A DNA stretch of 38,582 bases from a virus, in the IMG/VR virus record IMGVR_UViG_3300038436_000258, positions 1 to 38,582 of that record. One strand, given 5' to 3'. Positions 1 to 38,582 of the stretch are shown here, one piece after another. The position numbers were made by a program, and so were the translations under genes. Every line of letters starts with the position of its first letter. The first letter of the stretch is position 1. Below the pieces are notes generated by a model. That model was not told the DNA's origin and did no database searches. It worked only from the letters and a program-made list of their open reading frames with translations.

Positions 1-738
1 TTAAAATGTTTGCGCGCAAACATTCCTGGTCCGCTCAACCGCCACCCTATAAAACATTTCAGCCATCTCAATCCCGACAAACCGCCTGCCCACCTGCAGC
101 GCAGCTACACCTGTGCTCCCCACCCCCATCGTATTATCCATGATCAACGCACCAGGTTCGGAATAAGTCTCGATCAAATAAGCCAGCAGCGCCACCGGTT
201 TCTGGGTCGGATGCCGATGATCAGTCTCGGAGGCAAACTCCAACACGGACCGGGGGAAGTTCGCCCATCTCACATGCCGAATCTCACCTGCTTGTTTGCC
301 GTAAATCCTGGCTCGTCCTGGTTTCTTCCATCTATCAACCGCCACCAATCCTTGTGGCCGGTAGGTCATTTTTGTTGTCTTGACCGGAGAAAATACTAAA
401 ACATTCTCATGCCCCCTCATCGGTTGGTACTTGGAATTCAAATGCCCGGTTACAGTATTTTTCTTCCAGATCAGTTCATATCTAAACCAATCCATTTTGC
501 TGTTGATCAACTTGGTGGTGAAGGGTTGGCTGGCTGTTAAGATCACACTCCCAGACGGCTTTAGAACCCTTTCATACTCCGCCCACAACCGATCAAACGG
601 AATGATCACATCCCAATCGCAGGCAGTCACACCATAGGGCAGATCTGCGAATACCAGGTCAACGCTGCCGGCTTCGAGTGTGGGCATAACCTCAAGACAA
701 TCACCATCATATAAGGTTGCGTTTCCAATATTTTCCAT
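1..738 (-). CDS. Site-specific DNA methyltransferase (N6-adenine/N4-cytosine, beta class)
   Basis: This 245-residue protein transfers a methyl group from S-adenosylmethionine to an exocyclic amine of DNA. The catalytic motif IV lies near the N-terminus (ADLPYG, about residues 31-36), and the AdoMet-binding motif lies near the C-terminus (DNTMGVGSTG, about residues 198-207). This is the order of the beta class, as in YhdJ-like enzymes. Length is normal for a stand-alone phage methylase, and no restriction gene sits beside it, so it is probably an orphan used for self-protection or regulation. The ATG at 738 has GGTG five bases upstream. The last seven codons (NVCAQTF) and the stop overlap the 20-bp palindrome at 5-24, so this C-terminus is dictated by the repeat. 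It lies beyond the late-operon terminator and has its own intergenic region with the divergent gene at 819. Target sequence unknown. Confidence 0.85.
   Translation of the reverse strand: MENIGNATLYDGDCLEVMPTLEAGSVDLVFADLPYGVTACDWDVIIPFDRLWAEYERVLKPSGSVILTASQPFTTKLINSKMDWFRYELIWKKNTVTGHLNSKYQPMRGHENVLVFSPVKTTKMTYRPQGLVAVDRWKKPGRARIYGKQAGEIRHVRWANFPRSVLEFASETDHRHPTQKPVALLAYLIETYSEPGALIMDNTMGVGSTGVAALQVGRRFVGIEMAEMFYRVAVERTRNVCAQTF
5..24. repeat. 20-bp palindrome, copy 1 (parS-like arms)
   Basis: Perfect palindrome AATGTTTGCGCGCAAACATT. It overlaps the last codons of the methyltransferase gene. The 16-bp inner part has the same TGTTT/AAACA arms as the bacterial parS site but a GCGCGC core. Confidence 0.95.
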
Positions 739-818
739 ATCTTCACCAATTAGAACAAATAATCTATAATTATTCTAACTCGCAAGTGGTGAAGTGATTC
801 TTAAATCAGGAGAAAACT
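739..818. promoter_or_regulatory. Divergent intergenic region with plus-strand -10 and dyad
   Basis: The spacer between the methyltransferase (leftward) and the gene at 819 (rightward) contains TATAAT at 765-770. TTCACC at 742-747, 17 bases upstream, is a weak -35. The -10 sits inside an imperfect dyad running from TAGAA (751-755) to TTCTA (773-777). CTTCACC (741-747) and GGTGAAG (788-794) form a second, wider inverted pair. The plus-strand promoter is plausible; no clear minus-strand promoter is visible. Confidence 0.4.
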
Positions 819-1127
819 TTGGTTTACCATTCAGTACCCGACCCCAACAAAACCTACCCCGGCAATATGACCAATTTCGAACTTACAAAGTTCGAGATCC
901 ACGATGTTTACTTCACTCCGGATAGTCTAATTGATCACTTGGATGCCACGGTCACCACCTTTTTCCCGCTTGAAATGACCCTTTCTCGCACCGAAGTGAT
1001 CGGATTCATGGCGAGACAAGGTCTCAATTTTTACTTCAATTCAAAACCGCTTTTCATTGACTTGGTGAACGGCACACCTTACATCCACCATGAAAAATCT
1101 CTCTTGACCCGCGATATACTGGAATAA
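819..1127 (+). CDS. Hypothetical protein, lone plus-strand gene
   Basis: A 102-residue protein of unknown function, with no signal peptide or membrane segment seen. It is the only rightward gene in the left third of the window. It starts with TTG at 819, chosen because AGGAG lies six bases upstream. An ATG at 867 has no comparable ribosome site and would give 86 residues. The sequence has mixed aromatic and charged character (for example FEIHDVYFTP, residues 25-34), as expected for a small folded globular protein. A separate promoter and its place beyond the end of the late operon suggest a lysogenically expressed accessory (moron) gene. No family recognised. Confidence 0.55.
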   Translation: MVYHSVPDPNKTYPGNMTNFELTKFEIHDVYFTPDSLIDHLDATVTTFFPLEMTLSRTEVIGFMARQGLNFYFNSKPLFIDLVNGTPYIHHEKSLLTRDILE

Positions 1128-1150
1128 AAAAGACCGCCGTGATGGCGGTC
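1126..1150 (-). terminator. Rho-independent terminator of the late operon
   Basis: A perfect 7-bp stem (GACCGCC at 1132-1138 with GGCGGTC at 1144-1150) and a five-base loop are followed, on the minus strand, by a run of six T (plus-strand A at 1126-1131). It lies just beyond the endolysin stop, where the leftward late operon should end. In the plus direction no T-run follows the stem. Confidence 0.85.
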
Positions 1151-1172
1151 ATAATAACCCCCTATTGAAAAG

Positions 1173-2186
1173 CTACGTTTTTAGTTTCAAATAATCGAGC
1201 GCCATATATCCCTGCTGGCCATACAACCGTTTCCAGCCCGCCACACTTCCAGTACCAATATCCACGGATTTTTCGACATTTACCGGCCAGCCAGACACGT
1301 ATCTCCCTACGATCTTTGAATTGGTCGTCGGCAGTGCCCTCACATTCAGCTCGGATGTGTTGATCACATACTCCACAAACTCGCCGGTGATATCAATGGG
1401 TTCATCCACTGGCTCCTCGATTGGCGTTTCATCCTCAGGCGTGACCACCACCAGCAGACCACCAAACAATGCCGAATAGAAACTCACAGGTCCGATCCAG
1501 GCATTGAGATCAAGTACTTTCATTTCCATACCAAAATTCTTGCCCTGCGGAATGCCGTCGCCATTGGTACAGCCGTGACTGGCGTATTGCCAGATTAGAC
1601 ACGTGCCTGTCCAACCGGCGGTCTTGACTGCTTTCTTAACACTCTCGGCGGTCTGGCTCTCGTTGTACCACGCACACCACAACGGACGGTCCTTAAACCA
1701 TGCGCTGAACCAGCTAAGCCAACCAACGGAAGTATAGATGCCGTTGAACTTGCCAGATAGTTGATCGAAACGCTCCAGGAAGGCGCGGGCAGTGATCTGC
1801 GCACTCTTTTTGGTGGCGGAATCCGTCAGCGGTTTGGCATAGGCCGGGTTGCCGTTCTCGATATCCAAAAACAAGATACCTTCAAAGTCGCCCTTGAGCG
1901 CATTCCAACAAATTTCAGCCTGGATCTTCCCCCATTCCGCGTCAGAAACCCCATCAGCGCCAAAACCCTTGATATGATTGGAGTAATAATCCATATACCA
2001 ATAGGGGATGCGGTTGACCCTGCTTTTGGATTTCAACCAATTTTCTACAAACTTGGAATCAATCGTACGTCCATACCCAACACGGATGCCTGAAAAGTGT
2101 GCATCAACCTTTGTCCAATCAATCGTGCCGTTGAAAAGGCTGACATCGATCCCCTTGATTGCAAAACTTGAATATTTCAGTCCCAT
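1173..2186 (-). CDS. Endolysin: GH25 muramidase with C-terminal SH3b domain
   Basis: This 337-residue enzyme cleaves the peptidoglycan glycan chain at the end of the lytic cycle. The N-terminal 220 residues have the GH25 pattern: GIDVSLFNG near residue 12 at the start of the barrel, and the catalytic DxE in LFLDIEN near residues 106-110. A low-complexity E/P/T linker (about 251-265) leads to an SH3b domain (about 270-337; SELNVRALPT and GWKRL...GYMALDYLKL) that should bind the wall. There is no secretion signal, so release needs a holin. It is the last gene of the late operon and ends just before the terminator. A strong hairpin (2221-2256) separates it from the tail fibre gene, and its own ribosome site (GAGG) lies upstream of the ATG. 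Confidence 0.9.
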   Translation of the reverse strand: MGLKYSSFAIKGIDVSLFNGTIDWTKVDAHFSGIRVGYGRTIDSKFVENWLKSKSRVNRIPYWYMDYYSNHIKGFGADGVSDAEWGKIQAEICWNALKGDFEGILFLDIENGNPAYAKPLTDSATKKSAQITARAFLERFDQLSGKFNGIYTSVGWLSWFSAWFKDRPLWCAWYNESQTAESVKKAVKTAGWTGTCLIWQYASHGCTNGDGIPQGKNFGMEMKVLDLNAWIGPVSFYSALFGGLLVVVTPEDETPIEEPVDEPIDITGEFVEYVINTSELNVRALPTTNSKIVGRYVSGWPVNVEKSVDIGTGSVAGWKRLYGQQGYMALDYLKLKT

Positions 2187-2220
2187 AGCAATTTTTCCTC
2201 ATATCTTTCTTGAATAAGAA

Positions 2221-2256
2221 ATTGCGTACGCTGGATGAGCATCCAGCGTACGCAAT
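2221..2256. other. 16-bp perfect stem-loop between tail fibre and endolysin genes
   Basis: Positions 2221-2236 and 2241-2256 are exact inverted copies around a GAGC loop. No T-run follows on the minus strand, so this is not a standard terminator. It may be an RNA processing or stabilising element that tunes endolysin expression. Confidence 0.8.
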
Positions 2257-2260
2257 CCTC

Positions 2261-3022
2261 CTACATTATTGATTCTTCAGAATCTGACATATTATTTCCA
2301 CCAACAGGAACTAAACTAACAATTACAACACCAGAACCACCAGTGGCATTTTGTCCGACCTCCCAAGTTCCACCCAAACCACCGCCTAATCCGTTCGTCC
2401 CTGCCCCTCCAGCTATTGTCCTATTTCCAGTGCCACCACCACCTGCACCCCCAGCTAATCCATTGACGCCGGTTTGGTTTCCACCACTCCCACCACCTCC
2501 ATAACAAATTGAAGCGCCTGTTATTGAATCATAAACGCCGTCTCCTCCTTTTCCCCCTAACGAGGAGTTCCCGGCGCCTCCTGCTTGACCCGCACCACCA
2601 CCTCCACCACCACCAGAACTAGTATTTCCCCCACCCGGATAACCTGCCGTACCTGCACCGCCAGCAAAACTTCCAGAACCGCCGCCACCGCCACCGTTGC
2701 CACCAGAAGACCCGTTTGAATTGGAACCTCCCTTACCCCCACCAATAGCAGTTAACGAATTGATTGAGGAGCCCCCACCGTTTGAAGATACACCGCCTCC
2801 TTGTCCGACAACAACTGGATAAGTACCTGCGTGCAACCCAATATTGAATAATTTCTTTACTTCTCCACCGCCTCCGCCGCCGTAAACTCCCCCTCCGCCT
2901 CCACCAACTATGAGTATATTAGCCATGCAATCTTCAGTCACGACTAAAGATGAAGAACTCAAAAATGTATGGATTTCGCGTCCATTGGCTTTTGTAATTG
3001 CACCACCAGAAGCAACTCCCAT
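2261..3022 (-). CDS. Glycine-rich tail fibre or tail-tip protein
   Basis: This 253-residue protein is dominated by glycine from residue 38 onward (runs such as GGGGGGGAG), with short Ser/Asn interruptions. The N-terminal segment (IHTFLSSSSLVV, then NILIVGGGGGG) matches the start of the glycine-rich domain found in phage and bacterial surface proteins, which forms polyglycine-II-like bundles and often carries receptor-binding tips. It lies immediately downstream of another tail protein, with its ATG overlapping that gene's stop, and before the endolysin, the usual place for fibre genes. Its high glycine content makes simple homology searches unreliable. Confidence 0.7.
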   Translation of the reverse strand: MGVASGGAITKANGREIHTFLSSSSLVVTEDCMANILIVGGGGGGVYGGGGGGEVKKLFNIGLHAGTYPVVVGQGGGVSSNGGGSSINSLTAIGGGKGGSNSNGSSGGNGGGGGGSGSFAGGAGTAGYPGGGNTSSGGGGGGGAGQAGGAGNSSLGGKGGDGVYDSITGASICYGGGGSGGNQTGVNGLAGGAGGGGTGNRTIAGGAGTNGLGGGLGGTWEVGQNATGGSGVVIVSLVPVGGNNMSDSEESIM

Positions 3023-4398
3023 TACACTGCCTCCGGATAATAGATCGTGGACGAGATAATGGCCGCATCAGCTCCATGAGTATCATTTGCATCATTCTTC
3101 CTGCTAAGCCTGAATTTCAAGTAACTTCCAGGCGATGGGCTTCCAGCTGCTACAACCGGCGTTGAAATCTCAATTTCGACTGGTTTCAAGAAACGCAGAG
3201 TAGTCAATGCAGAATATTGTGGCGTACCAAACACCGCTGCATTAAGATCATCACCGGGGTTAATTGCCAAAGCCTCAATTCCAAAAATAGACTGCCCGGT
3301 TAAACAAATCTGGTCAATCGTCACCACCTGGGCGCCTTTATCCACTGCAACCTTCAACCCTACCGAGATTATGGCTGCTGTTCCAGACATATCTCCGCAA
3401 TCCCACTCACAAAGGGTCATCACCCCGGCAGCCAGTGCAGGCACATCAAATGTTTTTACAGGGCTCACACACCCCGCCGAATCATCCAAAACAAGCTGAA
3501 GATCACCGGCGTTCGTGGCAATATCTGATTTGATCCATTTATAGATTTTTTTATAAAGATGCAAATCCACACTCGAGATCGCGTGGTACGCTGCGATTCC
3601 CGTTGTGAATGCCGCTGCGATGGTGAGCTTTTGTGCAGCTGCACCTTCTTTCATAAGCGAAGTCTCTTGTGCCTGGGTCACATTGGCGTTCGCTGTCCAG
3701 GCCACATCGCAGTTATCCAATGAATAAGGTATAGCTTGCACTAATAATTTAGTCCTAAATCCACCTCCAGAATATCTGTCTGGCATTTTGTATAGATTCG
3801 AGCTTTCTTCATTTTCACCCTTACCCAATTGCCACTGTTTCCAATTTAACCCGCCATCACCGGCTTTATCTAAACCATAATCACCGGCGGAGGTCGCAGG
3901 GGGTTGAAATCCTAAAATATTGATCTGTCCGCGTTGGCAATAAGACCGATAGTCGGATACATCTCCAGCAGCCACGGTGGTATAACCATTGGCTACTATC
4001 ACCTGCGCAAGCTTAATCTGCCATTTAGTGCCATCCGTTTGAGTGAGCGCCGGTGCTGATGGTGTTATGCCTGGTGTTCCCGTGATAGCCACAATTCCCA
4101 TTGTATTGTTCACCCAGTCAATCTCTGCAGCGATAATATCGACACGAGAGTTACCTGATGAATTTGAAGCCAACGCGATAGTGTTTTCAGCAGTGTCGTA
4201 TGCGTATCCACCTTTAATCCACACCGCACCTGTTTTGACCTTTACTTGTTTTCCGCTACTATCTGCGTAAACCTGATATTCATTCGCAAATCCAAAAATT
4301 ACACCATCAGGTTTCCAAAGCCTCGCCATCCTGGACCATTGCCCCGTCATTACCGATGCCCCTGGCCCCGAATCAAATGGATAATAATATCTCGTCAT
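3022..4398 (-). CDS. Tail baseplate/fibre structural protein
   Basis: A 458-residue structural protein. The first 150 residues (MTRYYYPFDSGPG, KTGAVWIKGGYAYDT, then KLAQVIVANG) match the general pattern of a phage baseplate-upper or fibre-attachment N-terminus, found after the tail hub gene in many siphoviruses. The middle and C-terminal parts look like beta-rich, carbohydrate-binding-type modules, but no family is recognised with certainty. No catalytic motif is seen. It lies between the hub gene (2-bp gap) and the glycine-rich fibre gene (stop/start overlap), which supports co-translation and assembly in one tail-tip complex. A receptor-binding role is inferred. Confidence 0.65.
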   Translation of the reverse strand: MTRYYYPFDSGPGASVMTGQWSRMARLWKPDGVIFGFANEYQVYADSSGKQVKVKTGAVWIKGGYAYDTAENTIALASNSSGNSRVDIIAAEIDWVNNTMGIVAITGTPGITPSAPALTQTDGTKWQIKLAQVIVANGYTTVAAGDVSDYRSYCQRGQINILGFQPPATSAGDYGLDKAGDGGLNWKQWQLGKGENEESSNLYKMPDRYSGGGFRTKLLVQAIPYSLDNCDVAWTANANVTQAQETSLMKEGAAAQKLTIAAAFTTGIAAYHAISSVDLHLYKKIYKWIKSDIATNAGDLQLVLDDSAGCVSPVKTFDVPALAAGVMTLCEWDCGDMSGTAAIISVGLKVAVDKGAQVVTIDQICLTGQSIFGIEALAINPGDDLNAAVFGTPQYSALTTLRFLKPVEIEISTPVVAAGSPSPGSYLKFRLSRKNDANDTHGADAAIISSTIYYPEAV

Positions 4399-4400
4399 TT

Positions 4401-5501
4401 TTACCTCCGCTCTTGTGCGTTCAATCGTTGATCAATATCCCTGACTCTCGAATAAATCTTCGAATATGTACCCAGGTCACTTGAAGCACCGTCAGTTCCG
4501 ATAGCTAAAGTGATGTCTTCCCCATCAGCCGAAGATACTGTTGTTTTCATTTCTCTTACCTGATGTGTTGTAGATACTCCATTCTCAATATAAGTAACCC
4601 AATCTCCTACATCATAATCATCTACAGGGCGCATATTTTCAGTACCCATTGGAGAAAAAGTAATCGTTATTTTTTCCTTTTGTTTTGTTAGCTCTTCCAA
4701 TATTGCTGCGTTTAGTTCTATCGCCGATGAAGTATTCCCCTTATCCAAAAAGAACTCAGCCCGACCCCAATCTAAAACTGATTCAGAATTACTTCCTTCA
4801 ACGAAGGTTCGTGCTGATCCTTCACCACTCCCACCGCAAACGATATAGTTTGCTTGGCCGGCTTCGATATCAGAAGCAAAATCACCAAGCGTCCCTAGCT
4901 CCTTTGAGAAAACAATAGTCCCAGTTTTGTCTTCAGGGATAAAAGTTTCAAAAACAAGATTCCTGATTCTGAATCCGATTCCGCCATTAATTGAGAGTGA
5001 GTTGATCAATTCTAATAATTTATCAAATCTCGCTCTTCCGGTTACAGTTCCGCCTCTTCCATAATCCGTCTCGATAGAAAGACCTGGAACCCTGCGTGCA
5101 GGTATTGCATTTGGACCAATATTGACATCAACAAATTGCTTAATTATGGTTTCCGCAATTCCAGTCCGTACATCATAGTCAGTTGAAAATGGTGCACCAC
5201 CTGGCACTGGGTAAGCTAATTGCTTTTCAACCACCATCAAGTCATTTTTTCCCGAGACGACTAATTCCAAACCATTTTCATTGTGGAATCTTCTTACATA
5301 ACCACTGAAATGAGGTTCTCCGTTCCGATAGACTTCAATGCCTCCTTTTTTTGTAAGCATCGAAAGGGATTCTGGCGTTGATGCAAGTGACCAGGTACCT
5401 ACTGCATTAAACCTTCTCACAAAGGTTAGATTGGAATAGTCTTCAATCTGTCCCACACGATTGCCGTTTTCATCCCTAATAAATGTTTCAAATAAGCTCA
5501 T
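4401..5501 (-). CDS. Tail hub protein, siphovirus ReqiPepy6 Gp37-like
   Basis: This 366-residue protein resembles the ReqiPepy6 Gp37-like family, baseplate hub or tail-associated lysin platform proteins of siphoviruses infecting Gram-positive hosts. Family-like features are the N-terminal strand block (FETFIRDENGNRVGQIEDY, then FVRRFNAVGTWSL near residues 28-40), the FSGYVRRF segment near 65, and a C-terminal region with DYDVGDWVTYI near 300. It starts four bases inside the end of the distal tail gene, as expected for translational coupling. It follows the tape measure and distal tail genes in the canonical order. No peptidase domain is visible. Confidence 0.75.
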   Translation of the reverse strand: MSLFETFIRDENGNRVGQIEDYSNLTFVRRFNAVGTWSLASTPESLSMLTKKGGIEVYRNGEPHFSGYVRRFHNENGLELVVSGKNDLMVVEKQLAYPVPGGAPFSTDYDVRTGIAETIIKQFVDVNIGPNAIPARRVPGLSIETDYGRGGTVTGRARFDKLLELINSLSINGGIGFRIRNLVFETFIPEDKTGTIVFSKELGTLGDFASDIEAGQANYIVCGGSGEGSARTFVEGSNSESVLDWGRAEFFLDKGNTSSAIELNAAILEELTKQKEKITITFSPMGTENMRPVDDYDVGDWVTYIENGVSTTHQVREMKTTVSSADGEDITLAIGTDGASSDLGTYSKIYSRVRDIDQRLNAQERR

Positions 5502-6355
5502 TTTGAGTCATACCTCGGAGTAAATTGAAGTTGCACACTAGATTCTGCTGCGGCGCCACTCATCTCAATTTGGATGTCGTTTAGCCCAGGTAAAAGTTGC
5601 CAAAGAGACGAACGATCAGCAAGGTACTCGAACGCATTTACTCCATCAAGCTGTACAGTTTTTTTTCGTATTCGAGTATCAATAATTAATTCCTGACCCG
5701 AAAACAACTCAAGGTTTCCAAGAGAGATTACCTTCCCGGTTCTAATATTTGTTAATTGAATCGAAATACCAGGCCCAGCAATAGTCCAAACTGGGTAAGT
5801 TTCTGCATTACCCGGGTTATCAATCTCTTGGGTAGAATAAACGATAGATCTTGTTAAATGCATCGGAAAGAATGATGTCGAAAAGAATGTGCCTGCAACA
5901 CCGGAGGTTTCGAAAACTGTCGTTACTGGCTCGTCATCATACAAAAAAGGATCATTTGCAGTGAAAGACAAAATGGTTTCTGCAATAGTCTCTTTGTCAG
6001 TTACATCCTTTATTCCTTCGGGGCGGCAATACAAAATTCGTGTTTCGGCGCCATTGATGAATTTCAATAGACCTTCACCCTTTAGAGGGTCCATACGTTG
6101 AGATAGATCACGTAATAAAGTCAATAATTCTTCGCGTGTAGTCCCCCTAATTTTCTGATTCAGATCCACACCTCTTTCACCAACGATCACTCCCCGAAAT
6201 TGACTTCCTTCAGATAAAGGTGTTTTTGAACTTTGAAGCAAAAAAGGTGGCCCCCACACTCCTTTTTGATTTCTCGTGCAAATGTAGTTAACCCAATCAT
6301 TTAAATTGAGTTCACCACCGCCAGCATCTACCCAGATTACTTGCTCACGAGCCAT
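5498..6355 (-). CDS. Distal tail protein (Dit-like)
   Basis: A 285-residue protein in the distal-tail position: after the tape measure and before the hub. The pattern of an N-terminal part beginning IWVDAGGGELNLNDW, a GERGVDLNQKI segment and a C-terminal galectin-like beta region (GNAETYPVWTIAGPG, then a late TVQLDGVNAFEYL) is typical of siphovirus tail proteins that form the tail-tip ring. The ATG at 6355 is chosen over upstream starts because GGAG lies seven bases before it and because it overlaps the tape measure stop by only 11 bp. A longer frame to 6469 lies almost wholly inside the tape measure gene and is unlikely to be used. Confidence 0.7.
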   Translation of the reverse strand: MAREQVIWVDAGGGELNLNDWVNYICTRNQKGVWGPPFLLQSSKTPLSEGSQFRGVIVGERGVDLNQKIRGTTREELLTLLRDLSQRMDPLKGEGLLKFINGAETRILYCRPEGIKDVTDKETIAETILSFTANDPFLYDDEPVTTVFETSGVAGTFFSTSFFPMHLTRSIVYSTQEIDNPGNAETYPVWTIAGPGISIQLTNIRTGKVISLGNLELFSGQELIIDTRIRKKTVQLDGVNAFEYLADRSSLWQLLPGLNDIQIEMSGAAAESSVQLQFTPRYDSK

Positions 6356-8609
6356 AAAGCATCTCCGTTTGGCGAAGATATCTATTGAATTGATTTTCGT
6401 TATAGGTCTCGAAGAATGCCTGGTAGGTGTTTCCATTTGGACCAATAACCTGCTGTTTCGTCGATCCATTCTGATTTACATTCAAGTTGGCATCCATAGG
6501 CGAATTTGCCGTAATTCCTGCCATAGCATTCTGGATCTGCTGGGTGACATTGGCCATTTGTTTAGAGAATCCGCCGCCTAACCCTAGAGCCATATTGACG
6601 CCAATTTCACCAAACACCGTACTTGGTGAATGAATTCCTAATAGATCTTTTACTTTATCCACCAGTTCATTCCAGTTGGCCATAAAATTTGCTTTGAAGT
6701 TTTCCCATGCCTTCGTGAATCCCTCACTGATCCCATGGACGATATCTTCACCCATTGATTTGATCTTTACTTTAAAAGCATCGCTTTTAAATTCTTTTAC
6801 GAGAGCATCAATCACTTGGGGCATCATAGCCAACAGTTTTGGGATATTTTCTATTATTCCAAATGCAAGAGTAAGTATGATTTGAACTGCAGCAACCAAT
6901 AATTCAGGAAGACTCAACAGCAGCCCATTGACCAACTCAATCATGATTGTCGGCAGCATATCCATCAGCACTGGCAATGCCGCGATCAGACCCTGAGCTA
7001 ATGCCATGATCAATTGCAGTGCTGCAGAAATCAACATTGGAATATTCTGCACGAGGGTCAACACCAACTGCATGATGATTCCAACCACGGCCGGGATCAA
7101 TGTTGGCAATGCAGCAGTAAGCCCGTTTGCCAATTGAACGATGATCTCAATAGCTGCTGTGAGTAGCATTGGAAGCATGCTGATCAAACTCGTCACCAGC
7201 ATTAACAATATCTGGACCCCGGCATCAATCAGCATTGGAATATTTTGAACAATAAAACTAACTAACGTTTGGATCATGGTGATCACTGCCGGCAGCATAA
7301 CTGGCAAATTCTCCACTAGAGCATCCATGATCCCCTGAATCATCCCAAGCCCCCCTTGTAGCATTTCAGGTCCCTTACCTGCTATATCACTAAGGATTTT
7401 GCCCAGCAACCCACCAATTCCGCTGGCCATTGAACCAAGGTCCCCATTTGAACCTTGAATAATTTCAACAAGATCTCTCATATAACCACTCACCCCAGTG
7501 GTCATACCTTTTATTCCAGGAAGGAAAGCTGCTGAGATTTCTCCAAGCGTTCCTCTCAAACCATCTTTTAGCCCGTCTAGTAAGTCATTTAAATCAGCTA
7601 ATCCAGATACAGCCTGGTCTGACATCACTGCCCCAAAGCCATGGGCTTGCTCAGTCATTTCGGCAAGTTCTTCAGCACTAGTTTTTATTAATGGATTGAG
7701 TTCCTGAGCACTCTTTCCAAACAAAGCCATAGAAGCTGCATCTCTCTCAGTTTCATTTGACATTTCCCCCAATTTGGTAAGAGCTTCCTGAAAAACCGTT
7801 TGACTGTTTCTCAGATTTCCACTGCTATCAACAACTGAAATTCCAAGTTTTTTAAAGGCTTCGGCTTGTGTTCTGGTTCCCTCTGCCGCGGAATCCATTG
7901 ATCTAATCAGCCGTGCATTTGCGCCTGTAACTGTTTCCAGGTCAGTACCGGTCTGCTTTCCGATATAACTCAATTCCTGAAGGCGCTCAACGGATATGCC
8001 TGTTTTTGCAGACATCTCGACAAGATTATCTGCAGCACTGGCTGAGCTCATCACCATCTTTGCCATACCGCCGGCAAGTCCAACCACAGCAATAGCTAAG
8101 GCTGCAGTAGCCACTAACGTTGCTTTTAGCCCGCCTACCATTCCACCCAGAGCTGACTTGAATGATTCCGATTTCTGTGCTGTCTGGTCTTGTTTTTCTC
8201 CGAGGTCTTGCACTTTACCACCGGCATTCTTTGATTCATCACCCATCTTGTCCAGGGCAGAATTTGTTTGTTCAAGTTCAACGGTCATCTTGCCAAGCGT
8301 TTCGTTCTGCTTGTTCAGCTTAATTTGAAGCTCCTGAGCAGCTCTACTATCAGCACCTTTCTCCTCAACTACTTTCTTATATTCTGAGGTCAGTGCTGCA
8401 ATTTTTTGTTTTTGAATGTCAATCTGTGAAGTGAGAGCTTTGGTACGCATCTCCAAACCAGTGGCGTTTTTATCCCACTCCCCCATAGCCGCTGCAGATG
8501 CGCGAAAACCAGATTCAATTACTCTAATCTGTCGATTAAGTTCAGACACACCGGCTTTATAGTCGGTGACATCAAGTCCTACTTTTCCTGACAGGTTGTT
8601 ATCTGACAT
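6345..8609 (-). CDS. Tail tape measure protein
   Basis: This 754-residue protein sets tail length and is ejected with the DNA. The N-terminal 150 residues are coiled-coil-like (KQKIAALTSEYKKVVEEKG). A hydrophobic pair of helices follows (about 165-185, ALAIAVVGLAGGMAKMV). The central domain (about 195-310) has the MEMSAKTGISVERLQELSY style of TP901/phi-13-type tape measures. Residues about 430-600 are hydrophobic imperfect repeats of LPxLxxAxxxIIxxLxxGLxxxLP, which is typical of this family. It is long but not unusual, implying a tail near 110 nm if about 0.15 nm per residue holds. A hairpin at 8631-8650 precedes the gene. Confidence 0.9.
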   Translation of the reverse strand: MSDNNLSGKVGLDVTDYKAGVSELNRQIRVIESGFRASAAAMGEWDKNATGLEMRTKALTSQIDIQKQKIAALTSEYKKVVEEKGADSRAAQELQIKLNKQNETLGKMTVELEQTNSALDKMGDESKNAGGKVQDLGEKQDQTAQKSESFKSALGGMVGGLKATLVATAALAIAVVGLAGGMAKMVMSSASAADNLVEMSAKTGISVERLQELSYIGKQTGTDLETVTGANARLIRSMDSAAEGTRTQAEAFKKLGISVVDSSGNLRNSQTVFQEALTKLGEMSNETERDAASMALFGKSAQELNPLIKTSAEELAEMTEQAHGFGAVMSDQAVSGLADLNDLLDGLKDGLRGTLGEISAAFLPGIKGMTTGVSGYMRDLVEIIQGSNGDLGSMASGIGGLLGKILSDIAGKGPEMLQGGLGMIQGIMDALVENLPVMLPAVITMIQTLVSFIVQNIPMLIDAGVQILLMLVTSLISMLPMLLTAAIEIIVQLANGLTAALPTLIPAVVGIIMQLVLTLVQNIPMLISAALQLIMALAQGLIAALPVLMDMLPTIMIELVNGLLLSLPELLVAAVQIILTLAFGIIENIPKLLAMMPQVIDALVKEFKSDAFKVKIKSMGEDIVHGISEGFTKAWENFKANFMANWNELVDKVKDLLGIHSPSTVFGEIGVNMALGLGGGFSKQMANVTQQIQNAMAGITANSPMDANLNVNQNGSTKQQVIGPNGNTYQAFFETYNENQFNRYLRQTEMLYGS

Positions 8610-8630
8610 TCCTAAACTCCATTTTTATTA

Positions 8631-8655
8631 GGGCGGCCAAAGGACCGCCCTTTTT
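8631..8655. other. GC-rich stem-loop upstream of tape measure gene
   Basis: GGGCGG (8631-8636) pairs with CCGCCC (8645-8650). A T5 run at 8651-8655 makes it a terminator-like structure in the plus direction only. In the sense (minus) direction no T-run follows. It could block antisense transcription or act as an intercistronic mRNA structure. Confidence 0.6.
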
Positions 8656-8663
8656 CAAACTAG

Positions 8664-9175
8664 TTAAAAAGCTATTTGGTCACAAAAAACTTTTCGAACT
8701 TTTGGTGTTCCTTGATTGCTAAACCGGTTAATGAAGTCGATCATGCTTTCCACGTCCGTTTCATCAATATCTCTTAGTGACCAGGTAAAATTTTTGACGA
8801 AAATTATCTCTAAATCGATCAGTACATCAATGAGGTTTTCGTCATCCTCCGCCTCCGGAACTGCTATTTCTCCGGAGGTGGAGTAGGGTTTAGATTAATA
8901 GCTTTAGAGGTTGCAACGATTTGCCGCATCACAGCCATCATTTCAGTAAGATCAGCCCCGGCATCCAATTCATCTTTTGAGACTTTTCCCTGGAAAGTCG
9001 AAACCACCAGATTGGTTATGCCATCTATATCTTCCTCGGTTGGTTGATCTTTATTTAGAGTTGCAGCAAGCTTTACTGCAGCCTTGAGCATCTTCCAAGG
9101 CACAAAGGTCTGGGTTATTGTCTTTTCAGCCTCACCTTCGCCATTGTAGATGTGGATTACCATAGGTGCGCCCAT
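8664..9175 (-). CDS. Tail assembly chaperone, -1 frameshift fusion product (GT-like)
   Basis: The 103-residue G-type frame ends with TAG at 8864. The -1 frame stays open from there to TAA at 8664 and encodes a plausible tail chaperone C-terminus (for example IDETDVESMIDFINRF). A heptamer of the X XXY YYZ type, A AAC CCT on the minus strand (plus positions 8885-8891), lies in the correct frame seven codons before the G stop. Slippage there gives a fusion of about 170 residues. This layout, a short gene plus a -1 extension just upstream of the tape measure, is a near-universal signature of siphovirus tail chaperones. The T part has no separate start with a good ribosome site. Frameshifting is predicted, not shown. 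Confidence 0.75.
8864..9175 (-). CDS. Tail assembly chaperone, short product (G-like)
   Basis: A 103-residue acidic protein in the tail chaperone slot, between the major tail protein and the tape measure. It is made when ribosomes do not shift at the heptamer at 8885-8891. The N-terminus IHIYNGEGEAEKTITQTF and the alternating charged helices are typical. Two in-frame starts are possible: ATG at 9175, one base after the tail protein stop, or ATG at 9163, giving MVIHIYNGEG. Neither has a strong ribosome site, and coupling to the upstream gene is likely. It should coat the tape measure during tail assembly and be absent from virions. Confidence 0.8.
   Translation of the reverse strand: MGAPMVIHIYNGEGEAEKTITQTFVPWKMLKAAVKLAATLNKDQPTEEDIDGITNLVVSTFQGKVSKDELDAGADLTEMMAVMRQIVATSKAINLNPTPPPEK
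8885..8891 (-). promoter_or_regulatory. Predicted -1 ribosomal frameshift slippery site
   Basis: The minus strand reads AAACCCT, in the G frame as A AAC CCT. It fits X XXY YYZ and lies 21 nt before the G stop. After slippage the -1 frame is open for 221 nt. Confidence 0.65.
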
Positions 9176-9176
9176 A

Positions 9177-10091
9177 TTAGGCCGCCGTGGTGAATTTCAC
9201 GATAGTGTTGGCCAACACCTGACCATAAATATCAGTGGCACCAGAGATTACCAATGTGTGGGCAGTAGTACCATCCAATGCATCATGCGCAACGGTGACG
9301 ATCTTCTTGGTCGCATCCAATGTGGCAGACACGCTTACAAGTGCCGGAGTGTCATCCAGCAATGCGATACGGTTGACCACATCAGCATCCATGGCATTAT
9401 TGAAGGTCAAAGTAAAGGATGCGGTTTTGCTCACACCGGTAGCCAAATTGACTGGTACTGAACTTGATAGAGCAACCGCGTCCGGGGTAGTGATGGATGG
9501 AACCTGTACCTGAGTAAAGAAGCTAGTGCCGCTGAAATTGGTGGTGTCTTCATCGCCAACAATCCGCTTAACACTTTTTGTGATGTCTCCAAGATCAAAT
9601 TCATGCACGGTATTGATGGCTGTGAAAATGATCTTTGCCGGTTTCGGTGTTGCCTTGGTTTCTTTGGTGGCGGCTTCATCATTAGGAACTGAGAACTTGC
9701 CCTTCAAATATTGGAAATACTTGTACTTGCCGTTCGACTTCATTGATCTAAAGGAAAGCGCAGCATCTGGGGGAGTCGCGTTGCCACCCTGGTCGAAGAG
9801 GCGGCCGCTGGCTGCATCAAAGACTTTGCCAAGGTATTTCGCTAAAACCTCGATGGGGATGGCTGTGGTGGTCAAGGTCAACTTTGTTACGCCTTCTGAA
9901 GACATCACATCAAAGGGCATGTTGTCCGCATATTGGGTCTCCAATGAAGACTCGGGTTCAGCCACTGCTTCCAGCGATGGTGCAAAATATTCAGGAGTGT
10001 CCGCGGTGTAAGCGCTGGCATCATCCTGTGTGACCAGGGCAACATGCACCTGATCCAAACCAACTACAGATTTATATTCATCTTGTTGCAT
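9177..10091 (-). CDS. Major tail protein with C-terminal bacterial Ig-like domain
   Basis: This 304-residue protein should polymerise into the tail tube. The N-terminal 200 residues have the tail tube pattern (VGLDQVHVALVTQDDASAY near the start, with a long beta-rich body). The last 95 residues (from about 210, SSVPVNLATGVSKTASFTLT and onward) match SbsA/Big_5-type Ig-like domains, with FNNAMDAD as a typical segment. Such domains decorate the outside of many phage tails and may bind cell-surface sugars. It lies between the tail completion gene (the end overlap is zero) and the chaperones. Length is greater than a bare tail tube protein because of the Ig module. Confidence 0.85.
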   Translation of the reverse strand: MQQDEYKSVVGLDQVHVALVTQDDASAYTADTPEYFAPSLEAVAEPESSLETQYADNMPFDVMSSEGVTKLTLTTTAIPIEVLAKYLGKVFDAASGRLFDQGGNATPPDAALSFRSMKSNGKYKYFQYLKGKFSVPNDEAATKETKATPKPAKIIFTAINTVHEFDLGDITKSVKRIVGDEDTTNFSGTSFFTQVQVPSITTPDAVALSSSVPVNLATGVSKTASFTLTFNNAMDADVVNRIALLDDTPALVSVSATLDATKKIVTVAHDALDGTTAHTLVISGATDIYGQVLANTIVKFTTAA

Positions 10092-10442
10092 TTAATCCTC
10101 ACTTTCAGAATAAAGGAATTCAGTTCCTAATCCAAAATGGCCGGTTTCTTCATCAAGTGGAATTTCAATAACTTTTCCCTTCGTGAAACCGGCAGCCATC
10201 ATGACTCCATCAACGTCAGGCAGGTTGATTAAGCCATCACGGCTAAAGATATTCACTTGCATGGTGTAAGACCGCAGCGTTTCTTTATCGTCAGCATGCT
10301 GGTCTGGTGTGCTCGGAAGTGAAAAATAAACCATAAATAAATCAGGGTATTCGCCTCCAGTTGAAATTTGCAGCCTGCTGGCTGCATAAGGAACACTCAG
10401 GGGAGACAAAGCCGAATTTGTACGGTCCCAAATGGTGTTCAA
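10092..10442 (-). CDS. Tail terminator / minor tail completion protein
   Basis: A 116-residue protein placed between the gp10-like gene and the major tail protein, the usual slot for the tail terminator that caps the tail and joins it to the head. Features seen are a basic-aromatic N-terminus and beta strands such as LFMVYFSLPS and YTMQVNIFSRDG, compatible with the terminator fold. It overlaps the upstream gene by four bases. The assignment rests mainly on gene order and size; sequence in this family is very variable. Confidence 0.6.
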   Translation of the reverse strand: MNTIWDRTNSALSPLSVPYAASRLQISTGGEYPDLFMVYFSLPSTPDQHADDKETLRSYTMQVNIFSRDGLINLPDVDGVMMAAGFTKGKVIEIPLDEETGHFGLGTEFLYSESED

Positions 10443-10843
10443 ATTGCACCATCCTCAATCAATGATTCTTTCATTTTTTTTGTTGCTTTTGGCCCACCTG
10501 TTTTCATGCCTGGCCGAATATAAGGATGAGCAGCATTCTTTACTGAGCCGTACTCCTGTGCATTTCCATACCGTGCCGTTTCAGCGTCGGTAAAAGCAGA
10601 ATCATGGATCAGACCAACTTCTATACTGTGATAATTACCATCGCGTTCAGGTCCTTTGATTTGAATGTGCTCAGCCAAATTGCCTGTCAGAAGTGGTGTA
10701 TTGGTAATCATTTCTTCTTGAATAACAACACCACCAACCAATAAAGCTTTGTCGACAGATGCATCTATATTGGTACCAGCCCTGGCTATCTTTTCTAGGT
10801 ACTCATCAAATCCGTTGGTTTTTAAATTCGTTTGCGTAGCCAT
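10439..10843 (-). CDS. HK97 gp10-like head-tail joining / tail component
   Basis: A 134-residue protein with features of the HK97 gp10 family: an N-terminal helix (FDEYLEKIARAG), VDKALLVGGVVIQEEMITNTPLLTG near 30-54, and a C-terminal AHPYIRPGMK segment near 110-120. The 'tP...tGnLa...I' and 'yvEyGs...pYirPa' style signatures are characteristic. It takes part in completing the head-tail junction. It overlaps both neighbours by one to four bases, showing tight translational coupling in the connector block. Confidence 0.8.
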   Translation of the reverse strand: MATQTNLKTNGFDEYLEKIARAGTNIDASVDKALLVGGVVIQEEMITNTPLLTGNLAEHIQIKGPERDGNYHSIEVGLIHDSAFTDAETARYGNAQEYGSVKNAAHPYIRPGMKTGGPKATKKMKESLIEDGAI

Positions 10844-11247
10844 TAACCAGCCGTAACCCTTTTCACTTTGAACTCAATGTATTCGTTCAATTGCTGGATG
10901 TTATCCATCGAAACAATCTCAAAAACTTCGCCACCGGTGTAAGTCCATCCGATTAGAATATCGTGTTCGTCGATCACCTCTTCAACAGTCGAGCCAAGTA
11001 CAAGAACGCAGGTCTGATCAACATCTGATCTATATCGCACGGTGACGGTAGCCGCCTTGATCGCTCCTTTGGTTTGTGCAAGCCACGCTTCTTGACCGTG
11101 GACGTTGATCCATTTGCTTTTTACTTCAGTGATGAACTCAAATTCCACTTTCTGAAATCCACCTGCATTTTTTGGCACCATTTTTTTTGCCAAAACGATT
11201 GACGTTTTGAGTTCACCTGGGTTGAATGGTTTGCCATTGATCAGCAT
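10843..11247 (-). CDS. Head-tail adaptor (head closure protein)
   Basis: A 134-residue protein matching the pattern of phage head-tail joining proteins (SPP1 gp16-like): KWINVHGQEAWLAQTKG near 64-80, TVRYRSDVDQ near 90-99, then the strand EVFEIVSMDNIQQLNEY and a basic C-terminus. It should close the portal vertex. The ATG at 11247 is preferred because GAGG lies about six bases upstream. The longer frame from 11313 would overlap the connector gene by 59 bp, which is unlikely. Confidence 0.7.
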   Translation of the reverse strand: MLINGKPFNPGELKTSIVLAKKMVPKNAGGFQKVEFEFITEVKSKWINVHGQEAWLAQTKGAIKAATVTVRYRSDVDQTCVLVLGSTVEEVIDEHDILIGWTYTGGEVFEIVSMDNIQQLNEYIEFKVKRVTAG

Positions 11248-11254
11248 CAAAACC

Positions 11255-11761
11255 TCACAAAGCAAAAAGCGGAACAATATAGACTCGGTAAGCGTTTGCT
11301 GAAAGATCTTCATCGACCACTTGTTGGATATGATCTTCGACCGTGATCATCTCTTCAAACTGTGAGGATTGATCACCTGTGACACCGACCAGTCCAGTCA
11401 GAGATTGAACCGTGTCACCTAACATCACACCAGGTAGAGAAATACTCCCAGCTCCTTCGCACCCGAAGAATTCGTGATACCGCAGCGCCAATGATTTGAG
11501 CTGCATTAAAACTGCATTTAGACCAAAACTAAGGGTTGTCATTCCGCTCGTGATCATCGATGGATTTTCATGCCACAAAACCAAGAGCATGCGTGCTGCT
11601 GATTTTGCTGTTATGTTTATGGGATCGTCCTTAGCCCAATCATGTGATGTAGCTTGAAATAAATAATCATCTACAAGGGGTAATAAGGCCAACATATCCG
11701 CGTCGGTAATGTCGCATCGCAAAACGGTTGCAGCTTCACTTGCAGTCAATATGTTGGCCAT
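11255..11761 (-). CDS. Head-tail connector protein (gp6/gp15-like)
   Basis: This 168-residue protein begins with ILTASEAATVLRCDITDADML, a pattern close to phage connector proteins whose N-terminus reads 'lltleeak.lgi.dedd...l..li.aA'. It has a helical N-terminal domain to about residue 100 and a C-terminal extension of about 65 residues (GAGSISLPGVMLGDTVQS and onward) that is longer than in minimal connectors. It lies between the putative decoration protein and head closure gene. The connector role follows from gene order plus the N-terminal pattern; the extension is unexplained. Confidence 0.65.
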   Translation of the reverse strand: MANILTASEAATVLRCDITDADMLALLPLVDDYLFQATSHDWAKDDPINITAKSAARMLLVLWHENPSMITSGMTTLSFGLNAVLMQLKSLALRYHEFFGCEGAGSISLPGVMLGDTVQSLTGLVGVTGDQSSQFEEMITVEDHIQQVVDEDLSANAYRVYIVPLFAL

Positions 11762-11791
11762 TATTCACTCCAAAAACAACATTCTTGGTGA

Positions 11792-12235
11792 CTAATCGAT
11801 CACTTCAACGACCGAATCAACATGGCTTGCCGGTTGATATCGAGGATAAAAACCCCACACAGCAGCACTGATAACACTTGCAGCCGTGCCGACAGTAATT
11901 GAAAGTTCCACATGCGTGAAACCACCATTTACATCCAACTCGTCACTACGGCAATTAATCATCGCCTGGTCATTATCATTACTGGCTTTGACCAGTTGTG
12001 TGATTGCTTTTCCAGTAATGTCCTTGGCATCTGCACCGGCCGAACTGGTCGCCTGGCGCAGCTTGGCGTCAACAGTGGCCGCTGTTCCCAGCACCCCTGT
12101 TTGGATCACAGCCAAGATTGCCTGAACATTTGCCATTGAAAGCCACCCTGAGGTGACTGTTGCTGCAGCCTGGCTTACAGGGTCTTTCACGGCAAGCAGT
12201 GCGACTTGAGCTGAAGGCTTGATATTTGGATTCAT
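11792..12235 (-). CDS. Putative capsid decoration or minor head protein
   Basis: A 147-residue protein directly downstream of the major capsid gene. Segments such as GTAATVDAKLRQAT, AKDITGKAITQL and ELDVNGGFTHVELSITVGTA resemble a family of small proteins that follow capsid genes in many siphoviruses and have no assigned biochemical role. The composition is Ala/Val/Thr-rich with an expected beta sandwich. A trimeric or pentameric decoration role is inferred from position only. A strong hairpin without T-run (12263-12289) separates it from the capsid gene. Confidence 0.55.
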   Translation of the reverse strand: MNPNIKPSAQVALLAVKDPVSQAAATVTSGWLSMANVQAILAVIQTGVLGTAATVDAKLRQATSSAGADAKDITGKAITQLVKASNDNDQAMINCRSDELDVNGGFTHVELSITVGTAASVISAAVWGFYPRYQPASHVDSVVEVID

Positions 12236-12262
12236 AATTCACTCACCTTTTTTTATTTGTTT

Positions 12263-12289
12263 TCCATGACCAGCTAGACTGGTCATGGA
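12263..12289. other. 11-bp perfect stem-loop after the capsid gene
   Basis: TCCATGACCAG (12263-12273) and CTGGTCATGGA (12279-12289) pair exactly around CTAGA. On the minus strand it is followed by A-rich sequence, not T, so it is probably an mRNA-stabilising or processing hairpin rather than a terminator. Confidence 0.75.
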
Positions 12290-12311
12290 GTTAATTAGAG
12301 ACGGTTACCGA

Positions 12312-13586
12312 TTATGCTCTCGCATCAAGGGTGACAAAATGGCTCCTGGTGTTCGAGCCATTTTTGGGTGACACCGGTTTCGATAAGAAAGGTTGTCCAT
12401 TGAGACGGAATGTCCATCGGAAAGCTTGCAGCCCGTAATCAAAGAACAGGTGCATGGAGCTGGCAAATTTCACACCAGCAGCACTAGTGATTGAGTAATA
12501 CCCGTTTTTAAGATTTGCCAGGCGAATATCACCCTTATCACCAACGGTTTCGCAACTTTCACTAAACCGTACAGGTCGACCTAACAACAAACCACCAGGG
12601 GCATTTACAAAACCTGTGTTTGGAGGGGTCCAAATGGGTTGATTACCAAGAGTCATTACCATTAATTGGGGTAGTACATCCTGGTTGATAAACCAATTGG
12701 TGTTAAAAGGATTAATAACCCTTGCATACATTTTGGCTACATTGGCAGCCACGATAGTATCCGCGGTTTGGGAGGTTTCCTTTGCGACGCTCACCAACGC
12801 ATCTGATTTCATATATCCAAGGGGTTGACCTACACCGGTTCCACTGTCGATGGCATTGTTGATCTTCCACCGAATTGCCTCGCCTGACTTTTTAGTCAGA
12901 CGATTAGCAAGGCGAGGAGCATCATCAAGAATCTCGTCTGTTGCGGTCACGAAAGCATAAAGATCATGCAAACGCATTTGTTCACCTTCAGTGACCAGCC
13001 TGCTGGGCTCCATTTTTCCACCCTCAGTACGCCATTTCGCTTGAATTCCAGTTGACCCCCAAGGGGTAGTTTCATCTTTCAGGAACTCCACTGAGTTTTT
13101 ATCTGTCGGCTCACTATCCGTTTCCGGCAATAGGGCATCCTCTTCCATGGCAACATCCCAAACATCCTGACGAAACGCTGGGGGTACCATACGCCCTTCA
13201 GAAGATCCGGTTTCTTGATGAAAATCTGTCGGAGCGGCTCCCATCAACAGACGCTCATCAACGGTCCCACCGGGGGTATAAACGCCCTTCACTGCCAGAG
13301 CAAATTCAGCAATATCTGCAAACCCGCGTTTTGGGTCATCTTCAGACCGGTCACGCATTCCTTCTATTTTCGGCAAAGCTTGAACGGTACGTTCACGTTC
13401 GCGCTTTGCTTCAAGTCTTTGAATGTCACCGTTGATCGCAGCCAAACGGGTATTGATCTCATCATCACGTGTCTTTTCCTCGTCAGTCAGATCACGAGAT
13501 TCTTTAGCGGCGAGATCAAAGAACTTTTTCCCTTCAGCCACAAGATCAGCTCTCTCTTGCTGCAAAGCCATTAATTCCTTATTCAT
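12312..13586 (-). CDS. Major capsid protein, HK97 fold
   Basis: This 424-residue protein forms the icosahedral shell. The first 100 residues are highly charged and coiled-coil-like (LMALQQERADLVAEGKKF, LEAKRERER), as in the HK97 delta domain that acts as internal scaffold and is removed by the prohead protease. The body (from about 110) shows the HK97 capsid pattern, including AMEEDALLPETDSEPT, a GEAIRWKINNAIDSGTG segment near 235-250, PFNTNWFINQDVLPQL and GRPVRFSESCETVG near 330. The protease gene lies just upstream, which supports cleavage near residue 100. Crosslinking residues cannot be judged by eye. Confidence 0.92.
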   Translation of the reverse strand: MNKELMALQQERADLVAEGKKFFDLAAKESRDLTDEEKTRDDEINTRLAAINGDIQRLEAKRERERTVQALPKIEGMRDRSEDDPKRGFADIAEFALAVKGVYTPGGTVDERLLMGAAPTDFHQETGSSEGRMVPPAFRQDVWDVAMEEDALLPETDSEPTDKNSVEFLKDETTPWGSTGIQAKWRTEGGKMEPSRLVTEGEQMRLHDLYAFVTATDEILDDAPRLANRLTKKSGEAIRWKINNAIDSGTGVGQPLGYMKSDALVSVAKETSQTADTIVAANVAKMYARVINPFNTNWFINQDVLPQLMVMTLGNQPIWTPPNTGFVNAPGGLLLGRPVRFSESCETVGDKGDIRLANLKNGYYSITSAAGVKFASSMHLFFDYGLQAFRWTFRLNGQPFLSKPVSPKNGSNTRSHFVTLDARA

Positions 13587-13651
13587 AATTCACCTCACTC
13601 TAAAATATTGATTGATATGTTTTAGTTACCATCGCTCTACGGAGCATTTTG

Positions 13652-14572
13652 TTATGGCTCGACGGAGCCGTCATTTTCCATCAGGCGCATTCGACGCCTG
13701 CGAAAATCCACATCAGCACTCATTGCCTTGCGCGGCATTCCCTTTTGCATGCGGACGATGGTTTCATCGAGAGTACCAACCCGATCAGCCATGCCCAATT
13801 GCACAGCTTTTTTGGCACTCACTACTCGACCTTCTCCAAATCCTTCACGCACATCTGCCGCTTTAACACCGCGGTTTCTCGCCACTGCCTTGATAAATGA
13901 GTCATAGACCTCTGCAACCCGTTCTTGAATAGCCGCTTTTGATTCTTCACTCAGAGGTTCATATGGGTTGCCTTCGGTTTTGTACTTCCCTTCAGAGATC
14001 ATCGTTACCTTGATCCCCTCTTTTGCGAGGGATTCACTCATGTCTTCATGGGCAGCAAACACGCCTATTGAACCAACCTCACCGCTTGGTGTAACCACTA
14101 ATTCATCAGCAGCCGTTGCAATCCAATAAGCAGCAGATGCAGCCAAATGGTTTGCCACAGCCACAACCGGCTTCCTGCCACGAGCATCAAATATCTTTTT
14201 CGAGACCTCTTCAATTCCCGCCACCTGGCCGCCAGGAGAATCAACATCCAATATAATCGCACCCACACTTGGATCGTTGATTAATTCATCAAATCGCTTT
14301 CCAAATATCTCGGCGCTGGTAGCACCGCTGGCATTAGTAAAAAGGTTCGCTCGTGGCACGATAGTTCCAAAAAGTGGAAGCACTGCAATAGCACCGGCTG
14401 TCCGTTCAGATGGTCGAGTGGCGCCGTTGACCCGCATTTGAACCTCTTCAGCGCTGAGTTTTTCACCCGTGAAATACCGGGTCACCATTTCTACGATGGC
14501 TTCCATCTTTGTTGGCAAAATAGCCCATGGGGTTTCCAGAAGATTCCTTGATATATGTTGAGTGGTCATCAT
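13652..14572 (-). CDS. Prohead maturation protease, S49 (SppA-like) family
   Basis: A 306-residue serine peptidase expected to mature the capsid. The S49/ClpP-type fold is visible in AIAVLPLFGTIVPR (about 61-74), LDVDSPGGQVAG (about 108-119) and the active site ANHLAASAAYW with Ser146. The likely general base is Lys198 in SEGKYKTEGNPYEP. These positions closely match Ser147/Lys199 of Bacillus SppA. It overlaps the portal gene end by four bases and is followed by the capsid gene, the canonical order for HK97-like heads with S49 proteases. No signal peptide or membrane anchor is seen, unlike cellular SppA. Two small hairpins (13634-13645 and 13656-13669) lie at and after its 3' end. Confidence 0.88.
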   Translation of the reverse strand: MMTTQHISRNLLETPWAILPTKMEAIVEMVTRYFTGEKLSAEEVQMRVNGATRPSERTAGAIAVLPLFGTIVPRANLFTNASGATSAEIFGKRFDELINDPSVGAIILDVDSPGGQVAGIEEVSKKIFDARGRKPVVAVANHLAASAAYWIATAADELVVTPSGEVGSIGVFAAHEDMSESLAKEGIKVTMISEGKYKTEGNPYEPLSEESKAAIQERVAEVYDSFIKAVARNRGVKAADVREGFGEGRVVSAKKAVQLGMADRVGTLDETIVRMQKGMPRKAMSADVDFRRRRMRLMENDGSVEP

Positions 14573-16083
14573 TCCTCCATCGATAATCTAATTAGTTCTG
14601 TAGTTCTTCTATTTGCCCATCCAGCAAGAGCTACTGGTCCTTTTTCGGTCAATTCTTTTCTTCCAGATTCTACAAACATGATTGCTGTCACAAAAGGAAT
14701 ACACATCGTTTGTGCTACAAACTCAACATGACTCTTGCAAAAATCGTCCACAGCAGAATACCAATCGCCATCTTTTCGTTCCGCGGCCCTGGTCATGGCT
14801 GCCACTTCTTTGCGGACCACTCTTGCAGCAGATTCCTGCACAATCTGCTGATAATGGGCGTTTCCACTATCTGGATTGCCATTCATGTCCAGGGAGCGTT
14901 TCATATTGAGAGCGGTTAAGTAATCGTCGTCGCCCCCAGGAATCGGATTCATATTTTCAGGCCGGCGAATGTCGTTCGTCGCCAACCAGCCACCGTTCCG
15001 CCCGATGTTGTAAGCGCTGTAACGTTTTTCAATATCACCCCGAAGTAGTGCTTCAGTGAGAAATTCAACAAAGTATTGGTCGGTGGCGATGATTAAATCT
15101 TTTGAAATCAGTTGCTGCCATCTCACAAGCCATGGCATCAATACGAAAGTGACATATCCCCTTGATAGTTCTTCAATTCCACTTCCCCAGCTCGTCGCTT
15201 TAGAAGTCAATCCAACCATATGCGGAGGCACCCTAAACCACCGGCATACATCCTCTGCCTGAAATTCCCGGGTTTCCAACATTTGGGAATCCTCTGGCGA
15301 CAACGTCACCTGTTGGTATTCCATGCCTTCTTCCAGCACACCCAGTCTGTGGAGGTTTTCCCCGCTGGTCATACGCTCCGTTTGATTTCTCAATCGAATC
15401 TGAGCTTCTTCTGATAAATGACCTGGATGCTTCAGAAATCCACCCGGTCGAGAATAATTGCCAAATAGCTTTGCTCCAAAGTGTTCAGCCGCAATCGATA
15501 ATCCAAATGATTCACGTGCATAAGTCATTACGGATACCGTCTTGACTCCATCAAGCGATAATCCGCGCAGCTCAAAAATTTCATCGTCTGTGTAAGTATT
15601 AATTTGACCGCCACGATCTAAAATTTTGTAGCGAAGTGTGTCATCGTCAACTTCTTCAACATCAATCACGCGATCAGGATGAACCGGAATTAATTTATCC
15701 ACTGGTCCACGCGGACCAACTTTGATTTTGGCATATCCACTCCCACGAAGCAGAGCGTGCATCTGAAGCATGTCAGTGAATTCGAAGGAAGTTTGCCGGT
15801 TATTGGGTTGATCATGCAAAATATCGTAGAGCGGATGATCACTAGCACGTTCCTTACCGCCGTTGTCCAACCGCTTATAGACAATATGCGGAAGCATTGC
15901 GACCGTTTCTGAAATCAAACGTGTACAAGCCCACGCAGCTGAAACCTTCAAAGCGGTATCTGAATTTACCCTGGCACCAGAAGAAGTCATCACAGCAGAT
16001 GAGTTTGTCCAAAAACGCTCTTCATCTGCAGAAATGGAGTTTTCTGGGCTATCTTGACCAAGAAGTCTCATTAAAAAGCTCAT
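14569..16083 (-). CDS. Portal protein, HK97 family
   Basis: This 504-residue protein forms the dodecameric DNA channel at one capsid vertex. Signature segments include ALKVSAAWACTRLISETVAM (about 44-63), HPLYDILHDQPN (about 82-93), FGAKLFGNYSRPGG (about 200) and the CRWFRVPPHMVGL motif near 287. It lies between terminase and protease. It starts with ATG overlapping the stop of the 49-residue membrane gene (ATGA-type coupling). The C-terminus beyond the usual 400-420 residues (about 430-504, including AAMTRAAERKDGDWYSAVD) is an extension often found in these portals and may contact the packaged DNA. Confidence 0.93.
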   Translation of the reverse strand: MSFLMRLLGQDSPENSISADEERFWTNSSAVMTSSGARVNSDTALKVSAAWACTRLISETVAMLPHIVYKRLDNGGKERASDHPLYDILHDQPNNRQTSFEFTDMLQMHALLRGSGYAKIKVGPRGPVDKLIPVHPDRVIDVEEVDDDTLRYKILDRGGQINTYTDDEIFELRGLSLDGVKTVSVMTYARESFGLSIAAEHFGAKLFGNYSRPGGFLKHPGHLSEEAQIRLRNQTERMTSGENLHRLGVLEEGMEYQQVTLSPEDSQMLETREFQAEDVCRWFRVPPHMVGLTSKATSWGSGIEELSRGYVTFVLMPWLVRWQQLISKDLIIATDQYFVEFLTEALLRGDIEKRYSAYNIGRNGGWLATNDIRRPENMNPIPGGDDDYLTALNMKRSLDMNGNPDSGNAHYQQIVQESAARVVRKEVAAMTRAAERKDGDWYSAVDDFCKSHVEFVAQTMCIPFVTAIMFVESGRKELTEKGPVALAGWANRRTTELIRLSMEE

Positions 16084-16229
16084 CGTTTGCTCCGCCGGCC
16101 ATCAAATAGAGTAATAACCATTAGGATCAACCCGACACTAATAAAAGCTAAAGGTGGGTAAATCAAATAACAACCCAAAGCTAATGAGCCAAGACCAAAA
16201 ATAAAAATAATGAGATTTAATGTTTTCAT
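16080..16229 (-). CDS. Small two-helix membrane protein between terminase and portal
   Basis: A 49-residue frame begins ATG AAA ACA on the minus strand at 16229 and ends TGA at 16080. Its start overlaps the terminase stop and its stop overlaps the portal start, both by four bases, which strongly supports translation. The peptide has two hydrophobic segments (about 4-23, LNLIIFIFGLGSLALG; about 27-43, LAFISVGLILMVITLF) and a basic tail GRRSKR, predicting cytoplasmic positive charge. It could be an additional holin-like or membrane-attachment factor. It is too short to place in a family. Confidence 0.7.
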   Translation of the reverse strand: MKTLNLIIFIFGLGSLALGCYLIYPPLAFISVGLILMVITLFDGRRSKR

Positions 16230-17845
16230 ACAACCACCATGCCGCGTGACTCATAGATGCTTTTTCCATCTGTGGACACACCAACTTTGAGAGCGTCACT
16301 TCTGGCCTGCCAAGATAAAATTCCAGCCATGGCGGCATCAATTTTTTTTGGTGAATCTGGCCGCTCTTTGTAAATTACCCAAAGCGGCACACCTTGTTCA
16401 TCAACAATCCTGATGAATTTCTTTACCGCATTACCAATATGCCTTGAATAATCATCATTCCCGGAATGTGAAATTTCTTTTGCCAGCAACGAAGTATTAA
16501 ATGCTCGAATTGCATAAGACATAGGAATCAGTCGGTTGGTGTACCAGGCAATTACCTTCTTTTCCCCATATTTTCCAGACCATGTAGCTACCTGAGTTTC
16601 CCAATAAGGGGGGTCACAGTACATTCTCCAAACGTTGTAGAGTTTGAAAAATGCATCAACCATATTATTAATTTCCTCTTCAGGAGCTTCCCACTCAGCT
16701 TCTTGACCGAAAGGTTTTTCCCATAATCCAGCAAGCCATTGGAATCCTGTTTCCAAATGAGTAGCCACTAGAGCAACTGAGTCACGCCAACGAGCCCCGT
16801 CAAAACCGAGCGTAATTGTGTCCCCAGGTTTAGGGATGAATTCCTTTTTTAGATCTTCCCATTTCTCAAAATCAAAGGCTTTATCCATACCCTGAACAAG
16901 TTGATTCAACCAAACACGTTGAAGATATGCTTTGTCAGCGGTCGGGTCTTGCCACTGATTACAAATTGCATCGATATCACTCCACTCAGCCGCCGGTCCA
17001 CTGGCTTCAATTACTGCAGACCGAACCCCTTCTGGAGTATTAAGGTCATGCTTATCAGATGCTTGTCTATGAAAGAAAAACAACTGACTATCTTGAATCT
17101 TTCCTTCATCTACCTGTTTTGCATATTCCATAGTTTTTTCAGCAACTGATCCTTCACCAGGAGTTGGAGCAGTTGTGGTTTCCAGCGTCCAAGGGTCAGC
17201 CAATTTTCTCTTTGGGGTATTCGCAAGCATTGTTTTATGAGCTCTTTTCAACCTGGCAGTTGTCCAACGGTGAGTCTCATCGCAAACTTGAAAGGTAGTT
17301 CTGGCTCCATCACGTGAATCAGGTGAAGAAGACAGGCTTTCTGCTTTTCCATTCCCACTGATGCGCATGATCCTCTCCATACCAATATCAAAATCATCTG
17401 CAATCTTGCTATATTCAAGAATTGTCTTTAACGCATAATAGGCCAGCTCATCACTTTGTTCTTCTGTGTAAGCAACTAATGGTATATAAGGATCAGTCAC
17501 CCCAAAACCCACCGGCTTGCCATATGCATCATATCCATCACACCGAACAGGAGCATCTGGGTGTAATTCTGCTGCGGTAATCAATGCTGCAAATTCAGTT
17601 TTTGCAGTTCCTTTTCTCAAACTTAATCCAACACGTTTAAATCGACGGCGACCAACTGAGGCATGGCCTCTTGGATAGATTTCATACATCCGAAAAATCA
17701 AGGCTCTTTTTTCTTGATCAAACCGTATTGGTTGTCCAAGTAGATCTCCTGGACCATGTACCAGGTTCTCTTCAATCCACGAACACACTTGAGCTCCCAG
17801 ACTTGGGTAAGCAATTGTGTCTTTTGGAATCATCAAAACTGTCAT
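16226..17845 (-). CDS. terL: Terminase large subunit
   Basis: This 539-residue motor packages and cuts phage DNA. The ATPase domain shows a divergent Walker A (SLRKGTAKT, about residues 75-83) and a Walker B ending in acidic residues (FQVCDE, about 185-190), followed by the C-motif region LANTPKRK. The nuclease domain starts near TLGFDGARWRDS, where the first Asp is expected to bind metal. The phrase GHASVGRRRFKRVGLSL is typical of terminases from phages of Gram-positive and related hosts. It overlaps the small subunit by four bases. Start ATG at 17845. Complete, with no sign of intein or frameshift. Confidence 0.93.
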   Translation of the reverse strand: MTVLMIPKDTIAYPSLGAQVCSWIEENLVHGPGDLLGQPIRFDQEKRALIFRMYEIYPRGHASVGRRRFKRVGLSLRKGTAKTEFAALITAAELHPDAPVRCDGYDAYGKPVGFGVTDPYIPLVAYTEEQSDELAYYALKTILEYSKIADDFDIGMERIMRISGNGKAESLSSSPDSRDGARTTFQVCDETHRWTTARLKRAHKTMLANTPKRKLADPWTLETTTAPTPGEGSVAEKTMEYAKQVDEGKIQDSQLFFFHRQASDKHDLNTPEGVRSAVIEASGPAAEWSDIDAICNQWQDPTADKAYLQRVWLNQLVQGMDKAFDFEKWEDLKKEFIPKPGDTITLGFDGARWRDSVALVATHLETGFQWLAGLWEKPFGQEAEWEAPEEEINNMVDAFFKLYNVWRMYCDPPYWETQVATWSGKYGEKKVIAWYTNRLIPMSYAIRAFNTSLLAKEISHSGNDDYSRHIGNAVKKFIRIVDEQGVPLWVIYKERPDSPKKIDAAMAGILSWQARSDALKVGVSTDGKSIYESRGMVVV

Positions 17846-18303
17846 TCGTCTAGTACTCCACGTGGATCTTCAACAGGTTCAATATCAATGATATTTTTGG
17901 CGTGTTTTGACCGATTTTGTTCATGTCGATCTTTGGCGTCCTCGGCCTGTGCAACGGTCCATTCCAGCCGCCTTCTGCTTAATGGGGTTAATCCAAACTG
18001 CTGTTCCATCATTCTTATTTCTTTGGCAACTTCCAGACTTCCTTTTTTCCAATACCGGTCTGTCAAGAAAAGCAATCGAAGAAGCGCAGGCTCGTCTCCG
18101 TGAACGAACTCCGAACTCATCGGAGAAGCCCAAATTGTTTCCCAAAACTTCACAGCGTATGGGTGCCACTTTTCGCCTTTTTCCAATTTCGGCAACTGTG
18201 GCTTTCTTAATTGCCGTTTTGGTTTGCTCGGCAATAGAGCCCGACTCGAAGATTTGTTTCTCCGTTGTCGAAGTGATGGATTTTTTGGAGGAGGACCTGA
18301 CAT
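17842..18303 (-). CDS. terS: Terminase small subunit
   Basis: A 153-residue protein directly before terL, overlapping it by four bases. It begins SGPPPKNPSLRQRRNK, a pattern common in small terminases of siphoviruses infecting Gram-positive hosts (GPPPKp..RqRRN). A helical core follows (about 50-125), and the C-terminus is acidic (IDIEPVEDPRGVLDE). Its job is to recognise the packaging site and load the large subunit. The HNH gene upstream fits the cos-type packaging arrangement, in which HNH proteins assist terminase. Confidence 0.85.
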   Translation of the reverse strand: MSGPPPKNPSLRQRRNKSSSRALLPSKPKRQLRKPQLPKLEKGEKWHPYAVKFWETIWASPMSSEFVHGDEPALLRLLFLTDRYWKKGSLEVAKEIRMMEQQFGLTPLSRRRLEWTVAQAEDAKDRHEQNRSKHAKNIIDIEPVEDPRGVLDE

Positions 18304-18375
18304 AATAAACGCTCAATTTAATTACCTTCCCAACCCGTACAGAGAAAAATCATCCTACCACCGCGCTTGTCGCTC

Positions 18376-18753
18376 CTAAAGCTGTAGACTTTTCACCCCC
18401 CTCCCATCCACTTCGTTCGCTGTTTTTCTTGAATGGCAGGATTTGCATAGTGATTGGAGCTTCCCTTTGAAGAAAATATCCGGGTTTCCTCTGTGAGGAT
18501 CAACATGGTCTGCATCTGTTGCTGGTGTATAAATGTTTGCGCGCAAACATTCTGCGCACCACGGTTCTTTGGCTAATTGAACCCTTCGAAGCATCTTCCA
18601 TTTGCGAGAGTCATACAGGTGCTGCCATTGAGGATGGTGATCATCTGATCCTGAAGCTTTAACTGGCTTGTGCTTTTCACAGTATCCAGAGACAACAATC
18701 TCAGGACATCCATGAAAAGCACAAGTTCGTAAAGCAGGTTTAGGCATTAACAT
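18376..18753 (-). CDS. HNH endonuclease, terminase-associated
   Basis: A 125-residue protein with the classic phage HNH layout. An N-terminal zinc-ribbon-like part (CAFHGC...YCEKH) is followed by CAECLRANIY and TPATDADHVDPHRG, carrying the catalytic His, then LQSLCKSCHSRKT completing the ββα-metal site. Such enzymes next to terS are needed for cos-type DNA cleavage by HK97-like terminases. Start is ATG at 18753; an in-frame ATG two codons later is also possible. The 20-bp palindrome at 18532-18551 lies inside the conserved core and encodes ECLRANI without changing the spacing of the motif, so it was built into the gene by substitution rather than insertion. Confidence 0.9.
   Translation of the reverse strand: MLMPKPALRTCAFHGCPEIVVSGYCEKHKPVKASGSDDHHPQWQHLYDSRKWKMLRRVQLAKEPWCAECLRANIYTPATDADHVDPHRGNPDIFFKGKLQSLCKSCHSRKTANEVDGRGVKSLQL
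18532..18551. repeat. 20-bp palindrome, copy 2, inside HNH gene
   Basis: Exact copy of AATGTTTGCGCGCAAACATT. In the HNH frame it reads as part of CLRANI and is read in a different codon phase from the copies in the methyltransferase and replication genes. Confidence 0.95.
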
Positions 18754-18781
18754 CCTTTAGGTTTCTTAGGTGATGAAAGCA

Positions 18782-19096
18782 TCAGATTCTCTTACGATTA
18801 CCCTTTACCTCAGTAATAGCCGAGTTGATTCGAGACTCTACCTTGCCATCATGGTCATCGATCTTCTTGGATAGTTTCTCCAACGCTTCAGTGACGTGTT
18901 CCATAGCATCAGCAGTCTGACAGTTTGTTTTCATCATCCATTCTTGCCATTGCTGATCGCGCTGTTGGATGAATTCCTGCCATTTAGCCTGTTGTTTTGA
19001 CTGCCAATTCAAAAGGATAACGATGGCAAATATAAACAAAACAACAAAGACTGCCTGTTGCCATGCGGTATAAGGAATACCTTCAGCGCCTGTCAT
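18782..19096 (-). CDS. Membrane-anchored coiled-coil protein, holin-associated
   Basis: A 104-residue protein with one N-terminal transmembrane helix (about 12-30, AVFVVLFIFAIVILL) followed by a Gln-rich and then heptad-like helix (EALEKLSKKIDDHDGKVESR). This one-helix plus coiled-coil design resembles XhlA-type or spanin/holin-accessory proteins. It lies next to another multi-helix membrane protein, and the pair probably forms the lysis module. They sit at the start rather than the end of the late operon, far from the endolysin. AGGA lies eight bases before the ATG. Confidence 0.55.
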   Translation of the reverse strand: MTGAEGIPYTAWQQAVFVVLFIFAIVILLNWQSKQQAKWQEFIQQRDQQWQEWMMKTNCQTADAMEHVTEALEKLSKKIDDHDGKVESRINSAITEVKGNRKRI

Positions 19097-19101
19097 CCGA
19101 A

Positions 19102-19572
19102 TTATCCTGATGCCCTGGATGCTTTGGCGGCTTTGACATCATCAGGGGGAGCAGTCATGCCATAAGTGATGTAATTACCAGCAACGGCATAAAACACTAA
19201 AAGACCCAACTCTTTAGCGCCTTGGACCGTACATTCAACTCCGGGGATCGGATTCCAGTTTGTACATGTGAAAAGGAACATCAAACCCGCGAGAATAATC
19301 ATAAGAATGAGGTTTACGATGGCTTTTATGCTGGCCTCGAGTTCACCAAATTTCACGCGTAATTTTGGGGTGAATGACCATGCGATTGAAAGAATGATCG
19401 ACACCAAAATAACAAAGAGCTGGGCATCCAAATTCCAGCCTTGCGGGAAGATTTTATCTATCGCCATGAGCACCAATGCTGAGATCCCAAGGATCATCAG
19501 CAAGAGCAAAAGACCAATGCCAACCCATTTGAAAACATTTCCGACTTTTTCAAGGAACGATTTGAATTTCAT
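19102..19572 (-). CDS. Holin-like multi-pass membrane protein
   Basis: A protein of about 156 residues with four predicted hydrophobic helices (near 18-36, 51-68, 83-104 and 125-140) and a charged C-terminus ending KAAKASRASG. Size and topology fit a holin or phage membrane protein that controls release of the GH25 endolysin. Of two adjacent ATG codons, the second (19572) has better spacing from GGAG than the first (19575). It is the first gene after the promoter at 19686-19713 and therefore opens the late operon. No specific holin family is recognised. Confidence 0.6.
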   Translation of the reverse strand: MKFKSFLEKVGNVFKWVGIGLLLLLMILGISALVLMAIDKIFPQGWNLDAQLFVILVSIILSIAWSFTPKLRVKFGELEASIKAIVNLILMIILAGLMFLFTCTNWNPIPGVECTVQGAKELGLLVFYAVAGNYITYGMTAPPDDVKAAKASRASG

Positions 19573-19605
19573 CATTACTCCTTTTAGGACTAGTGGGATT
19601 AACGC

Positions 19606-19653
19606 AAACCGCCCGACATCCGCGGTCGAATGACCGTGAATGCCGGGCGGTAA
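19606..19653. other. Long imperfect stem-loop in late-operon leader
   Basis: On the minus strand, ACCGCCCGGCAT pairs with ATGTCGGGCGGT (one G·U), and an inner CGGTC/GACCG stem closes an ATTC loop. It lies in the 5' leader of the holin gene, downstream of a predicted promoter. No T-run follows in the sense direction. A target for antitermination or a stabilising leader structure is plausible. Confidence 0.6.
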
Positions 19654-19685
19654 ACTCCAGCGATCCCTATTTGTTTTGTAAATTT

Positions 19686-19713
19686 ATATTAGCATATTAT
19701 TTGATCTTTGTAA
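19686..19713 (-). promoter_or_regulatory. Predicted late promoter (extended -10)
   Basis: Minus-strand -35 TTACAA (19708-19713), 16-bp spacer, -10 TAATAT (19686-19691) preceded by TGC. The same TGCTAATAT element and spacer length occur in the promoter at 19975-20002. Confidence 0.5.
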
Positions 19714-19750
19714 TACTAAATATTTTAATTGAGTACACATTTTTCACAAA

Positions 19751-19936
19751 TTATTCATTACTTGTTGTCTGATTTTTCCCTTGAGATGGGGTTGTGCTGT
19801 TTGATTTATCCACGCCAGGAAAATTCTTTTTTTCTTCCTCTTCTTTCTTCTTATTTTTCATAATTTCTTGATGGTCTTTATAACCTTTTTCAACATCATC
19901 ATCTCCACGAGGATTATAACTAGATTTATCAGCCAT
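19751..19936 (-). CDS. Small highly charged hypothetical protein
   Basis: A 61-residue hydrophilic protein with a central run of lysine and glutamate (KNKKKEEEEKKN, about 27-38) and a Ser/Thr/Asn/Gln-rich tail, probably disordered. The ATG has a strong GGAGGG site four bases upstream, and a clear promoter lies at 19975-20002, so it is likely expressed as its own unit or ahead of the late operon. No function can be assigned. Possible roles include a small regulator or host takeover peptide, but nothing in the sequence decides. Confidence 0.55.
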   Translation of the reverse strand: MADKSSYNPRGDDDVEKGYKDHQEIMKNKKKEEEEKKNFPGVDKSNSTTPSQGKNQTTSNE

Positions 19937-19974
19937 CTTTCCCTCCAGGAAGTATTGAATGATACTTCAAACAA

Positions 19975-20002
19975 ATATTAGCACAGCGGGAAAAATTTTC
20001 AA
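19975..20002 (-). promoter_or_regulatory. Predicted promoter of the 61-residue gene
   Basis: Minus-strand -35 TTGAAA (19997-20002), 16-bp spacer, -10 TAATAT (19975-19980) with upstream TGC (extended -10). Same architecture as 19686-19713. Confidence 0.55.
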
Positions 20003-20121
20003 GAGAAATGGCAATAATTACGATTTTATGTTGCTTTTATTGATAATTTTTAGCCATAATTTTAATGTATTATTGATAAAGAAATGTATAATTCATTACA
20101 TGAATGGTCAAAGGAGGAAAA

Positions 20122-20151
20122 ATGAATTTAGGTATTGATACTGGTGGGTAA
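20122..20151 (+). CDS. Nine-codon ORF with strong ribosome site (leader peptide or gene remnant)
   Basis: AAGGAGG at 20111-20117 is followed by ATG at 20122 and the codons for MNLGIDTGG, then TAA, then a terminator hairpin. TATAAT at 20087-20092 could be the -10 of a small plus-strand transcript. The peptide equals the phosphate-binding N-terminus common in hydantoinase/actin-like ATPases (GIDTGGT...). It may therefore be the stump of a deleted gene, or a leader peptide. Confidence 0.4.
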   Translation: MNLGIDTGG

Positions 20152-20177
20152 AAATGGGCCGAAAGGCTCATTTTTTT
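20150..20177. terminator. Bidirectional rho-independent terminator
   Basis: AATGGGCC (20153-20160) and GGCTCATT (20165-20172) form an 8-bp stem (one G·U) with a GAAA tetraloop. A T7 run follows on the plus strand (20171-20177) and a T5 run on the minus strand (A at 20150-20154). It ends both the short plus-strand unit and the leftward 304-residue gene. Confidence 0.85.
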
Positions 20178-21082
20178 ATTATTAGACTGTATCGATAATT
20201 CCCAATTGGAATTCTTGAACCTTTCCAAGTCAAAACTGATCTTCCATCTTGAGTAGAAATAAGACATTCTCCTGGAGGAAGTTTAAACCATCTAATCGAT
20301 TGAAAGATATAGTCCCGTGGTGCGATTACTTTTAAGGTAAAGTTGCCAGTACGATTTTCAATGGATATACTACCTTGGTCAGGCTTACAATTAATTAGAT
20401 CTACATATGCCCGTGGGACTACCATTTCTGCGAGAAAAGTAGCCATATAATGGGGAGCTGCAGGGGGATCTAGTAAGACTGCAATGTTTTTCCGCGATGG
20501 AAAATCCTCGATTACTGAAAAAGCTAGTTCGCTATTGTCTGAAGGATCAACTATCGTAATTTTTAACTTAGATAATGGTATTGTCTCACCATCAACTATT
20601 CCAACATGAAAAATTGCCCAAGGAATATGAGTGTTAACTCCTCTAAGTTTCATTAATCTGGTATAGTGAGCGTCTCCATTATCTAGAATATCAAAAGTAA
20701 TCTCACATGTTTCCACAAAGTATTTTGTAGGAGATGCTTCTGCAGCCCGCCTAATCAGCTTATTGGCATTCCCCAGTTGTGTAATCGAATAGTTAAGAAT
20801 TTGATTTCTTCTATGTAGTAAGGTAATCATTATTAATGAAAAGATGAAAACTATTACAAATGGAATTCCAATTAATAATTTTGTAAAAAGCTTTGGAGCA
20901 GAAACTGACAGAGCCAAGCTATCTGATAACAATCCTATAACAAATGCAATTAAAGTAATCAAACTGATTACTAATTGAATTAATGTCTTCCCTTCAATCC
21001 ATCTACCTACATTTTTTATTGATTGCGAAAAATTACTTTTAGTTTTTTGATGTGCAACGTTGTCCGGTGTCAAAGTAGCCAA
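20168..21082 (-). CDS. Two-helix membrane protein of unknown function
   Basis: A 304-residue protein with a short cytoplasmic N-terminus, two transmembrane helices (about 34-53, LIQLVISLITLIAFVIGLLS; about 68-89, LLIGIPFVIVFIFSLIMITLL) and a 200-residue soluble, beta-rich C-terminal domain. The soluble part has strands such as CEITFDILDNGDAHYTRLMKL and ENRTGNFTLKVIAPRDYIF. Its ATG has GGGAGG seven bases upstream. It has its own terminator, is AT-richer than the structural genes, and lies between late and early regions, all typical of a moron. The topology is compatible with a superinfection-immunity or defence protein, but no family was recognised. Confidence 0.6.
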   Translation of the reverse strand: MATLTPDNVAHQKTKSNFSQSIKNVGRWIEGKTLIQLVISLITLIAFVIGLLSDSLALSVSAPKLFTKLLIGIPFVIVFIFSLIMITLLHRRNQILNYSITQLGNANKLIRRAAEASPTKYFVETCEITFDILDNGDAHYTRLMKLRGVNTHIPWAIFHVGIVDGETIPLSKLKITIVDPSDNSELAFSVIEDFPSRKNIAVLLDPPAAPHYMATFLAEMVVPRAYVDLINCKPDQGSISIENRTGNFTLKVIAPRDYIFQSIRWFKLPPGECLISTQDGRSVLTWKGSRIPIGNYRYSLIIKK

Positions 21083-21140
21083 TGAATAAACCTCCCTAGT
21101 TTACATAATAACTATTCAAATAATTATATAATAATTGGTC

Positions 21141-21356
21141 TCATGAAGATACTATATCTTTGACTATTTTTTCCAGTAATCTGTCACTTACCGACCAATG
21201 GAATTCTTTTCCGCATGTTGCACAAACACCGTGCCATTGACGTGCAATACCACCCCCCATCTGCAACCATTCAAGATTTTCAATCATCACGATGTTACCC
21301 AGCTTTGCTCTGCAACTCGGGTTCGGACATAGAATTTCCTGTTCGTCATTCATCAA
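21141..21356 (-). CDS. Small zinc-ribbon protein
   Basis: A 71-residue protein with two Cys pairs, CPNPSC (residues 10-15) and CATCGKEFHW (from 45), about 30 residues apart, which would bind one zinc ion. The C-terminus is helical (DRLLEKIVKDIVSS). It starts four bases inside the end of the replication gene, so it is the last gene of the early operon. Phage zinc ribbons of this type often bind DNA or modify host transcription, but the target is unknown. Confidence 0.6.
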   Translation of the reverse strand: MMNDEQEILCPNPSCRAKLGNIVMIENLEWLQMGGGIARQWHGVCATCGKEFHWSVSDRLLEKIVKDIVSS

Positions 21357-22294
21357 TACACCACCTTAATATTCACCCCGGCCGCAGACTGCAGCGCACC
21401 GAGTGCATGTTCCTTGATCCAGTCGGCTGCATATCGGTTGCCTACGCGTATAGTCCAGCCGTCACCATCCACTGAGAACAATTTCGCTGACTTCAGCCAG
21501 GTTTCGAATTCAACTGTCTTGAAATCTGAACGCACAGATTCAAGAGTCGCCTCCCAGAGATCCAGATCATCAGAGCTAAATGTTTGCGCGCAAACATTAA
21601 CTGGATTTAAATACTCTGAATAATCTACTTTTTCTGAAGGAGAAATCCAATCGTCAGGCACTTTCCATCCTTTCTCCAGCCGTTTTATCGCTGCGCCAAT
21701 TCGATAACCTGCCGCAAGAACCTCAGCACAGTGAAAATGGATCATCCTGGAATTAACGTGTTTCAGCTTGCTGATCACGCTTCGCTTTGGTTCACCAATC
21801 CCGAACCGATCACAAGCCGCTAAATTGTCCGCGACCCGGAGATTTTCCGGGTCAGCAGAATCTAGTAGTGGTAGATCTATTAATTCTCTACTGGTTAAAT
21901 CTATAGAACTACTACTAGTAACGACACGGATATTCTCCGACTCGGAATTATTCCGGGTCGCGTCAGTTATTTCAATGTTAGGTTCTTGTTGGACAGATTC
22001 CACTACCTGAGGTTGAATATAAGGCTCGTTTTCATCGGATAATGTCATCAGAGGCAACTGAGAGACGTTTATGGCTATACGCCATGAATAGCGCTCGTTG
22101 CGGGTAATGTAACCCTGATCCTGAAGATAGAGCAAGGCAGCACTCACGACCTTGTCAGAATAGCCCGAACTTCTTTCAAGGTATTGTGCACTGACAGCCT
22201 GGCCCGCCATGGCCATGAGGATCAGGCAGCTGAGCGGCGCGCCCCTTAATTCACGAACCATTCCACTGGTAAATTTAACCTTTTCCATAGCCAT
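21353..22294 (-). CDS. Replication initiator-like protein (wHTH + DnaA N-terminal-like domain)
   Basis: A protein of about 313 residues. The N-terminal 90 residues look like a winged helix (LSCLILMAMAGQAVSAQYLE, then VSAALLYLQDQGYITRN). The C-terminal 90 residues (LWEATLESVRSDFKTVEFETWL..., ending near ALGALQSAAGVNIKVVY) match the DnaA N-terminal domain pattern that recruits helicase. A flexible polar linker joins them. The ATG at 22294 is chosen because GGCGG precedes it. It overlaps the ThiF-like gene by 20 bp, so the two are translationally coupled. The linker carries palindrome copy 3 (21579-21598), which encodes NVCAQTF. A role in origin recognition is inferred. Confidence 0.65.
   Translation of the reverse strand: MAMEKVKFTSGMVRELRGAPLSCLILMAMAGQAVSAQYLERSSGYSDKVVSAALLYLQDQGYITRNERYSWRIAINVSQLPLMTLSDENEPYIQPQVVESVQQEPNIEITDATRNNSESENIRVVTSSSSIDLTSRELIDLPLLDSADPENLRVADNLAACDRFGIGEPKRSVISKLKHVNSRMIHFHCAEVLAAGYRIGAAIKRLEKGWKVPDDWISPSEKVDYSEYLNPVNVCAQTFSSDDLDLWEATLESVRSDFKTVEFETWLKSAKLFSVDGDGWTIRVGNRYAADWIKEHALGALQSAAGVNIKVVY
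21579..21598. repeat. 20-bp palindrome, copy 3, inside replication gene
   Basis: Exact copy of AATGTTTGCGCGCAAACATT in the linker of the replication protein gene, read as NVCAQTF, the same phase as in the methyltransferase gene. Confidence 0.95.
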
Positions 22295-23090
22295 TGACCG
22301 CCTTCTCTGTGATGTATTTTGACCTGGTTGTGCCGCTCTCCAGGTCGATATAGGTGGCAAATTTCTTAAGATCTTGAGTGATCAACATCCGCACTAGATA
22401 GTCAGCAGCCTCGGCAGCCATACGTTGATTAATTGCAAGTCCCTGGCTATCGCGCAACGCCATGTCAGCACACGAAAACGGAAAGGCCGGTTGGGCAAAA
22501 GCTTTATTGATCTTTTCGTCTTTGACCAGTTCAGGATGCTGAATATTCGGCATTGGAAGACCGCTGCATTTGCCAGGTATTGGAAAAATATCAATAGTTG
22601 AGGATTTCACACCAAGCAATATCTGTCCATAACTTTCCGAGTTTCCACAATCCAGCCAAACATGCAAATCGTTGCTGTTTACTCTGCCGGCAATTTCTTT
22701 TCTAGCACTAGTCCGGTCTACACATCCGATCACGATCATCTGATTTAGGCCCTTTATTGAATGTTCAGCCTGAGAGTATTTCCTTGCCATAGCATGGATT
22801 TCAATACCCCAGGCCAGCCCATATCGCATTGCCAGTGCCTCTGCTTTATTCATTCCGACTTCAGCAGCACAGAAATTCTGCCGATAAATATTCTTTTCCT
22901 CTATCCGGTCAGGGTCAATAAAGTAAATCGAAACTTCGCGGTTAAACCGTTCGATCAGGATTTTCCCAACCCTTGTGACTGCCGGCGCCAGCCAGCTTCC
23001 AGTTCCACCGCAACCAACAAGAATCAATGCAATATGTTTTTCATTTGGGAGAATTAGTTCAAGTGGTTTTTCAAAATTCATCTCATCCAT
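22275..23090 (-). CDS. PRTRC system ThiF-family (E1-like) adenylyltransferase
   Basis: This 271-residue protein has the E1/ThiF nucleotide-binding fold: LILVGCGGTGSWLAPAVTR near residues 22-40 (GxGGxG loop), the acidic end of a strand in IYFIDPDRIEEKNIYRQNF (about 54-72), and NKAEALAMRYG. By analogy it would adenylate the C-terminus of a ubiquitin-like protein. Several cysteines could carry a thioester, including GKCSGLPMPN and FPFSCADMA. ATG at 23090 has TGAGGT six bases upstream and overlaps the A gene by eight bases; a longer frame upstream is unlikely. It is one of the core genes that define the PRTRC cassette (ThiF-related). Confidence 0.85.
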   Translation of the reverse strand: MDEMNFEKPLELILPNEKHIALILVGCGGTGSWLAPAVTRVGKILIERFNREVSIYFIDPDRIEEKNIYRQNFCAAEVGMNKAEALAMRYGLAWGIEIHAMARKYSQAEHSIKGLNQMIVIGCVDRTSARKEIAGRVNSNDLHVWLDCGNSESYGQILLGVKSSTIDIFPIPGKCSGLPMPNIQHPELVKDEKINKAFAQPAFPFSCADMALRDSQGLAINQRMAAEAADYLVRMLITQDLKKFATYIDLESGTTRSKYITEKAVNGYGKG

Positions 23091-23688
23091 TTTTGACCTC
23101 AGACGTTGGATTGAACACCAATTGATACGGCAGCACAGAATAATGACCATAAATGGATACACGCAAGCGAAAATCAACCACTGGCTGATCAACCAGGCCA
23201 AGCACGCCGTAGATCCTCAGGCCGTTCTCATCACGGTTATCCATAGCAGAAAAGAATGCCGGCATGGTATTGTGAGAATGGATTTCAATAGGGACATAAT
23301 TTGAGTCTTCCAATGGTTTTGCATAAGAAGGGTGTGTCCGTTGGGGAGGTATATATAGATGCCATTCATCATTTTCATAGAAGAGGTAAAACAATATTTC
23401 GTTAGGTAGTGCCTTCCTGCTTAAAAAGACCATTCGTGACAACAAACTAGCGGGCACCCGCTTTGGAAGAATTATGTCAGGCTGGATAACTTCAAGCCCT
23501 CGAACAAACTGGGCAGGGTTCTTGATCGTAGTTAATGGAATTGTTGTCTCAAAAACATCATTCCTGGCTGTGATGAATACTCCATTTGCTGCATAAAGAT
23601 ATTTATAAAGAAGCCCTTCTAGAGAACCTGCAGAATCGCCTTCGTGCATAACCTTGTACCCAGTAATAAATGAGTGTGCCGCTGCCAC
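23083..23688 (-). CDS. PRTRC system protein A, JAB/JAMM metalloprotease-like
   Basis: A 201-residue protein with a JAMM metal site: EIHSHNTMPAFFSAMD gives His137, His139, Ser147 and Asp150 in HxH-x7-SxxD spacing, with a candidate Glu97 in NEILFYLFY. JAB/MPN enzymes remove or trim ubiquitin-like modifiers with a zinc ion. All core residues are present, so it looks active. It starts with GTG at 23688, with GAGG five bases upstream, just after the B gene. The pairing with E1-like, E2-like and ubiquitin-like neighbours supports a deconjugating or processing role, inferred from family knowledge. Confidence 0.85.
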   Translation of the reverse strand: MAAAHSFITGYKVMHEGDSAGSLEGLLYKYLYAANGVFITARNDVFETTIPLTTIKNPAQFVRGLEVIQPDIILPKRVPASLLSRMVFLSRKALPNEILFYLFYENDEWHLYIPPQRTHPSYAKPLEDSNYVPIEIHSHNTMPAFFSAMDNRDENGLRIYGVLGLVDQPVVDFRLRVSIYGHYSVLPYQLVFNPTSEVKNG

Positions 23689-23690
23689 AC

Positions 23691-24374
23691 CTACCTCTTT
23701 TCCTGAATGTGATCTTCAATGATCCTGCCGATAGTGTAATTAGTAGTAACCAAATCCCTTGTTGGATACTTATCCAATCCGTTGATCAAGGCCAATTGCC
23801 CTTTGATATCGTCCGGAAACTTTTTGCTTTTTCCATTTTTCAAATCATTGTTGAATGGGCTTTTGAAAAAGAGATCCACGACCTGGTTGGCTTTTTCCGG
23901 AGCCACCTTCGGATTACCGTTTTCAGCTCCCCAGCAAATCCACCCGGTTGAGTTCACATTCGGAAACGGCGCGTGATATGCGGTTGCTTCAGGGCTGAAT
24001 TCTTTTTTAGCTAAAGCAAAAACATAGAACAACCCTTCAGCACCAATAAATACCAACAGAGGCGCTGGTATGGTCAACTTTCCGGTGCCAGCCTCCTCTA
24101 TGCTGCACTTGGCCGGCTTTCTGATGAAAACAAACCAGGCGCCTTTTGAATTGTTACCGACCCTGATCACGCCTTCCAGAAGGTACCCGCTGTCTGACCC
24201 TTTGTGTGAGAAAGCCGCTGCCACTTCAGGTTCGCGGATGGATTTGGTGATCACGTGATTTTCTTCTGCTTGACTCTGCCAGATATTCGTTTCTTTGTAC
24301 TTGAAAAGATAATGCCCCTGGTCGGTGAAATACAACGCACCGGTAATATGCGGGTTATTGAAAAGATCAGTCAT
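23691..24374 (-). CDS. PRTRC system protein B, prokaryotic E2-like (family D type)
   Basis: A 227-residue protein that matches the PRTRC B / Prok-E2_D pattern: LFYVFALAKKEFSPEATAYHAPFPNV, then STGWICWG with Cys147, and a later LFFKSPFNNDLKNGK. Known members have 'ApfyNv...G.vC.Gs' followed by 'aFF.S.Fth', and the fit is good. By structural prediction from the literature this is an E2-like fold, with the Cys as candidate thioester acceptor. ATG at 24374 is preferred: it overlaps the previous stop by eight bases. A longer frame from 24434 would lie inside the neighbour. Biochemical activity has not been inferred from anything beyond this pattern. Confidence 0.8.
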   Translation of the reverse strand: MTDLFNNPHITGALYFTDQGHYLFKYKETNIWQSQAEENHVITKSIREPEVAAAFSHKGSDSGYLLEGVIRVGNNSKGAWFVFIRKPAKCSIEEAGTGKLTIPAPLLVFIGAEGLFYVFALAKKEFSPEATAYHAPFPNVNSTGWICWGAENGNPKVAPEKANQVVDLFFKSPFNNDLKNGKSKKFPDDIKGQLALINGLDKYPTRDLVTTNYTIGRIIEDHIQEKR

Positions 24375-25314
24375 GATCAGTTTCCTCCCTTTCGTACATA
24401 TCCACATCATCCGTTGTGTAAAGCGGATCAACATCTCTACGCAGGATAATATCCGCAGGTATAGGAATGTGATTAGCGATTATTCCGCTGGCCCCGGATT
24501 TCTTCATCGAACTCAATTGACTTCCTCTGAGGCCGTCATACAGAATTCGCAACAAACCTGGATCATTAGCCACCATTTCAGAAGCGCTTTCAAAATCAAG
24601 TAGATAAGGTTTAGCTATCTTCCAATCCCTTCGAAGCATCTTGAGGTTTTCTGTGTTGAATTCAAAATAAACTGAGTCGGGGTCTTCGATGTTGCAGTTC
24701 AGAAAAACGTTATAAGGCGGGAAGAATGCCTGTTCTACAGCTCGATACAATTCAGGCAATTTTCGTTTTTGCAGATACCGCTTGAGAAATTTTTCATCAA
24801 TCGGGATGGAGTAATCAAGCGATACTGGTTCGGTGAAAGGCCAATTAAAGTGATCGATGGCATTTTCCCAATAGTCTGGAAGGTCAGAATCCATAAAAGG
24901 AACATTTAATAGCAAAAGGAAAGCTGTCAGGCTGAACCATGGCATGGCGTCTACAATTGAACTGAGATGATCATCCGCATCATCAAAATTCCAGGTTGAA
25001 AAACTGTTGGGGTTGATCGCCAAAACATAATTGCCGTCGTCGTCCCAACAGTCTTCCATATCCATATTCATCAGTGGCATTTCTTCGGATAATATCTCAA
25101 TTACCGTACCGCAGTATGCGCCATCATCAAAGACACATTGGAGTGTTTTTAATCGTTCATCTTTGCCAAGCCCTGATTTTCTGGCGGCAATGATGATCTT
25201 GATCTGGCTGCGTCTGGCATTCAAAGTGTCGATGATTGCCCCGATCGGCTGTACACGCATGGTTCGCAGCTCATGAAGCGACATAACGTAATTCTTATCC
25301 TTCAGCAGTTCCAT
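24367..25314 (-). CDS. Hypothetical cassette protein, possibly PRTRC protein F
   Basis: A 315-residue acidic protein between the C and B genes. It starts immediately after the C stop and overlaps B by eight bases, so it belongs to the same translation-coupled block. Segments include LTAFLLLLNVPFMDSDLPDYW (about 132-152) and PLYTTDDVDMYER near the end, with many Asp/Glu and aromatic residues and no membrane helix. Size and position fit PRTRC F, but I cannot confirm the match by eye. No catalytic motif is recognised. A scaffold or target-recognition role is only a guess. Confidence 0.5.
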   Translation of the reverse strand: MELLKDKNYVMSLHELRTMRVQPIGAIIDTLNARRSQIKIIIAARKSGLGKDERLKTLQCVFDDGAYCGTVIEILSEEMPLMNMDMEDCWDDDGNYVLAINPNSFSTWNFDDADDHLSSIVDAMPWFSLTAFLLLLNVPFMDSDLPDYWENAIDHFNWPFTEPVSLDYSIPIDEKFLKRYLQKRKLPELYRAVEQAFFPPYNVFLNCNIEDPDSVYFEFNTENLKMLRRDWKIAKPYLLDFESASEMVANDPGLLRILYDGLRGSQLSSMKKSGASGIIANHIPIPADIILRRDVDPLYTTDDVDMYEREETDHD

Positions 25315-25848
25315 TTAGAATCCCGGTACAACCATTGGTGTAGGCTGGGGTTTGGTCTCAGATAGCAATTTTCGCGTTCCGGCCATGTTTGATACTTCGA
25401 TTTCTCCGATTTCTATTGCTTCTCTGATTTCCTCATCCCGTTTGAGCATCACTTCAAAGGGGATTTGGTTCATTGCCGGCATTTCCTTTTCCTTCTGATC
25501 CAGCTCCATCACAGGGTTGATTCCTTCAGGCGCATTGATTAACTTGCGCAGCACCTGGTCTTCATCCACTGTCTTGATAGATGAATTTAAGATTGCCCTT
25601 GTCAATTCCGCGTCATCATTAAAAGGATATTCATCAAAAGCGAGTACTTCTGCTTCAGCCCCTTTAGTGCCGGCCTGTTTGACCACCGTCACTGTGATCA
25701 CGCCATCCTTGGGTTCGGACCGCATGAACTTTGCATTGGCCGCCCCAGGGAAGTAAGGTGACAGCGCGCTTTTCAAAGCGTCATCATCACCGGCAATCTC
25801 TTCAGGCATTTCAATTTCTTGCCCTTCAATTGAAATTTTGTAATTCAT
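25315..25848 (-). CDS. PRTRC system protein C, ubiquitin-like, with C-terminal extension
   Basis: The first 63 residues look like PRTRC C (a small beta-grasp, ubiquitin-like family): YKISIEGQEIEMPEE, then LSPYFPGAANAKFMRSEP, ending TVTVVKQAGTKG at residues 60-63. Typical PRTRC C proteins end at or just after GTKG. Here 114 further residues follow (AEAEVLAFDEYPFNDD and onward to PMVVPGF), acidic then mixed, of unknown fold. Processing after GTKG by the JAB-like protein, or a two-domain protein, are alternatives. ATG at 25848 overlaps the upstream stop as ATGA, with AGGAG six bases before. It is central to the cassette. Confidence 0.7.
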   Translation of the reverse strand: MNYKISIEGQEIEMPEEIAGDDDALKSALSPYFPGAANAKFMRSEPKDGVITVTVVKQAGTKGAEAEVLAFDEYPFNDDAELTRAILNSSIKTVDEDQVLRKLINAPEGINPVMELDQKEKEMPAMNQIPFEVMLKRDEEIREAIEIGEIEVSNMAGTRKLLSETKPQPTPMVVPGF

Positions 25849-26087
25849 TTCATTCTCCTGTTGAAAAAAATGCCAAGCATCGCAATCACTTCAAGTGCTC
25901 CATCTTTTGTGAACTGCATCCCAGGATGCCTGGCTTTCAAAATCGACAACATGTCATTGGCCAAACTGTCTATACGCATCTTGTCATCATCCGATAGATT
26001 GGCAAATGCTGACTGGAGTGCCTCCCGCTTTTCTCCCAGAGAGAGGAGGTAAAACGGGAGTGATTCGTTTGCTTTTGCAGCCTGCAT
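25845..26087 (-). CDS. Small helical protein between ParB and PRTRC C genes
   Basis: An 80-residue, largely helical protein (LGEKREALQSAFANLSDDDKMRIDSL, then ALEVIAMLGIFFNRRMK). It starts one base after the ParB stop and ends overlapping the C start, so it is part of the operon. It has no recognised domain; a position next to parB suggests a ParB partner or, less likely, the PRTRC E slot. Nothing in the sequence settles this. Confidence 0.6.
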   Translation of the reverse strand: MQAAKANESLPFYLLSLGEKREALQSAFANLSDDDKMRIDSLANDMLSILKARHPGMQFTKDGALEVIAMLGIFFNRRMK

Positions 26088-26088
26088 T

Positions 26089-27291
26089 TCAGCCTTGTTC
26101 CATTTCTCTGATAACGCCTGGAAGCATTTCGACTTTCAACATGTTGAGAAATCGGAACTTCGGTGTTGGCCAACCAGGTTTGAGCAAAGAGACCGTCACC
26201 CCTTTGGTTTTCCAGGCCACTGACAGATAGATCGCATTCGGATCTTCCGGGTCTTTTTTGAGTTCCTCAATGACCGGTTTTTGCACCGGATGGTTCTCAG
26301 TCGATTGAGGTTGAGTCTCTTGTACTTCAGGTTCAGAATTCGATAAAGTGGCATTATCAGGTCTCTGGTCAGCTTCTTCAGAAGGAACTTCAGCTGCAGC
26401 CTCAAATGTTGGTTCCGATTCATCTTCACCTTCACCATTTGGATGGTTTATCCATTCATCGATATGGGATTGCGTGGCACGTATACCTGATGGAGGTGGC
26501 GGCATAAACTGGCCTGGCATTGGCGCGTCCGCAGGCTCCTCGTTGGCAGTGATCGTGTCATTTTCAATCACCACAGGCTCATCGACCAATTGAAGCTGTT
26601 CAGGTTCCGGGTGCAGAAACTTCATCCACTGGTCAACGACCTGCCTGATCGAATCACTAGTTAACTCACCGCAGCTGGCTGACGCCAAGAAATCTTGCAC
26701 AGTGTCGCCAAATTTCTCATTCAATCGGGCTTGATCTTCGCCAGACAATTCATAAATTGTGAGCAACGCCATTGCTGATCTAACGGCAACTTCACCAGCG
26801 GCAATCTGATTGAGCAAAAAGGTTGGCAGCCTGAGCATCCTAAGCATGTTAGATATACCGCTGCGGTCGATGCGAAGCTTCTCGGCTACTTTTTCCTGCG
26901 TCCAGGGGAAGGATTCCAGCATCTTTTGCACTGCCCTGGCCCTGTCGACAGGGTTAAAAGTCCTGCGTTTTTCGTTCTCATTGAATGCAGCAATTGCCAT
27001 CTGCTCATCGGATAAATTGTGAATGTAAAGCGGGAAGTTATCGTATTGTTCGTCGCCCAGACTACTGAGCAATTTATAAGCCGCCATTCTATGGTGACCA
27101 AAGGCCAATTGAAAACGGCCATCAACTGGTCTGGCAGTCGGGGTCTGCATCATACCGTTTTCTTTGATGTCATGAGCTAACCCCTCGGCATGAGCCTGAT
27201 CGATTTCACTCGTTTGCCATGGGTTGGCATCAATCATAAAAAGTGGGATGTGTTGTTTTTCTCCAGATTGTGCAATTTGATTTTCTTCCAT
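26089..27291 (-). CDS. parB: ParB-family protein of the PRTRC cassette
   Basis: This 400-residue protein has an N-terminal ParB/Srx (CTPase-type) domain: HIPLFMIDANPWQ (about 14-26), FGHHRMAAYKLL (about 64-75, the GxRR-type box here GHHR) and FNENEKRRTFNPVDRARA (about 103-120). A helix-turn-helix follows (TQEKVAEKLRIDRSGISNML, about 131-150). The C-terminal half is acidic and low-complexity from about 235 to 345, then ends in a small domain (SVAWKTKGVTVSLLKPGW). ParB proteins slide as DNA clamps from palindromic parS sites. AGGAG precedes the ATG. The parS-like palindromes across the window are candidate binding sites. No ParA gene is present. Confidence 0.85.
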   Translation of the reverse strand: MEENQIAQSGEKQHIPLFMIDANPWQTSEIDQAHAEGLAHDIKENGMMQTPTARPVDGRFQLAFGHHRMAAYKLLSSLGDEQYDNFPLYIHNLSDEQMAIAAFNENEKRRTFNPVDRARAVQKMLESFPWTQEKVAEKLRIDRSGISNMLRMLRLPTFLLNQIAAGEVAVRSAMALLTIYELSGEDQARLNEKFGDTVQDFLASASCGELTSDSIRQVVDQWMKFLHPEPEQLQLVDEPVVIENDTITANEEPADAPMPGQFMPPPPSGIRATQSHIDEWINHPNGEGEDESEPTFEAAAEVPSEEADQRPDNATLSNSEPEVQETQPQSTENHPVQKPVIEELKKDPEDPNAIYLSVAWKTKGVTVSLLKPGWPTPKFRFLNMLKVEMLPGVIREMEQG

Positions 27292-27363
27292 TATGAATTT
27301 CTCCTGTTAGTTGATTTCACGATAATATGTCACCCATGCTTTTGTCGGGGTGTAGAATCCTGA

Positions 27364-27666
27364 CTATTGAATTGCTCCAAGTGCCACCAATTGGCAAAAA
27401 TTGAGCGCGAAGCGCCCCATCTCCCTTTGACGGATGATGGTTTCAGCCTGTTCTTTAGTGATGTAAGTGATGCGGTGAACGGATTGAATACCAAACTTGC
27501 AATCAAACGCTTTGTGAACTTTTGTTTCAGGAACCTCTATACGGATATATTGCTTTCCATTGATGGTTTCATCTGATACATTGCCGGCGAACTGCTGATA
27601 ACCCACCAGCTCTACCAGCGCCCATTTTTCATCAGGTGAGGACTCAGGCTGGATTTCCATAACCAT
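27364..27666 (-). CDS. Conserved phage/plasmid hypothetical protein
   Basis: A 100-residue protein whose start EIQPESSPDEKWALVELVG followed by QQFAGNVSDE and YIRIEVPE resembles a widespread small protein of phages and plasmids (WALVELmGh...aG.vse...) that has no known function. The C-terminus has FGIQSVHRITYITKEQAETI. It overlaps the end of ssb by 23 bp, so it is co-translated with it. It lies upstream of ParB in the same operon. A link to replication or modified-base metabolism is possible but unproven. Confidence 0.6.
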   Translation of the reverse strand: MVMEIQPESSPDEKWALVELVGYQQFAGNVSDETINGKQYIRIEVPETKVHKAFDCKFGIQSVHRITYITKEQAETIIRQREMGRFALNFCQLVALGAIQ

Positions 27667-28066
27667 CTCCAGATTCCGGTTCGTCCAAAGAAATGTAGAC
27701 CGGATCGCCTGTTTGGGTAACGGTCGGAGTAAGGAACTTAACTATGCTTGCAGTGATCTCAAAATTGGCGTGTGGGTTGTGGCTTTCATCAAACCAAATT
27801 TTAGGACCCCCGGTTTTAGGGTCAATATTCAACCGACCCTCAACCATTACCGCCCGGCCTTTCGTGAGCAGTTTGTCGCAAGATTCTGCCAAACTTCCCC
27901 AGGCGCGGATGCTGTACCAGGTCGTCTCTTTCACCTGCTTGCCGGCTTTATCCAAATACACCCGCTCAGCAGCCAACGGGAATGATGCCACCGGCTGCCC
28001 TGCAGGCGTATATCTCATTTCAGGGTCTTTTCCAAGTCTGCCAATCATGATGTGTTTTTGATACAT
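27644..28066 (-). CDS. ssb: Single-stranded DNA-binding protein
   Basis: A 140-residue OB-fold protein that coats single-stranded DNA during phage replication. The SSB signature is clear: HIMIGRLGKDPEMRYTPAGQPVASF (residues 5-29), then ETTWYSIRAWGSLAESC and LLTKGRAVMVEGRL. The C-terminal tail is acidic but lacks the typical DDDIPF tip, ending DEPESGDGYGNPA, so helicase or polymerase recruitment may be altered. ATG at 28066 is chosen for its GGAG seven bases upstream; an in-frame start at 28102 has no such site. The long leader upstream (28067-28430) holds several hairpins and a direct repeat. Confidence 0.92.
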   Translation of the reverse strand: MYQKHIMIGRLGKDPEMRYTPAGQPVASFPLAAERVYLDKAGKQVKETTWYSIRAWGSLAESCDKLLTKGRAVMVEGRLNIDPKTGGPKIWFDESHNPHANFEITASIVKFLTPTVTQTGDPVYISLDEPESGDGYGNPA

Positions 28067-28430
28067 AGGGGTCTCCTGTGGAAATTGTTTGTAAGAGAAC
28101 ACCCGGGGCAGATTGAGGGGGGCAACCTACACCGGGATAGGTGGACGGCTTCTTTTTGAAAGACGATCTGCTGTGGGGTGAGGGGGGCACCTCTCAGCCA
28201 TCGGCCGCCCTAGCGTTTTTTGCGTACCCTGGATGATTTACCAGGGAGTGTGACCTGCAGCTGCTGTCACAACTGCAGGTTTGAAACTGTGGTCTCGTTT
28301 GTTAAAGGTCGGTGCGTTCTGTCAAACGCAGGTCTCATCCGACTTGCACCCGGCCGCGCCGCCGTTCGAAATTCTCTGCAGGAGAATATGAGCACCAGAG
28401 GCTATCCCGGTGGGCGCAGCCGATTATGGG
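28067..28430. other. Non-coding leader/possible origin region with hairpins and repeats
   Basis: No supported gene is seen in these 364 bases. They contain an 11-bp direct repeat TGAGGGGGGCA (28114-28124 and 28179-28189), a hairpin CCCTGG/CCAGGG near 28229-28248, an 8-bp stem ACCTGCAG/CTGCAGGT near 28252-28279, and a stem GCGTT/AACGC near 28310-28325. The region lies directly upstream of ssb. It could be a replication origin or a structured leader RNA. Confidence 0.5.
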
Positions 28431-28673
28431 TTATCCCATCACGACCGGTTGATCTCCAGTTTTCAAACGAAACGACTCTTCAACCACTTCCATCTCACTC
28501 AATAATTTTTCTCTGTTCAGACTCCACCAGCATGATCCAAATCTGGCAGTCAGGGTGGTGTAAACGAACCTTCTTGCATCAGCCCGTTTGGCGTCATATC
28601 CGCGGCTTTCCTGCATCCGCCTCTTGAATTCATCCATAATGTTTTTGGGGATCAAGTTATTGTTCGCTGCCAT
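28431..28673 (-). CDS. Small hypothetical early protein
   Basis: An 80-residue basic protein (MAANNNLIPKNIMDEFKRRM, then GYDAKRADARRFVYTTLTARFG). It overlaps the preceding zinc-finger gene by 17 bases and is the last gene before the structured leader of ssb. Helical, with several Arg/Lys; no family recognised. Probably expressed from the same leftward promoter at 29867-29895. Confidence 0.5.
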   Translation of the reverse strand: MAANNNLIPKNIMDEFKRRMQESRGYDAKRADARRFVYTTLTARFGSCWWSLNREKLLSEMEVVEESFRLKTGDQPVVMG

Positions 28674-28875
28674 CAGACCTCGCCTTCAATTCGTCAACGA
28701 TCTTTTGTTCTGTGATTAATCTGGCAGCGTCACAAGGTGGGCACACATAAAAGTGCTGACCGTTTCCGCCAAACATCGGGTAATCATGCTGAATGCCTTC
28801 ACCGGCTAAAAGCACACGCTTGCAGTCAGCACACTTGCACTTGCGTTGGTTGTGAGCGATCGGGTAGACTCTCAC
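28657..28875 (-). CDS. Small zinc-binding protein
   Basis: A 72-residue protein with four or more cysteines in a zinc-finger pattern: KCKCADC (about 13-19) and FYVCPPCDAARL (about 43-54). Starts with GTG at 28875, whose bases overlap the stop of the 34-residue gene upstream (GTGA), which supports translational coupling. The C-terminal part is helical and charged. Function unknown; DNA- or protein-binding is likely from the fold type. Confidence 0.6.
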   Translation of the reverse strand: MRVYPIAHNQRKCKCADCKRVLLAGEGIQHDYPMFGGNGQHFYVCPPCDAARLITEQKIVDELKARSDGSEQ

Positions 28876-28976
28876 AATGAAGCCCCGAGAACCATTCGCA
28901 AAATACGCTTGGCATTGGTGAAGTCGCCATCAAAAAGTGCTCTAAAAAATGTTTTTCGCGCAACAATCATATTCAT
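28872..28976 (-). CDS. Tiny basic peptide gene (34 residues)
   Basis: A 34-residue frame starts with ATG at 28976, with AGGA eight bases upstream, and ends TGA at 28872, overlapping the GTG start of the zinc-finger gene. The peptide (MNMIVARKTFFRALFDGDF, then TNAKRILRMVLGASL) is basic and amphipathic. Stop/start overlap and ribosome site support it as a real small gene, or as a coupling leader for its neighbour. Confidence 0.5.
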   Translation of the reverse strand: MNMIVARKTFFRALFDGDFTNAKRILRMVLGASL

Positions 28977-29105
28977 AATCAGTGTCCTTTCGTTTTCCCT
29001 CGGACCCGGGCGGTCAGCGGAGGAACTGCCTCCCACCCGGGGGCTCCTCCGGCATTAGGGAAGCCGGGATCGCTCAAAGGGTCGATGCTGTTGAATCTTG
29101 ATAAA

Positions 29106-29381
29106 TCAGGCGTTGGCCATAACCATCACTGTTCCAAATTGGTCAATCCTGCTTTTCAACTCGTTTTCAGGGCTGGTTTTCGCACCTTCGCGTTCTAAAG
29201 CGCGCAAGAAAATATTCAGGTCACTCACGGCTTCAGCAGCAATGGATTCCATTTCTTCTTCGGTATTCACCTTGTTTTTTGTGATCTGCTCAAGGCTGAT
29301 GATCACCTGCCTGACTAAAATTGCGCCATCATCACGAACATAGCTTGCATTGTTTGGCCATGGTCTTTGTTCTGTTGCCAT
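29106..29381 (-). CDS. Hypothetical helical early protein
   Basis: A 91-residue acidic helical protein (WPNNASYVRDDGAILVRQV, then ITKNKVNTEEEMESIAAEAV). No signature recognised. It lies in the early leftward operon between the RHH regulator and the zinc-finger gene, with GC-rich spacers on both sides that show no other gene (28977-29105 and 29382-29608). Confidence 0.55.
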   Translation of the reverse strand: MATEQRPWPNNASYVRDDGAILVRQVIISLEQITKNKVNTEEEMESIAAEAVSDLNIFLRALEREGAKTSPENELKSRIDQFGTVMVMANA

Positions 29382-29608
29382 TCTCTTTTCCTCCCGCCCG
29401 CTTTGGGGGCGCCCTGCGAAATCGGTTTGATTGTCGCCGAATGAGCAAGGGTTCTAGTTTGCCCGGTTCCGACCCGGATTTAGCTTTTTTTGACCTTTTT
29501 GCAGCCTAAATACACCCGAATTCGTCCGGATGTGATTTACCAGATTATTGGTGCTATTCTCTTGCTATGAAAACAAACGACTTACAAATTCACATTAGGG
29601 GGCCATGA

Positions 29609-29803
29609 TCAAGTTGGCTCCTTGACCAGCTCAGCCGGCTCAGATGCTCCGAGATCAATCCCTACCAACGAGGCGTCAATCCACGAAGCTAAAAGCTCAG
29701 ACCGATTCCTCCCGGAGACAGCAATAAGCCGTTCAAGCTTGCTCAAAGCGCTCAGCTTGAGTGAAAAGGTGACGCATATTGAACGATCTTGTTGTTCTGC
29801 CAT
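29609..29803 (-). CDS. Ribbon-helix-helix DNA-binding protein (first early gene)
   Basis: A 64-residue protein with a short strand (RSICVTFSLKL) followed by two helices (SALSKLERLIAVSG, then RNRSELLASWIDASLVG), the layout of MetJ/Arc-type regulators. It would bind DNA as a dimer. It is the first gene of the leftward operon and lies next to the divergent XRE repressor, so it may act as an early-gene regulator (Cro-like) in the lysis-lysogeny switch. This role is inferred from position and fold. Confidence 0.7.
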   Translation of the reverse strand: MAEQQDRSICVTFSLKLSALSKLERLIAVSGRNRSELLASWIDASLVGIDLGASEPAELVKEPT

Positions 29804-29854
29804 TTAATATCGTGTCCTTTTGTATTGCCTTAGATGCTACATATTCATTGCCTG

Positions 29855-29927
29855 TTGGCTATAAACATAATAGCAAATAATTATTTGGTTGTCAAGGGGT
29901 CAATTTTTTTAATTCCCATTGGCTATA
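29855..29927. promoter_or_regulatory. Lysogeny switch: leftward early promoter with repeated operator-like motif
   Basis: On the minus strand a consensus -35 TTGACA (29890-29895) and -10 TATTAT (29867-29872) are separated by 17 bp and should drive the RHH gene and the early operon. The 9-base motif TTGGCTATA occurs at 29855-29863, near the predicted start site, and at 29919-29927, beside the repressor gene. These are candidate operators for the XRE or RHH protein. No convincing rightward promoter for the repressor is seen. Confidence 0.65.
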
Positions 29928-29954
29928 TCCTAATGGATAGAATGTGTCTACATT

Positions 29955-30320
29955 ATGTCAACTACATTTCCTGCATGGTTAAAGAATCAAATCAAAGAGC
30001 ATGGGGTCAGCCAGGCTGAGTTTTCTCGTCGCTCTAACTTGTCGCCATCACAGGTAGCAAGATTACTATCTGGTGAAAGAAATCCGGGCGAAGATTCACT
30101 AAGAGCAATTGCCGATACCTTGGGTATCCCGATTGAAGCAGTGTACAGGGCAGCAGGTAGGTTGCCCTCAAAACCAAAAGAAAATATCGAAACGGAAGAA
30201 TTGCTTTTCTTGTGGGATCAGCTTTCTACCGCAGACAAAATTGAAATGAAAGAATTTATCAAGATCAAACTTGGACACAAAGGAGCCGTCAGTAAAAAGA
30301 AAACGGCTCTCAGTGTTTAA
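29955..30320 (+). CDS. XRE-family (HTH) phage repressor
   Basis: A 121-residue protein with an N-terminal helix-turn-helix of XRE/Cro type: LKNQIKEHGVSQAEFSRRSN (about 9-28), then LSPSQVARLLSGERNP and LRAIADTLGIPIEAVY. The C-terminal 50 residues are charged and helical, shorter than a LexA-type peptidase, so cleavage by RecA-type induction is unlikely. Divergent from the RHH gene across an operator-rich spacer, it is the best candidate for the CI-like lysogeny repressor. The ATG at 29955 has only a weak ribosome site, suggesting low or leaderless expression. Confidence 0.8.
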   Translation: MSTTFPAWLKNQIKEHGVSQAEFSRRSNLSPSQVARLLSGERNPGEDSLRAIADTLGIPIEAVYRAAGRLPSKPKENIETEELLFLWDQLSTADKIEMKEFIKIKLGHKGAVSKKKTALSV

Positions 30321-30334
30321 AAGGGCATTATAGA

Positions 30335-30359
30335 ACATATATACTATATGTGGTATAAT
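30335..30359 (+). promoter_or_regulatory. Promoter with inverted repeat upstream of the restriction-modification genes
   Basis: Extended -10 TGGTATAAT (-10 hexamer 30354-30359) preceded by a perfect 7-bp inverted repeat ACATATA/TATATGT (30335-30351) lying in the spacer. The repeat is placed like a control box. The leader to the methylase ATG is about 200 bases. Confidence 0.55.
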
Positions 30360-30565
30360 AAATGAAATAAAAATAGTATAGTAATAAAGACATTCTGAAT
30401 TGTTGTAATTGTATACAAACTAATTATTATGGCCGATAGATCTATTTTTTGCATGTGTGTACTAACATCAAGATCAGAAGACAAAGTTTTCTCCAATCAA
30501 ACTTTTTCTGAATTTACTGATCATCCTGCTTCCTTATGCAAATCTTATCGACACAAGGGGCACAA

Positions 30566-31414
30566 ATGAATCCGGTTCTCAAATATCGCGGCGGCAAATC
30601 GAGGGAAATTTCTCGTTTTTTACAGTATATCCCCGACGATTTTACTAATTATATTGAGCCCTTTTTTGGCGGAGGGGCCTTGTACTTTTTCCTTGAACCC
30701 GACAACGCGATCATTAACGATAAAAATGACCGACTAATGACTTTTTATCGCCAACTAAGGGATAACTACCCTCAAATGCGAAAAGAGTTAGATGCCCTTC
30801 AAAAACAATATGAATTGAACCAAACTGCATATAAAGCATTAAAACAGATATCACCAGATGATCGTGTCCCCAATGCGAACGAAGATCTGTACTACAAATT
30901 ACGCACTCTTTTTAATAACCCTGACGGCACCTATTTGGATGGGGTTTTATATTTCTTTATCAACAAAACTGCTTATTCTGGAATGATTAGGTACAACAAT
31001 AATGGTGATTACAACGTGCCATTTGGCTTCTACCCTAATCTTAATACTAAGCTTGTAACTATTAATCATAGCGAATTACTAAGGCGAACGGATCTATTCA
31101 CGTTTGACTATAAACAAATTTTCGATATGGCAAAAGAAGATGATTTCATGTTCTTAGACCCACCATACGACTGTATCTTTAATGACTATGGCAATATAGA
31201 CATGATGAATGGATTTGATGAATCAGAACACCGTAGATTAGCAGCCGATTTTGAAAAACTACCATGTAGAGCATTAATGATAATTGGGAAAACTCCATTA
31301 ACAGAAGAACTTTATGGTAAATATATTTTCGATGAGTATTATAAAAATTATTCAGTAAATATTCGCAATCGCTTCAATAGTGACAAGTTACATCTAATCA
31401 TCAAAAATTATTAA
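30566..31414 (+). CDS. DNA adenine methylase, D12 class
   Basis: A 282-residue N6-adenine methyltransferase. Motif I-type segment KYRGGK (about 6-11) and EPFFGGGALYFFL (31-43) lie at the N-terminus, and the catalytic DPPY lies at 198-201 in FLDPPYDC. This is the Dam/D12 arrangement. Length is normal. ATG at 30566 is chosen because AAGGGG lies seven bases upstream; the frame is open 30 bases earlier without a site. It is followed after 20 bases by an AlwI-like endonuclease, so the pair is a restriction-modification unit. The recognition site is probably adenine-containing and AlwI-like, but this is inference. Confidence 0.85.
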   Translation: MNPVLKYRGGKSREISRFLQYIPDDFTNYIEPFFGGGALYFFLEPDNAIINDKNDRLMTFYRQLRDNYPQMRKELDALQKQYELNQTAYKALKQISPDDRVPNANEDLYYKLRTLFNNPDGTYLDGVLYFFINKTAYSGMIRYNNNGDYNVPFGFYPNLNTKLVTINHSELLRRTDLFTFDYKQIFDMAKEDDFMFLDPPYDCIFNDYGNIDMMNGFDESEHRRLAADFEKLPCRALMIIGKTPLTEELYGKYIFDEYYKNYSVNIRNRFNSDKLHLIIKNY

Positions 31415-37826: not shown

Positions 37827-38582
37827 ATGACTGAGAATCCCGGAAATATTCCATGGCAGATTGAAAATATTAGAGTTACTTTATTTAGTAAAAACAATTT
37901 AAATCCGAATAACTTAGAATCATGGCTTGAGTCCGTAACAAAACTCATGCCTGAGCAAATTGTTAAGCGACAAAATTCATTCTTTGGAATATCTCGAACC
38001 GAAGATGGCGAATTTCGAATTAATTGGAATACCACTAGAATTGATATTCTTTTGGGATCTTCTGATCCAATGAATAATCTAGATTTTATTCCTTTTACAA
38101 AAACACTTGAATTATTTGATAAGTATTTTAATAAAATCCCAGAAATGAATGAAACCTTCGATGTACAGCGTGTTGCTGTAGGAATCATTTTATCAGCTAA
38201 CGTTGAAGATCAGACAGTTGGAATAAAATTAATTTCTACTCAAATCCCTAGTTTACAAATCGATCCAGAATCCCGTGATTTTTTGTATAGAGTAAATCAC
38301 CCGCAAAAAAGTAATATTAATCCTGAATTTGAATTAAATAGACTTGTGATATGGTCGGTTAGTATTCCCCAGTTAGTGGAAGTTATTCTTTCAACGGATG
38401 GGACTCAATCCCAAGAAATTAGATCTGAAAAAACACCCCAGATGCGTTTAGAGATAGATATTAATACAGATGGAAAAACAGACATTAACACAGAAAATAG
38501 TAAATTGTTACCCTTGCTAACTGAGCTTCAAAGAATTGCGATAGGTATTATCGAACATGGTGAAATAATTAACCCGCAATAG
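37827..38582 (+). CDS. Hypothetical protein, probably outside the prophage
   Basis: A 251-residue protein of unknown function. ATG at 37827 is preferred because AAGGAG lies five bases upstream; a TTG at 37809 lacks a site. The sequence has alternating strands and polar loops (QIENIRVTLFSKNNLNP, AVGIILSANVEDQTVGIKLI, NRLVIWSVSIPQLVEVI) with no membrane helix or signal peptide, and ends KIGIIEHGEIINPQ-like (residues about 238-251 read AIGIIEHGEIINPQ). Composition is more AT-rich than the phage structural genes, and it lies beyond attR, so it probably belongs to the host or an older island. Accessory islands at tRNA genes often hold such genes; no defence family was recognised. Confidence 0.6.
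   Translation: MTENPGNIPWQIENIRVTLFSKNNLNPNNLESWLESVTKLMPEQIVKRQNSFFGISRTEDGEFRINWNTTRIDILLGSSDPMNNLDFIPFTKTLELFDKYFNKIPEMNETFDVQRVAVGIILSANVEDQTVGIKLISTQIPSLQIDPESRDFLYRVNHPQKSNINPEFELNRLVIWSVSIPQLVEVILSTDGTQSQEIRSEKTPQMRLEIDINTDGKTDINTENSKLLPLLTELQRIAIGIIEHGEIINPQ

Follow-up and report, generated by a model that had tools for sequence, protein, structure and literature searches.

A divergent PRTRC-like gene cassette suggests a ubiquitin-type tagging kit, with a probable precursor form of the tag, in an Anaerolineaceae virus

The window, that is, the whole stretch of 38,582 nucleotides analysed here, belongs to a phage of Anaerolineaceae (Chloroflexota). Seven overlapping or abutting genes on its minus strand (22275-27291) form a cassette in the order ParB, an 80-aa protein, ubiquitin-like C, a 315-aa helical protein, E2-like B, JAMM A and E1-like ThiF, flanked by ssb on one side and by a gene with a DnaA_N domain on the other. 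All the genes listed in the original prediction were present at the places given there, and their coordinates were refined as follows.

27644-28066, minus strand: single-stranded DNA-binding protein, ssb (PF00436, 6.6e-23); start position chosen from homologues
27364-27666, minus strand: 100-aa protein (phrog_29525), between ssb and parB
26089-27291, minus strand: ParB-family protein, with ParB_N and HTH_ParB (TIGR00180)
25845-26087, minus strand: 80-aa protein, occupying the PRTRC E position
25315-25848, minus strand: C, whole gene, 177 aa
25660-25848, minus strand: ubiquitin-like domain of C, residues 1-63, ending ...AGTK-G63 (hhalign and structure model)
25318-25659, minus strand: tail of C, residues 64-177, a helical 'GF' domain ending ...PGF
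24367-25314, minus strand: 315-aa protein, occupying the PRTRC F position, no family match
23691-24374, minus strand: B, PRTRC B-like E2 conjugating enzyme, 227 aa (Prok-E2_D and TIGR03737); start codon context ATG ACT GAT
23083-23688, minus strand: A, PRTRC A-like JAMM metallopeptidase, 201 aa, GTG start (TIGR03735 and Prok-JAB)
22275-23090, minus strand: ThiF, E1-like adenylating enzyme, 271 aa (TIGR03736 and PF00899)
21353-22294, minus strand: replication gene with a DnaA N-terminal domain (PF11638, 1.5e-9)

The ThiF and A genes overlap by 8 nt, as do the B and 315-aa genes. The end of thiF also contains the start of the DnaA_N gene, at about 22294, and the 20-nt overlap makes the previously proposed translational coupling of the two genes plausible.

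The three enzymes were recovered by profile searches. ThiF scored over the cut-off of 28.1 for PF00899 (3e-12, 46.6 bits) and under that of 144.75 for TIGR03736 (E = 1.4e-38, 132.7 bits); A exceeded the Pfam cut-off for Prok-JAB (6.2e-7) and stayed below that of TIGR03735 (2.5e-17, 63.1 bits, cut-off 101.8), and B was over the cut-off of 25 for Prok-E2_D (1e-20, 74.6 bits) and under the 131.45 of TIGR03737 (4.4e-18, 65.5 bits). ThiF carries the features of an E1-like enzyme, namely the GCGGTG nucleotide loop (GxGGxG), the ATP-site Asp and Arg, and Cys207, and its invariant residues in the alignment were G26..G31, D59, N67, R70, K82, D125 and C207. The JAMM motif of A (E..HxH-x7-S-x2-D) was complete, as had been predicted, with E97, H137, H139, S147 and D150 invariant in the alignment, and each of the 99 A proteins in the first non-redundant set had an intact H-x-H-x(5-9)-S-x2-D; A is predicted to be a processing or deconjugating enzyme. 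B contains the motif Pro-Asn-x7-Cys (N139...C147), of which N139 and C147, together with G149, were invariant in the alignment. The catalytic residues of ThiF, A and B were invariant across plasmid and phage versions, and no E3 was recognisable. Solved structures closest to the ThiF profile in the PDB were eukaryotic ubiquitin E1s (UBA6, 4.6e-11); for A, B and C, sequence searches for solved structures gave nothing useful.

The gene order is that of the canonical PRTRC cassettes (TIGR03734-TIGR03739), ParB-[E]-C-[F]-B-A-ThiF, carried by large plasmids such as Cupriavidus NZ_CP032520, whose C, B, A and ThiF are homologous to those of the window. The cassette differs from them in its phage setting, in the 114-aa tail of its C and in the lack of detectable E, F and D homologues; because all its proteins scored under the curated PRTRC cut-offs, it was regarded as a divergent PRTRC relative and not as a formal member. 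Its gene positions agree with those of loci L008 and L256, and the E and F slots hold unrelated or unrecognisable proteins. By hhalign, neither the 80-aa family and canonical PRTRC E nor the 315-aa family and canonical PRTRC F gave a match, such families being fast to diverge, and a single-sequence search with the 80-aa protein matched only its closest relatives. The absence of E and D noted in the original prediction stood as regards a recognisable E, whereas the search for the actin-like D, with no match in the virus record yet none in control genomes either, lacked a working positive control.

The 315-aa protein had no family match in profile searches, and its AlphaFold2 model was almost all helical (mean pLDDT 79). 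Foldseek comparison of this model with the PDB gave nothing at E <= 0.001, and the resemblance of the top matches to a secretion tip protein was dismissed as long-helix noise. Homologues recurrently end in VRVRV, which was set aside as probably due to codons that span the next gene's purine-rich ribosome-binding site.

This order corresponds to type 6d of Iyer, Burroughs and Aravind (2006), in which the ubiquitin-like protein is a small stand-alone domain with a conserved terminal Gly, the E2 has a conserved Cys and a His C-terminal to it, and the JAB has an N-terminal domain with conserved Arg and Trp (PMC1779556). Shared with type 6d are a ubiquitin-like protein with a terminal Gly, JAB, E1 and E2 as separate proteins and, between Ub and E2, a helical protein, although homology between the 315-aa protein and the other type 6d helical proteins was not detected. 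In contrast, the window Ub is a predicted precursor with a tail after the invariant G63, B is devoid of the downstream His (the canonical FTH being PFN in the window phage and its sister phages), and in the N-terminal region of A, which aligns with the canonical one, the Trp is replaced (RPWLH vs RNDVFE; DUF2016 at only E = 0.03). Among isolated phages, Burkholderia phage BgVeeders33 (OK665841) shares the phage setting and the order C-F-B-A-ThiF, with A, B and C over the curated cut-offs and a 62-aa tail behind the GTKG of C, but its ThiF is only 26% identical to that of the window, and no ParB, ssb or DnaA_N gene was detected next to its cassette.

The window ParB exceeded the cut-off of TIGR00180 (85.5 bits) and reached 43.9 bits against a cut-off of 278.6 for TIGR03734 (PRTRC_parB), sharing the ParB domain only, and was consequently taken to be a generic ParB. 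Its place directly upstream, in the window clade as in canonical plasmid cassettes, would suit a plasmid-type partition or maintenance module on a prophage, the ubiquitin-like genes of which regulate ParB. This reading is unlikely given that the window phage encodes a tyrosine integrase and that a relative lies in a 634-kb chromosomal contig; moreover, ParB adjoined C in at least 38 of the 109 cassettes tested (a lower bound from single-sequence search), a minority, for which reason a pure partition role was rejected as the general function.

Direct comparison of the window C with NCBIfam and Pfam gave no match, but its profile aligned with that of canonical PRTRC C (hhalign probability 96.4, E = 1.3e-9) up to the GTKG region, and 4 of 15 C proteins of the window clade matched TIGR03738 (PRTRC C; best E = 8.5e-4). 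In a structure model of moderate confidence (mean pLDDT 66), residues 1-62 superposed on residues 1-76 of ubiquitin, with Z up to 5.8, below 8. Taken together, the profile evidence for A, B, ThiF and C is far beyond chance. The predicted PRTRC-like E1, E2, JAMM and ubiquitin-like set in a phage replication region, a proposal that hinged on profile matches for B and C and on E2-like and beta-grasp folds, was thereby borne out by the matches to ThiF, A, B and C and by the ubiquitin-like model of C. The ubiquitin fold, however, covers the first ~63 residues of the 177-aa C, where K62-G63 closes it, and not the remaining tail.

This Lys-Gly pair was invariant in all 57 tailed C homologues, and entropy in their alignment rose from 0 at KG to about 3.5 bits immediately after it. 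A profile built from KG-ending sequences had served to locate the boundary; the alignment itself did not impose it, but the sample was profile-selected. Downstream of KG were tails of 60-115 aa, unrelated between lineages, and other C proteins consisted of tandem ubiquitin units. Some tails matched the free-standing phage families phrog_29525 and phrog_1273, and some matched neighbouring genes. In phage contig L031, a homologue of the 100-aa protein of the window (phrog_29525) is fused behind GTKG. The 'GF' tail of the window type is a gene of its own directly downstream of C in L034, L037, L040, L049, L057, L206 and others. Within a single tight clade, whose ThiF proteins share about 77-79% identity, the same 65-aa protein follows GTKG as a fusion in L077 and L078 and forms a separate ORF that begins 3 nt past the C stop in L095. 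Tandem units, each ending in GTKG, were present in L072, L122 and L126 (two units), L134 (four) and Vibrio phage D69 (three).

Stable protein partners likewise occur both fused and separate, and the 'GF' tail is kept from Chloroflexota phages to cyanobacteria, as might be expected if tails were permanent, uncleaved C-terminal domains, C a non-covalent scaffold and KG a structural turn. We find this improbable, since KG stays constant at the junction while the sequence downstream changes completely, KG is the C-terminus in tail-less versions, and the domain exists in tandem copies. The window C is instead probably a ubiquitin-like precursor, a reading based on comparison with about 300 related gene sets, which suggests that the tag is often produced as a precursor, either a fusion to a phage protein or a chain of tags, needing a cut by the cassette metalloprotease. 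This precursor architecture, as deduced from sequence, is the new element here. Eukaryotic ubiquitin is also made in precursor form, as polyubiquitin or ribosomal-protein fusions cut by deubiquitinases. In both, an invariant C-terminal glycine is followed either by unrelated tails or by further units arranged head to tail, but the eukaryotic junction is Gly-Gly whereas here it is Lys-Gly with phage-protein tails, and cleavage is proposed by analogy only.

In all 29 non-redundant cassettes without A (26 scored by script; L011, L249 and L251 by eye), C terminated exactly at the KG glycine, and in 77 of 104 cassettes with A it had residues beyond it; no tailed C without A was seen among 298 loci with adjacent B and ThiF. 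Part of the sample was retrieved with A as query, which inflates the A-present class. The ThiF tree held only about five changes of A (2-5 independent pairs), a number at which significance in a sign test is out of reach, so that the correlation is supportive and not decisive; the raw-count Fisher test (p = 6e-13) ignores relatedness and was not relied on.

C and ThiF fall within the ThiS/ThiF superfamily, and several plasmid cassettes have a gene of the PAPS-reductase family nearby, so C might be a ThiS/MoaD-like sulfur carrier for which ThiF makes a thiocarboxylate serving nucleic acid or cofactor modification instead of a protein tag. Such a role is quite improbable: the analysed loci encode an E2-like enzyme whose Cys is invariant and which has the PN-x7-C motif, the solved structures nearest to the ThiF profile are ubiquitin E1s, tandem precursors are a trait of protein modifiers, and the window cassette has no recognised sulfurtransferase gene.

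One scan of IMG/VR yielded 272 relatives of the cassette, and divergent cassettes were found in the isolated phages Vibrio D69, Salmonella Arash, Bacillus KLEB27-3 and Acinetobacter ME3. The phage setting is therefore not unique, similar cassettes being common in viruses, and the earlier statement that PRTRC cassettes are defined mainly on plasmids holds for their annotation, although many such cassettes are also present in phages of IMG/VR and GenBank. The cassette is likewise common on large plasmids, where it adjoins replication genes, and in genomes of Bacteroidota and cyanobacteria; whether in phages or on plasmids, its frequent neighbours are ssb, parB, dnaN or an initiator gene. To our knowledge, annotation of PRTRC cassettes goes back years and covers hundreds of plasmids, resistance plasmids included, with no function known for them, and in the open-access literature we found no paper on PRTRC function, the biochemistry of PRTRC proteins or phage PRTRC.

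Considering all this evidence, we propose, with a probability of roughly 0.7, a phage-borne ubiquitin-like conjugation cycle in which C is matured by A, activated by ThiF and transferred by B. Gene order, intact catalytic motifs, the conserved KG boundary, tails both separate and fused, and tandem ubiquitin units are read directly from the genomes; from these we infer cleavage, conjugation and a target. C would be synthesised as a ubiquitin-fold domain up to Lys-Gly (62-63) followed by the tail, and A would cut behind Gly63, exposing a reactive C-terminal glycine and freeing the tail as a separate small protein; A would probably also strip C off its targets. ThiF would adenylate Gly63 and then form a thioester, B (E2) would accept C on Cys147 and hand it to a target lysine, with the 315-aa helical protein perhaps serving as an adaptor for the substrate. 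Maturation by a JAMM enzyme has a precedent in Bil, where such an enzyme exposes the C-terminal glycine of a ubiquitin-like protein (PMC11354881). Bil (BilABCD) and type II CBASS (Cap2/Cap3) share with the window an E1, an E2 and a JAMM acting on a ubiquitin-like or conjugated C-terminus, but their gene order and families are different, and they are host antiphage systems whereas the window cassette is phage-borne.

Given the frequent neighbourhood of ssb, parB and dnaN or initiator genes, replication or partition proteins, or competing host factors, are the likeliest targets, although this assignment is tentative. With the same enzymology and the target alone different, C could serve counter-defence or host takeover, being attached to host defence sensors, RNA polymerase or replication proteins, or competing with Bil or type II CBASS. 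The cassettes of large isolated phages (D69, Arash, KLEB27-3, ME3), in which a need for partition is not expected, and the majority of cassettes without a ParB found alongside would fit such a use, which we hold possible but doubtful considering the plasmid, Bacteroidota and cyanobacterial copies, the plasmid ones adjoining replication genes, and the PADLOC output of only weak partial E1-E2 matches and one type III-C CRISPR-near accessory gene.

The comparison yields a concrete prediction for the proposed cycle, that A would cut pro-C behind a defined glycine and free the tail protein, which makes the purpose of the cassette testable; Burkholderia phage BgVeeders33, Vibrio phage D69 and the Leptolinea sp. 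HRD-7 prophage are tractable systems. If true, ubiquitin-type fusion and tandem tag precursors would exist in bacterial viruses, and complete conjugation systems would be carried by phages, not by host defence islands alone. The chances seem about even that complete systems for ubiquitin-like conjugation form a large reservoir in phages, with a modifier that is made, like ubiquitin in eukaryotes, as fusions to other proteins or as polyubiquitin-like chains and is released by the JAMM of the phage itself, so that production of early proteins and of the tag would be coupled and the tag would be used during infection.

The PRTRC-like cassette lies on the minus strand of an IMG/VR record that is complete (38,582 bases), and comprises the following genes:

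26089-27291, minus strand, ParB
between ParB and C, minus strand, 80-residue gene
25315-25848, minus strand, C (ubiquitin-like)
between C and B, minus strand, 315-residue gene
23691-24374, minus strand, B (E2-like)
23083-23688, minus strand, A (JAMM metallopeptidase)
22275-23090, minus strand, ThiF (E1-like)

Adjoining genes mostly touch end to end or share 4-8 nt, the start of a DnaA_N-domain gene lies inside the end of thiF, and a 100-residue gene and ssb are located upstream. Portal, HK97-type capsid, S49 protease, terminase and tape measure proteins are encoded in the rest of the window, as well as a tyrosine integrase. On the strand opposite to the cassette and the structural genes, positions 30536-34435 encode a D12 methyltransferase and an AlwI-type endonuclease, which form a type II restriction-modification pair, and after them a SNase-domain nuclease protein.

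Profile searches matched ThiF to PRTRC_ThiF (1.4e-38), A to PRTRC_A (2.5e-17) and B to PRTRC_B (4.4e-18), all under the curated cut-offs, and each protein passed the Pfam cut-off of its family (ThiF, Prok-JAB and Prok-E2_D, respectively). No direct family match was found for the window C; its profile aligned to canonical PRTRC C (E 1.3e-9), and residues 1-62 of its AlphaFold2 model superposed on ubiquitin chains 1-76 (Z to 5.8, 2.5 A). The original observation of a PRTRC-like cassette in a phage was confirmed. The ubiquitin-like part of C (residues 5-64) also matched the PADLOC model C3a152 ("Type III-C specific", 9.2e-11), so in that collection a relative of C lies close to type III-C CRISPR loci.

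The E1 loop, Arg, Asp and Cys207 of ThiF, the JAMM residues E97, H137, H139, S147 and D150 of A, and the E2 residues Asn139 and Cys147 of B (Pro-Asn-x7-Cys, with the Asn-to-Cys spacing of classical E2s) were invariant across plasmid and phage versions. Eukaryotic ubiquitin E1s were the nearest solved relatives of the ThiF profile. In contrast to operon type 6d, described by Iyer et al. 2006 with a stand-alone Ub protein (PMC1779556), the window B lacks the E2 His. The 315-residue protein is predicted to be helical; no link was found between it and canonical F, or between the 80-residue protein and canonical E. By NCBI thresholds the cassette is not a PRTRC member; its gene order, the same as in canonical plasmid cassettes, and its homologous C, B, A and ThiF proteins make it a divergent relative. 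It probably works like a PRTRC system and is formally a variant. The first reading is partly supported.

The same arrangement was present in two sister phage contigs (L006, L007), and a third (L005) begins at B. An Anaerolineaceae genome bin encoded a capsid protein 100% identical to that of the window, and an 88% relative was located within a 634-kb Chloroflexi contig, hence an apparent prophage; in the complete genome of Leptolinea sp. HRD-7 a related cassette and a terminase gene lie 7 kb apart. IMG/VR scans with the ThiF alignment recovered 272 relatives in one and 257 in another, and a related ThiF was present in GenBank phages such as Salmonella phage Arash, Vibrio phage D69 and Burkholderia phage BgVeeders33; in the last of these, A, B and C scored over the curated cut-offs. 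In Arash (L004) the E1-like and E2-like genes gp246c and gp248c are annotated "structural protein"; should this label derive from virion proteomics, the phage particle may contain the conjugation enzymes. Nostoc and other cyanobacteria (L174-L196) carried cassettes related to the window clade, one of them on a Cylindrospermum plasmid, and their C has the same "GF" tail as the window C (in which it spans residues 64-177 and ends PGF). Among plasmid PRTRC cassettes, a plasmid-borne dnaN (sliding clamp) gene adjoined those of L010, L250, L253, L257 and L258, and a phosphoadenosine-phosphosulfate-reductase-family gene recurred downstream of L011, L013, L014 and L249; L009 and L250 have ssb beside the cassette.

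In several plasmid cassettes C terminated exactly at ...KG (or NG), and in the window 114 residues follow the KG. K62 and G63 were invariant in 57/57 tailed homologues, and variability leapt to about 3.5 bits in the column after G63. Tails of different lineages were unrelated. That of locus L031 was homologous to the free-standing protein beside ssb in the window (E 1.5e-14) and to L020 (4e-26), and matched phrog_29525; others matched phrog_1273. The "GF" tail occurred as an ORF of its own immediately after C in L034, L037, L040, L049 and L057, immediately after a differently tailed C in L030, L031, L036, L041 and L100, and as a free copy in L206. In a Burkholderia-type clade (ThiF about 77-79% identical) one and the same 65-residue protein was fused behind GTKG in L077 and L078, began right after the C stop codon in L095, and followed a C with a different 100-residue tail in L091 and L124. 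Tandem ubiquitin units, each ending GTKG, numbered two in L072, L122 and L126, three in the isolated Vibrio phage D69 and four in L134.

The link between the tail and A was assessed in 298 loci where B and ThiF are neighbours, of which 146 remained after redundancy reduction at 80% ThiF identity. Residues past the glycine were found in 77/104 classifiable non-redundant cassettes with A, and C ended exactly at the glycine in all 29 without it (26 classified by script, and L011, L249 and L251 by visual inspection). Around the listed cassettes without A, no ORF with a JAMM motif was seen, and the catalytic motif was kept in 99/99 A proteins of the first set, a dataset fetched partly with A as query. 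In Bacteroidota cassettes L230-L246, which lack a JAMM A gene, C ended exactly at GTKG (GVKG in L246). As A changes only about five times on the ThiF tree and there are only 2-5 independent pairs, the correlation under phylogenetic control was consistent and never contradicted, yet not significant.

The cassette is most simply explained by a ubiquitin-like cycle that starts from a precursor and its processing: A would expose Gly63 of C, ThiF would activate C, B would conjugate it and A would reverse the conjugation. Fused tails parallel ubiquitin-ribosomal-protein fusions, and tandem units parallel polyubiquitin. A precedent is the Bil antiphage system, whose JAMM enzyme exposes the glycine of the modifier (PMC11354881), and Iyer et al. 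2006 (PMC1779556) had already proposed that a JAB releases the ubiquitin-like domains of phage TAPI. That cassettes lie close to ssb, parB, dnaN and initiator genes suggests a role of the tag in replication, and the presence of cassettes in large isolated phages suggests one in host takeover or counter-defence. Set among its relatives, the window cassette allows the function of a long-known orphan cassette to be put to the test.
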